DNA of 64,000 bases, taken from Pseudobdellovibrionaceae bacterium (GTDB lineage: Bacteria; Bdellovibrionota; Bdellovibrionia; Bdellovibrionales; Bdellovibrionaceae). The first letter of the stretch is position 1, and each line of letters starts with the position of its first letter. Below the pieces are notes generated by a model. The model saw nothing but the letters and a program-made list of their open reading frames with translations, was not told the DNA's origin and ran no database searches. This document shows positions 1-64,000 of this stretch, one piece after another. The stretch is from NCBI GenBank assembly GCA_030158485.1, contig JAOASS010000019.1, forward strand, positions 1-64,000, in the 5' to 3' direction. Position numbers and translations under genes: made by a program.

Positions 1-2089
1 TGCCCGAAGCAAAAGTCTGAGTTCCACCACTTTGTCCACCAAGAGACGTGATTCCTGCGCCGGCAAGACCGAGTGCTTGAATCGAAGTTCCGTCCCAGTA
101 TTTCACAACATTTGTCGTTGTATTAAACCAAGTATAACCTTTTTGAGTCGTGTTCCAGCCGACCGTGGAAGGATCTGAAGCTGTTTGAAAAAGTCCAAAA
201 GTTCCTGACATGCTATCGCCGGCCTTATTAACAGGAGTGTATGTTAAAGCTGCTGTAACATTTGCTCCGCTTAAAGAGATTGTTCCTGAAGAAACGGATA
301 AATTGGAACCAACTTGTACAACTCCTTTAGAACCGCTTGTTGCGTCTTGATAAGAAGAAGTCGTAGCAGAAGTAATTCGACCATAAGAATCAACTGTAAC
401 AATTGGAATTGTCGATGCGGAACCGTATGCAGCAGCAGTGACTCCTGAAGTTGCAAGTCGAGCTACGCCTGAAGAAACATTAATTCCACTGACGGCAGCG
501 TTGGTATCAAATTGTATGAGCCCTTTAGCGACATAAGAAGCGTCAGCAGGCGTTGTATCGTTATCAGTGCCACAGTCCCATCCAGTAACAGCATTAAACT
601 TTAGAATTTGACCTGCGGTACAATCGAACTTTTCCCAGCTATTTGTCACATTATATCTAAAAACACTTCCTAAAGCAGGCGTTGCCGTTGAAACAGCAAA
701 ACTCTGTAATTTGACGGCATTTACATTTGTTAAGATACTTCCGTCTACAGCAGGTAATTTAGCCGCCCCATCTAATTGCACTATTTTATTGGCAGACGTC
801 CCAACATCAACATTGATTGTTCCAGATGTTGTAATTGTGCCACCATTCAATCCTGTCCCCGCAGTAATACTCGTCACAGTTCCGCCTGATGCTGTTGTCC
901 ATGCGGGTTGGCCTGATCCGTTCATAGTTAACACTTGTCCGCTTGTTCCTGGAGCTAGCACATTCATTTGCGAAGCTGTTGAGACAACGACTCCGCCATT
1001 AACATACGGTAACGGAGAAAATTTAGGAACAGCTTGAACACTTGAGCCATCCCAGTAGTGAATTTCGTTAGTTGTGCTATTTCCCCAAAGAGTCCCTAAA
1101 CAACTAAATCCACAGCCAACCAAATAAGTTGTTTGCAGATTTGATTCCTGAATATTTGTATAGCGGCCAGTTGCCATAAAGCCACTACTCAAAACATTTC
1201 CAGAAAACTGAGCATTTTGACCCGCATCCAGAGTCAGTGCTGTTGTTGTTCCAGTTTGAAAAGTGAGCTGATTCGTTGTTTCACTTGATTTAATCGAAGC
1301 CCGCTGAGTTGTGCCAGAAAAAAAATCAATGCTACTTTGCCCAGCGCCACCGGAAAGCATTTCCATGCGGAAAGAAGGCGAGGACTTTTTGACATGGATA
1401 TCAGCGGCTGTAGTCGATGTGCCGACACCAAGAGTTCCCGTTGCGGCAGGTGCATAAAATCCGACGGCCGAAGTTACAGCGCCAGCAAAACTATTTCCTG
1501 AATCAGTCCGAGCATAAAGAGAATCATGATTATGTAAAGTAGAGGCGTCTGCACTGCCAGTTAACGTATTTAAATTTGCTTGCGTCACGTTTCCAGAAAC
1601 TTGAATGAAGTCAGCAGAAGCTTTGCCACCTAAGTATTGTGCATGAAGTGAATAAGGTGAACTTGCAATTGTTTGCATATCAGGCAAAGTGAATCCGTCG
1701 ACAACAACTCGAATTCGTCTCCAGTCATTTGCGCTTGGAGTGTAAGTTGCCGCACAAGAATTGGTTAAAACATTTGAAGCAGTATTATTAAATACTTTTT
1801 GAAACTCCAAGGCTCCAGCCGGATAACTTTTTCTTGAGGGATCTCCAAGTAATACAGAGAAAACGCCATAGTCATTTGGCGTAACTGTTTGTGTATCTTC
1901 GTAAATATAGCAACTTCCAGAAGGAGGCAGTATTTGAAACTTAATCGTAACAGTATAATTAACGGTGTTTCCACTTGCATCAGTTACTCGGCCTTGAAAT
2001 GGCAGCAATGTAGGAGCTTGCGCAAAAGCGAAGCGACAGACAAAGCAGAAAACTAGAAGGAAAGAATTCCTGCATAGTTTAAGGAGCAT
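1..2089 (-). CDS. Large tail-fibre-like exported protein (3' end outside window)
   Basis: The frame is open from an ATG at 2089 to the left edge (about 696 codons seen), so the stop and C-terminus are missing. It starts with a signal peptide (hydrophobic stretch ending in FAFAQ). A compact N-terminal region follows, including LLPFQGRVTDASG, then a long low-complexity region rich in Ser, Thr, Gly and Ala. The motif YWDG-S/T-S-V/I-QA occurs twice (about residues 340 and 660), and phrases such as GITSLGGQSGG resemble phage tail-fibre and bacterial surface proteins that often end in an S74-type self-cleaving chaperone domain. That end cannot be seen here. The start overlaps the upstream lipoprotein stop by 11 bases, so the two are probably cotranscribed. 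It is likely a surface or secreted fibre; the substrate is unknown. Confidence 0.8.
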   Translation of the reverse strand, partial: MLLKLCRNSFLLVFCFVCRFAFAQAPTLLPFQGRVTDASGNTVNYTVTIKFQILPPSGSCYIYEDTQTVTPNDYGVFSVLLGDPSRKSYPAGALEFQKVFNNTASNVLTNSCAATYTPSANDWRRIRVVVDGFTLPDMQTIASSPYSLHAQYLGGKASADFIQVSGNVTQANLNTLTGSADASTLHNHDSLYARTDSGNSFAGAVTSAVGFYAPAATGTLGVGTSTTAADIHVKKSSPSFRMEMLSGGAGQSSIDFFSGTTQRASIKSSETTNQLTFQTGTTTALTLDAGQNAQFSGNVLSSGFMATGRYTNIQESNLQTTYLVGCGFSCLGTLWGNSTTNEIHYWDGSSVQAVPKFSPLPYVNGGVVVSTASQMNVLAPGTSGQVLTMNGSGQPAWTTASGGTVTSITAGTGLNGGTITTSGTINVDVGTSANKIVQLDGAAKLPAVDGSILTNVNAVKLQSFAVSTATPALGSVFRYNVTNSWEKFDCTAGQILKFNAVTGWDCGTDNDTTPADASYVAKGLIQFDTNAAVSGINVSSGVARLATSGVTAAAYGSASTIPIVTVDSYGRITSATTSSYQDATSGSKGVVQVGSNLSVSSGTISLSGANVTAALTYTPVNKAGDSMSGTFGLFQTASDPSTVGWNTTQKGYTWFNTTTNVVKYWDGTSIQALGLAGAGITSLGGQSGGTQTFASG

Positions 2090-2651
2090 AGACGATTCCG
2101 GTCGTGAGTGTGTCCATATTATACGTATTCAGGATAGGAGGTTCACGCTGACCAGTCATGTAAGATGACATTGTGAAGGATAGCGTCGGGGACGTAAGGC
2201 TTGATAATGCTGAATTACTAGCCGTGACGAAAGTCAGAAGATTTGCAGTAGGAGGGATAACCACGCGAATACTTGCGACTGCAGATTTGGTGTAAGAAAA
2301 TTTTGTGCGCGATCTAATTTCAACTCGTGCGTTGGTATAAACAACAACATTGAAATTAAAAGCTCCTGTTGTACACAACCCCAAATCGGTCCACGAAGTT
2401 CCACCATTAATTGTGTATTCGGTGCCGAAAGATTTAGTATCGCAAGCGCCTGCGATGTTAAAGATGGATGAACTAGAAGTGAATGAAATATCAGATTGTC
2501 CATTGATTGTAGGCTGCAAAGTTTCAATAATTTCAGAAACGTTGGGGCTTGAAGACTGAACGCATGAAACTAAAGTACTTAAAGAAAAAAAAATAACCAA
2601 ACCAACTGGGTGGATTTCTTTCTTAAATTTGTTTAATTGTCCTGCAAACAT
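2079..2651 (-). CDS. Putative lipoprotein upstream of fibre-like protein
   Basis: A 190-residue exported protein. I prefer the ATG at 2651, which has AAAAAGG about 9 bases upstream; the frame also extends to a GTG at 2687. From the ATG the N-terminus has several lysines, a hydrophobic stretch and a lipobox-like LVSC with the cysteine at about residue 30, so it is probably a lipoprotein. The rest is Ser/Thr-rich with YTINGGTSWTDLG, which resembles an Ig-like or carbohydrate-associated beta fold, and I recognise no named family. The gene overlaps the start of the large fibre-like gene, suggesting translational coupling and a role in anchoring or presenting that protein (inference). Confidence 0.72.
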   Translation of the reverse strand: MFAGQLNKFKKEIHPVGLVIFFSLSTLVSCVQSSSPNVSEIIETLQPTINGQSDISFTSSSSIFNIAGACDTKSFGTEYTINGGTSWTDLGLCTTGAFNFNVVVYTNARVEIRSRTKFSYTKSAVASIRVVIPPTANLLTFVTASNSALSSLTSPTLSFTMSSYMTGQREPPILNTYNMDTLTTGIVYAP

Positions 2652-2778
2652 TTTGCTAAGCCTTTTTTTGCGTGAAGTTGTAACCACTTAAAAAAACTCA
2701 TAATCCACCACAATCTAGTCGGTCTGCTTGCTCTTTAAGTTTAGTTAATTTCCAACAATTTGAGTTGAAAATGTCGTG

Positions 2779-2808
2779 AATTCTCATGTTCTAATCAGAA
2801 TGAGAATT
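2779..2808. promoter_or_regulatory. Inverted repeat in the divergent intergenic region 2652-2968
   Basis: AATTCTCAT (2779-2787) and ATGAGAATT (2800-2808) are perfect 9-base inverted arms around a 12-base spacer. They sit in the 317-base gap between the lipoprotein gene and the small plus-strand gene. The rest of the gap is AT-rich, and I see no other gene and no convincing -35/-10 pair. The repeat could bind a dimeric regulator or fold as a hairpin; there is no T-run that would make it a clear terminator. Confidence 0.35.
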
Positions 2809-2968
2809 AAGAAAAAATATCTTGTAAGTCTTAAATTAAATTTGTGTCTCGGAATGGAACACATTTTGTAGTCACACCCTGTAAAGAAGTAACAAAATAA
2901 ATTATTATGACAACTGATAAGGATTAGAGCGGGCACGGCATTTGCTTTACATGGGATTGGGGAATTTT

Positions 2969-3445
2969 ATGGAAACAAGCGTGTTTATAAAAAAATTATT
3001 TTTTGCACTTTCGACGGGATCGATACTTGTGTATCTCGTTTCATTTCATTCGGTGGGCAAAACAAAACAAGAGGGTCTTGAGCGTCGTCAGTGTCAAACC
3101 GAGTTGATCAAAGTACGCTCGGGCCAACCGTTGGCGTTAAAATATCAATATGAAGTTGTACCAAGTAATGTTTTAAGTCTTTCAAACTTAGAGCAGAGAA
3201 TGGTGACTCAGTATATGAAACTCACACGACATAGCCTCATTCAAGATGGACTAGAAAATCCCTTTCTTATTACATCTTATCGAATGGAAAGCCGAAATCG
3301 AAATCTTTTGGGATATAAGATTGTGATTGATACTGTAATGGAAGAAGATGATGTGATGACGTTATATTTAACGAAAAAACAGAAATTGTTATTTTGGCAC
3401 CTAGAAACTGCGGAGCCTCAACAAAAATGGGCTTGTCAGACTTAA
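2969..3445 (+). CDS. Small membrane-anchored or exported protein, unknown function
   Basis: About 158 residues from the ATG at 2969, which has GGGG six bases upstream; in-frame TTG (2942) and ATG (2951) starts lie further up without a better ribosome site. The N-terminus (VFIKKLFFALSTGSILVYL) is a positively charged segment followed by a hydrophobic stretch, fitting a signal anchor or uncleaved signal peptide. The remainder is soluble and basic, with two cysteines (RRQCQTE and a C-terminal WACQT) that could form a disulfide. No family is recognised. Its stop codon shares a TTAA with the stop of the convergent purine phosphorylase gene. Confidence 0.6.
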   Translation: METSVFIKKLFFALSTGSILVYLVSFHSVGKTKQEGLERRQCQTELIKVRSGQPLALKYQYEVVPSNVLSLSNLEQRMVTQYMKLTRHSLIQDGLENPFLITSYRMESRNRNLLGYKIVIDTVMEEDDVMTLYLTKKQKLLFWHLETAEPQQKWACQT

Positions 3446-4260
3446 TCTATTTTAGATAGTAGACTTTTGAGGAAATCAATAAATTGAGTTTCAACTTTTT
3501 TTGCAGTGTCAGTGACTTCTTGGTGCGACAGTTTATTTCTAGAAAATCCCGCAGCCAAATTTGTAATACAACTTAAAGCAGCCACTCTTAAGCCTAAATG
3601 ATTTGCAGCGATTGATTCGGGGACAGTGCTCATTCCAACAGCTTTTCCGCCAATAGTTTTTAAATATCTTACTTCGGCAGGGGTTTCGTAGGTGGGCCCG
3701 GTGACTCCGCAATAAATGCCCTTGTGATATCGAAGGTTCATTTCGTTAAAAGAACTTTCCATGAACTCAATTAGTTTTTTATCGTAAGCTTCGGTCATGT
3801 CGGGAAAGCGTGGGCCCAATTGTTTTAAGTTAGGCCCCATAAGCGGATTTATTCCCATCAAGTTGATATGGTCCTCGATGATCATAAAATCACCAGCTTG
3901 CATTGTTTCACCAAAACCACCGGCAGAATTTGTTAAAATAAGAGTTTCAATTCCTAGCATCGCCATTGTGCGCGTTGGGTAGACAACTGTATCCATCGAG
4001 TGACCTTCATAATAATGAAGTCTTCCTTGTAAAATGACAATGGAGTGCTTACCCAATGTACCAAGAATTAAATTTCCTTGATGGCCTTCGACAGAAGTTG
4101 AAACGAAGTGTGGAATTTTATGAAAAGGAATTTGCGCATCAACTTGTACATGCTGAACGAATGAACCCAGTCCCGAACCCAAAATAATTCCAATCTTAGG
4201 TTTTACCTGAGATTGAGAACGTATAAAACTGACGGTTTCGGTTAAATTATCTAATAGCAT
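3442..4260 (-). CDS. punA: Purine nucleoside phosphorylase
   Basis: A 272-residue cytoplasmic enzyme cleaving purine (deoxy)nucleosides with phosphate to base and (deoxy)ribose-1-phosphate. It belongs to the trimeric PNP/MTAP family: GSGLG phosphate loop (28-32), EGHQG (59-62 region), NSAGG (111-115), GPTYETPAE with Glu192, VGMSTVPE with Met210, and Asn234 in ITNLA. The Glu/Asn pair is the one used by 6-oxopurine (guanosine/inosine) enzymes. It is the last gene of the pilT-deoC-deoA-punA run, four bases after deoA. It would feed deoxyribose-1-phosphate and free bases into salvage, which suits a predator recycling prey DNA (inference). Confidence 0.93.
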   Translation of the reverse strand: MLLDNLTETVSFIRSQSQVKPKIGIILGSGLGSFVQHVQVDAQIPFHKIPHFVSTSVEGHQGNLILGTLGKHSIVILQGRLHYYEGHSMDTVVYPTRTMAMLGIETLILTNSAGGFGETMQAGDFMIIEDHINLMGINPLMGPNLKQLGPRFPDMTEAYDKKLIEFMESSFNEMNLRYHKGIYCGVTGPTYETPAEVRYLKTIGGKAVGMSTVPESIAANHLGLRVAALSCITNLAAGFSRNKLSHQEVTDTAKKVETQFIDFLKSLLSKID

Positions 4261-4264
4261 ATAA

Positions 4265-5563
4265 TCACAAAAGTGTTTTTACTATCAGATCGACTACGGG
4301 TGGCTTTTGCAAGGAAATTTGAACTGATTCCCTTAATAGTTCAGCCGCTTCCATGAACAAAGATCGATTGGCTCCATAAATCGTGAATAGTTTTTCACCT
4401 TTTTGCACGGGATCGCCAATTTTTTTATAAAATTCAAAACCAGCAGTGGGCTCAATTTGATCAGTCGAAACTAACCGACCTGCTTTAAGGGCAATTCCCG
4501 CGATGCCAATTTTTTCTGTTTGATAGGATTGAATGTAACCATCGAATTCAGCAAAAATGTCTTCAGTATTGGAAGAAAGTGGTAGCTCATCCAGCTTTCC
4601 GCCCTGAATTTTAACCATTTCTTTAAACTTTGCAAGAGCAGCACCTGACTCAAGCTGCTTTTCACAAGCGATAAAAGCTTCATGAAAGTTTTTGGCCCGC
4701 CCCGCAAGTAAAACCATGTGCGCAGACAATGCCAAACTCAGATCCCGAGTGCTTTTATAAAGAGGATGAGATTCCCCGCGCATAATTTCGACACACTCAA
4801 AAGTTTCAAGAGAATTTCCGGCGAAACGCCCAAGAGGCTGATTCATATCAGTGATCAAAGCTGTGCACTTTTTTCCCGCATCTTTTGCAATACGTTGAAG
4901 CGAAAGAGCTAACTTTTCTGCTTGATCAACAGATTTCATAAAGGCCCCTGTTCCCCATTTCACATCAAGTACTAAGCCGTTGGCACCTTCAGCTAACTTT
5001 TTTGACATAATGCTGGCACAAATAAGTGGAAGACTTTCTATTGTGGCCGTGACATCTCGCAGGGCATAGATTTTTTTATCAGCTGGGCAAATATCAAGAG
5101 TTTGACCAATAAAAGAAATCTTATTTTCAAAAATCATTTTTTCAAATTGTTCTAATGACAGCTGAGTATTAAAGCCAGGAATGCTTTCAAGTTTATCAAG
5201 AGTTCCCCCGGTGTGGCCTAATCCTCGGCCTGAAATCATGGGTACAGGAATTCCAAGTGAAGCCACGAGGGGACCCAGTATAAGACTTGTTTTGTCACCC
5301 ACTCCGCCTGTGCTGTGTTTATCAACTTTGAATTCAGGTGTTTTTGGAAAACTCATCACACGACCAGATTTAATCATGACCTGGGTTAGGGCCAGAGTTT
5401 CTTTTTGATTTAGTCCTTGAAAATAAATAGCCATCAAGAGTGCCGACATTTGGTAGTCTGGAATCTCATTTTTAGTATAACTCAAGATAAAAAATGAAAT
5501 TTCTTGCTCAGTAAGCTCGTGCCCATTGCGTTTGGCCTTGATAATTTCCGCAGGAAAAAACAC
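4265..5563 (-). CDS. deoA: Thymidine / pyrimidine-nucleoside phosphorylase
   Basis: A 432-residue enzyme converting thymidine (and perhaps uridine) plus phosphate to base and deoxyribose-1-phosphate. The family signature is clear: VDKHSTGGVGDKTSL phosphate-binding segment, then GRGLGHTGGTLDKLE in the alpha/beta domain, with the N-terminal helical domain before it and the C-terminal domain (TAGFEFYKKIGDPVQKGE) after it. Length is normal. Thymidine and pyrimidine phosphorylases cannot be separated from sequence by eye. The start overlaps the deoC stop by one base, so the two are translationally coupled. Confidence 0.92.
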   Translation of the reverse strand: MFFPAEIIKAKRNGHELTEQEISFFILSYTKNEIPDYQMSALLMAIYFQGLNQKETLALTQVMIKSGRVMSFPKTPEFKVDKHSTGGVGDKTSLILGPLVASLGIPVPMISGRGLGHTGGTLDKLESIPGFNTQLSLEQFEKMIFENKISFIGQTLDICPADKKIYALRDVTATIESLPLICASIMSKKLAEGANGLVLDVKWGTGAFMKSVDQAEKLALSLQRIAKDAGKKCTALITDMNQPLGRFAGNSLETFECVEIMRGESHPLYKSTRDLSLALSAHMVLLAGRAKNFHEAFIACEKQLESGAALAKFKEMVKIQGGKLDELPLSSNTEDIFAEFDGYIQSYQTEKIGIAGIALKAGRLVSTDQIEPTAGFEFYKKIGDPVQKGEKLFTIYGANRSLFMEAAELLRESVQISLQKPPVVDLIVKTLL

Positions 5564-6246
5564 TAATAGACCCCAGTTGCCTGTAGATTTTGAATAAGCT
5601 GAAGCCCCGAACTTGTTCCGATTCGGTGGGCACCTTCTTGAATCAAAGCCACCGCTTGATCGTAGTTTTTGATTCCACCACTGGCCTTAATTTGGATTCT
5701 GCCAGCTGCAATTTTTTTCATCAGAGCCACATCTTCAAGAGTCGCGCCCCCACCGGTAAACCCCGTACTTGTTTTCACAAAAGCAGCGCCGGCCGCTATG
5801 GAAAGTTCGACAGCTTTTATTTTTTCATCTTGATTTAAAAGATGTGTTTCGAGAATAACTTTAATGGGCCGCCCTTGAGAAGCTTGTACAATACAAGAAA
5901 TATCTTCTTCTACGAAATCCCAATTTTTTTCTTTCAGCCCGCCAAGAGAAATAACCATATCAATTTCATCGCAACCATCACTCACAGCCAAGGATGTTTC
6001 AAAAGCTTTTACTTTGGTGTTTTGATGTCCCAACGGAAAGCCAACGACACACACAACTTTCACCGGTGTGTTCAAAAGCCATTTCTTTGAATGCTTCACA
6101 AAACGACTTGGAACACAAACACCAAAAAACTGTTGAGTAGCAGCTTCTTGACAAAGTTTTTCGAAATTGTCCAAGGTCGCTTCTGGCTTAAGAAGAGTGT
6201 TTTCGATGTAACGAATAAGATCTTGAGGTTTAAAAGCTGTTGTCAT
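5563..6246 (-). CDS. deoC: Deoxyribose-phosphate aldolase
   Basis: A 227-residue class I aldolase that splits 2-deoxyribose-5-phosphate into acetaldehyde and glyceraldehyde-3-phosphate. Catalytic residues are visible: Asp96 in EIDMV, the Schiff-base Lys158 in FVKTSTGF and Lys187 in IKASGG. Length is normal for the short bacterial form. Together with deoA and punA it completes degradation of deoxynucleosides to central metabolites. No phosphopentomutase (deoB) is in the window. The ATG overlaps the last codons of pilT by four bases, an unusual operon partner. Confidence 0.95.
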   Translation of the reverse strand: MTTAFKPQDLIRYIENTLLKPEATLDNFEKLCQEAATQQFFGVCVPSRFVKHSKKWLLNTPVKVVCVVGFPLGHQNTKVKAFETSLAVSDGCDEIDMVISLGGLKEKNWDFVEEDISCIVQASQGRPIKVILETHLLNQDEKIKAVELSIAAGAAFVKTSTGFTGGGATLEDVALMKKIAAGRIQIKASGGIKNYDQAVALIQEGAHRIGTSSGLQLIQNLQATGVY

Positions 6247-7319
6247 CCAGCTTTAGTGTTACCGCCTTTTTGAGCTAAAGTCACCTCAGTATCTTTACCC
6301 AAGAAAGTGCGAGCGTCATTCGCGGAAACTTTGCCGCTTTTTACAAGATCATCTATGTATTTTTCAAACATGATCATTCCATTTGATGTACCCGTTTGCA
6401 TGGCAGAAGGTATTTGATGGATTTTATTTTCACGTATGAGGTTTGATACAGCTTTTGTGTTTCGTAAAATTTCGTAAGCCGCCACTCGTCCCTGACCATC
6501 AGCTCTTGAAAAGAGCGTTTGGGCCACAACTCCACGTAAGCTTTCGGATAACATCGCGCGAATTTGCGCTTGTTGCCCGGCGGGAAAAACGTCGATGATT
6601 CGATCAATCGTTTTTGCAGCACTGTTTGTGTGAAGAGTTGCAAAAACTAAGTGACCTGTTTCGGCAGCAGTTAGCGCCAAAGAGATAGTCTCAAGGTCTC
6701 GTAACTCACCGACAAGCATGATATCTGGATCTTCTCGAAGAGCCGCTTTCAAAGCATTTGCAAAAGTTTTCGTATGACTTCCAACTTCGCGTTGATTCAC
6801 AAGGGCCTTAATATTGTTATGCACGAATTCCACAGGATCTTCGACTGTTAAAATATGTGCTTCTCGAGTCATATTGATGTGATGAATGAGGGCCGCAAGT
6901 GTTGTTGATTTTCCCGAACCCGTTGGCCCCGTTACCAGAATGAGCCCACGATCCGCTTCAATTAAGTCCATGATAGCAGAAGGAAGATTAAGCTCTTGCG
7001 GAGTTAAAATTTTCTCAGGAATGACACGGAAAACAGCGCCAAGACCTTTTCTTTGCATGAAAATATTCACACGAAAGCGCCCCAGACCTGGAACTTGATA
7101 GGCACAATCAAGTTCCCATTTTTCAACAAAAGTTTTTTTCTGCTTTTCAGATAAAATTTCAAAAACGAGACCTTGAATATCTTGATTGCTTAACTCTCGA
7201 TAATTCAAGGGAACCATATTTCCATGTAAACGCAAATAAGGAGGAGCGCCAGAAGTGATGTGCAAGTCTGAAGCTTTTTGTTCCACCATCAATTTAAAGA
7301 GTTCGTCAATTGTAGCCAT
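6243..7319 (-). CDS. pilT: Type IV pilus retraction ATPase PilT
   Basis: A 358-residue hexameric motor ATPase that powers pilus retraction at the inner membrane. I chose ATG 7319 (MATIDELFKLM) because AAGGA lies six bases upstream and the protein then starts like other PilT proteins; a longer frame reaches 7367. The N-terminal PAS-like domain (SDLHITSGAPPYLRLHG) is followed by Walker A GPTGSGKS (131-138), an Asp box, VGELRDLETI (Walker B region) and the His box TLHTNSAAKTIDRI. Type IV pili are needed for prey invasion in Bdellovibrio. The gene heads the deoC-deoA-punA run, which is unexpected for a motility gene. Confidence 0.93.
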   Translation of the reverse strand: MATIDELFKLMVEQKASDLHITSGAPPYLRLHGNMVPLNYRELSNQDIQGLVFEILSEKQKKTFVEKWELDCAYQVPGLGRFRVNIFMQRKGLGAVFRVIPEKILTPQELNLPSAIMDLIEADRGLILVTGPTGSGKSTTLAALIHHINMTREAHILTVEDPVEFVHNNIKALVNQREVGSHTKTFANALKAALREDPDIMLVGELRDLETISLALTAAETGHLVFATLHTNSAAKTIDRIIDVFPAGQQAQIRAMLSESLRGVVAQTLFSRADGQGRVAAYEILRNTKAVSNLIRENKIHQIPSAMQTGTSNGMIMFEKYIDDLVKSGKVSANDARTFLGKDTEVTLAQKGGNTKAG

Positions 7320-7402
7320 CGTAATCCTTTTCGGCATTTCCACAGTATTCGTTAATTCCGGTTGCATAATTTGCCAGATATAGACTAAAGACTAAAAGGT
7401 AT

Positions 7403-8935
7403 ATGGCTGCTGAAATTCTCATAAATGTAAAACCAAATGAAACACGCGTCGCTTACGTTGAATCTGGAACGTTGACAGATTTGAAACTCGAACGAAAAAC
7501 TTCACCGACTTTAGTTGGAACAGTTCATCGCGGCACTGTGATTAGGGTCCTGCCGGGCATGCAAGCCGCTTTTGTCGACATTGGTCTAGACCGGGCTGCT
7601 TTTTTGTACGTCGGTGACATTCGCGAAGACGTGGATTCTGACGCCTATCCTTTTTCTGAAATTGATCGAGATGAACCCCTTTCTACAAACGACGAAGACG
7701 GTCATCATCACGAAAGACTCGCCAGTAACAAGACTCCGATTCAAGATCTTCTGAAAGAAGGTCAATCAATTCTAGTTCAAGTCGCAAAAGATCCACTGGG
7801 AACAAAGGGCGCGCGCCTCACAACGCACGTTTCTTTACCGGGCCGGTTTGTTGTCTATTTGCCCACAATTCGCCATCTCGGAATCAGCCGCAGAATTGAA
7901 AACGAAGAAGAGCGTGATCGTCTTAAAAATATAGTTCAAAAAATAAATCCACAAGGCGGAGTCATTGTCAGGACAGCCGGCGAAGGCGCGGCCGATGATC
8001 AGCTCAAAGCTGACATTGAATACTTAGATCGATTGGGAAAAGAAATTTTTAAAAATTATGAGAAAAGAAAATCTCCTGGACAAATCCATTCTGAAATAGA
8101 TGTTGAATTGCGGGCCCTTCGCGACATGATGAGCGAAGATGTTACAGCGGTTTGGGTCGACGACGAAGATGTTCATAAAAAAGTTTCGAAATTTGTTTCT
8201 CAGTTGATGCCCAAATATAAGCAAAACATCATTTATTATGATCAGCAGAAGCCTTTATTTGATATGTACGATATTGATATGGAAATCTCTCGATCAATGG
8301 ATCGAAAGATTTGGCTTAAATCAGGCGGTTATATTGTAATCGACGAAGCGGAAGCTTTAGTTGTTATTGATGTCAATACAGGCCGCTTTGTTGGGAAAAA
8401 AGATTTAGAAGATACAATTCTTAAAACAAATCTAGAAGCGGTGCGCGAAATTGCACACCAACTTCGAATTCGGAATTGTGGCGGTATTATCATAGTCGAT
8501 TTCATTGATATGGAAAAAGAAACTCATCGGGAAAAAGTTGTTGAAGCCATTCGCGAAGAAACCTCAAATGACCGAGCCCGAACCCACGTTATTGCGATGT
8601 CGCAATTAGGCCTTGTGGAAATGACAAGAAAAAGAATTCGCCCAAGCTTGATCAAAACTTTGGCTGAACCTTGCGAATACTGCGAAGGCAAAGGCTATAT
8701 TAAAAAGAAATCCACAGTAGCCAGTGAAATTTTTCGCGAAATTGAGCGGGAATCCCCCTCGCTCGATAAGAAAAACTTATCTATCGTGATCCATTGTCAC
8801 AGCGAAGTTGTTGATTGGATTTACGAACTTGAAAGTGAATCTTTGGAACATGTTGAAAAAAAGATTGGGAAATCCATTGCCTTTAAAATCGAGCCTACTT
8901 ATCATCTTGAACAATACGAAGTTTTTTACGCATAA
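7403..8935 (+). CDS. rng: Ribonuclease E/G family endoribonuclease
   Basis: A 510-residue RNase G-length protein without the long C-terminal scaffold of RNase E. It has an N-terminal S1-like RNA-binding region (GTVIRVLPGMQAAFVDIG, then FLYVGDI) interrupted by an acidic, His-containing insertion (about 75-110), the 5'-sensor segment (LPGRFVVYLP), the metal-binding Asp pair in VVIDVNTG and IVDFIDM, and the zinc-link CEYCEGKGYI. It processes rRNA and degrades mRNA. The start ATG has AAAAGGT just upstream. It is divergent from pilT with an 83-base gap. Whether it replaces both RNase E and RNase G here is unknown. Confidence 0.92.
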   Translation: MAAEILINVKPNETRVAYVESGTLTDLKLERKTSPTLVGTVHRGTVIRVLPGMQAAFVDIGLDRAAFLYVGDIREDVDSDAYPFSEIDRDEPLSTNDEDGHHHERLASNKTPIQDLLKEGQSILVQVAKDPLGTKGARLTTHVSLPGRFVVYLPTIRHLGISRRIENEEERDRLKNIVQKINPQGGVIVRTAGEGAADDQLKADIEYLDRLGKEIFKNYEKRKSPGQIHSEIDVELRALRDMMSEDVTAVWVDDEDVHKKVSKFVSQLMPKYKQNIIYYDQQKPLFDMYDIDMEISRSMDRKIWLKSGGYIVIDEAEALVVIDVNTGRFVGKKDLEDTILKTNLEAVREIAHQLRIRNCGGIIIVDFIDMEKETHREKVVEAIREETSNDRARTHVIAMSQLGLVEMTRKRIRPSLIKTLAEPCEYCEGKGYIKKKSTVASEIFREIERESPSLDKKNLSIVIHCHSEVVDWIYELESESLEHVEKKIGKSIAFKIEPTYHLEQYEVFYA

Positions 8936-9060
8936 GTACCTGAAAGTTCTTAATTATTCGATTTTATTATAAAATAAGATGATTTAGGGCCTTCAAGACA
9001 AATTCTGAACTGTTAACAGTATAGAAGTTGACAAACCCTCCTGCAGAGTGGCAGAAACGT

Positions 9061-9090
9061 TTGGCTCATGCTATTTGCTATCGCTATAAA
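9061..9090 (+). promoter_or_regulatory. Possible promoter for rplU-rpmA
   Basis: TTGGCT (9061-9066) and TATAAA (9085-9090) are 18 bases apart and lie just before the strong Shine-Dalgarno GGAGG of rplU. A consensus-like TTGACA also occurs at 9028-9033 but has no matching -10 at a normal distance. The assignment is tentative. Confidence 0.3.
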
Positions 9091-9110
9091 AAGCCCTTTT
9101 TGGAGGAACC

Positions 9111-9668
9111 ATGTACGCAATCATTAGAACCGGTGGAAAACAATACACTGTCAAGCCCGGTGATGTTTTGCAAGTTGAAAAACTTGATAAAGAATTAGGA
9201 TCAGAATTTGTAATTAACGAAGTTTTGTTGGTTGGCGGGGACTCCGTTCACACAGGTCAGCCGCTTGTTAAAAACGCAAGTGTAACTGTAGTTGTAACGA
9301 AGCAAGCTAAAACTCGTAAGATCCTAGTTTTCAAAAAGAAGCGAAGACATTCTTACAGAAAATTTGCGACTCACAGACAGCTCTTCACGGAAATATTCGT
9401 AAAATCAATTACTTCTCCAGATGGAACAGTTGGAAAAACTGATTCAACTCCAAATGTAATTGACGTTGACCAAGTTCGCGCAGAAAAAGCGCAAGGACGA
9501 ATGGAAGACCGTATCGCAAGAGTCCAAACTAAAGAACCTGCTGCCAAAAAAGTCGAGACAAAAAAAGCTCCGGCTAAAAAGAAAGTTGCAAAAAAAGCAG
9601 CTCCTAAGAAAGCCGCAGCAAAAACAAAAACGGCAGCTAAGAAAAAGACTGCAAAGAAAACAAAATAA
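9111..9668 (+). CDS. rplU: Ribosomal protein L21 with a long basic tail
   Basis: Residues 1-100 are a complete L21 (MYAIIRTGGKQY, then KKRRHSYRKFATHRQ), the large-subunit protein that contacts 23S rRNA. L21 is normally about 103 residues; this one is 185. Residues 101-140 are a charged linker and 145-185 are almost only Lys, Ala, Pro and Thr (AKKVETKKAPAKKKVAKKAA and similar), like the tail of histone H1. The start has a strong GGAGG. It lies upstream of rpmA as in most bacteria. The tail is in frame with no sign of frameshift and has low complexity; whether it touches rRNA or DNA cannot be told. Confidence 0.95.
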   Translation: MYAIIRTGGKQYTVKPGDVLQVEKLDKELGSEFVINEVLLVGGDSVHTGQPLVKNASVTVVVTKQAKTRKILVFKKKRRHSYRKFATHRQLFTEIFVKSITSPDGTVGKTDSTPNVIDVDQVRAEKAQGRMEDRIARVQTKEPAAKKVETKKAPAKKKVAKKAAPKKAAAKTKTAAKKKTAKKTK

Positions 9669-9732
9669 AGAACTGATTTTAGAAAATTAAGTTACTGAAC
9701 AATTTTAAAAAAGTATTTTTGGAGTGTGATTT

Positions 9733-9993
9733 ATGGCAAGTAAAAAAGCCGGTGGTAGTACCAAGAACGGTCGCGATTCACAAAGTAAACGTTTAGGTGT
9801 TAAACGTTTCGGTGGCCAACAAGTTCTTCCTGGAACAATCATCGTTCGTCAAAGGGGCACTCAGTTTCACGTGGGAAACAATGTGAAAATGGGTAAAGAC
9901 CATACAATTTATTCTATTTTGGAAGGCGTTGTTAAATTTGAACGTTTTTCCAAAGAGAAGTTTAAGATCAGCGTTTATCCAAAATCAGCGTAA
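9733..9993 (+). CDS. rpmA: Ribosomal protein L27
   Basis: An 86-residue large-subunit protein whose N-terminus reaches the peptidyl-transferase centre. The [16 protein letters not shown] start and [21 protein letters not shown] are diagnostic. There is no N-terminal extension of the kind cleaved in Firmicutes, so the mature Ala-Ser-Lys end is directly encoded after Met removal. It follows rplU by 64 bases with a GGAGTG ribosome site, and a strong terminator follows. Confidence 0.97.
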
Positions 9994-10020
9994 GATAAGC
10001 TCTTAAAATTGTAATGGGCA

Positions 10021-10049
10021 GGGGGCCTCGAAAAGGCTCCCTTTTTTTT
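10021..10049 (+). terminator. Rho-independent terminator after rpmA
   Basis: Arms 10021-10028 (GGGGGCCT) and 10034-10041 (AGGCTCCC) pair over 8 bases with one G-U, with a five-base loop and eight Ts directly after. It ends the rplU-rpmA transcript and separates it from obgE. Confidence 0.85.
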
Positions 10050-10147
10050 GGGAATTAATGTTAGTTCTCTAGCTTGTTACATCAAAGTACAAAAATAATT
10101 GTATGGGGCACACCGTTTCTGCCAAGTGGAAACGAAAAGAAGTAAAT

Positions 10148-11176
10148 ATGAGATTCATCGACGAAGTTACAATTACAATCGCATCGGGCCGTGGTGGCGG
10201 TGGTTGTGTCAGTTTTAGAAGAGAAGCCATGGAACCACGCGGTGGTCCGGACGGTGGAGATGGTGGCAAGGGTGGAGACGTTATTCTTAAGTCTTCGAAA
10301 CATTTAAATTCACTGGTCGACTTTAGAAATAACAGAAAGTACGCAGCCAAAAGTGGCCAACAAGGAACAAGTTCTAATTGTGCGGGTCCACAAGGTGCAG
10401 ATTTAATTTTAAATGTACCCGAAGGAACAATTCTAAGGGATTTAACAGGACAAATTATTGTTGATATGACCGATCGTTCCGAACATTTATTACTAAAGGG
10501 CGGTCGAGGCGGAAAAGGAAATCATTTTTTTCGCAATAGCGTGAATCAAGCTCCAGAACATGCTCAGCCCGGAGAACCTGGCCAAGAAATCGAAGTTGTT
10601 TTAGAGTTAAAATTAATAGCAGATGTCGGTATTATTGGATTTCCAAACGCGGGAAAATCGACTCTTATTTCTCGAATTTCTGCAGCAAAACCTAAAATTG
10701 CAGATTATGCATTTACGACTCTTGCACCTAACTTGGGTGTCGTTAAATTTACGGAAGATAAAGTTTTTGTAGTAGCAGATATCCCTGGTCTGGTTAAAGG
10801 CGCACACTTAGGTGTTGGTTTAGGAATTCAATTTCTTAAGCATATTGAAAGAACAAGATTATTTGTTCACTTAGTGGACGCATCTGGTCTGTCGGGCCGA
10901 ACTCCAATCGAAGACTATGATGAAATTAACAATGAACTTCGGATGTACGACGAAAATAACAAAGACAAAGAAGGTTTTTTTGCACTTTCAACCAGGCCAC
11001 AGATTGTTGTTTTAAATAAATCAGACACATTAAGCGAAGAAGAAGTCATTCGCTTGACTCAGCAATTTGAAAAGAAATTAGGCCATAAGCCAATCGTCAT
11101 TTCAGCGGTAAGTGGCAAAAACATAAAAGAACTTATCGTTAAAATTGCCGAGCAACTCTACAAAGAAGAATCGTAA
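10148..11176 (+). CDS. obgE: GTPase ObgE/CgtA
   Basis: A 342-residue ribosome-associated GTPase involved in 50S assembly and stress control. The start is ATG 10148 (MRFIDEV), where the Obg fold begins; the frame extends upstream to 10103 without a family match. The glycine-rich N-terminal Obg domain (SGRGGGGCVSFRREA, GGPDGGDGGKGGDV) is followed by the G domain: G1 GFPNAGKST, G2 with TTLAPNLGVV, G3 DIPGL, G4 NKSD and G5 SAVSG. There is no long C-terminal extension. The order L21-L27-ObgE is widely conserved. Confidence 0.95.
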   Translation: MRFIDEVTITIASGRGGGGCVSFRREAMEPRGGPDGGDGGKGGDVILKSSKHLNSLVDFRNNRKYAAKSGQQGTSSNCAGPQGADLILNVPEGTILRDLTGQIIVDMTDRSEHLLLKGGRGGKGNHFFRNSVNQAPEHAQPGEPGQEIEVVLELKLIADVGIIGFPNAGKSTLISRISAAKPKIADYAFTTLAPNLGVVKFTEDKVFVVADIPGLVKGAHLGVGLGIQFLKHIERTRLFVHLVDASGLSGRTPIEDYDEINNELRMYDENNKDKEGFFALSTRPQIVVLNKSDTLSEEEVIRLTQQFEKKLGHKPIVISAVSGKNIKELIVKIAEQLYKEES

Positions 11177-11189
11177 CAGGAGAAATTAA

Positions 11190-12212
11190 ATGAAAGTTGG
11201 AATTTTTGGTGGAAGTTTTAATCCGCCACATATGGGGCACGTTGCGTGTTTATCAACTGTTCAAAAAAAAGCCGGTCTTGACAAAATCGTTGTGATTCCA
11301 ACTTTTCAAAGCCCACTTAAGACTCAGGTTGAAGGTCCAACTCCTGCACAAAGACTTGAAATGGTGAAGCTTGCGCTACAGGGTTTTGGCACTCAATTCG
11401 AAGTAGATGACCAAGAAATTAAGCGTGGTGGCACAAGTTTTACTATTGAGACTGTCAAAGAATATCGAAAAAAAATTGAAGCTGAAGACCTTTATTTAAT
11501 TGTGGGCGCAGATCACCTAGATCTTTTCAGTAGCTGGAAAGACTATAAAGAGCTTCTTAAAGAATCGAATATCATTTTCACAACACGTCCTGGTTTTGAA
11601 ATTCCAACTTCAAAAGAACAACTACCTGCTTATTTACAAGAAGTTATTTTAGAATACGATTTTAACTTTATGGAACTAACCACTGGAAGAAATATTCAAT
11701 TCGTTAGAATTCCAGACGTTGATATTTCCGCAAGCGATTTGCGAAAAAAAATTAGAACACAGCGACCAGTTGATAAGTTTTTACCACTATCAGTTGAAAG
11801 TTATATTAAAAACAATAGGCTTTATGCGGATCTAAAAGAAAAAATTCAGGATTATCAGAAGTTCACAGAGTTTTGTGCGCACCAGCTCTTTTCTAAAAAA
11901 GCGATTCAGGTTAAGGGATTTGATTTAAGAAGCTTCTCTTCCTTAAGTGAATTTGCGCTTGTGACTTCGGGTACAAGCACAAGGCATGCAACTTCTCTGG
12001 CGGAAAATTTAGTTCAAGCGGTAAAAGACGAATACCGAATTCACCCCCTTAGTTTAGAAGGTTTCGACGAAGGAAGATGGGTTGTCGTTGATTATGGTTC
12101 TTTAATCATTCATATTTTTTATGATTATGTTCGTCAGGAGTACAATATTGAAAAGCTCTGGAGAGACGGTAAGGATTTAAACCTAAAAGACCCGTTTCTT
12201 CAAAAAGCATGA
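11190..12212 (+). CDS. nadD: NadD-RsfS fusion (NaMN adenylyltransferase + ribosome silencing factor)
   Basis: A 340-residue two-domain protein. Residues 1 to about 210 are nicotinate-nucleotide adenylyltransferase: GGSFNPPHMGH (7-17) nucleotide-binding motif and the ISASDLRKKI motif near 180. Residues from about 218 are RsfS/RsfA (DUF143): VKGFDLRSFSSLSEFALV, then GRWVVVDYGSLIIHIFYDYVR, which blocks joining of the 50S and 30S subunits by binding L14. These are usually two neighbouring genes; here they are one frame with no stop between them. It follows obgE by 13 bases and overlaps rlmH by four. Expected roles are NAD synthesis and translation shutdown in starvation. Confidence 0.92.
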   Translation: MKVGIFGGSFNPPHMGHVACLSTVQKKAGLDKIVVIPTFQSPLKTQVEGPTPAQRLEMVKLALQGFGTQFEVDDQEIKRGGTSFTIETVKEYRKKIEAEDLYLIVGADHLDLFSSWKDYKELLKESNIIFTTRPGFEIPTSKEQLPAYLQEVILEYDFNFMELTTGRNIQFVRIPDVDISASDLRKKIRTQRPVDKFLPLSVESYIKNNRLYADLKEKIQDYQKFTEFCAHQLFSKKAIQVKGFDLRSFSSLSEFALVTSGTSTRHATSLAENLVQAVKDEYRIHPLSLEGFDEGRWVVVDYGSLIIHIFYDYVRQEYNIEKLWRDGKDLNLKDPFLQKA

Positions 12213-12679
12213 GTATTCGGTTATTAACCATACAGTCATCTAAAAAATCATGGCTCGAAGAAGCGGGGCGTGAGTTTTCCGAAAAAATTAATCATTTTCA
12301 CAAATTTGAATTAGCCCAATTAAAGTCTTCCAAGAAAAGCCGAGACGACTCGTCGTTCAAGAAAAAAGAAGAAACCGATCTTTTGTTAAAAAATATAAAA
12401 GACGATGACTACGTTGTACTTTTAGATGAAAAAGGTCAGGCGGCTCATTCAAGACAGTTTTCTGAAATGATTCAAAAAATTCAACTATCAGGAACAAAGC
12501 GTATCAATTTTATTATTGGCGGAGCCTTCGGAGTAGACGAAAGTTTAAAAAAGCGGGCGAATAAAATAATTAAAATTTCTGATTTTGTATTGAATCATCA
12601 TGTGGCGCAACTGCTAGTCCTCGAGCAAATTTATCGTGCATTCGCTATTATTCACAATAAGCCCTACCATAACGATTAA
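12209..12679 (+). CDS. rlmH: 23S rRNA m3-pseudouridine-1915 methyltransferase RlmH
   Basis: A 156-residue SPOUT-class SAM methyltransferase acting on pseudouridine 1915 of 23S rRNA on 70S ribosomes. Signatures are VVLLDEKGQAAHSRQFSEM, the knot segment FIIGGAFGVDESLKKRA and the C-terminal IYRAFAIIHNKPYH. The start overlaps the stop of the nadD-rsfS fusion by four bases; the rsfS-rlmH neighbourhood is common in bacteria and supports both calls. Confidence 0.94.
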   Translation: MSIRLLTIQSSKKSWLEEAGREFSEKINHFHKFELAQLKSSKKSRDDSSFKKKEETDLLLKNIKDDDYVVLLDEKGQAAHSRQFSEMIQKIQLSGTKRINFIIGGAFGVDESLKKRANKIIKISDFVLNHHVAQLLVLEQIYRAFAIIHNKPYHND

Positions 12680-12708
12680 GCGGTCTTTGAATTGCTATGA
12701 AAAAGTAA

Positions 12709-13380
12709 ATGTTTTCAAAATTAAGTATAAATCCATTTCCTTTTCGCGCGTGTCTGAATTGCGGATCATGGATGAATCTTCGGATATTTTTTTGTGAACA
12801 ATGCCATACAAGATGCCTTCAGCAGTTTAATCTCGAATATCCCGCAACAATCAAAATCCAAGCTACAGATAGATACCTACAATCAAAAAAAAACCGATCA
12901 AATCAAATTAAAGTTAAAAGTTTGTTTCGATGGCCTCCGGGCAAAAGTGATGTGCTCTCTTCTTTAGTTTTACAAATGAAAGAAGAAAATCAAATCGCAT
13001 GGCTTGTTTGGGCACAGGAATTTATTTTGAAATGGGAAAGCACGATCAATTTAAAAGAAACAATTTTAATTTCATCCGAAAGCGTGAGCGGAAAGACGCA
13101 TGCTCAAAATTGGGGATTGTCTCTGTCCCAAAAACTAGGATATCCCCATATTTGTCCACTCCGCCCTCGATTTCGCACTAAAAGCCAAAAATCTTCCAGT
13201 CGTCTTGAGCGAACCCAAAGAGAGATGGAGCTCTGTGTAGATTTTTCAACACTTCAAAGTAAACGAATCATTTTCGTAGACGACATCGTTACAACAGGAC
13301 AAACGGCCTTGGCTGCGTACTATGCGTTGAATAAACCACGCAATTTTGAAGTTTGGAGCCTTATTTATCGAGAACTTTAG
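12709..13380 (+). CDS. ComF-family phosphoribosyltransferase-like protein
   Basis: A 223-residue protein with an N-terminal four-cysteine zinc finger (C15, C18, C29, C32) and a C-terminal phosphoribosyltransferase fold with the PRPP loop IIFVDDIVTTGQTA. This is the ComF/GntX layout. Members are linked to DNA uptake and recombination, but the substrate is unknown. The middle part (about 60-110) is poorly conserved. It lies 29 bases after rlmH. Confidence 0.85.
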   Translation: MFSKLSINPFPFRACLNCGSWMNLRIFFCEQCHTRCLQQFNLEYPATIKIQATDRYLQSKKNRSNQIKVKSLFRWPPGKSDVLSSLVLQMKEENQIAWLVWAQEFILKWESTINLKETILISSESVSGKTHAQNWGLSLSQKLGYPHICPLRPRFRTKSQKSSSRLERTQREMELCVDFSTLQSKRIIFVDDIVTTGQTALAAYYALNKPRNFEVWSLIYREL

Positions 13381-13428
13381 GTCTTGGCATTGCGAGAACT
13401 CATAGCCTTATGGTAAATTAAGAGCCTC

Positions 13429-14067
13429 ATGAAAATACAGGCACTCATATTTAATCTGATAATAACCTTTTTTTCTCTTGTTCAGGCCGCAGAACCTGAC
13501 CTCAAAAAAGTTTTATCAAAACTTTATAAATCTCCAATGGTGACATTCGAAGTCGAAAAAAAGACTAAATCAGAACTTCTTGGCAATGAAACAGTTTCCC
13601 CTGGAAAAATATATCTCTCGTCTAAAAAATTTCGCTGGGATACGGAAGGAAATGAAAAGTCTAAAATTATTTATGACGGAAAAATCATTTGGACAATTCA
13701 AGATCCGCCCAAAGGTTTTAAGGCGCCACCGCAGATTACTAAAATGAAATTAGATAAAAAATCAGAAGGCCAAGTTTTTTTGAATAATCTTTTTCAAGAA
13801 AATTTTAATTTGCATTTTAAGTTAACTAAAAAAGAAAAAAATGAAAAAATCTGGAGCTTTTATTTAAAACCACTTCAAAAAAACTTGGGCGTTGATGAGC
13901 TTAAAATTAAAGTGGATGTAAAAAATGAAATCAAAGAGATTTCTTATGTCGATGAAATTCAAAATAAAATTTTTATTGCAGTCAATAAAACAACAATTTC
14001 TAAAAAATTGAACTCGAAACTATTTCAGTTTAAACCGCCCAATGGGGCTCAGGTGAATGAATTATGA
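13429..14067 (+). CDS. lolA: Outer-membrane lipoprotein carrier LolA
   Basis: A 212-residue periplasmic chaperone that shuttles lipoproteins from the LolCDE exporter to the outer membrane. It begins with a signal peptide (MKIQALIFNLIITFFSLVQA, then AEP). The LolA fold follows: KSELLGNETVSPGKIYLSS, KFRWDTEG, and KIIYDGKIIWTIQDPP. A second LolA-like gene lies at 62318-63061, next to lolD-like and permease genes, so the roles may be divided. It overlaps rimO by four bases. Confidence 0.85.
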   Translation: MKIQALIFNLIITFFSLVQAAEPDLKKVLSKLYKSPMVTFEVEKKTKSELLGNETVSPGKIYLSSKKFRWDTEGNEKSKIIYDGKIIWTIQDPPKGFKAPPQITKMKLDKKSEGQVFLNNLFQENFNLHFKLTKKEKNEKIWSFYLKPLQKNLGVDELKIKVDVKNEIKEISYVDEIQNKIFIAVNKTTISKKLNSKLFQFKPPNGAQVNEL

Positions 14068-15449
14068 ATAAAACAGATACGGCGACAAGCTCTCAAAACA
14101 AAAAAGTCCACTTTGTTAGTTTAGGTTGTCCGAAGAACCTAGTTGATACGGAAATTATGGTCGGTACTTTGATGGGGCAAGGTTACGAAGTCACAGCAAA
14201 TGAAAGTGAAGCTGACACTGTTATTGTGAATACGTGTGGATTTATTGAAGAGTCCAAAGCTGAATCGATTGAAACGATTTTAAAAATGTCAGAGCTTAAG
14301 AAAGCAGGACAGCTAAAAAAGCTAGTTGTTGCGGGTTGTCTGACCCAGCGATACAAAGATGATCTTGTGGAAGGTTTGCCAGAGGCCGATCTTTTTGTTG
14401 GGTCCGGAGAATTTCAAAATATTGATAAGATTCTCAAAAAATCATATGAAGGCGAAGCTCAAAAAACTTTTTTTAATCTTCCTACATATTTGCAAGAAGA
14501 ATCAACACCCAGAATGAATACGCAGCCTCAGCATCGTGCGTACTTAAAAATTTCTGAAGGTTGTCTTAAGCGTTGTGCTTTTTGTGCGATTCCTTTAATT
14601 CGTGGTAACTTGCAGTCACGGACTATGCAGAATGTAATTAATGAAGCAAAGTTACTTGCCGCGGGTGGCGTTAAGGAACTTATTGTAATCAGTCATGACT
14701 TTACTGATTATGGCTGGGATTTGCGAAAAAAGAATAATGATGCGGTAGAAACGCCTGTTGAACTTTTGCGCGCACTTGCTGAAGTAGAAGGTATTCAGTG
14801 GATTAGACTACTTTATCTTTATCCGGATGGAATAACTCCAGAAATGATTCAGCTTATAAAAAATAACAAAAAATTCTGCCGTTATTTCGACATGCCATTG
14901 CAACATATAAATAATGAAATGTTAAAAAAAATGAATCGCAAAATGACGAAGGAAGAAATTTTATCTGTTCTTAATATGATTAGAACAGAAATTCCTGATG
15001 CGATTATTAGAACTCAGTTTATTGTAGGCTTTCCAGGAGAAACTGAAGAACAATTTGAAGAAATCTTAAAATTTATTTCAGAACAAAGATTCGATCGAGT
15101 CGGATGTTTCAAGTACTCTCCTGAAGAAAATACGCCAGGTGGAAAAATGGAAGACCAATTAGACGAAGAAACTAAAAATCGTCGCTGGGAAGCTTTAATG
15201 GAAGTTCAACAAAATATTTCACGCGAAATGCAGAAGCGTCAAATTGGCGACATTTTAGATGTGATTGTCGAAGGTCTAAGTGAAGAAACGGAGCTTTTGC
15301 TGCAAGGTCGATCTTCACAACAGGCGCCTGATATTGATGGTGTCGTATTAATTAACGACGGCCAAGCTAACATCGGTGATATTGTAAAAGTACGGATCAC
15401 AGACAGTATGGAGTACGATCTGATTGGCGAGATCGTTCCTGCCAACTGA
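14064..15449 (+). CDS. rimO: Ribosomal protein S12 methylthiotransferase RimO
   Basis: A 461-residue radical-SAM enzyme adding a methylthio group to an aspartate of ribosomal protein S12. It has the N-terminal UPF0004 domain with its cluster cysteines (SLGCPKNLVDTE, NTCGFIEESKAES, AGCLTQRY), the radical-SAM CxxxCxxC in EGCLKRCAFC, and a C-terminal TRAM domain (GDILDVIVEGLSEET). SLGCPKN and FIVGFPGETEEQF separate RimO from the tRNA enzyme MiaB. The start overlaps lolA. Confidence 0.95.
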   Translation: MNKTDTATSSQNKKVHFVSLGCPKNLVDTEIMVGTLMGQGYEVTANESEADTVIVNTCGFIEESKAESIETILKMSELKKAGQLKKLVVAGCLTQRYKDDLVEGLPEADLFVGSGEFQNIDKILKKSYEGEAQKTFFNLPTYLQEESTPRMNTQPQHRAYLKISEGCLKRCAFCAIPLIRGNLQSRTMQNVINEAKLLAAGGVKELIVISHDFTDYGWDLRKKNNDAVETPVELLRALAEVEGIQWIRLLYLYPDGITPEMIQLIKNNKKFCRYFDMPLQHINNEMLKKMNRKMTKEEILSVLNMIRTEIPDAIIRTQFIVGFPGETEEQFEEILKFISEQRFDRVGCFKYSPEENTPGGKMEDQLDEETKNRRWEALMEVQQNISREMQKRQIGDILDVIVEGLSEETELLLQGRSSQQAPDIDGVVLINDGQANIGDIVKVRITDSMEYDLIGEIVPAN

Positions 15450-15934
15450 TGTCCGACAAAATTCTACTCGTTATTTTGGAAACAAAAAACTTGCCACGGG
15501 GGTACAAAGCCCTCCAAGACATGACTACTTTAGGATTGGAGCCTCTCGAGTTTTACCCTCATGCAAAAGGCGTTAGGCTTTTATTTAAGGCACCAAGTGA
15601 CTTTTTACAAAAATTACCTGCCGAAGCCAGAGCATTACTAGTTTCAAATCAAATTCTTAAGGCCATATTAAGTCAGAGCGGACTTCGTCTTAAAAAATAC
15701 TTAGTTGTGGTTGAAACGCAAAGTTTTTTTGAGCTCGTAGCATTGGCTCAAAAATTTGAAGAAGTGAGTGCAGAAATATTAGAGCTTCGTGCTTTGCGAT
15801 CAAATCCGGAAATAAATTATGGATTATTTAGTGTCGAAAATAAAGACTTAATCAGAGATGTGGTTGGCTCTTTTGAGCATTCTGTATTAGAAGCCTCAAG
15901 TAAGGCACTTCAGGACTTTTTAGGATTTACTTAA
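15449..15934 (+). CDS. Hypothetical protein downstream of rimO
   Basis: A 161-residue soluble protein with no signal peptide or membrane segment. Its ATG overlaps the rimO stop by one base, so it is probably coexpressed. It looks like an alpha/beta protein: a beta-like start (KILLVILETKNLPRG), a second strand (YLVVVETQSFFELVAL) and a helical C-terminus with several leucine-rich turns. No catalytic motif or family is recognised. A regulatory or binding role is possible but unsupported. Confidence 0.65.
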   Translation: MSDKILLVILETKNLPRGYKALQDMTTLGLEPLEFYPHAKGVRLLFKAPSDFLQKLPAEARALLVSNQILKAILSQSGLRLKKYLVVVETQSFFELVALAQKFEEVSAEILELRALRSNPEINYGLFSVENKDLIRDVVGSFEHSVLEASSKALQDFLGFT

Positions 15935-15958
15935 GCTCATAAGGCTTGATTTTAAATT

Positions 15959-17011
15959 TCAGATACTACAATTTAAGGAAAGTTCTAAAAATTTCTGTTC
16001 CCATTCGAGCGCTCCAAGTTCTTTTGCTGTGACAGAAGCTTTGCGAACATCAATCGACCACTTTCTGTTTTTTCGACAAAGGCTTTGAAAAGAATCATAA
16101 CTTTCCTGCCATTTTTTAATTGATGCCGCAGTCGTCCCCAGGCCCCTTTTGCATTCGTCCGTTTTTGGCGATGCTTCCAGACATTTTTTGTAATGTATGT
16201 AGGCTATACCATAATTTTTTTCTTCTTCTTTTTGCTGCGCAAGCGCAAGTAGTGCGGGCACAGAGCTTGCATTCTCTTTAACGATTTTTTCAAGTAATTC
16301 TGATGCAGCTTTTTTATCTCCGGTTTGCTTTTGAACCTGCGCCAAGTTGAGCATTGAAGTGATATCTTTTTTATTGAGTTCAATAGCGCGCTTACATTGT
16401 TTCATGGCCTGCTCGTTAACGCCATCAAGCATATTAATTTCACAAAGCTTAGCCATGTAAGTCTGCTTTTCTCCGATATTTTGAATTAAATCTTCATATA
16501 ATAGTCGACGCGGCTGTAAAAAACGGACGGGCTTCTTTTGCGATTTAAAGTTTAAATCTTGTCTTTCGTAAAAATCGTCTAGAATTAAATAAGCAGGTTC
16601 GAATTTTGGATTGGACTCAATCGCCGCGCGAAGAGACTCCTGAGCTTTATCAATTATTTTTTTATCTTTACTAATTTCCATATAGGACTTGCCCTGAAAA
16701 GTTAGGAACTCTGCATCCTGAGGATTTTTTGACAATGCAATCTCGCTTGCGCGCAGAATATCTTTAAAACTTTTCTTTTTAACAAGTAATTTCGCAAGCA
16801 GGAGAAGTTCTGGCCTTTCAAGCTTTTCTGAGTTTTTCCATAGATAATCGATGGCTTTTTGATCACCATTTTCTGTTCTCGAAAGGCTTTCTGCTTCTTC
16901 TAAAAGACTTAAGGGAACTTCTGCCGCAATTGCAGGATTGGTTGTGATCCAAAATGAGACGATGAGAAGCAAAAACTTAGATTTGAGTAGTAAATATCCG
17001 ATACGATACAT
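15959..17011 (-). CDS. Exported tetratricopeptide-repeat protein
   Basis: A 350-residue protein with a clear signal peptide (MYRIGYLLLKSKFLLLIVSFW, ending AIAAE). The rest is helical repeats of TPR type, for example LLLAKLLVKKKSFKDILRAS, AESLRAAIESNPKFEPAY-like turns and MLNLAQVQKQTGDKKAASEL. It probably sits in the periplasm as a scaffold for protein complexes. Its start codon (17009-17011) faces the start of the plus-strand prepilin-like gene with only one base between them, so neither gene has its own intergenic promoter there. Confidence 0.8.
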   Translation of the reverse strand: MYRIGYLLLKSKFLLLIVSFWITTNPAIAAEVPLSLLEEAESLSRTENGDQKAIDYLWKNSEKLERPELLLLAKLLVKKKSFKDILRASEIALSKNPQDAEFLTFQGKSYMEISKDKKIIDKAQESLRAAIESNPKFEPAYLILDDFYERQDLNFKSQKKPVRFLQPRRLLYEDLIQNIGEKQTYMAKLCEINMLDGVNEQAMKQCKRAIELNKKDITSMLNLAQVQKQTGDKKAASELLEKIVKENASSVPALLALAQQKEEEKNYGIAYIHYKKCLEASPKTDECKRGLGTTAASIKKWQESYDSFQSLCRKNRKWSIDVRKASVTAKELGALEWEQKFLELSLNCSI

Positions 17012-17012
17012 A

Positions 17013-17900
17013 ATGGACTATTTTCACCGTATTATAAAAAAATCACAACGCTTACGAGACTTTAGGCGATCTCGCCAGTCTGGCTTAGTGATTGAAATCA
17101 AGGGCCAAGCTTTGGTTGAGTACCTTTTAATGGTCGTCGTGATGGTGATATTTGTCGTTGGGCTAGCTTTAGCTTTTTTTGCCCCTCTAGGAGATTTTTT
17201 AGCAAGACTCAATAATACTTACATTCGATGTTTATTGGAAACAGGTGAGTTGCCTAAAGTCGGTACGGATACAGCTGCTGTTTGCGACGCTGAAATTCCG
17301 AAATTTGAGGGAAAAAATTTAGATGGAAGTGTTCGAAATGATAATAATAAAATCGATAACAGGTCTGAAAACGCTCGGGGCGAATCAAGTGCAGATGGAT
17401 CTGGCGCAGTCGAAGATTCATTGGGTGGCAGCAGTTCACCTCGCGGTAGGCAGTCAGCCATGCTCAGAAATAGCTTTCGTTCTAAGCCATCTGCGCGGGC
17501 AGAGGGGGGCGGAAGTAAAACAACGAATATTCCAATTGATGAATTCAATGGTGGCGAAGGATTTGTAAATCCCAATGGAGCCGGTAGATTTGGTGGAAAT
17601 GGTCAGAAAAAAACTAAAAAAGTTGATATATCAGGACTCACTGAATTCGATAGAAAAAAAATTGAACGCGAAAAAGAGAAGAATCGTGCGATTGCAGTCG
17701 ATTCTGAAAGCATTACACAAACTAGAAGTAAAAAATTAATTATTAAGCCGCAGCCTGAAAAAAAACCTCAAGATGACTTGAATGTCCAGACAGATTTTAG
17801 CGCTTATTTTAAAATTTTCTTCTTTATTGTTATAATCCTCTTCATCATAATCTTAATGGGTGGACAGGCGATGCAAATGACGAATAGCTCGGATAATTAA
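17013..17900 (+). CDS. Prepilin-like (TadE/Flp-type) protein with C-terminal membrane segment
   Basis: About 295 residues from ATG 17013; the frame stays open to a TTG at 16938, inside the opposite gene. A basic leader ends at IEIKG, then QALVEYLLMVVVMVIFVVG: this is the G/xxxxEY prepilin-peptidase site with Glu at +5 and Tyr at +6, seen in Flp and TadE pilins. A hydrophobic helix follows. The middle (about 90-240) is Gly/Ser/Asn-rich and charged, and a second membrane helix (FKIFFFIVIILFIIILMGG) ends the protein. Pilins do not normally have a second helix or such a long linker. It may be a tether or minor pseudopilin. Function is inferred only from the leader. Confidence 0.6.
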   Translation: MDYFHRIIKKSQRLRDFRRSRQSGLVIEIKGQALVEYLLMVVVMVIFVVGLALAFFAPLGDFLARLNNTYIRCLLETGELPKVGTDTAAVCDAEIPKFEGKNLDGSVRNDNNKIDNRSENARGESSADGSGAVEDSLGGSSSPRGRQSAMLRNSFRSKPSARAEGGGSKTTNIPIDEFNGGEGFVNPNGAGRFGGNGQKKTKKVDISGLTEFDRKKIEREKEKNRAIAVDSESITQTRSKKLIIKPQPEKKPQDDLNVQTDFSAYFKIFFFIVIILFIIILMGGQAMQMTNSSDN

Positions 17901-18001
17901 TGTTCGCTGCGTCCAAAAATTTTTTCCAAAACTTTTCTTAATCTTTCTGTCTTGTCTTGTTTTTGTTGAATCTTTGCTCGAGCTGGACAAAAACCAAGTC
18001 T

Positions 18002-18385
18002 GTGGAAAATATCGTAGAAATTGGTACCAAGAGAAAATTCTCTCATTCCGAAGCGCAAGACCTGCTGCCTCTTATCTATAGGCTGACTGAAAAAGCACAC
18101 GCCGAAGTCAAACGAATGATGAGCCTCATTGAAGCCATGAAAAATGTTCCACAGACCCGAATTAAGGTAATGGAAGATGATGTTCAGAAAACAATCGAAG
18201 CCTGGCAGTGTAAGATCCAAAAGCTAGGCGGAGTTCCAAAGGGTTACTGGCTTGTCGATTTAGACAACGGCAGTGGATACTTTTGTTGGAAGTTTCCAGA
18301 AAAAGACATAAAGTATTCCCACGGGTATCAGGAGGGCTTTACCGGCCGGAAAGAAATTCCAGGTCGCTGTCATAAAGACCAATAA
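18002..18385 (+). CDS. DUF2203 family protein
   Basis: A 127-residue cytoplasmic protein. I prefer the GTG at 18002 (then ENIVEIG); the frame reaches an upstream TTG at 17957 with an unconvincing start. The family is recognised from FSHSEAQDLLPLIYRLTEKA at the start and the C-terminal block GYWLVDLDNGSGYFCWKFPE followed by YSHGYQEGFTGR, whose Trp, His and Arg residues are conserved in DUF2203. The function of this family is unknown to me. It is followed by nadE after a six-base gap. Confidence 0.75.
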   Translation: MENIVEIGTKRKFSHSEAQDLLPLIYRLTEKAHAEVKRMMSLIEAMKNVPQTRIKVMEDDVQKTIEAWQCKIQKLGGVPKGYWLVDLDNGSGYFCWKFPEKDIKYSHGYQEGFTGRKEIPGRCHKDQ

Positions 18386-18391
18386 GAATTC

Positions 18392-20020
18392 ATGATGAGA
18401 ATCGCAGTTGCTCAAATCAATGCCGTATTAGGTGATATCGAATTTAACAAAAATAAAATACTAGAGTATATCGAAAAGGCACGACAACGAAAAGTTGATC
18501 TTGTCGTGTTCCCAGAATCGAGTCTTCTTGGTTACCATCCATTTGACTTATTGGAACGAGATGATCTTGTCGAAACACTTGAAAAGACAATGTGTGAAAT
18601 ACAAAAACACATACCTTCCGATTTAGCCGTTATTTATGGAACACTGACTCGTAATAAAAGTAAAAAAGGTAGGCCCTACTTTAATTCAGCTATTTTATTA
18701 CAAAAATCAAAAAAGCCACAAGTTTTTAACAAACAGTTATTACCTACCGGTGACGTTTTCGACGAAGCTCGATTTATCGAGCACGGTGATTTATCAAAAA
18801 ATGTATTCAAATTAAAAGGGAAGAAATTTTTCCTGACTATTTGTGAAGATATTTGGGCTTGGGATTATAAAAAAGGTTCATCTTCTTACATTGAAAATCC
18901 ACTCAAAAAAATTAAAGAAAAAAATGTTGATCTGGTTGTTAACTTAAGTGCGAGCCCGTGGTTTCCAGGTAAAGAAAAAATGCGGCATCATGTTGCCCAA
19001 GAAACAGCAAAACACTTTAAAGCGCCGATACTGTACGCAAACCTTGTTGGCGCTCAGGATGAAATTATTTTTGACGGGGCAAGTTTTGTCTTATCCCCTC
19101 AGGGTAAAAAAATGATGCAATGTCAGGCTTTTGAAGAAGATCTTAATATTTTTGATCTTGATACAAATGAAGCTTGGGCAAAGCCTTCGCACTTGTCCGA
19201 AATTGAAAAGTTACATAAAGCTCTTGTTCTAGGAATTAGGGATTTTTGTAAAAAAACAGGTTTAACAAAAGTTCACTTAGGTTTGAGTGGTGGAATTGAC
19301 TCTGCGGTGGTTGCTTGTCTTGCCGTCGACGCACTGGGGCCTCATTTTGTGAAATCTTTTGCGCTTCCTGGGCCTTATAGCACTGAAAAAAGCCTAGAGC
19401 TTGCAGGTCAACTAGCAAAGAATTTAAAAATTGAAATGTTCACTAGTAGTATTAATAAACCTTTTGAGACAATTTCAAAGCAAATTGAGACTGAAATGGA
19501 GATCAAAGAATTTGGTTTAGTCCATGAAAATCTTCAGTCCAGACTTCGCGGCTTATTTCTAATGTCCTATGCAAACCATAAAAACAGTTTACTTCTGACA
19601 ACTGGAAATAAATCAGAATACGCGACGGGCTATTCAACTCTTTACGGAGACATGTGTGGTGGACTTGCTCCCATCGGGGATTTAACTAAAAAACAAGTCT
19701 ATGAACTTGCTGCTTACTACAACTCGACTGCTAAAATTATTCCGCAAGCAATAATAGATCGTCCACCGACAGCAGAATTGCGACCTAATCAGAAAGACCA
19801 AGATACTTTACCGCCTTATGAAGATCTTGATAAAGCGGTTGTGAATATTGTTGAAAAATCGAAAAAACCAAGCAACGAAACTGAAAAGTGGCTGATTGCA
19901 AGATTAGTTGCAACTGAATTTAAGCGGTGGCAAGCAGCCCCGATACTGAAAGCAAGCAGCCATTCTTTTGGTCGTGGTAGACGGTGGCCGTTAGCTCACA
20001 AAGCATTTAAAAAAAATTAA
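18392..20020 (+). CDS. nadE: Glutamine-dependent NAD+ synthetase
   Basis: A 542-residue two-domain enzyme making NAD+ from nicotinate adenine dinucleotide, ATP and glutamine. The N-terminal nitrilase-type glutaminase domain carries Glu42 (FPESSLLGYHP), a lysine in NKQLLPTGDVFDE and the nucleophilic cysteine in FLTICEDIWAWD. The C-terminal synthetase has the P-loop GLSGGIDSAVVA and LLTTGNKSEYATGYSTLYGD. With NadD at 11190 it covers two late steps of NAD synthesis. The stop shares TTAA (20017-20020) with the convergent exonuclease gene. The start is ATGATG, so either ATG could be used. Confidence 0.95.
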   Translation: MMRIAVAQINAVLGDIEFNKNKILEYIEKARQRKVDLVVFPESSLLGYHPFDLLERDDLVETLEKTMCEIQKHIPSDLAVIYGTLTRNKSKKGRPYFNSAILLQKSKKPQVFNKQLLPTGDVFDEARFIEHGDLSKNVFKLKGKKFFLTICEDIWAWDYKKGSSSYIENPLKKIKEKNVDLVVNLSASPWFPGKEKMRHHVAQETAKHFKAPILYANLVGAQDEIIFDGASFVLSPQGKKMMQCQAFEEDLNIFDLDTNEAWAKPSHLSEIEKLHKALVLGIRDFCKKTGLTKVHLGLSGGIDSAVVACLAVDALGPHFVKSFALPGPYSTEKSLELAGQLAKNLKIEMFTSSINKPFETISKQIETEMEIKEFGLVHENLQSRLRGLFLMSYANHKNSLLLTTGNKSEYATGYSTLYGDMCGGLAPIGDLTKKQVYELAAYYNSTAKIIPQAIIDRPPTAELRPNQKDQDTLPPYEDLDKAVVNIVEKSKKPSNETEKWLIARLVATEFKRWQAAPILKASSHSFGRGRRWPLAHKAFKKN

Positions 20021-20634
20021 AATCCGCCTAAAAAATCTAGTTGTTTAGGTTTTCTTTCGATTTGAGGAAATCTGAATTCAGGTTTGCCCGTTAACGCAAT
20101 TAAATTTTCAATTTTTGGTAGTTGCCCGCCAATCGATATTCTTTTAATCAGCATATTAAACAAATGACCTAAGTATGTAGCATCAGCTTCTGCTCTGTGA
20201 AAATTTCCTGCGGGAATTTTCATGTGTTGAATTAAAGTTCCAAGTTTGTAATTTGGAAGGCCCGGTAAAACTTTTCGGGCTATTGGTAACGAGTCTAAAA
20301 CCAAACCTTTTGGCGAAGGAACTTCATGCTTTTTTATATCAGCGACTAAAAATTGAGAATCAAAGGGAGCATTGTGAGCGATCATGATATCCTCACCACA
20401 AAATTCAGCGAAAAGCGGTAAAATATTTTCTATGAGTGGTTGTCCTGAAACCATGTCATCCGTGATTCCATTCACTCTTGTTGCACCCGGAGGAATCGGT
20501 TTTCGAGGATCGATGAGAGTGCAAAATAAAGAATCAACTTGTCCATCAATAAATCGCACAGCGCCGATTTCAACAATTGCATCAACGCCAGGTACAGTTC
20601 CAGTTGTTTCAAGGTCAAAAGCTATGAATTTCAT
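20017..20634 (-). CDS. DEDDh 3'-5' exonuclease (DnaQ-like)
   Basis: A 205-residue exonuclease of the DNA polymerase III epsilon superfamily. The start is ATG 20634 (MKFIAFDLETTG); the frame runs up to a TTG at 20670 without homology. Motifs: Exo I DLETTG with Asp and Glu, Exo II in IMIAHNAPFDSQFL, and Exo III with His and Asp in HRAEADATYL. It could be a proofreading or RNA-trimming enzyme; the substrate is not clear. Its start is 23 bases from that of the divergent ferredoxin gene. Confidence 0.88.
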   Translation of the reverse strand: MKFIAFDLETTGTVPGVDAIVEIGAVRFIDGQVDSLFCTLIDPRKPIPPGATRVNGITDDMVSGQPLIENILPLFAEFCGEDIMIAHNAPFDSQFLVADIKKHEVPSPKGLVLDSLPIARKVLPGLPNYKLGTLIQHMKIPAGNFHRAEADATYLGHLFNMLIKRISIGGQLPKIENLIALTGKPEFRFPQIERKPKQLDFLGGF

Positions 20635-20657
20635 AGCTTTCTTGATACAAAATAGAA

Positions 20658-20969
20658 GTGGCGGATTCAACTAAGAAACATCAAATACAAATTTTGAATC
20701 AAAGAATAATGCCGACTCGTGGCGTCTTTGTGAGTGAGGAAGCTTCTCTACTTGCAAATTTGATTGAAAATAACGTCGAAATTAATAACAGCTGCGGCGG
20801 AAACGGAACCTGTGGCACTTGCTTGATTCAAGTTATTGAAGGGCTTCATTATTTTTCTGAAGTCGAAGAGCTCGAAGCTGAAATCAAACGTGACAGAGGA
20901 TTTGAAGAAAATGAAAGACTTAGCTGTCAGTCTTTTATTAAAGGAAAAGTGACAATTAAAATTCCCTAA
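20658..20969 (+). CDS. [2Fe-2S] ferredoxin
   Basis: A 103-residue plant/adrenodoxin-type ferredoxin starting at GTG 20658. Cluster ligands Cys46, Cys52 and Cys55 (CGGNGTCGTC, spacing C-x5-C-x2-C) and a distal Cys90 in LSCQSF are all present. The fold is beta-grasp. It is a small electron carrier; its partner is unknown. It begins head to head with the exonuclease gene and ends four bases before the converging PHP-like gene. Confidence 0.88.
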   Translation: MADSTKKHQIQILNQRIMPTRGVFVSEEASLLANLIENNVEINNSCGGNGTCGTCLIQVIEGLHYFSEVEELEAEIKRDRGFEENERLSCQSFIKGKVTIKIP

Positions 20970-20972
20970 AGT

Positions 20973-22181
20973 TTACTCTGTTACGTAGTAGGGATTTCCG
21001 TAAATCCAAGTAATCCACTTGGTTGCATCGGGTAGGGGGAATCGTTGTGCAATCCGCACTTGAATCCGGTAAACTCCAGGTCCGTCTAAAGGGACTTCAA
21101 TTTCGGTTTTGTTAACAGTTTTGTATCTTTGGCCATTTTTCAGGACGACTATTTCAAAGTAGGCTTTTGGTTTTTCTGGTATCTTTGCTTTAAGGACTAA
21201 ATTTTTATTCCATTTTAATGTAGAACCCATCGAATAAATTTCTTTATTATTTGCAACATAAGTATAAAATCCACGAGGATCGCCTAATAAATCTAAGCAT
21301 ATGTAAAATTGACCTTTTTTGAGCGCTTCAAAAACTTTAGCTTTATCTTGCTGTAGACTTCCAGTGAGCTCTCCCTCTAGAAGAACATGCTGACTTAGAA
21401 GTTCAAATGTTTTGTGATAACTAGGAAAGCGAATGAGGTAACCTGCCCATGGGATAGCGCGGGCACTGGCTTCAGAACCAGCGTAAGCAAAGACTTTTTT
21501 CTTCAATGATAATTGATCTAAAAGGCCAAGCTCTTCACGGGGCTCTAAGAAAAGTCTAAATAAGGCAAGCTGGGGATTGAAAGGATATATGAAAAGGCTC
21601 CAGATAGAAGAAATTTTAGAGTAGTTCCAAGATCGCGCCGCCATAGCCTTCGTATTGAGAATTTCGATCCCATCAAAACCCTCTGGCCATTCGCCGGACC
21701 ACTCAAATCCTTTTAAAGACGGATGTGTTAAAATCACAAGAGATTCTGGTCGGGAACTTGGATCTTGTGAAATCAGATCTGAAAGAGCCGTTTGTGCTTC
21801 CCCTAGGCTGTATCCTAAATTTTTGTCTGAAGGAGAATAGAAAGTGATGCGAGAATCTAAATAACTGTATTTAACCCCGCTTAGCACGAGCAATCGGCCG
21901 TCATAAGTATCGGGGGTCGGCACATTATCAAAAATATTAAAGTCTGTGTATAATATAAAATCAGCACCTGCAACTTTTGCTTCTTCATTAATTTGTGGAA
22001 TCGTTCCCGAGCCTAAACTTTTTTGCGTATGAATATTAATTAGACCCTTATAATCACGGAAGGGAGAATCTGTTTTAACTTCTAAGTCTGAACGGGTCGC
22101 GCCGACATCAAATTGTGAAATATAAAAACCATATATAATGTAAGATAATAAAAAAAATGTCGAAAATATAAGTGTCTTCAT
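20973..22181 (-). CDS. Exported PHP-domain-like protein with altered metal ligands
   Basis: A 402-residue protein with an N-terminal hydrophobic signal or anchor (LIFSTFFLLSYIIYGFYI). The PHP fold is suggested by GLINIHTQKSLGSGT followed by AKVAGADFILYTDFN, in the place of the usual HxH...SDG and TDHN. Here the first His is Asn, SDG is GSG, and TDHN is TDFN (His to Phe at 81); one His (51) and a later LTHP (153) remain. Metal binding is therefore doubtful. The C-terminal third resembles a beta domain. It is the last gene of the ndk-rlmD-pilF-rodZ run, adjacent to the glycosyltransferase. Confidence 0.65.
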   Translation of the reverse strand: MKTLIFSTFFLLSYIIYGFYISQFDVGATRSDLEVKTDSPFRDYKGLINIHTQKSLGSGTIPQINEEAKVAGADFILYTDFNIFDNVPTPDTYDGRLLVLSGVKYSYLDSRITFYSPSDKNLGYSLGEAQTALSDLISQDPSSRPESLVILTHPSLKGFEWSGEWPEGFDGIEILNTKAMAARSWNYSKISSIWSLFIYPFNPQLALFRLFLEPREELGLLDQLSLKKKVFAYAGSEASARAIPWAGYLIRFPSYHKTFELLSQHVLLEGELTGSLQQDKAKVFEALKKGQFYICLDLLGDPRGFYTYVANNKEIYSMGSTLKWNKNLVLKAKIPEKPKAYFEIVVLKNGQRYKTVNKTEIEVPLDGPGVYRIQVRIAQRFPLPDATKWITWIYGNPYYVTE

Positions 22182-23531
22182 TTATTTTTTTATCGCCTTA
22201 TAAATTTCAAAATTGTGATCAAGATCAGCTACTTTTTCAAAACGATACGTTTCTAAATGTTGTCGCGGAATAACTTGATACTGCTCTTTTAAAAAGTAAA
22301 AAATTTCTTCTTCAGGCAAAGACCCCGACATATTATCAAACTCATCGATTCTGCTAGAAAAACGAAGTTTATAGAATGGTTTTTTTGCTAGGAACCAAAA
22401 GTATGATGCTGATTGATAAGTGCTTGTATAGAGCGGAGAATAATTTTCGGACCGAAGATATAATTTTTTATAAAGACCACCCTCTGTTAGCCTGGAATGA
22501 GGAGTTCTTCCGGGACTTATCATGGCAAAAAGAATTAGAATGCACCCCAGTCCTCCAAAAATTCCAAAGTAAATTTTATTATAGAGGGGTTTGTCTAAGT
22601 AAGGAACGAGCATCATAAAAAAACTAGGATACAGAGCAAGTGGCCAATTGAGTTCTGTATCGCCACCTGTTGTCGTATAAATAAAAAAAACCATCAAGAC
22701 AGAGAAAAGAATAGAATTAAAATCAGCGCTACTTTTATAAAGTTTGTTTTTAAAATAAATATAAATAAAGGGGGGGAATAATAAAAAAGCTGTTCCCAGT
22801 AGAAAATCGCTAGTCCATTTCAGATTCCAAGTTTTTCCAAGTCCGTGATCAATTTGGAACTTAAAAGAAGCCCAATCAGAGTTGTAATTCCAAATCCAGA
22901 CCGGGGCCGAAAATAAGGCGCCAAAAAAAACAGGCAGAACAAGATGTGCCCATTTTAATTTTCGCCAATTACCAGAAATGAAAAGGTAAAAAAGGGCAGC
23001 GGGCGCAAAAAGAGCAAGAAGATATTTTGAACAAAACCCTAATCCAAGCGAAATGCCTAAAAGTATCGGCCAAACTTTAGAATCAATTTTTTCAAGAGAT
23101 TTTATAAAAAAAAGTACCGAAAGACTCCAGAAAAATAAAAAAGGGACATCTGGATTTGCAACAAGCGAACCAAAGCCAACAAGAGTATGAACACTGAGAA
23201 TCCAAAAAAGTTTTCTTTTATTTGATGGTGGAAAATCTTTTGCGATAAAAGCACACCAAATCCAAATCGTAAGATGCCCCATAAGTACAGTGGGCAATCG
23301 TCCAGCAAAATAAAAATTTTCGATCGGATTTCCAGCTAAAAAAAGCCAAGAAATAAAGGGTGGGTGGTCAAAATAAGATAATTTTAGATTCTGTGACCAA
23401 ACCCAATAGTAAGCTTCGTCAGAAAAAAAGGGTAAAAATGTAGCAACTCCTAGTTTTATAAAAAGAAGAAGAAACCAATCTTTTTGCCACGATTCATTAA
23501 TAAGTGACTTGGACAGGTTGGCCAGCGGCAC
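22182..23531 (-). CDS. GT39/ArnT-like membrane glycosyltransferase
   Basis: A 449-residue multi-pass membrane protein of the dolichyl-phosphate-mannose mannosyltransferase / ArnT superfamily. The N-terminal loop shows FFSDEAYYWVWSQNLKLSYF followed by DHPP, including the conserved acidic residue and the YFDHPP signature. About ten hydrophobic segments follow (for example LLGISLGLGFCSKYLLALFA). It would transfer a sugar or modified sugar from a lipid carrier to lipid A or proteins at the outer face of the inner membrane. The acceptor is unknown. Its start overlaps the end of the rodZ-like gene by 35 bases. Confidence 0.85.
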   Translation of the reverse strand: MPLANLSKSLINESWQKDWFLLLFIKLGVATFLPFFSDEAYYWVWSQNLKLSYFDHPPFISWLFLAGNPIENFYFAGRLPTVLMGHLTIWIWCAFIAKDFPPSNKRKLFWILSVHTLVGFGSLVANPDVPFLFFWSLSVLFFIKSLEKIDSKVWPILLGISLGLGFCSKYLLALFAPAALFYLFISGNWRKLKWAHLVLPVFFGALFSAPVWIWNYNSDWASFKFQIDHGLGKTWNLKWTSDFLLGTAFLLFPPFIYIYFKNKLYKSSADFNSILFSVLMVFFIYTTTGGDTELNWPLALYPSFFMMLVPYLDKPLYNKIYFGIFGGLGCILILFAMISPGRTPHSRLTEGGLYKKLYLRSENYSPLYTSTYQSASYFWFLAKKPFYKLRFSSRIDEFDNMSGSLPEEEIFYFLKEQYQVIPRQHLETYRFEKVADLDHNFEIYKAIKK

Positions 23532-24639
23532 CTGGAACTCCTAGGTCACGACCATTCATGATGATATTGACAGCGCCTCCATTACTAATCTTGAGACGAA
23601 CTCCAGAGCGACTTTTAAAAGTATGAATTTGTTCTGGCTTCAGAACCATTTTTTGAGGAGCCGTTTTCAATGAGGAGTATTCAATTTCAACAGCATCATT
23701 TGCTTCAACAATCACTTCAACAAGCTTGCCCTCTGGAGTTGTCGAGATCTCTTTTTTTTCTTGAGTGTCTGCAATAGCCGTGGCAGCGGTTGGCATTGCG
23801 ATTGGTTTTGTCACAGGATTTTCAACAGGCCTTGTTGTAGTTAATGTGGGCTTTGGCGGCACTTCCTGTTTTTGTGCAATTGTTTTTTCAACTAATTTTA
23901 CTTGAGAAGTATCTGAAAGTTTTTCTTTCTGATCCACTTTTGGATTTGGTAGCGTAACGGGTGCAATCGAAATAAGAGGGTTAATAACTTGTTGAGTTGG
24001 ACGTTGAACTGAGTTCTGATTTTCTTCTTGTGCTGAAGATGATATGGGTTCGCGATTAGCTTCTACTAGCGATGGTTGAGAGATGACTTTATTATGACTT
24101 GAAATAGCTTCAACAGGTTCGACTTGTGCTTCTTTTTGATATTTCTTGACAAGGCTATTTGTAAAATAAAGAACAATAACAAGTAATAAACCAAGAACTG
24201 AAACAGCAATTGTTTTAATGCTCAGCTTATCTTGAGCCACTTGGCTTTTAGTTAAAATTGATTTTTCTAAGCTGGCGTTATCGGCCTCATTTTTTTCCTC
24301 TGACGAAAGTTTAATATTCGACGATTTAGAGGCTTCAGGTGCTGGAGAAATTTCCGTTGTCGCTTTGCTTGTTGATTCGGCTATCGGGTTTGCAACTGGG
24401 TTGCCTATAAAAGTCTCATCAGCAAAAATCTGCAAAACTTCCTGTGAGTCTAATTTCAGAAACTTTGCATAGCTCTGAATGAAGCCTCGCAAAAATGTTT
24501 TTGCTGGCAATTGGGATTGGTCACCATCTTCTATCGCTTGAAGCACTCGGCTATTAATTTTTAAAAACAATGCAACTTCATGCAAAGAAAGACGTTTTTT
24601 TTCTCGAGCTTTTTTTAAAAGTTCGCCGGTACGTTTCAT
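23497..24639 (-). CDS. RodZ-like cytoskeletal / HTH membrane protein
   Basis: A 380-residue single-pass protein. Residues 1-75 are a RodZ-type HTH (TGELLKKAREKKRLSLHEVA, then LRGFIQSYAKFLKLD). A charged linker, a membrane helix (IAVSVLGLLLVIVLYFTN), a long Pro/Ser/Thr/Gln periplasmic linker, and a C-terminal beta domain of DUF4115 type (VEYSSLKTAPQKMVLKPEQI, SGVRLKISNGGAVNIIMNG) complete the usual RodZ order. RodZ links MreB to the elongation complex and sets cell shape. The gene order ndk, RNA methylase, pilF-type TPR lipoprotein and rodZ resembles that of other proteobacteria. Confidence 0.82.
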   Translation of the reverse strand: MKRTGELLKKAREKKRLSLHEVALFLKINSRVLQAIEDGDQSQLPAKTFLRGFIQSYAKFLKLDSQEVLQIFADETFIGNPVANPIAESTSKATTEISPAPEASKSSNIKLSSEEKNEADNASLEKSILTKSQVAQDKLSIKTIAVSVLGLLLVIVLYFTNSLVKKYQKEAQVEPVEAISSHNKVISQPSLVEANREPISSSAQEENQNSVQRPTQQVINPLISIAPVTLPNPKVDQKEKLSDTSQVKLVEKTIAQKQEVPPKPTLTTTRPVENPVTKPIAMPTAATAIADTQEKKEISTTPEGKLVEVIVEANDAVEIEYSSLKTAPQKMVLKPEQIHTFKSRSGVRLKISNGGAVNIIMNGRDLGVPGAAGQPVQVTY

Positions 24640-25391
24640 TCAAGCTCCTTTTTCACGATCTCGAGCAGGGATTTAGACTTTTCAAAATAGGGTCCATTTG
24701 GATAAAGCTTCACAATTTCGTTGAAGCGGACGGAAGCTTTACGCTTATCTCCAGAGCGATAGTGTGAAAGTGCGCTCAAGTAATGGGGCTCATCGCTGCC
24801 CGTGCTTTGACAGAACACAATTGCTCGATCAAGCGCCCCGGCGGCTTCCGAATATCGATTTAATTCAAACAGTGATTTGCCATAAAGATGGTGAGCTGGG
24901 CAATTTTCGCGACTGTAATCGATCGCTTTTTGAAAAGGAGAAAGCGCTTTCGCAAATTGTTTTTGGTCAAAATACAAGAGGCCCTCGTTTACATAAACTT
25001 TATCCAGAGCAGAATATGTCAGATCTTTTTTAACAAGTGAGAGCTCATATTGAGCCGCTTTGAAATCGCGTGATTCAATATATATTCTGACTAAATTATT
25101 ACGAGCCTCTGTATAAGCGGGCTCTACTGCTAGGGCTTCTAATAAGTATTTAATACCCAAATCGCTTCTGCCGCGAGCATGGTAAGTGAGTCCGAGCGCA
25201 TTTAAAACACCAAGATTTCTGGGATTTACTTTGTAGGCATTTAATAACTCACGAAGGGCTTCTGGATACCGACCGGCATCATACAGAGCCGTGCCAGATT
25301 GAAGTAGAAAGTTGGCACGATCTTCCTTTTGTTGGAAAGAACGACAGCCTAAAAAGAATAATGAAATAAATAAAATCATTAGAAGTTTCAC
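24636..25391 (-). CDS. PilF/PilW-like TPR lipoprotein
   Basis: A 251-residue lipoprotein with signal MKLLMILFISLFFLGC (lipobox FLGC, Cys16), then about six TPR units (ALYDAGRYPEALRELLNAY, LGLTYHARGRSDLGIKYLLE and so on). PilF/PilW is the pilotin that puts the PilQ secretin into the outer membrane. The neighbouring rodZ-like gene and pilF-type context support this, but plain TPR lipoproteins look the same, so the pilus role is an inference. It overlaps rodZ by four bases. Confidence 0.72.
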   Translation of the reverse strand: MKLLMILFISLFFLGCRSFQQKEDRANFLLQSGTALYDAGRYPEALRELLNAYKVNPRNLGVLNALGLTYHARGRSDLGIKYLLEALAVEPAYTEARNNLVRIYIESRDFKAAQYELSLVKKDLTYSALDKVYVNEGLLYFDQKQFAKALSPFQKAIDYSRENCPAHHLYGKSLFELNRYSEAAGALDRAIVFCQSTGSDEPHYLSALSHYRSGDKRKASVRFNEIVKLYPNGPYFEKSKSLLEIVKKELE

Positions 25392-25433
25392 TCTGAAAGA
25401 TTAGCATTCTGAGGGTACTATCAGTCAATCACT

Positions 25434-26561
25434 TCAGTCTAAAGTAACGGACGCGAGAGTCTCGACATGATCAGTTTGCGGAAACATTTCGAAGGGCTGA
25501 ATAAATTCAATTTTGTAAGACTTTTCGATAGCAAGAAGACGCTTGAGGTCCCGCGCCATAGTCACAGGATGACAACTAAGGTATACGATTTGACGTGGAC
25601 GCGAAAGGCCCAAAGTCTTGATCACAGATTCTTCTGCTCCAATTCTGGGTGGATCTAAAAAGACAACGTCTTGCGACTTTGGCCACCGAGTTTTTAAAAA
25701 TTGACCAACGTCTCCAAGGTGGAAGCTCAGTTTTTTACTAGAAATATTTTGTTGTTGAATCAGGTCATGAGCCATTCTGACTAGGGCTGGACTGCCTTCT
25801 ACTGCCCAAATGTGATTATAATTTTTCTTATTTAAAATGGGAAAAGTAAAATTACCACTTCCCGCGTAAAATTCGAACAGGTCGCCACTGCCATTTTGAG
25901 ATAAACTTTCAATGACATGATCAATAAGTTCATCATTTTGAAATCGATTGACCTGAGAAAAGCCAACAAGTTCGACGTTTTCATCAAGAGCTGTTACTAA
26001 AACTTTTGAATCCCGGTCCAGTCGAAGATCATAACGCACGCCGGATTTGATGTTGGAAGGGGATTGCTCAAGAGTTTTTCGGAGGGGCGCTTCAACAAGA
26101 AGACAATCTTGAATAGCGACTAATTGATGAGAATGTTTTTTTCGAAAATGCCACTGACCATTTTCAGCAATGACTTGAATTCGATTTCGATAATGTAAAT
26201 CTTTTGGGCTTTGTAAAAGGGGACGGATCTCAAAGGTTTGAATTTTTTGAAGTTCTCGGAACGAATCGACAATCAGGTTGTGTTTTTGTTTTAACTGCTC
26301 ATTTCTAGAAAGGTGTTGCCATGAACAACCGCCACATTCGCCAAAATAAGGACATGGAGCCTCTATTCGTTCGGGGCTGGGTTCCAGTATTTTTACTATT
26401 TTTGCAAAAGAAAGATTTTTCTTTTCTTCAGTTATTTCAACTAGAAGAAGATCCCCCGGTGCTGCGTAATCCACGAATAAAACAAGGCCGTTGTGGCGCC
26501 CTAATCCGGCACCGCCAACGGTCATTTTTTCAATTCTTAATTGAACTTTTTCGCCAACCAA
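25434..26561 (-). CDS. 23S rRNA m5U methyltransferase (RlmD/TrmA family)
   Basis: A 375-residue SAM-dependent m5U methylase. It starts at TTG 26561, three bases after the ndk stop. Features: N-terminal TRAM (EKVQLRIEKMTVGGAGLGR), [4Fe-4S] cysteines in CPYFGECGGCSWQHL plus one in QDCLL, SAM motif FEFYAGSGNFTFPI, an FLDPPRIGAEE block, and the catalytic cysteine in YLSCHPVTMARD. The usual SCNP reads SCHP here (Asn to His). The exact target (U747, U1939 or tRNA U54) cannot be assigned. Confidence 0.88.
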   Translation of the reverse strand: MVGEKVQLRIEKMTVGGAGLGRHNGLVLFVDYAAPGDLLLVEITEEKKNLSFAKIVKILEPSPERIEAPCPYFGECGGCSWQHLSRNEQLKQKHNLIVDSFRELQKIQTFEIRPLLQSPKDLHYRNRIQVIAENGQWHFRKKHSHQLVAIQDCLLVEAPLRKTLEQSPSNIKSGVRYDLRLDRDSKVLVTALDENVELVGFSQVNRFQNDELIDHVIESLSQNGSGDLFEFYAGSGNFTFPILNKKNYNHIWAVEGSPALVRMAHDLIQQQNISSKKLSFHLGDVGQFLKTRWPKSQDVVFLDPPRIGAEESVIKTLGLSRPRQIVYLSCHPVTMARDLKRLLAIEKSYKIEFIQPFEMFPQTDHVETLASVTLD

Positions 26562-26564
26562 AGA

Positions 26565-26990
26565 TTACAGATTCACGAATTCATATTTGTCGAAGAAAAT
26601 AGCCAATTCGCGTGCAGCAGATTCTGGTGAATCAGAACCATGGACTGCATTTTCGCCCATTGAATCGCCGTGTTTTGCGCGAATAGATCCAGGAGCGGCT
26701 TTTTTAGGGTCAGTTGCACCCATAATTTCACGATTTTTTAGAACTGCGTTTTCTCCGGCTAAACACATCAATAAAACAGGTCCAGAAGTCATAAATGTGA
26801 CAAGTTCACCAAAGAAAGGACGCTCTTTGTGTTCAGCATAGAATAGTTCGCACTTTTCTTTGCTAAGAACGGCTAATTTAGCAGCAGCTACGCGTAAGCC
26901 ACTTTGTTCGAATTGATTAATAATATCGCCCATAACACCTTTTTTTACAGCATTAGGCTTAATAATAGAGAAAGTTTTCTGTATAGACAT
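26565..26990 (-). CDS. ndk: Nucleoside diphosphate kinase
   Basis: A 141-residue kinase keeping NTP and dNTP pools balanced. I chose the ATG at 26990 ([15 protein letters not shown]), which has AAAAAGGAGC upstream; the longer frame to 27074 has no homology. The phosphorylated His lies in [39 protein letters not shown] and the C-terminal EIAFFF-type end are conserved. Length is normal. Confidence 0.95.
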
Positions 26991-27087
26991 TGAAGCTCCT
27001 TTTTTATCTTTAAATGACGGGTTAGATTTGCCTAAATTTAAGATAGAAGGCAACTGCCAAATCAAATTTTGCAAAAAGGCTTAGAGC

Positions 27088-28200
27088 TTATTTGGATTTT
27101 TTCAGCATTTCGGCGGCTTTAATATATCCCCCGTCACTACCATCTATAAAATGAAAATGATTTTTGGGGCTTCTTACTAAGCAAGTCATTAAAGCTTCAC
27201 GGCTTTCATGATATCCGTACTGTATTAATCCTCTGGTTTTGAAATCATCAAGCCACTTTATAATTTTATTTTTTTCCTGTTCGCTGACGTCAAGGACAAG
27301 TCGTAAAGAATCATCGCGTTTTAAAAAATCGGTATTAGCTTCAAGATCTTTCAAATAGTCACTAGCCACAGATTTTGGAACTTTACGGCCAAATGAAATG
27401 AGGGGCCAAAGAATAAAAGTGTAAAGAAGTGATTTTAAAAAACTCATAAAACTTTTATTTCGAGCTTTAGATTCACTCAAGAGATCTTTTGGTGGCCAGG
27501 TAACAGGAATTGTTGTTGCTTGAATTGGTTTTCCAGTAATTAAAATATCTTGTAGGTTAAACAATAATGCTTCTATCGAATTATTCTCATCTAAAGGTTT
27601 AATAATAAGCGATAAAATGGATCCTCTTTGTGTTGGAATTGGATTCCACCGACACTCAAGGCCTTCGTGTCCACCACTCACGGGATAATCTGATGCAAGT
27701 TCAAAACTTTTATTTGTTTTCATCACTTCTTCAGCATAAGTAAGGCCACCGCCACGAAAAAGATAAGTATTTTGCCCATTGATGTTTTCTAGGCGTGCAA
27801 CACTTATATTTCGATCAGCTTTTCGAATTTGATTCAACGAAATGGAGCAGACCCTTAATTCAAAACCAAACTTCTGACAAGCCACTTGCCGAGTAAAGCT
27901 GAGGGCTTCTAAAGCTTTCTCTTTTAATTCATCAGGGAGCAGAATTGTGGCTCCGTCTCCGCCGAAAATAAAAGGAAAGCGCTCAGTTTTCAAAACATTT
28001 TGAACGCTGATGATTGCACATACGCCCAGCATGTTAATTTGTTTATATTTTCCATCTTGCACGGCCTGTGTGGAGCCGACAATGTCTGTCATCAAAACGG
28101 ACCAGCCATCTGGGATATTTTTATAAACTGCAGGGGAACCGATTTCCATCCAATCGGTTACTGGGACTAAAGAAGAAAAAAAACTTTCAATATCCAACAT
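27088..28200 (-). CDS. DUF3095 protein with cyclase-like fold
   Basis: A 370-residue cytoplasmic protein. The N-terminal half carries SVLMTDIVGSTQAVQDGKY with Asp39, then FPFIFGGDGATILLP with Asp82. These match the two metal-Asp positions of class III nucleotide cyclases and GGDEF-like palm domains, as described for DUF3095. The C-terminal part (from about 200) has a helical region and a WLDDFKTRGLIQYGYHES segment without a known family. It could make or bind a cyclic nucleotide, but the product and activity are not shown. It follows sucD in the same direction. Confidence 0.7.
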   Translation of the reverse strand: MLDIESFFSSLVPVTDWMEIGSPAVYKNIPDGWSVLMTDIVGSTQAVQDGKYKQINMLGVCAIISVQNVLKTERFPFIFGGDGATILLPDELKEKALEALSFTRQVACQKFGFELRVCSISLNQIRKADRNISVARLENINGQNTYLFRGGGLTYAEEVMKTNKSFELASDYPVSGGHEGLECRWNPIPTQRGSILSLIIKPLDENNSIEALLFNLQDILITGKPIQATTIPVTWPPKDLLSESKARNKSFMSFLKSLLYTFILWPLISFGRKVPKSVASDYLKDLEANTDFLKRDDSLRLVLDVSEQEKNKIIKWLDDFKTRGLIQYGYHESREALMTCLVRSPKNHFHFIDGSDGGYIKAAEMLKKSK

Positions 28201-28222
28201 GCGGCTTAGTGTAGAAAACTTT

Positions 28223-29092
28223 TTACAGCATTGATTTCAAAGTTGTTCCCAAGTCAGCCGGGCTTCTTGCTATTTTGCAGCCGGCAGCTTCAAGCGCAGC
28301 AAATTTTGCTTCAGCTGTCCCTTTGCCGCCACTGATGATCGCGCCAGCGTGACCCATCCGCTTTCCTTTAGGCGCCGATGCCCCGGCAATAAAGGCAGTA
28401 ACAGGTTTTTTGAAATTCTTTTTAATATATTCCGCAGCCTCTTCTTCTGCTGAACCGCCGATTTCACCAATCATAATGACAGCATCGGTATCTTTATCTT
28501 CATTAAAAAGCTTCAGAACATCGATAAAATTTGTGCCATTCACGGGGTCGCCACCAATACCAACGCAAGTTGACTGGCCCAAACCCACTTTTGTTAGCTG
28601 GTGAACAGCTTCATAGGTGAGTGTTCCAGACCGCGATAAGACACCAATTCGTCCTTCTTTGTGAATATGACCTGGCATAATCCCAATTTTACATTGGCCC
28701 GGAGTAATAACGCCAGGGCAATTGGGACCAATCAGACGAGTTTTTTTGCCTTCCATGTAACGTTTTACTTTGACCATGTCTAAAACGGGGATTCCTTCAG
28801 TAATGCAAATGACTAAATCTAACCCGGCATCAACAGCTTCCATGATGGAGTCAGCGGCAAATGGTGGCGGCACAAAAATCATCGAAGTTGTGCAACCGGT
28901 TTCTGCTTTTGCTTGTTTAACAGTATTAAAAACAGGCAAATTCAAGTGTTTTGTTCCGCCTTTGCCAGGAGTCACCCCACCCACAAACTTGGACCCGCAA
29001 TAAGCCATTGATTGCTCAGTATGAAACGAGCCTTGAGCGCCCGTAATACCTTGAGTAATAATTTTTGTACTGTTGTTAATAAGGATTGCCAT
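28223..29092 (-). CDS. sucD: Succinyl-CoA synthetase alpha subunit
   Basis: A 289-residue TCA-cycle subunit that binds CoA and carries the phosphohistidine. Motifs: [28 protein letters not shown], and the active His in [20 protein letters not shown]. Succinyl-CoA plus ADP (or GDP) and phosphate gives succinate plus ATP (or GTP). The ATG overlaps the sucC stop (TAATG), so the subunits are made in equal amounts. Confidence 0.96.
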
Positions 29093-30261
29093 TATTTGTT
29101 CCCTCTTACGGCTGCGATCACTTTTTTTGCAGCGTCAGTTAAATCATCAGCAGGAGTGATATTGAGGCCGCTTTCTTTGAGCATTTTTTTACCTAATTCG
29201 ACATTGGTACCTTCAAGTCGCACAACAAGTGGAACCTTAAGTCCGACTTCTTTAGAAGCAGCAATAACACCATCCGCAATCACATCGCACTTCATGATGC
29301 CACCAAAAATATTCACCAAAATTGCTTTAACGTTAGGATCAGATAAAATAATTTTAAAAGCATGAGTCACTTTTTCTTTATTTGCACCACCCCCAACATC
29401 TAGAAAGTTAGCAGGAGATTCTCCATGAAGTTTAATAATATCAAGCGTAGACATCGCAAGACCGGCGCCGTTTACTAAGCAGCCGATATTTCCGTCCAAC
29501 TTAATAAAAGCTAAATCGTACTTAGAAGCTTCAATTTCAGAAGGCTCTTCTTCTGTTAAGTCCCTATATTCTGAAATATCTTTGTGACGGTAAAGTGCGT
29601 TCGAATCAAAGTTCATTTTAGCATCAAGGCAAATAATTTCACCTTCTTTGGTTAAAACAAGGGGATTGATTTCGGCAATTGAACAATCAATATCAACAAA
29701 TGCTTTATACAAACCCATCATAAAAGAGACGGCCTTGTTAATGCTTTCATTGGGGATACCAATTCCAAAAGCAAGTTCTCGTGCTTGAAAAGGAATCAAA
29801 CCAGTAACAGGATCAATATCAACTTTTAAAATAGCACTTGGGTTGTGTTCCGCAACTTCTTCAATATCCATTCCGCCTTCTGCGGATGCCATCATGGCGA
29901 CGCGACCCGTGGCCCGATCAACCAAGCACGCAACATAATATTCTTTTGCGATGTTGCAGCCTTGTTCAATGTAGATTTTGTTAACGGTTTTTCCTTCTGG
30001 GCCGGTTTGATGAGTCACTAGATTCATACCAATTATTTTTTTTGAAAGATCTTTTACTTCATCAATTGTTTTCGCAATTTTGACGCCGCCACCTTTTCCG
30101 CGCCCGCCCGCATGAATTTGAGCTTTGACAACCCACAGATTTCCACCAACTTCTTTTGCCGCAGCAACAGCTTCGTCCGGGGAGTGCGCAAGGCGACCCT
30201 TTAAAGTGGCCACACCGTAACGTCTAAGAACTTCTTTTGCCTGATACTCATGTATATTCAC
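29092..30261 (-). CDS. sucC: Succinyl-CoA synthetase beta subunit
   Basis: A 389-residue ATP-grasp subunit: [18 protein letters not shown] at the start, GRGKGGGVK nucleotide loop, [27 protein letters not shown] and [16 protein letters not shown]. Length is normal. It forms the nucleotide-binding half of the enzyme with SucD. It lies 30 bases after mdh, giving the order mdh-sucC-sucD, a compact TCA-cycle operon. Confidence 0.96.
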
Positions 30262-30291
30262 TGATTACTCCAGAAAGTGAGAGGGACATTA

Positions 30292-31242
30292 TTAATATTG
30301 TAGTTTAGCGAGCGCGTCGACAAGTTCACGAACGGCTTTACCAGACTTTTCAAGACCGGCACGTTCTGTATCATTCAGCTTCAGCTCAACAACGCTTTCG
30401 ACACCTTTACCGCCAAGCTTACAAAGAACGCCGATAAAAAGACCTTTCATGCCGTATTCGCCATTCAATTCAACTGCGCAAGGTAAGATTCGTTTTTGAT
30501 CTTTCAGAATCGCTTCAGCCATCTGCACTGCAGAAGCAGAAGGGGCGTAATAAGCAGAACCTGTTTGTAAAAGCTTAACAATTTCGGCGCCACCATTAAC
30601 TGCGCGATTCACAATTGCATCAATTTTATCTTGTGGAAGCATTTCAACTAAAGGGACTCCTCCAATAAAACAATGGCGGGGCATCGGAACCATTGTGTCG
30701 CCGTGTCCACCGAGAGTAAATCCAAAGACGTCTTTAACAGATACATCAAGCGCTTCTGCAACGAATGATTTAAAGCGCGCAGAGTCTAAGACGCCTGCCA
30801 TGCCGATAATTCGTTCGCGCGGAAATCCAAGAACTTGCTTGGCAACGGTACACATTGCATCAAGCGGATTTGAAACAACGATAACGACTGAATTTGGAGC
30901 ATATTGTTTGATCCCTTCACAGCATGCTTTTACAATTTTAGCGTTTGTTTGCAAAAGATCATCACGGCTCATGCCGGGCTTGCGTGGCATACCAGCTGTT
31001 AAAATCACAATGTCTGAATCAGCGATATCTTTATAGTCCGAAGTTCCTTGTACTCGCGAATCAAACATTTCAACAGGAGAAGCTTCAAATAAATCCAAAG
31101 CTTTACCTTTAGCAGCACCTTCGTTGATATCCAAAAGAACAACATCGCCCAATTCTTTTTGAGCAGCCCAATGCGCAGCTGTTGAGCCAACGAATCCAGC
31201 ACCGATAACAGTAATTTTTTTGCGTTTGTGGTAAGCAGACAT
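30292..31242 (-). CDS. mdh: Malate dehydrogenase
   Basis: A 316-residue NAD-dependent enzyme interconverting malate and oxaloacetate. The Rossmann motif [12 protein letters not shown], the substrate loop [16 protein letters not shown] with its arginines, the catalytic loop segments VSNPLDAMC and [12 protein letters not shown] (His) and a normal length mark the LDH-like (group 2) MDH. The arginine pattern favours malate over lactate. The start has GGAGTTCCC and heads the mdh-sucC-sucD run. Confidence 0.95.
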
Positions 31243-31338
31243 GGGAACTCCTTTAATTTATTCAAATGTTTGAAAAAATGAATTTTTCTGATTGCGCTTG
31301 AGGGCTCATTCAATCTTAAATTGAGAGTTGTGACAAGT

Positions 31339-32115
31339 ATGTTTGAGGCGAGTCATCAGTCGAAGCAAGTGTTTCCATTTACCAATCTGGTCAAAGGCCG
31401 AGACATCAATCTCACATATCGAGACAATAAACTTCTTAACCAATGTCATTTTGATTTATCCGAGGGCGAAAGCTTGGTTTTAATTGGACCGAGCGGACAA
31501 GGTAAAACAACTTTGTTGAAACTGATGGCAGGCTTGGTCGAAGCCACTTCTGGCACCCTTGAATTTGAAGGTGAAAATTGGAGTAAACTCTCAATAACGC
31601 AACGCAAACGGCACTACTTGAAAAGGGGAATGCTTTTTCAGAAGAATGCGCTTTTTGATTCGATGACGGCTTTAGATAATGTTTGTTTCCCTTTGAGAGA
31701 AAGACATTTAGGCACAGAAAGCGAGATCAGGCAGAAAGCAGAAAGCTTATTGCATGCCGTAGGGCTAGATCATGCGGCGTCATTCTTTCCTGATGAAATG
31801 AGCGGTGGAATGCAAAAGCGCTTGGGTATTGCGCGTGCTTTAATTTCAAAGCCACCGATTTTATTGAATGACGATCCCGTCGCGGGCCTTGATCCGATTA
31901 CTTCACGCAAGATTATTGAATTGATTTTGAACTTAAAAAAAGAAAACTCGATAACAGTTGTATCGGTATTGAATGATATCAAGCGTGCTTTTGAGCTCGC
32001 GACAAGGCTTGTTTACGTCGACGGAGGGCAGGTTTTGAATTTAGGAACACCCGCAGAAGCCCAAAAATATCAAAATGAAAAAGTACAGAAATTTATTAAA
32101 GGTGAGCCCAATTGA
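31339..32115 (+). CDS. MlaF-like ABC ATPase with degenerate catalytic site
   Basis: About 258 residues from ATG 31339 (the frame also opens at TTG 31321). Walker A GPSGQGKTTLL, the Q-loop (LFQKNALFDS) and the signature DEMSGGMQKRLG are present. The Walker B reads ILLNDDPVAGLDP, so the catalytic Glu is Asp, and the switch region reads VVSVLNDIKRAFE where VTHD is expected, so the switch His is Asn. Both changes are visible in the codons (GAC GAT; AAT GAT). It probably binds ATP but hydrolyses it poorly. It is the first gene of the five-gene MCE transporter operon, overlapping the second ATPase by four bases. Confidence 0.88.
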   Translation: MFEASHQSKQVFPFTNLVKGRDINLTYRDNKLLNQCHFDLSEGESLVLIGPSGQGKTTLLKLMAGLVEATSGTLEFEGENWSKLSITQRKRHYLKRGMLFQKNALFDSMTALDNVCFPLRERHLGTESEIRQKAESLLHAVGLDHAASFFPDEMSGGMQKRLGIARALISKPPILLNDDPVAGLDPITSRKIIELILNLKKENSITVVSVLNDIKRAFELATRLVYVDGGQVLNLGTPAEAQKYQNEKVQKFIKGEPN

Positions 32116-32846
32116 TACTTGAATTTAAAAATCTCACTAAAAAATTTGGTGAAAGAACAGTTTTGAATTCAATTCATTTTTCTATCAAGAAGAGCGAAAT
32201 AGTTTTCATACTGGGCCAGTCTGGCACAGGAAAATCAGTTTTGCTAAAGTCGATAGTGGGGCTTTTAAAGCCCGAGGTCGGCGAGATACTTTTCAAAGGC
32301 TCGAATATTGTAAATTTCAATGAAATGCAAATGCAAGAAATTCGCAAAAAATGTGGAATGGTGTTTCAGCAGCCAGCACTTTTTGACTCTCTTACTATTT
32401 ATGAAAACATAGCATATGGTCTGCGCCGGCATTTTAAATATACCGAAGAAGCCATTCAGGATAAGATACAAAAAGTATTGAGCTCCGTTCATTTAGAACA
32501 AAATATTCTTCAAAAAAAACCACAACAAGTTTCTTACGGAATGCAAAAGCGAGTCAGCCTTGCGCGCACACTTGTTTTAGAGCCTGAAATTTTACTTTTT
32601 GATGAGCCGACAACGGGGCTTGACCCCGTGACAACAACGGCCATTAACAGACTTATTAAAGAAGTATCTATTCAATATAAAACAACTTCCGTTGTGGTCA
32701 GTCATGACATGAAGTGCGCGATGGATATTGCGAACAGAGTCATATTTTTAGATAAAGGGTCTGTGATATTTGCAGGCCCTACCGATGAAATAAAATTAAA
32801 TGAACATCCACTTGTCCGAGGCTTTTTTCAAGAGGTCGAGCCATGA
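32112..32846 (+). CDS. MlaF-like ABC ATPase, canonical
   Basis: A 244-residue ATPase starting at TTG 32112 inside the stop of the previous gene. Unlike its neighbour it has all key elements: Walker A GQSGTGKSVLL, Q-loop MVFQQPALFDSLT, signature VSYGMQKRVSLA, Walker B EILLFDEPTTGLDP and VVVSHDMKCAM with the switch His. The signature is YGMQ rather than SGGQ, as also occurs in this family. The two unlike ATPases probably form a heterodimer with one strong and one weak site (inference). Confidence 0.9.
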   Translation: MILEFKNLTKKFGERTVLNSIHFSIKKSEIVFILGQSGTGKSVLLKSIVGLLKPEVGEILFKGSNIVNFNEMQMQEIRKKCGMVFQQPALFDSLTIYENIAYGLRRHFKYTEEAIQDKIQKVLSSVHLEQNILQKKPQQVSYGMQKRVSLARTLVLEPEILLFDEPTTGLDPVTTTAINRLIKEVSIQYKTTSVVVSHDMKCAMDIANRVIFLDKGSVIFAGPTDEIKLNEHPLVRGFFQEVEP

Positions 32847-33634
32847 CGATTATTCTAAAAAGAAACTGGGACTCTTTTTTCGACGAAACCGGGAAAATAT
32901 TTCTTTTTTTAAAAGATCTAATCAGCCTGACATTTAAAGGTGGATTTGAATCTCGTACATTTTTAGAACAACTTTGGAAAGTCACTGTTCAATCTCTGCC
33001 AACAACCATGATGGCTGGATTTTTTGTTGGTGCCGTTATGACGGTGCAATTTACTCTTCAAATTAAAATATTCGATGCTCTTAGTTATTTAGGGGGACTT
33101 GCGACCAGTGGAACTTTTCGAGAAGTCGGCCCGCTTTTGATTGGTTTTATGTTGTGCGGAAAAGTCGGAGCCTTCACTACGGCGGAGCTCGGGACGATGA
33201 GAATCACAGAACAATTTGATGCGATTAAATGCCTAGGCTCAGATCCCTTACGAGAAGTGATTTTGCCACGATTTTGGGCCATTATATTTTCTGCTTTTTT
33301 TCTTTTTGTTGGTGGACTGATTGCTTCAGTTTTTGGCGGACTTTTATTGGGGGTCTTTTTTTCACAAGTGACGATGCACGAATACTTACGGTATATACCT
33401 CGATTTCTTATTTTCCCCTCGATTGTCAGTGGGTTTTTAAAAAGTTTTATCTTTTCGTTCACTCTTGCAACACTCTGTACCTTTAAAGGATACTTTGTAA
33501 CGGGCGGAGCGAAAGGAGTCGGCCAGGCCGTTGTCAGCACGGCTGTGACTACTATGATTGCATTGGTCTTCTTTGACTGGCTCACATCGTACTTGATGGA
33601 AATCGCGACCATTATTTACTTGGGACTTTCATGA
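32843..33634 (+). CDS. MlaE-family permease 1
   Basis: A 263-residue inner-membrane protein, about five to six hydrophobic segments, with the MlaE signature: ATSGTFREVGPLLIGFMLCG, AFTTAELGTMRITEQFDAIK, CLGSDPLREVILPRFWA. The EQFDA and CLGSDP region is the coupling helix that contacts the ATPase. An N-terminal amphipathic stretch (FFDETGKIFLFLKDLISL) precedes it. It overlaps the ATPase and the second permease by ATGA. Confidence 0.9.
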   Translation: MTIILKRNWDSFFDETGKIFLFLKDLISLTFKGGFESRTFLEQLWKVTVQSLPTTMMAGFFVGAVMTVQFTLQIKIFDALSYLGGLATSGTFREVGPLLIGFMLCGKVGAFTTAELGTMRITEQFDAIKCLGSDPLREVILPRFWAIIFSAFFLFVGGLIASVFGGLLLGVFFSQVTMHEYLRYIPRFLIFPSIVSGFLKSFIFSFTLATLCTFKGYFVTGGAKGVGQAVVSTAVTTMIALVFFDWLTSYLMEIATIIYLGLS

Positions 33635-34350
33635 CAACTTTTTTAACTCAAACCTTGAGTGCATTACCTGCTAGTTTAAATCGAAAAAAGCAGATTTTCG
33701 AACAGCTGCACTTCGTAGGCTACCAAAGTCTTTTTATTATCTGTATTTGTGTTTCTTTTGCAGCGATTGTGACAGTTTTAGAGTCAAGCTTTCACATGAA
33801 ACTTGTTGTGCAAAGTGACTCGATGGTTCCTGGATTTTCTTCTATTTTGATTTTAAGAGAACTCGGTTCAGTTGTGACTGCACTTCTTTTAACTTCAAGA
33901 GTCGGCGCCGGAATGGCCGCGGAACTTGGAAGTATGAAAATTTCTGAACAAATTGAAGCCTTGAAACTTTTAGGCGTGAATCCCTATGAGTATTTGGTAG
34001 CACCTCGTTTTATATCAAGTATTTTAGGTACTGTTTTTTTAGTCGCCATCGCCAACGTTGTTTGTTTATATGCTTCGATGCTGGTTTCATCCAGTTTATT
34101 GGGAATGCCGGGCCCGCTTTTTTGGCAGACGATGAACCAGTTTGTTGGATACAAAGATTTTATTTTTTCTCTTATCAAGGCGGCCGCTTTTGGCTCTGTT
34201 ATTCCTTTAATTAGTTGTTATTATGGATTCAATACTGAAATGGGTGCAGAAGGAGTTGGACAAGCAACAACTCAAAGTGTTGTTGTTGCATCAGTTGCAA
34301 TTATAGTGATTGATTTTATACTCTCATATGTATTTTCATATTTCTATTAG
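33631..34350 (+). CDS. MlaE-family permease 2
   Basis: A 239-residue permease from the same family but distinct from permease 1: SSILILRELGSVVTALLLTS, GAGMAAELGSMKISEQIEAL, KLLGVNPYEYLVAPRFIS. Five or so membrane helices. Two permeases in one operon suggest a heteromeric membrane core matching the two ATPases; Mla systems normally have a homodimer. Confidence 0.9.
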   Translation: MTTFLTQTLSALPASLNRKKQIFEQLHFVGYQSLFIICICVSFAAIVTVLESSFHMKLVVQSDSMVPGFSSILILRELGSVVTALLLTSRVGAGMAAELGSMKISEQIEALKLLGVNPYEYLVAPRFISSILGTVFLVAIANVVCLYASMLVSSSLLGMPGPLFWQTMNQFVGYKDFIFSLIKAAAFGSVIPLISCYYGFNTEMGAEGVGQATTQSVVVASVAIIVIDFILSYVFSYFY

Positions 34351-34361
34351 GGTGGTACGGG

Positions 34362-35138
34362 ATGAAAATTGAAACAAAAGTGGGCCTTTTAGCTTTCGCG
34401 GCAATTATTGCCATCGTTTTATTTGGGTATTGGGTCGGGCTCTATAATCCTTTTACAAATCAACACAAGCTCCACGTTATGTATAACTATGCAGGTGGGA
34501 TTGAAGTGGGTTCCCCCGTCAGAGTCATGGGTATAAAAGTTGGAAAAGTGGATCGCATTGAATTTAAATCTGATTACAAAACAGACACAGGTGAAGAAGT
34601 TAAGCTTCAAATCACGATTTCAATCGAAAAAAAGGCCTGGAATAGCATCCGCATGGATAGCCAGTTCTTTATTAATTTGGCAGGAGTCATCGGCGAAAAG
34701 TTTCTTGAAATATCACCGGGCTCAAACGATTCAGAAGTTCTGAAGCCGGATCAGTTTGTTAGAGGCGAAGATCCTCCGCGAATTGACCAGCTAATTTCAC
34801 AAAGTTACGGCCTTGCCGGTAAAATTATTGCGATGATAGAAAAAAATGAAGGAACTTTGACAAATACAGTGGCACAAATTGATCGTCTACTAACGAATTT
34901 TAACAAAACCTTACAACTTTTAGATAAAACAAGAAGTAATAAAGATATAGAGCGTATGGTGAGTAATTTGATTGTGATTACAGATAATGTGGCGGACCTT
35001 ACGACAAAGCTGAAGGGCAAGAAAGCAGATGAGACCTATGATCTGATCCACAAGCTTATTTGGAGATTAGAACCTTTGGATAAAGACGCGATAAAAAAGT
35101 TTTTTCAAGAAGAAGGCATTCGGGCCCGACTTCTCTAG
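34362..35138 (+). CDS. MlaD/MCE-domain lipid-binding protein
   Basis: A 258-residue periplasmic protein anchored by one N-terminal helix (VGLLAFAAIIAIVLFGYWVG). The MCE domain starts at YAGGIEVGSPVRVMGIKVGK and includes DRIEFKSDY and GVIGEKFLEISPGS; the C-terminal half is helical (NEGTLTNTVAQIDRLLTNFN). MCE rings carry lipids between the inner and outer membranes. Only one MCE gene is present. GGTACGGG lies ahead of the ATG. No MlaA-, MlaB- or MlaC-type gene is seen beside it. Confidence 0.88.
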   Translation: MKIETKVGLLAFAAIIAIVLFGYWVGLYNPFTNQHKLHVMYNYAGGIEVGSPVRVMGIKVGKVDRIEFKSDYKTDTGEEVKLQITISIEKKAWNSIRMDSQFFINLAGVIGEKFLEISPGSNDSEVLKPDQFVRGEDPPRIDQLISQSYGLAGKIIAMIEKNEGTLTNTVAQIDRLLTNFNKTLQLLDKTRSNKDIERMVSNLIVITDNVADLTTKLKGKKADETYDLIHKLIWRLEPLDKDAIKKFFQEEGIRARLL

Positions 35139-35165
35139 TTTTATTATAAGAAATAAGGGGTTTTT

Positions 35166-35744
35166 ATGAAAATGATGACGCTATTATCTTTAATCGCCTC
35201 TTTTGCATTAGCACAAGAAAACAGCGGTGACGGTTTTATTGGCAAAACTCAAGGATCTACTTCAGATTACGAATCAAATTATAAACTGCGACAAGATCGC
35301 AAAGTGGGTGCGGGAGTTGGGATTGGTGGGGCACTCGGCGGCATGGGCGGGTTGATTGAACTCAATATTGAAGATGAAAATGCAACGTTAGTGGGATTTG
35401 GCATGGGTTCAGGTTATCAAACGATGAGTCTTGCTTGGAAAAAATCATTTGAGGGGGAATATTTCACTCCCTACACAACAGCAGGTTACTCACGATGGTG
35501 GGATTCTGGCAGTAAAAGTCAGGCGAACAGATCTTCGCTACTCAAAAATTTCCTATCTGATAGCGAAAAACAAAAAAGTAAATTTGGACTCGACCTTGTG
35601 ACTGGTTCAGTCGGCATGCAATATAATCAATTGTCTGGTGAGCTCGCGGGAAGTTCTTTTTATATCGAATTGGGCGGTCTCTTGAGCTTTAAGAAGACTC
35701 AGCTGATACCAACTGGATCTGTTGGTGCCTTCTACTATTTTTAA
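35166..35744 (+). CDS. Exported glycine-rich protein, possible outer-membrane beta-barrel
   Basis: A 192-residue protein with a signal peptide (MKMMTLLSLIASFALA, cut before QEN). Alternating Gly/aromatic segments (VGAGVGIGGALGGMGGLIEL, TTAGYSRWWDSG, SVGMQYNQLSGELA, IELGGLLSFKK) and the terminal aromatic (GAFYYF) fit a small outer-membrane barrel. It is 27 bases after the MCE gene and may be the outer-membrane partner, but no family match is known to me. Confidence 0.65.
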   Translation: MKMMTLLSLIASFALAQENSGDGFIGKTQGSTSDYESNYKLRQDRKVGAGVGIGGALGGMGGLIELNIEDENATLVGFGMGSGYQTMSLAWKKSFEGEYFTPYTTAGYSRWWDSGSKSQANRSSLLKNFLSDSEKQKSKFGLDLVTGSVGMQYNQLSGELAGSSFYIELGGLLSFKKTQLIPTGSVGAFYYF

Positions 35745-35788
35745 ACCGATCAACAAAATTTCAGATTATTTTGTTATGATTTAAAACT

Positions 35789-35820
35789 AAAAAAGCTTCT
35801 TGAAACAAGAAGCTTTTTTA
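35789..35820 (+). terminator. Terminator after the MCE operon
   Basis: A 14-base perfect stem (35789-35802 with 35806-35819) with a three-base loop. The A-rich 5' arm and T-rich 3' arm let it act in both directions. It ends the MCE transporter operon. Confidence 0.85.
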
Positions 35821-35824
35821 AAAC

Positions 35825-35853
35825 AAAAGCCCCTGTTTTCACAGGGGCTTTTT
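35825..35853. terminator. Second, bidirectional terminator
   Basis: A perfect 12-base stem (35825-35836 and 35841-35852), loop TTTC, with Ts at the 3' end on either strand. It follows the first terminator by five bases and probably also ends the minus-strand peptide gene 35887-35961. Confidence 0.8.
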
Positions 35854-35886
35854 AATTTCCGTTATCCGGAAACTACTAAAAAACAA

Positions 35887-35961
35887 CTATCGTTTTTTAG
35901 AAGCTTTTTTCTTAGTAGCTTTTTTAGTAGCTTTCTTCTTTGCTGCTTTTTTCTTTGCCAT
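35887..35961 (-). CDS. 24-residue Lys/Ala-rich basic peptide
   Basis: A short frame with a very strong ribosome site (GAGGAGGAGCAT, then ATG). It encodes 24 residues, 13 Lys, one Arg, six Ala, two Thr, one Ser and Met, in the pattern AKKKAAKKK repeated, without any acidic residue. It resembles a histone H1 tail and the L21 C-terminal tail at 9543-9665. The strong SD and the flanking bidirectional terminator argue that it is expressed. It may bind nucleic acid, but nothing is shown. Confidence 0.6.
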   Translation of the reverse strand: MAKKKAAKKKATKKATKKKASKKR

Positions 35962-36111
35962 ATGCTCCTCCTCAAGAGTGCACCGTATAGGTGCAATGGT
36001 TTTAGTTATTGTTGAGATTACACAACCTTACTTAACATAATTGTTGCTATATTGAATCCTCACGTCAACAAAAAAAATTAATGGTCTTCTTTTTGCTTTT
36101 TTTTGTTTGAT

Positions 36112-36118
36112 GGAGGTG
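36112..36118 (+). promoter_or_regulatory. Ribosome binding site fixing the TadB-like start
   Basis: GGAGGTG lies five bases before the GTG at 36124, which favours that start over the TTG at 36103. Confidence 0.7.
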
Positions 36119-36123
36119 AGTGC

Positions 36124-36861
36124 GTGTTGTTGAGTTGGCTTGTTTTATTAATCGGAATCGAGATTGGAATTCGGACAGGCATAGTAACTCAGCTATTTTC
36201 CGTCACTTCAACAAACAATTTAAGGTTCAAGTGCTATTTTGCAACTTGGATTGTCTCATTTCTGATCTATTTATCCGGTTTAAGCGCGTTTGTATCATGG
36301 TATTTGACTATGTTGGCGCTTGTTTTGCTTCCTGTTTTGAAAATTTTAATGAAACATCTGCGCAAAAAACAAATTCCAATTAAATCTTTAGCGTTTCTCG
36401 ATTTGATACTTCTCAATATGAAAGCCGGGCAGTCTCTGCGAAAATCATTCGCGATGGTTATGGAAACTGAGAAGTCATGGTACGCGAATTTTCAGATGAG
36501 CCTGCTCAAAAATTTAGAAGCTGGTCAATCGGTTGAAACAGAATCAGAGTGGTTTAACTTGTGGGCTCAAGAAATTGTACAAATAGAAAAATCCCGCAAT
36601 AAAGTAATTGAACAGCTCGAAATTTTAAGAAGATACAATCGCCAGGAACTTCATTTCAAAAAGAAAATGCAAAACGCGTCGGCTGGACCACGGGCCCAAG
36701 TTTTTGTGATGAGCCTTTTATTTGTGGGTCTTAATCTTTTGGCATTTCGACATCTTGACCTTCATCAGATTAAAATTCTTTTTCCTGTTGCGTGGTTTCT
36801 TTATTTTTTAGGAATTGCAGCGGTTATTTTTGTTATGAGGTCGTTTAAATGGAAAGTATAA
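36124..36861 (+). CDS. TadB-like (T2SF) membrane protein
   Basis: About 245 residues from GTG 36124. Membrane segments at the N-terminus (LLSWLVLLIGIEIGI; ATWIVSFLIYLSGLSAFVSW) are followed by a cytoplasmic helical region with KSLAFLDLILLNMKAGQSLR, like the T2SF domain of TadB and GspF, and two helices near the C-terminus (VFVMSLLFVGLNLLAF; LFPVAWFLYFLGIAAV). It overlaps the TadC-like gene by 13 bases. No TadA ATPase or secretin is nearby. It is probably a platform protein for a Flp-type pilus or secretion system. Confidence 0.72.
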   Translation: MLLSWLVLLIGIEIGIRTGIVTQLFSVTSTNNLRFKCYFATWIVSFLIYLSGLSAFVSWYLTMLALVLLPVLKILMKHLRKKQIPIKSLAFLDLILLNMKAGQSLRKSFAMVMETEKSWYANFQMSLLKNLEAGQSVETESEWFNLWAQEIVQIEKSRNKVIEQLEILRRYNRQELHFKKKMQNASAGPRAQVFVMSLLFVGLNLLAFRHLDLHQIKILFPVAWFLYFLGIAAVIFVMRSFKWKV

Positions 36862-37277
36862 ATCCCATGCTGAAGCTTATTTGGCAGGTTAAAAAATCAA
36901 TTGAAAAAGGAAATAGCGTTCGATCGGGTATTAAAAATTACCTACAAGTTGAAACAGATTCCTGGAAAGATGTTGTAACTTTATGGCAAATCAGGTTGGC
37001 GCAAGGAAACCCTGTGGCTGATATTGTACAAAGTCAGAAGTCAGCCTATCGAAGACAGCTGTTATTAGTTTTAGAAAAAGGTCTAAAGGGAGAAGCTATT
37101 TTGCCCATTTTGGCTCAACTTGAAAAAGAAACCCAAGAAAAAGTTGAAATGGACTTAGATGAGCATACAGCGAAAGTTCCTTACATTCTATTGGTCCCGC
37201 TTTGTCTCTTTTTATTCCCAGCCTGTCTTATTTTAATGTTGGGGCCCTTTATTTTACAGCTGATGCAGTCTTTCTAG
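36849..37277 (+). CDS. TadC-like small membrane protein
   Basis: A 142-residue protein starting with a cytoplasmic helical part (IKNYLQVETDSWKDVVTLWQ, LEKGLKGEAILPILAQLEKE) and ending in a single strong membrane hairpin (YILLVPLCLFLFPACLILML). This looks like the C-terminal half of a T2SF/TadC platform protein, shorter than usual TadC (about 300). It overlaps the TadB-like gene. It may be reduced, or the two halves may be made separately here. Confidence 0.65.
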   Translation: MESINPMLKLIWQVKKSIEKGNSVRSGIKNYLQVETDSWKDVVTLWQIRLAQGNPVADIVQSQKSAYRRQLLLVLEKGLKGEAILPILAQLEKETQEKVEMDLDEHTAKVPYILLVPLCLFLFPACLILMLGPFILQLMQSF

Positions 37278-37332
37278 ATAAGATAGAAGTTGTTAAGATT
37301 GCTGCCAATCGATAAAACACTCTAGAGGTCAT

Positions 37333-38391
37333 ATGAAAACTTCTAAAGTGTACGATAACATTCTTCAAGTAGTCGGAAATACTCCTATTGTCAGACTTAA
37401 TAAAGTCGTGGGGAATTCCAAACATCAATTTTTCGTCAAAATCGAGTATTTTAATCCTGGTGGGAGCATCAAAGATCGCGTCGCAATTGCCATGATTGAA
37501 GAAGCTGAAAAAAGAGGCGATCTTAAGCCTGGCGGCACAATTATCGAAGCGACATCTGGCAATACCGGGTTAGGGCTGGCATTAGTCGCAGCGGTTAAAG
37601 GCTACAAGTGTATTTTCGTCATGCCTGAAAAAATCAGCAAAGAAAAACAAGAACTTTTAAGAGCTCACGGAGCGCAAGTGGTTATCACGCCAACGGGAGT
37701 GGACGCTGACGATCCAAGAAGTCACTACGAAGTTGCAAAAAAACTAGTTCAAAATACGCCAAATAATTTTTATTCCAATCAATATCACAACCCTGACAAC
37801 GCCAAACGACATTACGAATCGACTGGACCCGAAATTTGGGAACAAATGGATGGAAATATCGATGTTTTTGTCGCAGGCGCAGGAACAGGCGGGACTATTT
37901 CCGGCGTGGGTCGATATTTAAAAGAAAAAGATAAAAATATTAAAGTCGTTTGTGCTGATCCGATTGGAAGTATTCTGTATGACCTCTTTTATCATGGAAA
38001 AATCATCGATCCGCCTGCTTCTTATAAAGTTGAAGGCGTCGGAGAAGATATGTTGCCAGAAAATGTACATTTTAAATATATGGATGACTTTGTCAAAGTG
38101 TCTGACGAAGAGTCTTTTAGAATGACAAAAAGAATTTTAGCTGAAGAAGGACTTTGCGTGGGGCCTTCAAGCGCTTTGGCATTAGTCGGCGCCATGAAAT
38201 ATAGCGAAAAAATTGAAAAACCAAGTCGTATTTTGATTATGCTACCGGATAGTGGTCGGGCTTATGTTAGTAAGGCTTTTAATGATGAATGGCTTTTAAG
38301 TAATCACCTTATGAAGTCAAATGAGCAACAGGCCTTTGCTCGAATCGTTTCGATGGCTCAACTTTATAAAGAAAATAATTGGAGTATTTAA
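37333..38391 (+). CDS. Cystathionine beta-synthase (catalytic core)
   Basis: A 352-residue PLP enzyme of the cysteine synthase fold. KIEYFNPGGSIKDR with the PLP lysine, EATSGNTGLGLALVAAVKGY, AGAGTGGTISGVGRYLK and GEDMLPENVHFKYM point to cystathionine beta-synthase rather than CysK; the C-terminal CBS-domain pair is absent. It is directly followed by a gamma-lyase/synthase gene, the usual pair of reverse transsulfuration (homocysteine to cysteine). A predator taking methionine from prey would gain from this (inference). Confidence 0.85.
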   Translation: MKTSKVYDNILQVVGNTPIVRLNKVVGNSKHQFFVKIEYFNPGGSIKDRVAIAMIEEAEKRGDLKPGGTIIEATSGNTGLGLALVAAVKGYKCIFVMPEKISKEKQELLRAHGAQVVITPTGVDADDPRSHYEVAKKLVQNTPNNFYSNQYHNPDNAKRHYESTGPEIWEQMDGNIDVFVAGAGTGGTISGVGRYLKEKDKNIKVVCADPIGSILYDLFYHGKIIDPPASYKVEGVGEDMLPENVHFKYMDDFVKVSDEESFRMTKRILAEEGLCVGPSSALALVGAMKYSEKIEKPSRILIMLPDSGRAYVSKAFNDEWLLSNHLMKSNEQQAFARIVSMAQLYKENNWSI

Positions 38392-39561
38392 ATGAAACTG
38401 ACAAATAATAATTTTGGTTTTTCAACTCGCGCAATTCATGCTGGCCAGGAGCCCGATCCAACAACGGGTGCGATTATGACGCCTATTTATTTAACTTCGA
38501 CCTATGTGCAAAGCTCTCCAGGCGTGCACAAAGGATGGGAGTATTCTCGGACTCACAATCCAACCCGAAAAGCTTTTGAAAACTGTTTAGCAAGTCTTGA
38601 ACAAGGTCGTTTTGGATTTGGATTTGCTTCAGGCTGTGCGGCGACCACAACAATTTTGCATATGCTCAAGCAAGGTGACCATATTATCGCAAACGATGAT
38701 ATGTACGGTGGCACTTTTAGGCTTTTTGATAAAGTTTTGTCTCATAATGGTTTGGAGTTTTCTTATATTAATTTAACAGAACCCGAAAACTTCAAAAAAG
38801 CATTGAAGTCGAATACAAAAATGGTCTGGCTTGAAACTCCTACGAACCCGACTCTTAAGTTAGTCGATATTAAAAAAATCAGCGAAATGGCCCATGAAAA
38901 AGGTGTTATTGTTGTTGTTGATAATACGTTCATGAGCCCTTACTTTCAGCGACCTCTGACTTTAGGTGCAGACATTGTTGTACACTCAGTGACTAAATAT
39001 ATTGGTGGTCACTCAGATATTGTGGGCGGAGCTGTTGTCACAGATAAGCCTGATTTTGCAGAAAAACTAGCATTCTTGAGCAACTCAATGGGCGGAGTTC
39101 AAAGCGCTTTCGATGCTTTTATGTGTTTAAGAAGTTTAAAAACACTTCCTGTTCGGATGAAAGCCCACGAAAAAAATGCAAAAATTATTGCTGAGTTTTT
39201 AGAAGCTCACGCCAAAGTTGAAAAAGTTGTGTACCCAGGTCTGAAGAGTCATCCGCAGTATAAGTTGGCTCAAGAGCAGATGTTGGGCATGGGCGGAATG
39301 ATTACTTTTTTCATCAAAGGCGGAATGGAAGCGGCACGTACCTTACTTGAAAATGTTAAAATTTTTGCTCTTGCTGAAAGTTTAGGCGGAGTTGAGTCCT
39401 TGATCGAACATCCGGCCATTATGACGCACGCTAGCGTTCCCCTAGAGGTTCGAAAATCTTTGGGTATTGATGATTCTTTAATTCGTCTTTCTGTGGGAAT
39501 TGAAGATACAGAAGATCTTTTATCTGACCTTAAACAAGCTTTAGATAGGGTGAAGGGTTGA
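38392..39561 (+). CDS. Cystathionine gamma-lyase / gamma-synthase
   Basis: A 389-residue PLP enzyme of the Cys/Met metabolism family: YSRTHNPTRKAFENCLASLE, DDMYGGTFRLFDKVL, VVDNTFMSPYFQRP and the PLP lysine in HSVTKYIGGHSDIVGG. With the CBS gene one base upstream it is probably a gamma-lyase giving cysteine, but the gamma-synthase reading cannot be excluded by sequence alone. The tRNA-Phe promoter starts at its stop codon. Confidence 0.88.
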   Translation: MKLTNNNFGFSTRAIHAGQEPDPTTGAIMTPIYLTSTYVQSSPGVHKGWEYSRTHNPTRKAFENCLASLEQGRFGFGFASGCAATTTILHMLKQGDHIIANDDMYGGTFRLFDKVLSHNGLEFSYINLTEPENFKKALKSNTKMVWLETPTNPTLKLVDIKKISEMAHEKGVIVVVDNTFMSPYFQRPLTLGADIVVHSVTKYIGGHSDIVGGAVVTDKPDFAEKLAFLSNSMGGVQSAFDAFMCLRSLKTLPVRMKAHEKNAKIIAEFLEAHAKVEKVVYPGLKSHPQYKLAQEQMLGMGGMITFFIKGGMEAARTLLENVKIFALAESLGGVESLIEHPAIMTHASVPLEVRKSLGIDDSLIRLSVGIEDTEDLLSDLKQALDRVKG

Positions 39562-39586
39562 CTTGCGCCTAACGGAAAGTTACTAA
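39558..39586 (+). promoter_or_regulatory. Promoter of tRNA-Phe
   Basis: TTGACT (39558-39563) and TACTAA (39581-39586) are 17 bases apart; transcription would start near 39593, about 20 bases before the tRNA. The -35 overlaps the stop codon of the preceding gene. Confidence 0.65.
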
Positions 39587-39611
39587 ATTGTTCCAATCTT
39601 TTTGAGAATGC

Positions 39612-39687
<76 letters not shown>

Positions 39688-39741
39688 CCTTCTAATGTGA
39701 CAAGTACATTAGGCGTGACGATGTGTTAAAAATTATAAAAC

Positions 39742-40389
39742 TTAAATTAGAACGATAAAGCTATTTTGTCTTCCAGCTTTATTTTGATCTCTTCTGTGAG
39801 AATGAAATCTTAAGTCCGTTTTAGTGTCAAAAATGAGCTCATTTACAGAATTGAATGAAGCCGGCGATTCTTTTATTTGATCAATAACAATTTTTAAAAG
39901 ATCGGCTTTTCCATCAAAAAACCAATCTGAAATATTCAGCTGCGTGCATTCGGCAAGAAGATTCAAACAATCATTTCCGATCTCAAAAGAATTTTTTGTT
40001 ATATGGGGGCCAATATAAAGATCCCATGACGAACCCAATTCTTGCAGTGAATTTGGAATAATTTTATTTTGAACTCCGCGCCAACCTGCATGAATCGCTA
40101 GAATACGATTTAATTTTTGACAATAAGCAAGGACGGGAATGCAGTCAGCAGATTTTGAAATAAGAGCCAAATTTTTTTCTTCTGTCCATTGAGCATCAGC
40201 TTTTTGATTATTTTCTGAATCTGCGATTGAATTTATAAGATTGTTTCCATGAACTTGCCAAAGAGCTTTGAAAGTAAATTGAGGGTAGAAATTTTTTAGG
40301 TTTTCAATAGATGAATTTTTTTTACCAAAGAAGACAAAGTGATTTGGACCTTTGTATTCAAAACCTAATTCTGTTTCTTGGAAAATCAT
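39742..40389 (-). CDS. pgeF: PgeF/YfiH-type laccase-domain protein (nucleoside-processing)
   Basis: About 215 residues from ATG 40389 (the frame is open to 40434). Motifs of the DUF152/multicopper-oxidase-like family: WQVHGNNLI, SADCIPVLAYC and AIHAGWRGVQNKII, which supply the zinc-binding His-Cys-His set. Relatives act on purine nucleosides or as peptidoglycan-editing factor; the old laccase label is unreliable. The ATG overlaps the rluD stop, so they are coexpressed. Confidence 0.85.
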   Translation of the reverse strand: MIFQETELGFEYKGPNHFVFFGKKNSSIENLKNFYPQFTFKALWQVHGNNLINSIADSENNQKADAQWTEEKNLALISKSADCIPVLAYCQKLNRILAIHAGWRGVQNKIIPNSLQELGSSWDLYIGPHITKNSFEIGNDCLNLLAECTQLNISDWFFDGKADLLKIVIDQIKESPASFNSVNELIFDTKTDLRFHSHRRDQNKAGRQNSFIVLI

Positions 40390-41345
40390 AATAAATTCCA
40401 GGACTCTAATAGAGAGACTTCGCTTTCGGGCCAATTTTTTTCAAAAACCATCCACTTATGAGTTGTGGGGTGTTCAAATCCTAATTGCTCGGCATGCAGT
40501 AGAAAGCGTGTCAGGTTTTTAATATCTTCTTGAATTTTTTTTGCTTGGATTGATTTCAATTTGTTTTTAGAGCCATATAAGTTATCGCCAACAAGAGGAT
40601 GGTTTTTTTCGCTCATGTGAACTCGGATCTGATGAGTTCGTCCAGTTTCTAACTTGAGCTCAAGGTAACTTAATTGGTGTTTTGAGCCAATCACCTTATA
40701 ATTTGTCGCAGACCATTTCCCAAGTTGAACAGATGCAAATTTTTTTCGGTCAATCGGGTGTCGACCAAGATGACTTTCGATTCGCCCAACCGGGGCAGGA
40801 AATTCGCCGAACACAACGGCTTTATATATTCTGTGAACTTTTCTAGCTTGAAACTGTTGAACAAGTTTTTCATGAGCATAATCATTTTTTGCAACGACAA
40901 GCAGCCCACTGGTCTCCTTATCAATTCGATGAACTATTCCGGGACGCTCTTCATTAAACTTCATTGAAAGATTTTTTGTATGGAACAAAAGCGCGTTCAC
41001 AAGAGTTCCGGATTCATGGCCCGCAGAGGGGTGAACAACCAATCCCGAAGGCTTATTGATAACGATCAGCTCTTGATCTTCATAAACAATATCAAGCGGA
41101 ATATTTGAAGCTTCTAAAGTTCTTGTTTTTTCGATTGGAAAATTAATTTCCACGCGATCATTTGTTTTGACAAGATAAGAGCCTTTCATAATTTTTAAAT
41201 TTACTTTAACAAGTGAAGAACTAATCAAAAAATCGGCACGACTTCTAGTCCTTATTTTTTCATGAAGACTTAAATATTTATCAAGCCTAAGGCCTTTATG
41301 CTCTTCGGCGACAATAAGTTCAGTTAATTGTGAACTCATGTTCAA
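40386..41345 (-). CDS. rluD: RluD-family 23S rRNA pseudouridine synthase
   Basis: A 319-residue enzyme with N-terminal S4 RNA-binding domain (GLRLDKYLSLHEKIRTRSRA) and catalytic domain RPGIVHRIDKETSGLLVVAK with the catalytic Asp, and ETGRTHQIRVHM. RluD (U1911/1915/1917) and RluC are not separated by eye, though rlmH here needs pseudouridine 1915. It overlaps the J-domain/HTH gene by four bases. Confidence 0.88.
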   Translation of the reverse strand: MNMSSQLTELIVAEEHKGLRLDKYLSLHEKIRTRSRADFLISSSLVKVNLKIMKGSYLVKTNDRVEINFPIEKTRTLEASNIPLDIVYEDQELIVINKPSGLVVHPSAGHESGTLVNALLFHTKNLSMKFNEERPGIVHRIDKETSGLLVVAKNDYAHEKLVQQFQARKVHRIYKAVVFGEFPAPVGRIESHLGRHPIDRKKFASVQLGKWSATNYKVIGSKHQLSYLELKLETGRTHQIRVHMSEKNHPLVGDNLYGSKNKLKSIQAKKIQEDIKNLTRFLLHAEQLGFEHPTTHKWMVFEKNWPESEVSLLESWNLL

Positions 41346-41962
41346 GGAGTCTTTTTAAATAAAGACATATAAGAATCTGCAACTTTTCTTTCGTTTAAAG
41401 AAAGTTCTTTCGCAATTTGAACTATATAGCCACGAACAAATACTGGGGCGGGCAAACTTTTCATTTCCATTTTTTCAATTGCTTGGATGTAAAATGGATT
41501 GATTTTTGTTTTGTCACTTAAGCGTTCGACAGAGTGTCCCTTGTATTCGCGAACACGCTTTATAAAAGCCCCATCCCATTCTTTTCTTTCTAGGATTTCT
41601 TTTTCAAGAGAAGCATCTTTTTGATAAGAAGGTTTTTGCTGTTGTTGCTTAGGTTCGGGATAATACTGCTTACTTGCGCCTAAGATTGACCCATAAGATA
41701 AATCTTCAAGCGTATATGAGTTTGATAAAAGTCTTTGATCATAAATAGAGCGAAGAGTCTTGTTTCCTAAAATTGAGTAAGCTTCTTCGATTAGGCCTAA
41801 TAATTCTCGTGCTTCAACATCAGTAAAAACTGTGTAGATAGCAGGATTTTCTCCAGAGTAAGTTCTTTTTGCGCGGTCGTACGCAGTTGTAACTTCATGT
41901 TGTGCCGCATTTGTAGGGAGCTCTAAAACTTCATAATAATTGTGAGTCGGTAACTGAGGCAT
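41342..41962 (-). CDS. J-domain-like protein fused to RodZ-type HTH
   Basis: A 206-residue protein. Residues 5-75 have the J-domain shape (NYYEVLELPTNAAQHEVTTA at the start, EEAYSILGNKTLRSIYDQ at the end), but the HPD motif needed to stimulate DnaK is absent: its place reads YSGENP. A Gln/Lys linker (90-115) leads to an HTH of RodZ type (IKRVREYKGHSVERLSDKTK, VRGYIVQIAKELSLN), closely parallel to the rodZ-like gene at 23497-24639. No membrane helix. It lies four bases from a MinD-like ATPase gene. It probably acts as an adaptor or DNA-binding partner of it. Confidence 0.78.
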   Translation of the reverse strand: MPQLPTHNYYEVLELPTNAAQHEVTTAYDRAKRTYSGENPAIYTVFTDVEARELLGLIEEAYSILGNKTLRSIYDQRLLSNSYTLEDLSYGSILGASKQYYPEPKQQQQKPSYQKDASLEKEILERKEWDGAFIKRVREYKGHSVERLSDKTKINPFYIQAIEKMEMKSLPAPVFVRGYIVQIAKELSLNERKVADSYMSLFKKTP

Positions 41963-41966
41963 ATGA

Positions 41967-42905
41967 TTATACTACGGCTCTTAGCTCGCCAGGATCAATC
42001 ATATGTTTACAAAGTGAAAGAAACTGTCCTGAAAGGGGAGTGAAAGGTTGAGCGATTAAAACCGGTTCGCGGTTTCGAAGCGCCTGCCACACCGCATTGT
42101 CAAAGTCTATGGCACAACAATATTCGAGGGATAAATCATAATATTTATAGCACACCGAACGCATTGAGTGACCAAGCTCTGCTTGCTGCGGGCTTCTGAC
42201 CGAATTGACAATCATGCGAATAGGATTCTTTGAAAGTTGTTCGAAATGATCAAAAACAAAGCCGTCATTGTTTAAAAGGTATTTTTTAAAAGAAAAAGGC
42301 TGAGGCAATATTCTTTGTCTGTGGTCGCGTAATACATACATAAGTTTGCCGAAAGCATCTGCAGTTGAGTTGTCCTTCAGAGTCGAGCAAATAAAGGATT
42401 CGATAAATCGATACGTTTTTTCAATACTTGTCGGTTCTGGATTTGTAATAAGAAACTTTTCATCACATCTTTTAAAAAGATCTAAGTGGTGTTGGTATGA
42501 ACCCGTTCCAAGATCTATTACAATATAATCGGCGTTAATTTTTTTAAGTTCATTCCAAAATCTATCGATGTCTGCGTTTGATAACTGAACAGGTGACCAA
42601 GAATCCCAAAAACCTTGGACATATTGTAAATGAGGATAAGGAGTGTTTAGAACAATTTCATTCAGAGACTTCTGAGATTCAAAATAATGTCTTAGGCTCA
42701 TGTGAGAAGGGTCAACACCCAAAGCTGTATGCGAGTTTGCACCAGTCAAATCGAAATCCACAAGAACCACATTGTGTCCCAGCTTCGAGAGAGTGAGAGC
42801 AATAGAAGTTGAAATAAAAGTTTTACCAACTCCGCCTTTGCCAGACGAAACGCCCCAAACGCAAGGCTCAGCTTTCTCAACTGTTAAAATATTTTCTGGG
42901 ACCAC
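41967..42905 (-). CDS. MinD/ParA-like P-loop ATPase
   Basis: A 312-residue deviant Walker A ATPase: SSGKGGVGKTFISTSIALTL, VVLVDFDLTGAN (Walker A'), and DYIVIDLGTGS (Walker B). The FlhG/MinD-like fold is clear, but I see no typical MinD membrane-targeting helix at the C-terminus (LSLCKHMIDPGELRAVV). Between tsaB and the J-domain/HTH gene. It may place or count a cell structure; the cargo is unknown. Confidence 0.85.
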   Translation of the reverse strand: MVPENILTVEKAEPCVWGVSSGKGGVGKTFISTSIALTLSKLGHNVVLVDFDLTGANSHTALGVDPSHMSLRHYFESQKSLNEIVLNTPYPHLQYVQGFWDSWSPVQLSNADIDRFWNELKKINADYIVIDLGTGSYQHHLDLFKRCDEKFLITNPEPTSIEKTYRFIESFICSTLKDNSTADAFGKLMYVLRDHRQRILPQPFSFKKYLLNNDGFVFDHFEQLSKNPIRMIVNSVRSPQQAELGHSMRSVCYKYYDLSLEYCCAIDFDNAVWQALRNREPVLIAQPFTPLSGQFLSLCKHMIDPGELRAVV

Positions 42906-42909
42906 TTCA

Positions 42910-43656
42910 CTACTCCTTGAAGTCGAGAGGAGACCAAACGATTCCTCGTTTTGTCTCTTCGGCTTCAGAAGCGCGAATATAAAGTGGCTTTGTTGATTTC
43001 CAGTCTAAAGTGAGGCCTTGATTAAAAACCTCAGAAGCAATAGTTCCTAAACTTTCAGCAGAAGGCTCGTCAATAATTCCCTTTGGTCGAAGCATTTGCA
43101 TTCGAAGATCTGCTGGTAAAAAGGATTCGTAAGTCAGAAAGCCATCACCAACTGTTAAAATAGGCCCTTTCAATAAAACTTTAATGTCTTTCATCGGAAT
43201 AACATTCGGTTCAACTAAGACCTTGGTCTGCCCATCTGGACTTATGTCGTAGACGGCGTAATAGCTCATGTTTTTGTAAGCATTGATAAGACAAAGAATT
43301 TTAGTAGATAAATTTTTTGATAAGTTTTGATGATGGACAAGACCTTGGTTGAGCTTGGCTAAGTTCAAAAGTGAATCTACAGTAACCATGGGTTTCTGAA
43401 AAGCATAAGAAAAAGCTTTTGCTGTATTAAGTGAAACTCGAATTCCAGTGAAACTTCCCGGTCCACAGCCCGCCGCGAAACAGTCAATCTGATTTAAATC
43501 AAGTTTGGCATCTTCTAAAATTTCAAAAATGAATTGATGTAAAACTTCTGAATGAGATCTTTGGGTCGGTGACACTCTTTTATGAGTGCCAACCCCATTT
43601 TGAATAAGGGCGACACTACCTAATTTTGTGCTTGATTCAAATGCTAATATTTTCAC
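42910..43656 (-). CDS. tsaB: tRNA t6A biosynthesis protein TsaB
   Basis: A 248-residue partner of TsaD in making threonylcarbamoyladenosine on tRNAs. MKILAFESSTKLGSVALIQN, SEVLHQFIFEILEDAKLDL and GCGPGSFTGIRVSLNTAKAF are diagnostic; the metal HxxxH of TsaD is absent, as expected. It follows rseP by seven bases. Confidence 0.9.
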   Translation of the reverse strand: MKILAFESSTKLGSVALIQNGVGTHKRVSPTQRSHSEVLHQFIFEILEDAKLDLNQIDCFAAGCGPGSFTGIRVSLNTAKAFSYAFQKPMVTVDSLLNLAKLNQGLVHHQNLSKNLSTKILCLINAYKNMSYYAVYDISPDGQTKVLVEPNVIPMKDIKVLLKGPILTVGDGFLTYESFLPADLRMQMLRPKGIIDEPSAESLGTIASEVFNQGLTLDWKSTKPLYIRASEAEETKRGIVWSPLDFKE

Positions 43657-43663
43657 AATCTAT

Positions 43664-45337
43664 CTAATAAGAACCAAAAAAGACTCTGTTTACATCGTTG
43701 AAGAGAGCGAAAATCATAAGACTCATTAATAGGACAAGTCCCACTTGTTGAGCTAATTCCATTTTTCGCAAGCTCACGGGAGAGCCCTTCAGCATTTCTA
43801 TTGCGTAAAATAAAATATGGCCACCATCAAGTACTGGAATCGGAAGCAAATTTAAGACAAATAAACTAATGGATATAACAGCCATCATTTGAACAAAATA
43901 ATTAAAACCTGCCTTAAAAGATTCACTCGCTGCTTGCCCGATCGATAAGACTCCACCAACATTTTTAGGTGAAATGTCTCCGGAAATAAGTCTGACGAAG
44001 CTCATAAGAGTCATCACGGTCATTTCGTAAGATTTTTTGAAACCAGTTCCGATCGCGAAAATTGGATTCAAAGTTCTAATAATTAATGATTTTTCTGTCG
44101 CCATTCCTATGAGGGGAACAATCCCGATGGTAAAGCGTTTTTCTTCTTTACCGAAGCCATTCATGTGGCTTGTCATCTGTGGAGTAATTGTAAGATCAGA
44201 TTTTTGACCGTCTCGCAAGATGGTGAATTTGACTGTGCCAGATTCTGGTGCATATTGCTTGATTGATTTAAGAACATCATCCCAATTTTTTAAGTTAAAA
44301 TCATTAATCGCAATAATTTTGTCAAATTCTTTTAAACCAGCTTTATGCGCAGGTGATCCTTCAAACACTTTTGCAAGGTACAAATCCGATTGTTCAATTC
44401 CAACACTTGCTAAGGTTGCAGCTGCCGGAATTTCAATATTAACTGGCAAGACTTCAGTTTTTTCATTTTCTTCTGAAAGAAGTCTTTCAAAAACTAAGCT
44501 GAGTTGTGATTTTGATCGTAAGCTTTTTTCTGCAATTTCAATTTCTCTCCAGAATTGAATGGGCTGACCGTTAATTGATTTTATGGTGTCGCCGGTTTTA
44601 ATTCCTAGCGAATCAAGTAGTGAACCTTTGATAATAGCGACTGTTGTTCCAATCGAATAATATTGAAATCCATCAACTGATCCAGCCATTTTAGCAAGAG
44701 CAAGAGGATTGGGATTTGGCACTTCTGCTATTTTGGCTTGAATAATTTTTGGTTCAGGGCTGCTTTTAGAGACAATTTCAAACGGAGCTTCCTGATTTTT
44801 TAATTCACTGAGGCGATCTTGAAGTTGGTCCCAAGTTGTAACAGTTTGGCCGGCGACTTTTTTGATTTCATCACCAGCGCGAAAACCCATTTCAAAAGCA
44901 GGCGTCATAATTGCCACGTCGCCAAGGATGGCCGGCTTTCTTTCTTCACCAACAGTTGCTACGATTGCAAAAAGTAAAACAGCGAAAAAAAGATTCATGA
45001 GTGGGCCGGCCAGTACGATAGACATTCTTTGATAGACAGTTTTATGTGTGAACGAGACTGATTTTTCCGCATCTGAAATCGAATCTCCGGGTTGTTCGCC
45101 AAACATTTTAACGTAACCACCAAGGGGGATGAGCGAAAGACAGTAGACAGTATCGCCTTTTTTCCATTGAAAAAGCTTTTTCCCAAATCCAAGACTAAAA
45201 ACTTCAACGCGCACGCCATTCCAACGGGCTACGATAAAGTGGCCAAACTCATGGACAAAAACAAGAATGCCCAAAAGTATGACGAAAGGAACGGCTTTAG
45301 ATGATAAAAAATTTAAAAGTTGAGACAGTAATTCCAT
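43664..45337 (-). CDS. rseP: Site-2 protease RseP
   Basis: A 557-residue intramembrane zinc metalloprotease that cleaves anti-sigma factors and leader peptides. The zinc HExxH is in VFVHEFGHF (His29, Glu30, His33) and the second motif is LPIPVLDGGHILFY. Two periplasmic PDZ domains lie between (TPAFEMGFRAGDEIKKVAG; IEQSDLYLAKVFEGSPAHKA). A further stretch with PDZ-like sequence (SLLDSLGIKTGDTIKSING) makes it about 100 residues longer than E. coli RseP, perhaps a third PDZ. It follows cdsA directly; no dxr is between them. Confidence 0.92.
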   Translation of the reverse strand: MELLSQLLNFLSSKAVPFVILLGILVFVHEFGHFIVARWNGVRVEVFSLGFGKKLFQWKKGDTVYCLSLIPLGGYVKMFGEQPGDSISDAEKSVSFTHKTVYQRMSIVLAGPLMNLFFAVLLFAIVATVGEERKPAILGDVAIMTPAFEMGFRAGDEIKKVAGQTVTTWDQLQDRLSELKNQEAPFEIVSKSSPEPKIIQAKIAEVPNPNPLALAKMAGSVDGFQYYSIGTTVAIIKGSLLDSLGIKTGDTIKSINGQPIQFWREIEIAEKSLRSKSQLSLVFERLLSEENEKTEVLPVNIEIPAAATLASVGIEQSDLYLAKVFEGSPAHKAGLKEFDKIIAINDFNLKNWDDVLKSIKQYAPESGTVKFTILRDGQKSDLTITPQMTSHMNGFGKEEKRFTIGIVPLIGMATEKSLIIRTLNPIFAIGTGFKKSYEMTVMTLMSFVRLISGDISPKNVGGVLSIGQAASESFKAGFNYFVQMMAVISISLFVLNLLPIPVLDGGHILFYAIEMLKGSPVSLRKMELAQQVGLVLLMSLMIFALFNDVNRVFFGSY

Positions 45338-45355
45338 GTCTTTATTGTGATGTTC

Positions 45356-46174
45356 CTAGATGAGTTTTTCAAGAACAATGGCGCCTAGCAGGAAGATAGG
45401 ACAGGCGAATAATATTCCGTCAATGCGGTCTAAAATACCACCATGGCCAGGCATTAAACCGCCAGAATCTTTCACATTTGCAACGCGCTTCAGAAGAGAT
45501 TCGAAATAGTCACCAAATTGCGCGATGACTCCTGTTGCAACGCTGAGGACACAAAAAGAGAACTTCGATAATTCTGGAAAAAAGAAACTACACGAAAGTC
45601 CTGCAAAAAATGAAAACAGAAGACCGCCCACAGCCCCTTCAAAAGTTTTCTTTGGGGAAATGTTAGGCATAATTTTCTTTTGACCAAAACCGATTCCCAC
45701 TACAAAGGCGCCGATATCACCGGCAAATACAACACAAAGTAAAGAAAGAAACCAATAAACACCTTGTGGTAAATCAAGCAATTGATATGCAAATGTTGGA
45801 AGAAGTCCGACATAAAAAAAACCAAGTGCAGCTTTAGCTTGAATGGCAGCCACTTCATTTAAGTTAGTATTTTTTCGTGCCATGCTAATGCTGACAACAC
45901 AAAAGCATACAAAAAAGAAAGAATAAACAAGTCCAGAGTAAAGAGGTCTCCAGCAAGAGATTAGAAAAATGAGTAGATTAAAAATATAAAAAAGATAATT
46001 TAAAAAACTTTTGGCAATTTGTGGAAAAAGAACTCGTGCTAACTCTCGAGCGCCGGCAAGGACCGCAAACAAAATAATAATTTTAAGACCAGCTTCTTTA
46101 AAAAAGTAAAAAAGCCCGATTGTTATACTAATAGCCATTAGCGCAGATATTATTCTAGTGTGCAGACTGCTCAT
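45356..46174 (-). CDS. cdsA: Phosphatidate cytidylyltransferase
   Basis: About 272 residues from ATG 46174 (the open frame extends to 46237). A multi-pass membrane enzyme making CDP-diacylglycerol for phospholipid synthesis. The C-terminal signature SPKKTFEGAVGG and VKDSGGLMPGHGGILDRID with its conserved Asp is diagnostic. Its start overlaps the uppS end by 20 bases. Confidence 0.9.
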   Translation of the reverse strand: MSSLHTRIISALMAISITIGLFYFFKEAGLKIIILFAVLAGARELARVLFPQIAKSFLNYLFYIFNLLIFLISCWRPLYSGLVYSFFFVCFCVVSISMARKNTNLNEVAAIQAKAALGFFYVGLLPTFAYQLLDLPQGVYWFLSLLCVVFAGDIGAFVVGIGFGQKKIMPNISPKKTFEGAVGGLLFSFFAGLSCSFFFPELSKFSFCVLSVATGVIAQFGDYFESLLKRVANVKDSGGLMPGHGGILDRIDGILFACPIFLLGAIVLEKLI

Positions 46175-46889
46175 GAGATTCCATCGTTTTAAGTTGGCCG
46201 AATCTTCGATCTCTTGAGCTAAAATCTTGTAATACAAGAGTCAAATCTTCTTTGGTAAACTCGGGCCAGAGCTTTGTCGAAAAACAGAATTCGCTGTAGG
46301 CAGCTTGCCAAAGCAGGAAATTAGATAATCTTTTTTCTCCGCTTGTTCTCAAGATCAAATCAGGATCAGGAGTTTTATTTGTTTGAAGCATAGCTGAAAT
46401 AGTTTCTAAACTAATATCTTTCGACTTCAGGGTACCGGACTCAACAAGTCGAGCCATCTTTTGGACAACAGATGTGATTTCTTGTCTTGAGCCATAGCTG
46501 AGAGCGAAAATGAGTTTCATGCCCGTGCACTTTTGAGTCGCAGCTTGAGAAGCATCAAGGGCTTCAAGTATATCAAGGGGCAAAAGCGAACGATCGCCGA
46601 TTGTTTCGAAACGAATATTTTCTTGAATTAAATTCTGAGTTTCTTTTTCAAGATACTTTTTCAGAAGTCGCATTAGAATTGTGACTTCTGACTTAGGTCT
46701 GAGCCAGTTTTCGGTGCTAAATGCATAAAGAGTTAAATTCTGAAGACCGATTCGAGCACATTCTTGAATGATTGTTTTGGCGACACGAGTTCCTTTTATA
46801 TGACCATGCGCGCGTGGTTTACCCCTTTGTTGGGCCCAGCGTCCATTTCCATCCATAATAATCGCAAGATGTGCAGGTAAATGTATCAA
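46155..46889 (-). CDS. uppS: Undecaprenyl diphosphate synthase
   Basis: A 244-residue cis-prenyltransferase making the C55 lipid carrier for peptidoglycan. HLAIIMDGNGRWAQQRGKPR with the catalytic Asp, LTLYAFSTENWLRPKSEV and PDPDLILRTSGEKRLSNFLL are complete. Length is normal. In the usual frr-uppS-cdsA order. Confidence 0.95.
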   Translation of the reverse strand: MIHLPAHLAIIMDGNGRWAQQRGKPRAHGHIKGTRVAKTIIQECARIGLQNLTLYAFSTENWLRPKSEVTILMRLLKKYLEKETQNLIQENIRFETIGDRSLLPLDILEALDASQAATQKCTGMKLIFALSYGSRQEITSVVQKMARLVESGTLKSKDISLETISAMLQTNKTPDPDLILRTSGEKRLSNFLLWQAAYSEFCFSTKLWPEFTKEDLTLVLQDFSSRDRRFGQLKTMESHEQSAH

Positions 46890-46921
46890 ATCTAAGCTTT
46901 CTTCCGGGGCTGAAAAGTATC

Positions 46922-47479
46922 TCAGATCGTTAAGATACTTTGTTCTTTTTCTTTTGTAAGCTGATCTACTTTTTTAATTGAATCGTCTGTTAGTTTTTGA
47001 ATATCAGTTTCAGCTTTTTTATTTTCATCTTCGCTAATCGTTTTATCTTTTGCGGCTTTTTTTAAAGACTCATTGGCATCGCGACGAGCCATTCGAATAG
47101 CAACACGAGACTCTTCAGCAATCTTGTTAACTTGTTTGGCGAGGTCCTTGCGTCTATCTTCTGTTAAGTCAGGTACTTTTAGACGAATAATTTTTCCATC
47201 GTTAATTGGGGCCATTCCAAGATCAGATTTGACGATTGCCTGTTCAATTTCTTTCAAAATTGAACTTTCCCATGGAGCAATTGCAAAAGATTTAGCGTCC
47301 GGAGTAGAAATTGAAGCAACTTGGCTGAGAGGTGACATGTTTCCGTAGTAATTTACGCGAACGTTATCAAGCATTGAAACTTGTGCGCGACCTGTGCGAA
47401 CTTTTTTAAACTCTTCACCCAAAGCTGAAATGGCCTTAGTCATTTTATCCTGTGCTGCCTTTTTTACTGTATCAACCAT
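46922..47479 (-). CDS. frr: Ribosome recycling factor
   Basis: A 185-residue protein that splits post-termination ribosomes with EF-G. Two-domain, mostly coiled, with LGEEFKKVRTGRAQVSMLDN and VPDLTEDRRKDLAKQVNKIA conserved. Length is normal. It lies 11 bases after pyrH. Confidence 0.95.
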   Translation of the reverse strand: MVDTVKKAAQDKMTKAISALGEEFKKVRTGRAQVSMLDNVRVNYYGNMSPLSQVASISTPDAKSFAIAPWESSILKEIEQAIVKSDLGMAPINDGKIIRLKVPDLTEDRRKDLAKQVNKIAEESRVAIRMARRDANESLKKAAKDKTISEDENKKAETDIQKLTDDSIKKVDQLTKEKEQSILTI

Positions 47480-47490
47480 GTATTGATCCC

Positions 47491-49114
<1,624 letters not shown>

Positions 49115-49160
49115 ATTCGCACTCCTTAAAATTGAATTTAAAATTTTAACTTAATATAAG

Positions 49161-49188
49161 GAAGAAGCTTCTATTCAGAAGCTTCTTC
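49161..49188 (-). terminator. Hairpin over the rpsB stop codon (attenuator-like)
   Basis: An 11-base perfect stem (49161-49171 with 49178-49188) around a six-base loop, covering the rpsB stop codon (TAG at 49173-49171 on the minus strand). Downstream on the minus strand the sequence is CTTATATTAAGTT, with no solid T-run, so it is a weak terminator at best. It could attenuate tsf or stabilise the rpsB end. Confidence 0.45.
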
Positions 49189-50133
49189 AGTAGAGTCCGG
49201 TGCCGCTTCAGGATTTTCAAGTTCAGCTTGAATTTCAACTTCATCAGCAGTTCCAGCGGCAACTAGTTTTCTAGCTTTAGTCACCTTAACGATAGCAGGT
49301 TCAGCTTTTTTATCAGCTTGAGCTTTGCCACCGCGAGCCGGAGCCGGAGCGCCACGCTTTTTAGGCGCTGCCATTTCTTTTTCTTCAGTTTTAGCAGACT
49401 TTTCAGTTGCATCAGATTGCTTATCAGAAGAAGTGCGAAGTCTTTGTTCCCAAACTTTTGCACCTTCGATAAATGAATCAGCGATCATATTCGTGAAAAG
49501 CTTGATTGAACGAATGGCGTCGTCGTTTCCAGGAATTGGATATTCAATTGTTTCAGGATCTGAATTTGTATCCGCAATTGCAACAACTGGGATGCCAAGG
49601 CGTTTTGCTTCAGCAACGGCAATATGTTCTTTTGGAAGGTCCACAACAAACATCGCAGAAGGCATTGTCTTCATATCGCGAATACCGCTTAAGAATTCAG
49701 AAAGCTTTCCGTACTCTTTTTCAATACGGGCGCGTTCTTTTTTAGTTAAGTATGTGAGTTCGCCAGCTTCTTTCATTTTATCGATTTTTTTCATATGATC
49801 GATAGATGATTTGATAGTTTCAAAATTTGTGAGCATTCCACCTAACCAACGTTTTGTAACGTGGTATTGTCCACAGCGTGCTGCTGCTTCAACTATAGGT
49901 TCGATTGCTTGTTTTTTTGTACCAACAAAAATAAGACGGCCACCAGAAGCGGCAACTTCTTTAACGAAATCTGCAGCCTTCTGCGCGCGAACCATTGTTT
50001 TTTGAAGGTCGATGATATGAATCCCACCACGGTCTGTGTAGACGTAGTTTTTCATTTTAGGATTCCATCTTTGGGTTTGATGTCCGAAATGCACACCGGC
50101 ATCCAACATCTCTTTCATAGTAACACTAGCCAT
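49171..50133 (-). CDS. rpsB: Ribosomal protein S2 with long C-terminal tail
   Basis: A 320-residue S2, usual length about 240. The core has [38 protein letters not shown] and [20 protein letters not shown]. From about residue 236 a charged tail (Lys/Ala/Pro-rich, then acidic) is added; its middle ([20 protein letters not shown]) is basic. It is in frame. The gene heads the rpsB-tsf-pyrH-frr operon. Confidence 0.95.
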
Positions 50134-50266
50134 ATAATCTCCTGTTCTGGTTAGTCCACCTCCAAATCAGAGCTCAAAAGCGAGATACCTTCGAGTTGCG
50201 ACCCCCACACATCAAAGATGCTGGAGGACCAGAAAATAATCTGGAGTGTGTATTGAGTGAGTGAGA

Positions 50267-50295
50267 GGGATACCAAAGCGACAAGCAAAGTGCAA
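50267..50295 (-). promoter_or_regulatory. Possible rpsB promoter
   Basis: On the minus strand TTGCAC (50290-50295) and TATCCC (50267-50272) are 17 bases apart, placing a leader of about 130 bases before rpsB. The leader includes a short hairpin, CCAGA/TCTGG (50229-50244). This, with the plus-strand promoter region, is what the 299-base gap 50134-50432 holds; I see no gene in it. Confidence 0.35.
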
Positions 50296-50379
50296 GGAGT
50301 GCTTTAAAAGTAGGATGACTTAATTATGATTGTACTCATTGTAAAAATTACCTCAGCGAAGGCCTTGCGATAGAAACCG

Positions 50380-50385
50380 TATAAT
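50380..50385 (+). promoter_or_regulatory. -10 element upstream of the small exported protein
   Basis: A perfect TATAAT about 48 bases before the ATG at 50433. No good -35 is at the matching distance, so an activator may be needed. Confidence 0.4.
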
Positions 50386-50432
50386 GCTATATGTCATTGC
50401 GTTGTAAGAAAACGTTTTAACAAAGGAAAAAT

Positions 50433-50828
50433 ATGAAATCAGTTATTTTTGCAGTTCTTGCTATGGGAACTCAAGCTTTTGCCTACAATTCGACATATGT
50501 TCCTATTCAGTACGGTCAACACACGATTGTTGAAATGAAGACAAGTCAACTGATGTACGCAAAAGTCATTTCTTTGAAACTTGAAGTGAATTCTAAAACA
50601 GGTAGCTTGCCACTTGTTCAGATTGCCGCTCAAGATCAGAAAAATTGCAGCCATAAACAAACTCTTATTATGTACAGCGGATTTGACTTAGTCACAAAAA
50701 CTTACAAGCGAACTTACGAAATTCAAATAGAACGAGATCTTTCAAAAATTTGCTATGTCGCGATTTTTAATTCAACGAGTACTCAAGACAAGACAAACGC
50801 GGCTCGAGTCAGTATTCTTCCAAGGTAA
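50433..50828 (+). CDS. Small exported protein, unknown function
   Basis: A 131-residue protein with a signal peptide (MKSVIFAVLAMGTQAFA, then YNS). The mature part is beta-rich with two cysteines (NCSHKQ and KICYVAI), probably a disulfide-bonded domain. A good ribosome site (AAAGGAAAAAT) precedes the ATG. It stands alone between rpsB and the convergent oxidoreductase gene. No family is recognised. Confidence 0.7.
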   Translation: MKSVIFAVLAMGTQAFAYNSTYVPIQYGQHTIVEMKTSQLMYAKVISLKLEVNSKTGSLPLVQIAAQDQKNCSHKQTLIMYSGFDLVTKTYKRTYEIQIERDLSKICYVAIFNSTSTQDKTNAARVSILPR

Positions 50829-50854
50829 TTATTTTGAAGACTTCGCGAAGCGGT

Positions 50855-51925
50855 TTAGGCTTCGGCTTCCGGAGTTCTGCTAGGATGTAAATTGGTTGAT
50901 GGGAAACCGAGTGCCGATAGAATTAACTGCGCTTGGTTCAATGCTCCTACAATATTTTTTGACTTCTGAATAGAACTGGAGCCAATCCAAAGGTTTTCAA
51001 GTTCTGGCCAGGACTGGTTCGCGTTCAGCTTCATGTCGAAGCTGCCACCAAAGTTGGGCTGAACGCTGATTTTTTCTAAAGTTTTTTCAGTTAATGAATC
51101 TGGATACGCACGCTTAATTTGTCTTTTAATTCGTTTCAAAGCTTGGCCAATAATTTCGGCATCTTCAGCTTCTTCATCAGGAACAAAAGTCGTCCAAGTG
51201 CTCGTGGACCCTTGGAATTGTCCGACACAAGTCACAATTTCGTCTTGCGAAGTTCCGTTGAGTATATGAAATGCTGAACTTTCAGTTACAGGTGATTCAT
51301 GATCCAATTGTAGCGTGGCTCGGGTCCAAGTTTTAGTTTTCGAAATTTTTGTTTGCAATCGTGTTGGAATAAAATCTGTTGGAAGTAGTCGATTCAAAGA
51401 TTTGACGTCGCCGCAGTAGATGAAATTATGACCATATACTTTTTTTGTTCCATTTATGAGCAGGTTTTGAACTTTTCCATTTTCGACGATAAACTTAGTT
51501 ACAATTGATCGAGGCGCAAAAGTTCCTTTGAAATTTTCTAATAATCGCTGGATCCAAATAGAAGGCAGAGCTTTCAATTCAAAATATTCAGAAGAACAAT
51601 AGTAAGCTAATTCTTCATAAAATTCTGGAGCTTTTTCGCCAAAACCCATGAAAGTTTTTAAAACGCCATCTTCGAATGTAAGGGGCGGAATTTCTCTTGA
51701 GGCACCCGCAATTTTTATCGAAGTGAGTTCTTCTAAAAACGTAAGGCCATTTTCACCAGAAAGAGTGACTGGAACAGCAGCCAAATGGGGCTTACGAAGC
51801 CAGCCACCGGCCACTTCAGCAGAATCTAATAATAGAACCTTTTCAGTTTCCTGCGAAAGCTTGGAAGCAATTGAAAGACCCGATAATCCGCTGCCTATAA
51901 CTACAAAATCAAAAATTGAACTCAT
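50855..51925 (-). CDS. FAD-dependent oxidoreductase (amine-oxidase / PPO-like)
   Basis: A 356-residue flavoprotein starting with the dinucleotide motif VVIGSGLSGLSIASKLSQ and LLLDSAEVAGGWLR. The C-terminal part (ELENLWIGSSSIQKSKNIVG) closes the FAD site. It resembles protoporphyrinogen oxidase and amine oxidases, but no substrate-specific residues can be named. It follows the CFI-box gene by about 50 bases. Confidence 0.78.
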   Translation of the reverse strand: MSSIFDFVVIGSGLSGLSIASKLSQETEKVLLLDSAEVAGGWLRKPHLAAVPVTLSGENGLTFLEELTSIKIAGASREIPPLTFEDGVLKTFMGFGEKAPEFYEELAYYCSSEYFELKALPSIWIQRLLENFKGTFAPRSIVTKFIVENGKVQNLLINGTKKVYGHNFIYCGDVKSLNRLLPTDFIPTRLQTKISKTKTWTRATLQLDHESPVTESSAFHILNGTSQDEIVTCVGQFQGSTSTWTTFVPDEEAEDAEIIGQALKRIKRQIKRAYPDSLTEKTLEKISVQPNFGGSFDMKLNANQSWPELENLWIGSSSIQKSKNIVGALNQAQLILSALGFPSTNLHPSRTPEAEA

Positions 51926-51975
51926 AGAGAAATCCTTATCAACAGAGCATTTCTTTGCAAGTAGTTTACTTGAAA

Positions 51976-52809
51976 TTAACTAACGCATTTAATCAAGAGC
52001 TTAAGAAAAACTCTGACGAGTGGTTTAAGGTATGTTTTTTTGTCTAAAAACTCAGCGATTGCAGGAGAAAACTTGTAATATTTTTTAACTGCATATCTTC
52101 CGAATTTCCTATTTTTTAATTTTGATTCTCTGAAATGTCTGAGTATTTGAACTTCTAAAGCTAACGGGTTTTCAAATGCGGAAGTTGCAATGAAGCAACG
52201 AGGCCTTTCATTCGAAGCATTTTTTAAAAAACCTTTAAAAGCTCCTGGATTTTTTGCTTGTTTTGCAAATGATTCTGCTTTTTTTATGATATCAGGAAAT
52301 ATCGGTGTGAAGCGAACAAACAAAGCCAGTTGTCGCGCGGCAATTAATTGGCGATCTCCATATTTTTCACTTGTATCGTAAATTCGAAGTAAGTCCCAAT
52401 AAACAGAAGTGACAACAGTGAGCTCTTCTGTTCGGGCAGAATCTTTGAAGTGATCGGGTACAAGGTGCTGGCCTTTTTCGACATTAAAAACGATTTCTAA
52501 AATTTTGAGATACTTTTCATAAGATACGGCAGCTTCCGAGTACATTTTTTGGTTCATCAACGTTCGCCCATTTTTAACAAGTGAAACTCGGCCCTTCCAA
52601 AGCTGTAGTCGATGTTGTTCTTTTGCTTTTTCCTGCGCCATCAAAACACCACCAGAGCCTGAGCTTGCCACTTTTCTCAGGTCCGTTAGGCATGACATAC
52701 AAACTTGCGAAGAAGAATTTTCGCCAAGCTCATTAAGTCTTTGCAGAAGAGGGCCATCAACGCCATGAAGATCCATAACTTGAAGGCCGCAGCGGGGACA
52801 ATTTACCAT
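51976..52809 (-). CDS. Zinc-ribbon, helical protein with CFI-box C-terminus
   Basis: A 277-residue protein in three parts: an N-terminal zinc ribbon (Cys4, Cys7 and Cys37, Cys40), a helical TPR-like region (about 60-195), and a C-terminal CFI-box (CFIATSAFENPLALEVQILR with Cys205, followed by HFRESKL, YYKFSPAIAEFL and LKPLVRVFL). CFI-box domains end a variety of exported or cell-surface proteins; their function is not known to me. Upstream of priA in the reverse order, 14 bases apart. Confidence 0.75.
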   Translation of the reverse strand: MVNCPRCGLQVMDLHGVDGPLLQRLNELGENSSSQVCMSCLTDLRKVASSGSGGVLMAQEKAKEQHRLQLWKGRVSLVKNGRTLMNQKMYSEAAVSYEKYLKILEIVFNVEKGQHLVPDHFKDSARTEELTVVTSVYWDLLRIYDTSEKYGDRQLIAARQLALFVRFTPIFPDIIKKAESFAKQAKNPGAFKGFLKNASNERPRCFIATSAFENPLALEVQILRHFRESKLKNRKFGRYAVKKYYKFSPAIAEFLDKKTYLKPLVRVFLKLLIKCVS

Positions 52810-52823
52810 ATGAGTTATTATGC

Positions 52824-54845
52824 TTAGAGTAGCTGAAGGGGGTCAATATCAACAATGATGCGACATTTGGCTGGAACCCAAGACTCGTCTCCGATTAATT
52901 GGCGAGTAAACTTACTTAAAACAGGCTTTTGAGTGCCTTTCAGAAGAAGATAGTATCGATATTGGTTTTTCAGTTTTGCCAGGGGCGCTTCTGCGGGGCC
53001 CAGAACTTCAAGACTTTTGTAGGGCGCAAACTGATTTTGTAAGGCACGGGCTCGACTTCCGAGATGCTGAGCTAACTGATAAGCCTGAGAATGCTCACTT
53101 GATTGAATCCTGATACTAATGAGACTTCCATGGGGGGGATAAAGCAGTGCTTGGCGATGAATTAACTCTTGCTCTGCAAAGCCTTCATAATCATGACGAA
53201 TCGCAAATGATAAGCTTTCATGTTCGGGATTAAATGTTTGAATAATCACTTCGCCTTTTGCGTCTTTGAGCTCTAAAGATCTTCCAGGTCTTCCACTCAT
53301 TTGAACCATCAATTGGAAATTTCTTTCTGTGCAGCGAAAATCAGGCAAATTAAAACCAATATCAGCAAGGACTAAACCCACAAGCTTGAGGCGCGGAAAG
53401 TCTAGACCCTTCGCAATCATTTGGGTTCCCACAAGAATATCCACAGTTCCCGCTTCCATTTCAGCAACAAAACTTTCCAAGTCGGCCCTTGTTTGGATTT
53501 CATCTCGATCTGCGCGTAGAATTTTTTTATCCGGAAAAAGATTTTTTAAGTCGTATTCTAACTTTTCAGTTCCCAATCCAATGGCCGCAAGTTCGCCAAT
53601 ATGACAAGCGGTACATTTTGTTTTAAAATTTTCATGATAATCACAGTAATGACATACTAAGTGAGATCGACCATGAAGTGTTAAATGAATGTCGCAATTG
53701 GGGCATTCTGAGCTGTGGCCACATGAATTACACATCACCACATGAGCCATTCCGCGGCGATTTAAAAAAAGTGCGACTTGGTATCCTTCGTCCAAAGTTT
53801 TTTTAATTCTTTCATATAAAACTTGTGACATCCAAGAGGGCTTGTTGGGATCTTGCGGTTGATCCTTTGCGAGCTTTAAATCAACAACTTCGACTTCTGG
53901 TAAGTGACTCGTATGAACTCTTTTTTTTAGTTGATGAAGCTGGTATTTACCATTTTTTCCGTTAAACCAGCTTTCAAGACTTGGGGTAGCAGAACCCAGC
54001 AGAACTTGGCAGTTATGAAAAAAACCGAGCATGACCGCCGCATCGCGAGCATGATACTTGAGTTTTTCATCTTGTTTATAACTTGATTCATGTTCTTCGT
54101 CGACAATCACAAGTCCTAAATTTTTTTGCGGACAAAATAAAGCAGATCGAGCGCCAATTAAGATGGGCCTTCGTCCTTCAACAACATCCCACCATTGAAT
54201 CGTTTTTTCTCTGTCTGTTAGTTGGGAATGAAGTGCTGCAATTTTATCTCCGAAACGGCGCGCGAATCGATGGATCAGCTGTGGAGTTAGAGAAATTTCA
54301 GGAACAAGAACTAAAACTGACTTGCCTTCAGCAATTGTTTTCTCGATCATTCTTAAGTAAATTTCTGTTTTGCCTGAACCCGTGACTCCGTGAATAAGAT
54401 GAGTTTTAAATTTATTTTCCCGAACAATTGCTTCGATCACCTGTGACTGTTCTTCTGTCAATTTCGGCGGAGTATCACTTTCTAATTGGGGAATAACAGG
54501 CGCGCGCTTTGATTTTCTGACTTTTTCCGTCCGCTTAAGCGGGGGCCGTGATGATTCTGCGACAAGGCCTAAGGGATAAAGATAATAATCAGAAAGCCAT
54601 TCGAGCCATCGAACAAAAGAATCGTGTAGTAGCGGAAGCTCATCATCAGAGTTTTTGATGGTCTTAATTTTAAAAGTTTCTACTAAAGGACTTTCGGCAT
54701 TACCCAGAACTAAACCCATTGAAGAGCGTTTTCCAAGAGGAACGTGAACCCATCTGCCGCGCTCTAATTTTTCAGCAGAAGCGTAAGTCAAAGGTTCCTT
54801 CATCGGAGCTTCGACGGCTACGCGCCAGAGAGTTTCTTTTGTCAA
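52824..54845 (-). CDS. priA: Primosomal protein N' (PriA helicase)
   Basis: A 673-residue 3'-5' helicase that restarts stalled replication forks. N-terminal 3'-BD domain, Walker A GVTGSGKTEIYLR, DEEHESSYKQ box, zinc-binding cysteines in CNSCGHSSECPNCDIHL and LVCHYCDYHENF and TKCTACH, then helicase motifs (GTQMIAKGLDFPRLKLV; QMSGRPGR; where many PriA proteins have QVAGRAGR). Length is close to the usual 730. It overlaps the upstream exported-protein gene by four bases. Confidence 0.95.
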   Translation of the reverse strand: MTKETLWRVAVEAPMKEPLTYASAEKLERGRWVHVPLGKRSSMGLVLGNAESPLVETFKIKTIKNSDDELPLLHDSFVRWLEWLSDYYLYPLGLVAESSRPPLKRTEKVRKSKRAPVIPQLESDTPPKLTEEQSQVIEAIVRENKFKTHLIHGVTGSGKTEIYLRMIEKTIAEGKSVLVLVPEISLTPQLIHRFARRFGDKIAALHSQLTDREKTIQWWDVVEGRRPILIGARSALFCPQKNLGLVIVDEEHESSYKQDEKLKYHARDAAVMLGFFHNCQVLLGSATPSLESWFNGKNGKYQLHQLKKRVHTSHLPEVEVVDLKLAKDQPQDPNKPSWMSQVLYERIKKTLDEGYQVALFLNRRGMAHVVMCNSCGHSSECPNCDIHLTLHGRSHLVCHYCDYHENFKTKCTACHIGELAAIGLGTEKLEYDLKNLFPDKKILRADRDEIQTRADLESFVAEMEAGTVDILVGTQMIAKGLDFPRLKLVGLVLADIGFNLPDFRCTERNFQLMVQMSGRPGRSLELKDAKGEVIIQTFNPEHESLSFAIRHDYEGFAEQELIHRQALLYPPHGSLISIRIQSSEHSQAYQLAQHLGSRARALQNQFAPYKSLEVLGPAEAPLAKLKNQYRYYLLLKGTQKPVLSKFTRQLIGDESWVPAKCRIIVDIDPLQLL

Positions 54846-55639
54846 CGAAACCTCTTATAAAATTCAGTCACGACATTCCAGCGAGAGAAATTTTGTTGAA
54901 AAGCTTTTGAGTCTTCAAGCTGGGACGATTGAAACACGGTCGGGGGGAATTTTTTAACCATCGAGACTGAAAGTGTATTTATTTTTACTTTTTGATCAGC
55001 CCACGTCAGGCTTTTGACCATCGGGTAATTCAGACCTTTTTGAAAAACTTGAAAGTTGTGAGCAGTTAACTCAGCGTCTTCTGAAAAACGTACTTTTTTT
55101 ACAACAAAAAGATCTTGTTCAATCCAGATGTAAGGTGAAGACCCCTGGGATCCTTCTTCGCTGGGCTTTCCAATTCCAAAATTAATAACTCCTTGCGATC
55201 TATTCAGTCTCGATAACTCAAGATGACCTTGTGTTGAATTTAAAACACCCAAAAGATTGAGATGCTGAATAAATGAGTCAACTTTTCTAAAATGAAAAAA
55301 TTTTTCTGCTAACTCTGGTGGAACTTTCACAGATTCTTTTGAGTTTCCCAATAAAATATATTTCATTCCCCCAACATAAAGCACGGTCAATTTTGGCAGA
55401 AGAGTGCCGGGCGGTGTAGCAACGAGGGGAGTCACGGTCAGCTTCATCGTTCGGTCATTTTCAATAGACCAAGTTTCCTTAAGAGTCGGAATGTCAGGAT
55501 TTGAAAAGCGAATTTCGTTTTCAATTTGATAAGAACTTGTTCCGGAGTTTTGAACCGTTTTTTCAAGAATGACTCTTGTGGGCGGAACGTAAGCGTAAGT
55601 TTGAAAAGTATAGATTGCTATCAACACAATTAATTTCAT
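54842..55639 (-). CDS. Exported protein, unknown function
   Basis: About 265 residues from ATG 55639, which overlaps the galU stop (ATGA) and has GGGGAAA upstream. Signal peptide (MKLIVLIAIYTFQTYA, then YVPPT). The rest is beta-rich with QIENEIRFSNPDIPTLKETW and WIEQDLFVVKKVRF. This resembles LolA-like or DUF4292-type beta domains only loosely. Between galU and priA on the same strand. Confidence 0.65.
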   Translation of the reverse strand: MKLIVLIAIYTFQTYAYVPPTRVILEKTVQNSGTSSYQIENEIRFSNPDIPTLKETWSIENDRTMKLTVTPLVATPPGTLLPKLTVLYVGGMKYILLGNSKESVKVPPELAEKFFHFRKVDSFIQHLNLLGVLNSTQGHLELSRLNRSQGVINFGIGKPSEEGSQGSSPYIWIEQDLFVVKKVRFSEDAELTAHNFQVFQKGLNYPMVKSLTWADQKVKINTLSVSMVKKFPPTVFQSSQLEDSKAFQQNFSRWNVVTEFYKRFR

Positions 55640-56523
55640 TTTCCCCAACCTTTTACTAATTCAATTAAATAATTTCTGAACTGGATTTCAAGTTCAGGGT
55701 TCATTAAGGCAAGCTCAACAGAGGCTTTAAGATAACCAAGCTTATCGCCAGCATCGAATCTTTTAGTTGTAAAAGTCAGAGCTTCCATTCCTTTGTGGGA
55801 AATCAAACTTTTCATGGAATCTGTAAGTTGAATTTCACCATTCAGCCCGGGTTGTGCATTTTTGATTTCTTCAAAAATCTGCGAATCAAACACGTAGCGA
55901 CCCGGCATCGCCATTCTACTTTTAATATCTTTGGGGTCAGGCTTTTCAATAACGGATAAAACTTTGTAACGGCAACCTGAAATTTTTTGGACTTCTGCTA
56001 TTCCATACTTGGACACATCTTGATCAGGCACTTCCATGATTGAAATAGAAGAAAGTTGAGTCTCTGAAAAGTTTTCGACAAGCTGTGAAGTGACGGACTT
56101 CTGACCATTTTGGCTGATCGTGATTTCATCGCCCAGAAGAACAGCAAAAGGTTCATCACCGACGACTGACTTTCCACAGTAAACAGCGTGACCAAGACCT
56201 AAAGCTTGTTTTTGTCTGATACTGATAATATTCGCCATATTTCGTATTTTTGTGAGCCTATCAAGCAGATTCAGATTCCCAGCGCGTGCGAGTTTATCTT
56301 CGAGCTCGTAAGAAGTATCAAAGAAATCTTCGATTGCATGTTTGCCACGACCCGCAATGAGAATAATATCTTCTATTCCGGCTTCAACAGCTTCTTCAAC
56401 TACATACAGAATCGTCGGAGCATCGACAAGCGTCAGCATTTCCTTAGGAACTGTTTTTGTAGCGGGAAGAAACCGTGTACCTAGACCTGCGGCTGGAATA
56501 ATGGCTTTTTTTACATGTGACAT
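55636..56523 (-). CDS. galU: UTP-glucose-1-phosphate uridylyltransferase
   Basis: A 295-residue enzyme making UDP-glucose for envelope polysaccharide. ATG 56523 starts MSHVKKAIIPAAGLGTRFLP (the frame is open to 56547). The UTP loop GLGTRFLPATKTVPKEML, then LLGDEI and the C-terminal KRFDAGDKLGYLKA are complete. It heads the galU-exported protein-priA run. Confidence 0.95.
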   Translation of the reverse strand: MSHVKKAIIPAAGLGTRFLPATKTVPKEMLTLVDAPTILYVVEEAVEAGIEDIILIAGRGKHAIEDFFDTSYELEDKLARAGNLNLLDRLTKIRNMANIISIRQKQALGLGHAVYCGKSVVGDEPFAVLLGDEITISQNGQKSVTSQLVENFSETQLSSISIMEVPDQDVSKYGIAEVQKISGCRYKVLSVIEKPDPKDIKSRMAMPGRYVFDSQIFEEIKNAQPGLNGEIQLTDSMKSLISHKGMEALTFTTKRFDAGDKLGYLKASVELALMNPELEIQFRNYLIELVKGWGK

Positions 56524-56568
56524 ACTCTTTTTTCTCAAACGTTTCATTTTAAGACAAGTAACAGATTG

Positions 56569-56587
56569 TTGGCCGTGCTGCGGCCAA
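56569..56587. promoter_or_regulatory. Inverted repeat between galU and the lipoprotein gene
   Basis: TTGGCCG (56569-56575) and CGGCCAA (56581-56587) are perfect 7-base inverted arms with a five-base spacer, in the 97-base divergent gap. No T-run follows, so it is more like an operator than a terminator. Confidence 0.4.
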
Positions 56588-56620
56588 CTGTGTTAACGTT
56601 AAAGAACGGGGGGTCTGATC

Positions 56621-58000
56621 GTGAACAAGCGTTTTGTTGCTTTGCTTACAGGCACAACTCTTATTCTTATGACTTTTCAAAATTGTGGAAGATCTGGTTT
56701 CCAAACAGTTGACGAAGGTGATCTGCTAAGTTCGAGCTTAAGCGGTTCGAACCCTTCTGGTAAAGCTTCTGCACCCATTGCTTTTGATGTCGGTCTTGAT
56801 TCAATTACTTACAATTCTTGCGTTCCAACAATTAAAACAGCGGCCAGCTATTTCACGATCAAAACTACAGCAACGGGTCTTCGTGGCGGGGCGCGTTTGA
56901 CGAGTGAATTCTTAAATTCAGCAGCAACTACTTTGCGTCCCATTCTTGGCAACGCCCAGGTCGCAGATGTTCAATATAAAGAATTAATTGAGCAATCTAA
57001 TTCAGGACTAGTTGCTCAGGTTGCTCTGAGGTCAGCGACAGATTTTCGCGCTGCCTACACGGGTACGACTCAGGGCGGAGTTTGGGGATCATTTGATTAT
57101 TTAACTGATGATTCTTGGATGACTCCAGTTGTTGCTTCAGCCCGACGAGCTTCAAATGCTTGGGTCGGTTATTCGAATCGAGCACCCATGAATAAAGCTC
57201 GCCTTGATTTTAATTTTAATCAAGATTTTCCCAATAGTGATTACTGGAGCTCTCTTTTAAGTGGCCAAGCATTTCGTTCGTGTGCGGCTCAAGGTTGTCA
57301 AGGTTACGGTCAATTTCATATTGCTGTGGGTTTTTCTGAAGACGGTGATAAGAATTTAATTAGAAGTCCGACGGCGTATAATTCAGTGCAATCAAAAGCT
57401 GTTGGTCGTGGTTATCAAATGCAATTTGGCTATGCTAATAACTCTTCAGTAGCGGGCTTGAGAGTTGTGAAAAACATTAATGAATACAATATGGCAACCG
57501 GGACTCCAATTATAGAAGGTAACTCTGCTACTCAATGGAGATGTACTGAAATACCTATTATGAGCGCTAATCAGCGGGGTCTAGCGTCTGCTTTGCAAAC
57601 TTCTGCTGTTGACGGGCGATATGACGTATCAAACTCAAATCGGTTCTTATGCAATCCGATGTCAGGTAGTTTTGCGACTTCTTCTTTTTCTCAGCTTAAT
57701 ATAGCAAAAATTCGAGAAATTCTTCCGCCAAGTCAGTGGCAACTGGGATATCAAAATACAGCGGCAGGAAGTCGACTTTGTGTCGTGCCAGTTGGTATGG
57801 ATTGTTATCCTAGTAACGAAACTTTCCCAAACTATGATCCCGTAACGGGCAGCTCAAGACCTTATCCCTACTATGTTGAGTATGATTCATCAAAACGATG
57901 CATTAACGAAGATAATATGTCGACGGAGCTGACTCGAGTCGATGCGACGGCTTTGAATGCTGTTTGTGCTCACTATATTACGGTCTGCACCAAACAGTAG
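56621..58000 (+). CDS. Large putative lipoprotein of unknown function
   Basis: A 459-residue exported protein starting at GTG 56621 after GGGGGGT. The hydrophobic start ends LILMTFQNCGRSGF, an unusual lipobox with Asn before the Cys, a pattern I associate with Bdellovibrio exported proteins (inference). The rest is Ser/Asn/Thr-rich with about ten cysteines, for example RSCAAQGCQGYG and LCVVPVGMDCYPS, suggesting disulfides. No family is recognised. Confidence 0.72.
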   Translation: MNKRFVALLTGTTLILMTFQNCGRSGFQTVDEGDLLSSSLSGSNPSGKASAPIAFDVGLDSITYNSCVPTIKTAASYFTIKTTATGLRGGARLTSEFLNSAATTLRPILGNAQVADVQYKELIEQSNSGLVAQVALRSATDFRAAYTGTTQGGVWGSFDYLTDDSWMTPVVASARRASNAWVGYSNRAPMNKARLDFNFNQDFPNSDYWSSLLSGQAFRSCAAQGCQGYGQFHIAVGFSEDGDKNLIRSPTAYNSVQSKAVGRGYQMQFGYANNSSVAGLRVVKNINEYNMATGTPIIEGNSATQWRCTEIPIMSANQRGLASALQTSAVDGRYDVSNSNRFLCNPMSGSFATSSFSQLNIAKIREILPPSQWQLGYQNTAAGSRLCVVPVGMDCYPSNETFPNYDPVTGSSRPYPYYVEYDSSKRCINEDNMSTELTRVDATALNAVCAHYITVCTKQ

Positions 58001-58045
58001 TTCCTGATTGTCACAATCAATATTAAAGAGAGATGATTTCCTTCT

Positions 58046-58855
58046 ATGAAAAAGTCATTTCTTATTTCAATTCTTTCCATTTTATTAAGCAGCATTCATG
58101 TCCAGGGCAATGTTCCTAAAAGTTCAGTTTCTGCTGCTGCCGGCGGCGGTGGAGCCGCTTCCGTCGAAGCGGGCGAATCGAGTTTTATGAATCCGGCCAG
58201 CATACCACACTTAAAAGGACGCTATTTTTACTCGAGTTTTCAAAAGAACTTATTTGCCTTGAGCTTAATTGAAAATGATAAACAGTCGGCCGTTCCAGGG
58301 TCTTTTGGTTATTTTGCTGATGATGACTTGCAAATGTTTTCACTGAGTTTAGCCGATTTTATTCTTGAAAGAGTTTCGATGGGACTTTCTTTAACCTATT
58401 GGCAAGCTGAGTTTAACCCACAAGAAAAAAGGCAAACCAGTATCAATGCCAACGCGGGACTTCTTTGGACTCCATTTAAAGATTTCGGTGTTGGATTTGC
58501 TGCTGAAAATATGTTTTCTCCGAATGAAGAGTTCAAGCAAAATAGTAAACTGATTCCAACTTCCAGATTGGGTCTGAATTATCTTTATACGGAATGGTTC
58601 CGCTGGAGACTTGATTTTGTGACTTTAACAAATAATCGATGGGATAATTGGATTCCCCAGGCTGGTTTTGAATCTTATGCGAGTAAATGGTTCATTCTGC
58701 GAGTTGGAGTCAGTCGTCGTCCCCAATTAAAAGAATCTTGGTCGGCAGGCTTTGGACTCGATTTGCCGCGATTTAAGGTGGATTATGCTTCCCAGTGGCA
58801 TGTTGATGGTGGAAATGAACAACGCCATTCCGTTGACTTGGGTGTACCTTTTTGA
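58046..58855 (+). CDS. PorV/FadL-like outer-membrane barrel protein
   Basis: A 269-residue protein with a signal peptide (FLISILSILLSSIHVQG). The mature start AAAGGGGAASVEAGESSFMN then PAS resembles the PorV/PorQ group, where Gly-rich text leads to NPA. Amphipathic strands follow (FYSSFQKNLFALSLIE, GLLWTPFKDFGVGFAAE), ending in Phe (VDLGVPF). It is probably an outer-membrane barrel. Confidence 0.7.
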   Translation: MKKSFLISILSILLSSIHVQGNVPKSSVSAAAGGGGAASVEAGESSFMNPASIPHLKGRYFYSSFQKNLFALSLIENDKQSAVPGSFGYFADDDLQMFSLSLADFILERVSMGLSLTYWQAEFNPQEKRQTSINANAGLLWTPFKDFGVGFAAENMFSPNEEFKQNSKLIPTSRLGLNYLYTEWFRWRLDFVTLTNNRWDNWIPQAGFESYASKWFILRVGVSRRPQLKESWSAGFGLDLPRFKVDYASQWHVDGGNEQRHSVDLGVPF

Positions 58856-58856
58856 T

Positions 58857-58876
58857 AGCAATCACGTTGCTTTTTT
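58857..58876 (+). terminator. Short terminator after the barrel gene
   Basis: AGCAA (58857-58861) and TTGCT (58867-58871) around a five-base loop, then a run of Ts. The stem is only five bases. Confidence 0.4.
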
Positions 58877-58916
58877 GAACTGACACAAGTCGTCTCGGAT
58901 CCAATTGGAGGAGCTC

Positions 58917-59045
58917 ATGGCATCTAAAACACGTAAAACTAAAATTATTCGTAAGAAAAAAATCGCTCGCAAAGGCGTTAAAAGAAAAGCGGCTTTAAGA
59001 AATAAAGGGACTACTCCGACTGCAAAAACACTTTTTGCTGATTAG
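58917..59045 (+). CDS. 42-residue basic peptide
   Basis: A short frame with the strong ribosome site TTGGAGGAGCTC before ATG. It encodes 42 residues, 11 Lys and five Arg, a single acidic residue (the terminal Asp), with the core IIRKKKIARKGVKRKAALRN. It resembles small nucleic-acid-binding or ribosomal peptides but matches no family I know. An inverted repeat follows its stop. Confidence 0.65.
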   Translation: MASKTRKTKIIRKKKIARKGVKRKAALRNKGTTPTAKTLFAD

Positions 59046-59053
59046 TTTTAGTA

Positions 59054-59084
59054 ACTTAGCCTTTAATTATCAGATGGGCTAAGT
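59054..59084. terminator. Inverted repeat between basic peptide and TonB-like gene
   Basis: ACTTAGCC (59054-59061) and GGCTAAGT (59077-59084) are perfect 8-base arms around a 15-base loop containing the TonB-like stop. A T/C-rich stretch follows on the plus strand. It could end both convergent genes. Confidence 0.45.
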
Positions 59085-60190
59085 CCTACTTTTCTTCTTA
59101 AAAAAGCGGGCATTTCTTGAGGTCCGCCTTTTAGATTCCAATCAAAGGGTAATTCAACCCACCCTTCTTGACCCGGGTAAAACTTCCATTGCTTCAAAGC
59201 TTTCAAGGTTTTTGCGTCAAGATTTCGGTATCCTGTGGATTTAAGCAGTTTAAATTGGTTCAAAAGACCTTCTTGGGTCACAAAGGCTTGGAAAATGACA
59301 ACCCCTTTATCCCCTTTCAAGCGTTCGCTCGAGTCATAGCGTGGTTTTGGATTACCAGGCATTTGTCGCAGTTGTTCAAGGGCCCTAACTTCTGTGCTCA
59401 AATGAGCGGGACCCGCATTTTTTTCCCCCAAACCTTCTTGTGACTTTTGTGCTGCAACTTGGGCTGAAGCCGCTTCTTTTGCTTTTGCGGCTTCAGCTGC
59501 TTGGGCTTCAGCAAATGCTTGGGCGGCCTCTTGCTCTTCTTCTTTTAAAGCATCAGTACGAGCTTTAATTTGTGCAGCATGGACTTCGTTTTCTTGATTT
59601 ATTTGTTCTGTGGCCATTTGTGCAGACTCTGCGATCTCTTTTTCGGCTTGTACGGTTTCATTTTCAATTTCTGCAGGCCCATTTTGAGTATCTTGAGACA
59701 GCTGTTCCTGTTCAATTTTGTTTAAATCTTCATCAAGATCTTCAGGCTTTAAGCTTTCAGTTGCACTAGCGGCAACAACTTGAGAGGGCTTGATTTTTTG
59801 CAAAGTCGGCCTTTTTTCAACAACAACTACTTTTTCTTCGGCAAGTGTTACTTCTTGGGGTTTATTAGAAGGGGGCTCGGTAACCTCGGGCGCGATAGTT
59901 TCTGGAGCTGAATTGGTCAAATCAGATTGTGCCGTCGCAACCTTTTCGAAAGCAGGGGCCTCTTCGGGGGCTGTTTCAAATTCCGAAACTGGAGTTGAGA
60001 AGTTGATTTCAACAATGTCTTTGTGGGTTTCCATGTTTTGAGCTTTATGGGTCAGAACGATTGCAGCTGTTGCAAAGTGAAAAATGATTGAGGCCAGAAT
60101 AAATCCACTGATTGTTTTTTTTCGAGATTGAGTTTGTGCTTCAGAATTTAAGTCACGAAATTCACGCTCGTTTTTGATATCGATGTTCAT
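59063..60190 (-). CDS. TonB-like energy transducer protein
   Basis: About 375 residues from ATG 60190 (after GGGG; the frame is open to 60223). One N-terminal membrane helix (GFILASIIFHFATAAIVL), a very long Pro/Glu then Ala/Gln-rich coiled linker, and a C-terminal TonB domain: NPKPRYDSSERLKGDKGVVI, FKLLKSTGYRNLDAKTLKAL, WKFYPGQEGWVELPF. This couples proton-motive force to outer-membrane receptors, or a structural version of it. No ExbB/ExbD is in the window. Confidence 0.82.
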   Translation of the reverse strand: MNIDIKNEREFRDLNSEAQTQSRKKTISGFILASIIFHFATAAIVLTHKAQNMETHKDIVEINFSTPVSEFETAPEEAPAFEKVATAQSDLTNSAPETIAPEVTEPPSNKPQEVTLAEEKVVVVEKRPTLQKIKPSQVVAASATESLKPEDLDEDLNKIEQEQLSQDTQNGPAEIENETVQAEKEIAESAQMATEQINQENEVHAAQIKARTDALKEEEQEAAQAFAEAQAAEAAKAKEAASAQVAAQKSQEGLGEKNAGPAHLSTEVRALEQLRQMPGNPKPRYDSSERLKGDKGVVIFQAFVTQEGLLNQFKLLKSTGYRNLDAKTLKALKQWKFYPGQEGWVELPFDWNLKGGPQEMPAFLRRKVGLSPSDN

Positions 60191-60347
60191 AAAACCCCAC
60201 TTACTCAAGTCTAGTCTATTCAAAAAAGGGGCCTACTCGCTGAGGTCTGAAAGTGAATTCAATTGACCTAGGTAGACATGGGTTGAAAAATCTTCCAGTT
60301 TGTCTTCTCCTTAGGCACAATACAGATTCTATAAATCGAGGTCTGAA

Positions 60348-61022
60348 GTGGCATTAGTAAAGTTATCAGGAGTCAAAAAATCATACAAACTAGGTGAAAC
60401 GTTGGTTCCCGCCTTGCGAGGAATTGATTTAGAAATTAGAGCCGGAGAATTTACGAGCGTCATTGGTGCATCGGGGTCTGGAAAAAGCACACTTCTGAAT
60501 CTTGTAGGCTGTCTTGATCAGCCAACGGAAGGATCAATTCAAATTTCAGGAGCCGAAGTCACAGAAATGAACGAGACCCAGCAATGTGATTTAAGAAACG
60601 AAAAGATTGGTTTTATTTTTCAATCATTCAATTTAGTTCCTGTTTTGAATGTTTGGGAAAATATTGAATTACCACTTTTGGTGAAAGCTAAATTGTCTTT
60701 AGATGAAAGAAAAAAACGTGTAGCTTCTGTTATAAGCGCAGTGGGTTTAGATTCTTTTATAGAACACAAACCAGATCAATTATCTGGCGGACAACGCCAG
60801 CGCGTTGCAATCGCAAGAGCTTTAGTGACAAAACCTTCATTAGTTTTAGCCGACGAACCAACGGCCAATTTAGATTCTAAGACAGCCCATATGATTTTAG
60901 ATTTGATGGCGGATTTAAATAAAACTCAAAATGTGACTTTTTTGTTTTGTTCACATGATGAAAAATTAATTGGCCGAGTAGGGCGAATTGTCAGAATTCA
61001 AGACGGAGTTATCGTCGAATGA
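60348..61022 (+). CDS. lolD: LolD-like ABC ATPase
   Basis: A 224-residue ATPase starting at GTG 60348. Walker A GASGSGKSTLL, Q-loop FIFQSFNLVPVL, LSGGQRQRVAIA, Walker B LVLADEPTANLD and FLFCSHDEKLIG with the switch His are all canonical; the DLRNEKIGFIFQSFNLVP stretch is typical of the MacB/LolD group. It overlaps the permease by four bases. Confidence 0.88.
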   Translation: MALVKLSGVKKSYKLGETLVPALRGIDLEIRAGEFTSVIGASGSGKSTLLNLVGCLDQPTEGSIQISGAEVTEMNETQQCDLRNEKIGFIFQSFNLVPVLNVWENIELPLLVKAKLSLDERKKRVASVISAVGLDSFIEHKPDQLSGGQRQRVAIARALVTKPSLVLADEPTANLDSKTAHMILDLMADLNKTQNVTFLFCSHDEKLIGRVGRIVRIQDGVIVE

Positions 61023-62317
61023 TGTGGACAATGGCTTTTCGAAATTTATTCCGCAATAAGCGCAGAACAGCGGCGACCGGTGCGGCCGTTATGGCGGGCT
61101 TTATTGGCCTAACACTTTTGGGCGGATATATTTATTGTGTCGAACGGGGTTTGCGGGCGAATTCTATCTATTTGATGAACAAAGGACACGTCACCATTTT
61201 TAAAAAAGAAGGCTTACAAAGATATGCAACGAAACCTTCTTTGTATGAGCTCACACCGGCCGATCAAAATTTAGTTCAAGAACAACTTAAAAAATATTCT
61301 GAAAATATTGATTGGACGGGCACGGCCTTGACAGGCTCTGGACTTATTAGCAATGGGGTCAAATCAGTCCCATTCATGGCTGTTGGAGTAGATCTTCAAA
61401 CGCTCGATAAAAGTTTAACTCATCCAACAGTTCAAGAATGGGCAAAAGATTTTTTAACTCAAGACAGTTTGAATTTTGTTAAAGCGATCAAAGAAAATCC
61501 TGATTCGATTTCAATTACAGCTAGGCTTGGGGCCCTTATAAGTCGCCAAATTCCATTTGAGAACCTACCGGCCGAACAAAAAACGGTCCAGCTTGCTGGA
61601 ATGAATCTTTATGGTGATTTAAATGCTGTCGACGCGAACATAGCAGTTAGTCATACAACGGGATCCGACATGATGGAAGATGCAGGTTTGCTTGCGCCAT
61701 TTGAGCTTTTACAAAATTTATACAGCACAGACGGTGCCCACTACATGATGATCTATCTTAAAGATGAAAGTAAAATAACAAAAATGGTCAGTGAATTGAA
61801 TGAAACATTTAAAAACCAGTCATTACCTTTTGATGCTTATCCTTTCGATGATCCAGGAATTTCACCAAACTATGTTGGCTCAATGGGTTTTCTGTATGCG
61901 ATGGCCGGTTTTTTTGTATTTTTAATTTGCGGAGCTGTTGCTTTATCAATTGTTAATTCTTTGACAATGGGAATTTTAGAACGAACTCGCGAAATTGGGA
62001 CATTCAGAGCCATCGGCTATATGCCAAAGCAAATTTCTTGGATGATGACACAAGAAGCACTTTGGCTTTGTGTTCTAAGTGGAGTTTTGGGAATAGTTCT
62101 AGCTGCAATAATCGTTGTCATCGTGAACGGTCTCTATATTACATTTTCTCCGCCAGGAGTTGCCGCAGCTGTTCAGTTTACGCTGTCAATTAATGGGACT
62201 CTTGTCGCGCTTATTTCATGTATTTTCTTATTATTAGTTGGAACAACTTCCTACTTAGTGACTCATTTTAAATTGAAGATGAAAATTGTCGATCTCTTAT
62301 CAGATTCGGGGGCTTAA
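61019..62317 (+). CDS. FtsX-like permease (LolC/LolE type) 1
   Basis: A 432-residue permease. N-terminal helix (RTAATGAAVMAGFIGLTLLG), a large periplasmic domain (about 45-280), then three C-terminal helices (FLYAMAGFFVFLICGAVALS; LWLCVLSGVLGIVLAAIIVV; LVALISCIFLLLVGTTSYL). This is the MacB/LolC-E layout. With lolD it would release lipoproteins from the inner membrane. Confidence 0.85.
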   Translation: MMWTMAFRNLFRNKRRTAATGAAVMAGFIGLTLLGGYIYCVERGLRANSIYLMNKGHVTIFKKEGLQRYATKPSLYELTPADQNLVQEQLKKYSENIDWTGTALTGSGLISNGVKSVPFMAVGVDLQTLDKSLTHPTVQEWAKDFLTQDSLNFVKAIKENPDSISITARLGALISRQIPFENLPAEQKTVQLAGMNLYGDLNAVDANIAVSHTTGSDMMEDAGLLAPFELLQNLYSTDGAHYMMIYLKDESKITKMVSELNETFKNQSLPFDAYPFDDPGISPNYVGSMGFLYAMAGFFVFLICGAVALSIVNSLTMGILERTREIGTFRAIGYMPKQISWMMTQEALWLCVLSGVLGIVLAAIIVVIVNGLYITFSPPGVAAAVQFTLSINGTLVALISCIFLLLVGTTSYLVTHFKLKMKIVDLLSDSGA

Positions 62318-63061
62318 GTGTCAAAAAATATAGTTTTAAAAATTCTTTTTTCTTCTTTCTTTTTCGCAGTTTGTTTTGCTCAGGCTCAAGTTGAAATGGA
62401 GCTATTAAAGGCTTCCGATAAAGCTCGAGGCAGTTTAGAAAAGGGCCTAACTTGGGAAAGTGAAGTGACGACTGTAGAAGATGGTGAATCAACTATTCGA
62501 AAATTTAAAGTGAAAGCGACAGGCGTTGACGCCAATGTAGAAGCCCTTGAGCCCGCGCGCAATAAAGGCGAAATCTATCTTTTCAATGATCGGACAATGT
62601 GGTTTTTCAAGCCATCACTTAAAAAACCCGTCGCGATATCTTCCCGACAAAAGTTAACGGGTCAGGCGGCAATTGGCGACATTGCTTCGACTCATTATGC
62701 TCGGGATTATAATCCTAAAATTGAAAGAATTGAGAAAATAAATGGCGAAAAAGTGTATGTACTGATGCTGAAGGCAAAAGCCAACAATCTGACTTACGAT
62801 AAAATTCGTTATTGGATTTCAGATGTTTCTAAAAAAGCAATTAAAGCAGAGTTTTTAACTTTACAAGGCAAGCCTTTTAAGCGAGCTACTTTGGAATATA
62901 ATAACAAAGTTTCATCTAATGGAAAAATGGTCGACTTCGTTAGTAAGATGGAAATCGTGGATGCAAAATTTAAAAATAATAAATCAATTTTGCGCTACAT
63001 TAATCCGAAGATGGAAGAACACAATAAAACTCTTTTTAACATTAATAACTTAAAACGATGA
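62318..63061 (+). CDS. LolA-like outer-membrane lipoprotein-sorting protein
   Basis: A 247-residue exported protein at GTG 62318, directly after the permease stop. The signal peptide (IVLKILFSSFFFAVCFAQAQ) leads into a LolA-type half-barrel: FKVKATGVDANVEALEPARN, YLFNDRTMWFFKPSLKKP, KVYVLMLKAKANNLTYDKIR. The placement between two permeases suggests it takes cargo from them. Distinct from lolA at 13429. Confidence 0.8.
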   Translation: MSKNIVLKILFSSFFFAVCFAQAQVEMELLKASDKARGSLEKGLTWESEVTTVEDGESTIRKFKVKATGVDANVEALEPARNKGEIYLFNDRTMWFFKPSLKKPVAISSRQKLTGQAAIGDIASTHYARDYNPKIERIEKINGEKVYVLMLKAKANNLTYDKIRYWISDVSKKAIKAEFLTLQGKPFKRATLEYNNKVSSNGKMVDFVSKMEIVDAKFKNNKSILRYINPKMEEHNKTLFNINNLKR

Positions 63062-64000
63062 TTAAAATTTTAGCTCAGATTGCTTTTCGGAATGCTTTTA
63101 AAAATTGGCGACACAGCTTGGCTGCGATTATTTCTATTTCTGCAGGGTTTCTTTCGCTGGTCTTATTTCAAGGATACATTACAGATGTGAATCGCATGTA
63201 CGAAGATGGCTACACGCATCGGGCAATGTATGGGCATCTTTTAATAGAAAATCCAGAAATTCAAACAACTGAAGGCAAAGCTCGCCCAGAGGATTTTTTT
63301 ATAACATCAGAAGAGCAACAGAAAGTTTCTCAGTTTTTGGCGGATAATTCTTACGACGTTAAAGACACAGTCCGATTTTTGCCCGTAACCGGCATGGCCA
63401 CCAACGGAAAAAATTCTTTTATTTTTGTAGCAATGGGTTATGACGTCGATGCCGGAGCGCGAGTCCGAGCTCCGCACTGGGCTTGGGAAGCGCTTTATGG
63501 ATTACCATTGCAAGTTGCAAATGATCCCCAAGGCGTTGTTTTAGGACAATCTTTAGGTTTTTTATTGGGATGTGTTCCCGATAAGAAAAATACCCGAATG
63601 GTTCAAAATTATGGTTATGTGGCAGAAGATCGTCCATTTACTTGCCAAAAAGATTCCGTACAATTAACCGCAACGACAGTCACCGGACAATTAAATGCAA
63701 TTGATTTAAACGTTGTGGGTTTAATCGACGGTGGATACAAAGATATAGATGAAAAGTGGATGAAGATTTCACTGGAAAATGCCCAGACGATTCTAAATAC
63801 AGATAAAATTCAATTTCAGTCAGTTTTGCTCAATAAAGAACGCAAAGCAGATAAATTTGTCAAAAAATTTAATGAATTTTCCAAATCGCAAGGTCTTAAA
63901 CTGCACGCCATAAAATGGTATGACCATCAAATCGCTGATGTTTATAAGCAGATCAAAAGTTTGCTCGGAATTTTTCAAACGTTTATTGTCACTGTCATTC
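63058..64000 (+). CDS. FtsX-like permease (LolC/LolE type) 2, 3' end outside window
   Basis: Open from ATG 63058 (ATGA overlap with the previous stop) to the right edge, 314 codons. It starts MIKILAQIAFRNAFKNWRHS, has a first helix (LAAIISISAGFLSLVLFQ) and a large periplasmic domain with RPEDFFITSEEQQKVSQFLA. It matches permease 1 in layout; the C-terminal helices are missing. The two may form a heterodimer like LolC/LolE. Confidence 0.85.
   Translation, partial: MIKILAQIAFRNAFKNWRHSLAAIISISAGFLSLVLFQGYITDVNRMYEDGYTHRAMYGHLLIENPEIQTTEGKARPEDFFITSEEQQKVSQFLADNSYDVKDTVRFLPVTGMATNGKNSFIFVAMGYDVDAGARVRAPHWAWEALYGLPLQVANDPQGVVLGQSLGFLLGCVPDKKNTRMVQNYGYVAEDRPFTCQKDSVQLTATTVTGQLNAIDLNVVGLIDGGYKDIDEKWMKISLENAQTILNTDKIQFQSVLLNKERKADKFVKKFNEFSKSQGLKLHAIKWYDHQIADVYKQIKSLLGIFQTFIVTVI

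Follow-up and report, generated by a model that had tools for sequence, protein, structure and literature searches.

Bacteria use MCE transporters to carry lipids between their membranes; the direction of this movement and its coupling to ATP are both disputed. A six-gene cluster in the window, by which we mean the whole 64,000-nucleotide stretch of Pseudobdellovibrionaceae DNA analysed here, encodes candidate parts of such a transporter, including a pair of ATPases and a pair of permeases, each pair made of unequal members. The question is whether these proteins serve one machine, and how many of its ATP sites could be catalytic.

Gene content of the locus

We confirmed all six genes as ORFs in the window sequence, at positions 31339-35744 (Table 1). 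Adjacent reading frames share 4 bases, stop codon over start codon, at each of the A1/A2, A2/P1 and P1/P2 junctions, an arrangement that favours equal synthesis of the subunits; the A2 start codon, which overlaps the A1 stop, is TTG. Pfam searches of the cluster proteins matched ABC_tran in two, MlaE in two and MlaD in one, and gave no match for the sixth, B. The AlphaFold model of B is an 8-stranded barrel (pLDDT 90.5) whose nearest folds are OprF and OmpA. The ORFs, the Pfam matches and the barrel model agree with a sequence-only reading of this DNA, which had described five overlapping or nearly adjacent genes followed by a small exported barrel-like protein. There is only one MCE gene in the cluster, and no MlaB-like gene.

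Table 1. Genes and ATPase motif positions of the locus, numbered along the window.
Feature	Position	Strand	Evidence
A1, degenerate ABC ATPase, 258 aa	31339..32115	+	Pfam ABC_tran E 8.1e-33
A1 signature SGGMQ, intact	31801..31815	+	SGG in 84/84 distinct A1
A1 catalytic Glu position, Asp here (D179)	31873..31875	+	D 73/84, E 11/84 distinct A1
A1 switch His position, Asn here (N212)	31972..31974	+	non-His in 83/84 distinct A1
A2, putative catalytic ABC ATPase, 244 aa	32112..32846	+	Pfam ABC_tran E 4.1e-36
A2 signature S-Y-G, degenerate (Tyr for Gly)	32532..32540	+	Y 83, F 7, H 1 of 91
A2 switch His (H198), intact	32703..32705	+	His in 91/91 distinct A2
P1, MlaE-family permease 1, 263 aa	32843..33634	+	Pfam MlaE E 3.5e-57
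P2, MlaE-family permease 2, 239 aa	33631..34350	+	Pfam MlaE E 1.6e-62
M, MCE/MlaD protein, 258 aa	34362..35138	+	Pfam MlaD E 1.6e-16
B, exported 8-stranded outer-membrane beta-barrel, 192 aa	35166..35744	+	model and fold matches

The MlaE-family permeases, together with an MCE (MlaD) domain protein that has an N-terminal TM helix, place the system among the MCE/Mla-type (type VIII) ABC transporters. P1 gave profile matches to MlaE (6xbd) and YrbE1A (8fed), and P2 has a shorter N terminus. M consists of the TM helix, one MCE domain and a helical C-terminal region of about 115 residues whose end, in the alignment, is a conserved FLQEEGIxA-like motif. Its predicted model (pLDDT 73.5) shows the N-terminal helix and a beta MCE domain, with low confidence in the helical region, and its matches in the PDB are YebT and MlaD.

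The MlaC shuttle and the MlaA outer-membrane lipoprotein, which characterise the E. coli-type Mla pathway, were not found: the genome (98.3% complete) gave no match to PF05494 or PF04333, both of which were matched in the E. coli control. As for a bridge across the envelope, B is modelled as a barrel but is a separate protein, and the M helices are modelled with low confidence. Many distant members of the system yielded no B, which is an accessory rather than a core part. Within the window's class, the outer-membrane barrel belongs to the conserved set.

ATPase motifs and their conservation

A1 has the Walker A motif GPSGQGKT and the signature SGGMQKR, with LLNDDP at Walker B and LND (in the context VLND) at the switch, which bears out the earlier claim that its Walker B Glu has become Asp and its switch His has become Asn. 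A2 had been called canonical. This holds for its catalytic Glu (FDEP) and switch His (SHD), but not for its signature, which reads SYGMQKR instead of SGGMQKR, a Gly to Tyr change. Both ATPases keep Walker A, the Walker B Asp and the D-loop Asp. Judged by these motifs, the defects are confined to one composite ATP site (Walker A, Walker B and switch of A1 with the signature of A2), and the other site is predicted to be intact. Such reciprocal motif defects within one composite site are the mark of degenerate-site heterodimeric ABC transporters.

The system turned up in 134 of the 291 genomes sampled from the phylum. Across several classes, the order A1-A2-P1-P2-M(-B) was found in 97 of the 123 loci examined, a set that includes some duplicate records and in which several of the remaining loci are cut by contig ends. 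Residue counts were made on 84 distinct A1 and 91 distinct A2 sequences (Table 1). Every A2 has both the catalytic Glu and the switch His, as well as Tyr, Phe or His at the altered signature residue. Every A1 keeps SGG. When conservation of the two A1 substitutions in Bdellovibrionota was checked, loss of the switch His proved near-universal (83/84, the exception being a single A1 that carries His, at locus L136), whereas Asp at the catalytic position (73/84) was not. The 11 A1 sequences that retain Glu all belong to classes other than the window's, and in the window's class the Glu to Asp, His to Asn and Gly to Tyr changes coincide in the same ATP site. In sequence terms, the conserved core is the His loss plus the aromatic A2 signature residue, and Glu to Asp is secondary because other classes retain Glu; on the same ground it was ruled out as the defining change. 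Conservation in relatives also ruled out chance, a sequencing error or a lone mutation in A1 as the source of the pattern.

The A1 sequences formed a single clade in the tree (support 99/91). In 97.5% of species pairs A1 had diverged further than A2, as expected if the catalytic residues come from A2. Paralogous MCE systems in the same genomes that have a single ATPase and a single permease were mostly canonical (SGG/DEP/H). Several genomes also had orphan A1-like ATPases, which lack an adjoining permease and nest inside the A1 clade.

Among class-level genomes with P1, all but one also carried A1 (70/71), a co-occurrence counted within the window's class because the ATPase profile cannot split A1 from paralogs in more distant classes. 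The genus g3 has neither A1 nor P1. Five genomes without an adjacent A1 copy were checked (G003, G006, G007, G017 and G042) and loss was ruled out in each: A1 lay on another contig in two and some 2-4 kb off in three. Co-retention of A1 and P1 was counted for the heterodimer in these cases too. A cyanobacterial origin or spread was ruled out, since P1 scores in 146 cyanobacterial genomes reached at best E 3.5e-48, within the paralog range; a match on an Okeania contig (L144, 54 residues at 80%) seems to be a contaminant. Permeases in plasmid records were only about 30% identical, and each of the four clusters opened there had one canonical ATPase.

A proposed asymmetric transporter and its alternatives

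As read from the sequences, two unequal ATPases with reciprocal defects, two unequal permeases and one MCE protein are conserved as a set, and the lopsided ATPase pair is kept across a phylum of predatory-bacteria relatives. Only one ATPase of the pair is most likely able to form a normal ATP-splitting site. We think it highly probable that the locus encodes a type VIII (MlaE-family) MCE lipid ABC transporter, an obligate hetero-assembly of A1, A2, P1 and P2 under an M hexamer, with one catalytic site. A1 and A2 would pair into one NBD dimer, whose hydrolysing site would combine the Walker A, Walker B and His of A2 with the SGGMQ of A1. The other site, made of the A1 Walker A with its Asp and Asn and of the A2 SYG, would bind and hold ATP with little or no hydrolysis, and about one ATP would be spent per cycle, as proposed for the degenerate-site exporters TM287/288 and MsRv1273c/72c. 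This asymmetric motor would act on the P1/P2 heterodimer, with lipid passing through the M ring. The helical region of M may carry lipid across the periplasm, perhaps up to B, a role considered because MlaA and MlaC were undetected in the genome.

The sequence-only reading had already proposed that the ATPases form a heterodimer with a single catalytic site, and the conserved reciprocal motif defects argue for this. The case is stronger than that reading supposed, because A2 has the complementary signature defect and because most MCE ATPase paralogs in the same genomes are canonical. Given the A1 loss, chance would place a signature defect in the same site half the time, and the complementarity rests on its conservation. 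More tentatively, and with some doubt, we suggest an ancestral phylum-wide MCE class with obligate hetero-assembly and one ATP per cycle which, in Bdellovibrionia, would be linked to a separate barrel, the two together making a divided lipid bridge across the envelope that needs neither MlaA nor MlaC.

A heterodimer in which both sites hydrolyse, the substitutions tuning the rate and the asymmetry being regulatory only, seems unlikely to us. Replacing Glu by Asp is a conservative change that can leave slow hydrolysis in place (PMC7756269), so the A1 site, whose Glu other classes keep, may not be inert; likewise, Tyr in the signature alone need not inactivate a site, since E. coli LivG has it too (AYGDQ). 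Against this, all three substitutions share one site in the window's class, and A1 evolves faster than A2. Two transporters in one operon, with an A2 homodimer on one permease and an A1 homodimer on the other, are very improbable. Each ATPase does retain Walker A and both Asp residues, A1 is sometimes apart from A2-P1-P2-M, and the orphan A1-like ATPases stand without a neighbouring permease. However, the MCE gene is single, pairing A1 with itself would leave neither site with a switch His, and pairing A2 with itself would put a changed signature in both; the reciprocity of the motifs, moreover, is phylum-wide, and A1 accompanies P1 in all but one of the class-level genomes. The same orphan ATPases, nesting in the A1 clade, together with the occasional unlinked A1 and the missing MlaB-like gene, fit a further reading in which A1 does not hydrolyse ATP but acts as a regulatory subunit, swapping with the orphans or binding A2 reversibly, compare MlaB on MlaF. 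This, too, we regard as quite improbable: A1 still has a Walker A for binding ATP and the SGGMQ that the A2 site requires in trans, which points to a role in an NBD dimer.

If the one-catalytic-site hetero-assembly is correct, evolution has assigned the catalytic and the non-catalytic ATP site to separate genes, and has done the same with the permease halves. Each site or half could then be mutated alone, which is not readily possible in the homodimer MlaF2E2, and degenerate-site asymmetry, familiar mainly from exporters of drugs and peptides, would extend to the MlaE-type fold.

Comparison with known systems

The E. coli MlaFEDB complex (6xbd) shares the ATPase, MlaE permease and MCE protein families with the window system and is its nearest solved permease and among its nearest solved ATPases. 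It is MlaF2E2D6B2, with identical ATPases and identical permeases (PMC7790496), and works with MlaC and MlaA, whereas the window system has two unequal copies of each and neither partner was found in its genome. Mycobacterial Mce1 (YrbE1A/YrbE1B with MceG; 8fed) also has a heterodimeric MlaE-family permease under an MCE assembly, but its MceG, which carries a long C-terminal extension, forms a homodimer, and its ring is made of six different Mce proteins (PMC9882608); the window system instead has a duplicated ATPase and a single MCE gene. The earlier statement that known Mla systems are homodimeric stands for the ATPases of MlaFEDB and Mce1; permease heterodimers were already known from Mce1 (PMC9882608). 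Veillonella parvula MlaEFD likewise has no MlaA or MlaC, and its long MlaD, comprising an MCE domain, helices and an outer-membrane barrel, is a proposed bridge (PMC10665443). That barrel has 10 strands and is fused to MlaD, whereas the window barrel is separate and 8-stranded and the window ATPases are unequal. Solved MCE members have one kind of ATPase, from which the window system appears to depart with its two. A single ATPase kind is a feature of those members, not of the permease or MCE family definition. Where the literature searched describes MCE/Mla transporters, their two ATPases are identical, and no MCE system with a heterodimeric ATPase was found there.

Degenerate-site exporters (TAP, TM287/288, TmrAB, MsRv1273c/72c) have the type I exporter fold with fused TMD and NBD and, unlike the window system, an unrelated permease and no MCE protein. 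They resemble it in that one ATP site is altered in the catalytic Glu and switch His of one NBD, and often the signature motif of the partner NBD is changed as well (PMC7756269, PMC12038006). The degenerate site of known heterodimers joins a signature change in one NBD to a Walker B Glu to Asp change in the other (PMC7756269), and in MsRv1273c the catalytic and switch positions are occupied by Asp and Gln, respectively (PMC12038006). The layout had been described as one known from TAP- or ABCB-type exporters, which is so, but it is not confined to exporters. E. coli LivF and LivG, read from their sequences, are also reciprocal, LivF having SGGEQ with a switch Gln and LivG having AYGDQ with His; they differ in that LivF keeps the Glu and that they power a branched-chain amino-acid importer with other permeases and binding proteins. 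Their likeness to A1 and A2 is probably convergent, because LivF and LivG fell outside the A1 and A2 groups in the tree, with weak support.

Layout of the cluster and its products

An ORF check placed six genes in a row on the plus strand of the window, encoding two ABC ATPases (A1 and A2), two MlaE-family permeases (P1 and P2), an MCE/MlaD protein (M) and a small exported protein (B). Four-base overlaps at the A1/A2, A2/P1 and P1/P2 junctions suggest translational coupling.

Genes of the cluster in the window
Gene	Position	Strand	Assignment
A1	31339-32115	+	Pfam ABC_tran
A2	32112-32846	+	Pfam ABC_tran
P1	32843-33634	+	Pfam MlaE
P2	33631-34350	+	Pfam MlaE
M	34362-35138	+	Pfam MlaD
B	35166-35744	+	AlphaFold barrel

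The model of M shows a TM helix, a single MCE domain and a helical stretch of roughly 115 residues, the last at low confidence. B had no match in Pfam or NCBIfam; the sequence-only reading had described it as barrel-like, and AlphaFold, with an alignment of 28 relatives, bore this out with an 8-stranded barrel (pLDDT 90.5), which among solved structures best matches the barrels of OprF and OmpA. Opposite-strand mdh, sucC and sucD genes, at 28223-31242 in the window, also adjoin the cluster in L039, L249, L251 and L052, giving positional support for its orthology.

Motifs of the two ATPases

In A1, Walker A is intact and the signature reads SGGMQKR, with Asp at the catalytic Glu position and Asn at the switch His position. 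A2 keeps FDEP and SHD, and its signature is SYGMQKR. The Asp and Asn of A1 had been read correctly, but A2 had been called canonical, which overlooked its signature. In an ABC dimer one subunit contributes Walker A/B and the switch (H-loop) to a given ATP site, and its partner contributes the signature (PMC7756269). Pairing of A1 with A2 would thus put all three changes in one site and leave the other fully canonical.

We searched 60 relatives with P1 and found a clear gap: orthologs matched at 49-66% identity with E below 1e-72, and paralogs at ~30% with E about 1e-35 or weaker. The ATPases of the fetched loci were aligned and duplicates taken out, which gave 84 distinct A1 and 91 distinct A2 sequences. 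SGG was present in 84/84 A1, and the switch His was absent in 83 (75 Asn, 7 Ser, 1 Gly), the sole His being that of L136. The catalytic Glu position was Asp in 73 and Glu in 11, all of the latter from classes other than the window's. In A2, Glu and His were invariant (91/91), and the altered signature residue was Tyr in 83, Phe in 7 and His in 1. Conservation of the A1 pair in Bdellovibrionota, which the earlier reading had proposed to check, thus held for the loss of the switch His, with one exception, and only partly for Asp. We infer from these alignments that His loss and the aromatic signature would have come earliest, and Glu to Asp afterwards or repeatedly. A1 was the less conserved ATPase, at 51% mean identity versus 60% for A2 and with the lower value in 97.5% of pairs, as would follow if the catalytic residues are those of A2. 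A1 formed one clade (support 99/91) with A2 outside it, in a tree whose bootstrap had not settled and whose deep A2 branching was unresolved.

Other MCE systems of the same genomes have one permease and one ATPase each. The examined ATPases of one-permease systems carry SGG, DEP and His, except for a degenerate type, C13; canonical motifs are also seen in E. coli MlaF and in four MCE-type ATPases from plasmids. The C13 type belongs to another MCE cluster, which has a single permease and a single MCE gene (L058:4424-5131, minus strand, contig C13 of the source genome). In this ATPase PGRLRKL replaces SGGMQKR, leaving no recognisable signature motif, Walker B is DDPSVGL, and Tyr or Phe occupies the switch. 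It is kept at 49-61% identity in family members (L252, L253, L254, L257-L265), was not found in the two genomes of genus g3 that were tested, and may be non-hydrolysing. Orphan A1-like ATPases at L237-L245 (e.g. L237:3739-4503), which no MCE genes adjoin, have the Walker B Asp and often a switch His, and fall within the A1 clade in the tree.

Range and co-inheritance

Of 291 genomes sampled across the phylum, 134 had a P1-type permease by the P1 profile (E <= 1e-60), 71 of them from the window's class and 63 from other classes, and the order A1-A2-P1-P2 was seen in 18/18 opened loci of other classes. By its own profile, A1 was present in 70 of the 71; the only negative genome, G035, is an assembly 89% complete. 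A1 lies some 2-4 kb upstream rather than adjoining A2 in G007, G003 and G006, and on a separate contig in G042 and G017, with the altered motifs kept in all five. The profiles found neither P1 nor A1 in genus g3 (G004, G023, G028, G031, G034, G249, G262, G268, G271, G281) or in G005. In genus g6 of the same family, to which genomes near Bdellovibrio bacteriovorus belong, all sampled genomes have both.

In a named scan of 84,980 genomes by two peptide patterns, which distant members escape, the cluster turned up under the labels Bdellovibrionales, Bdellovibrionaceae and Oligoflexia as well as in Bdellovibrio bacteriovorus kdesi. Profile searches beyond the phylum covered Cyanobacteria (146 genomes) and plasmid records only. 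Two contigs with a Bdellovibrionota permease are titled 'Streptomyces griseus' (L111) and 'Okeania' (L144) in GenBank, suggesting mislabelled or contaminated assemblies.

Proposed assembly and known systems

From sequence, the cluster product is probably a hetero-assembly of A1, A2, P1 and P2 beneath an M hexamer. ATP would probably be held at the A1 Walker site, and hydrolysis at the A2 site would reset the transporter; the model for this cycle is the proposal for TM287/288, in which ATP is held at one site and hydrolysis at the other resets the transporter (PMC7756269). A profile search detected no MlaA or MlaC in the source genome, so an E. coli-type soluble shuttle is unlikely. B may be the outer-membrane end of the transporter in the window's class, with M and B possibly corresponding to the long MlaD of Veillonella divided between two proteins (PMC10665443). 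Among the loci examined, many relatives from other classes yielded no B, which argues that it is accessory.

Known Mla systems had been said to use a homodimeric ATPase and permease. This holds for MlaFEDB (MlaF2E2D6B2; PMC7790496) and for the ATPase of mycobacterial Mce1, an MceG homodimer, but not for the Mce1 permease, which is heterodimeric (PMC9882608). We found no description of an MCE ATPase heterodimer in the literature searched, which was limited to open-licence papers. Degenerate-site exporters combine a signature change with a Walker B change (PMC7756269), the same combination as in A1/A2, and in MsRv1273c Asp stands in place of the catalytic Glu and Gln in place of the switch His (PMC12038006). 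The unequal-site layout had been described as one known in exporters. However, in the E. coli importer LivF/LivG (L196) the sequences show a similar reciprocal pattern, with SGG and Gln at the switch in LivF and AYG and His in LivG, and the layout is therefore not confined to exporters.
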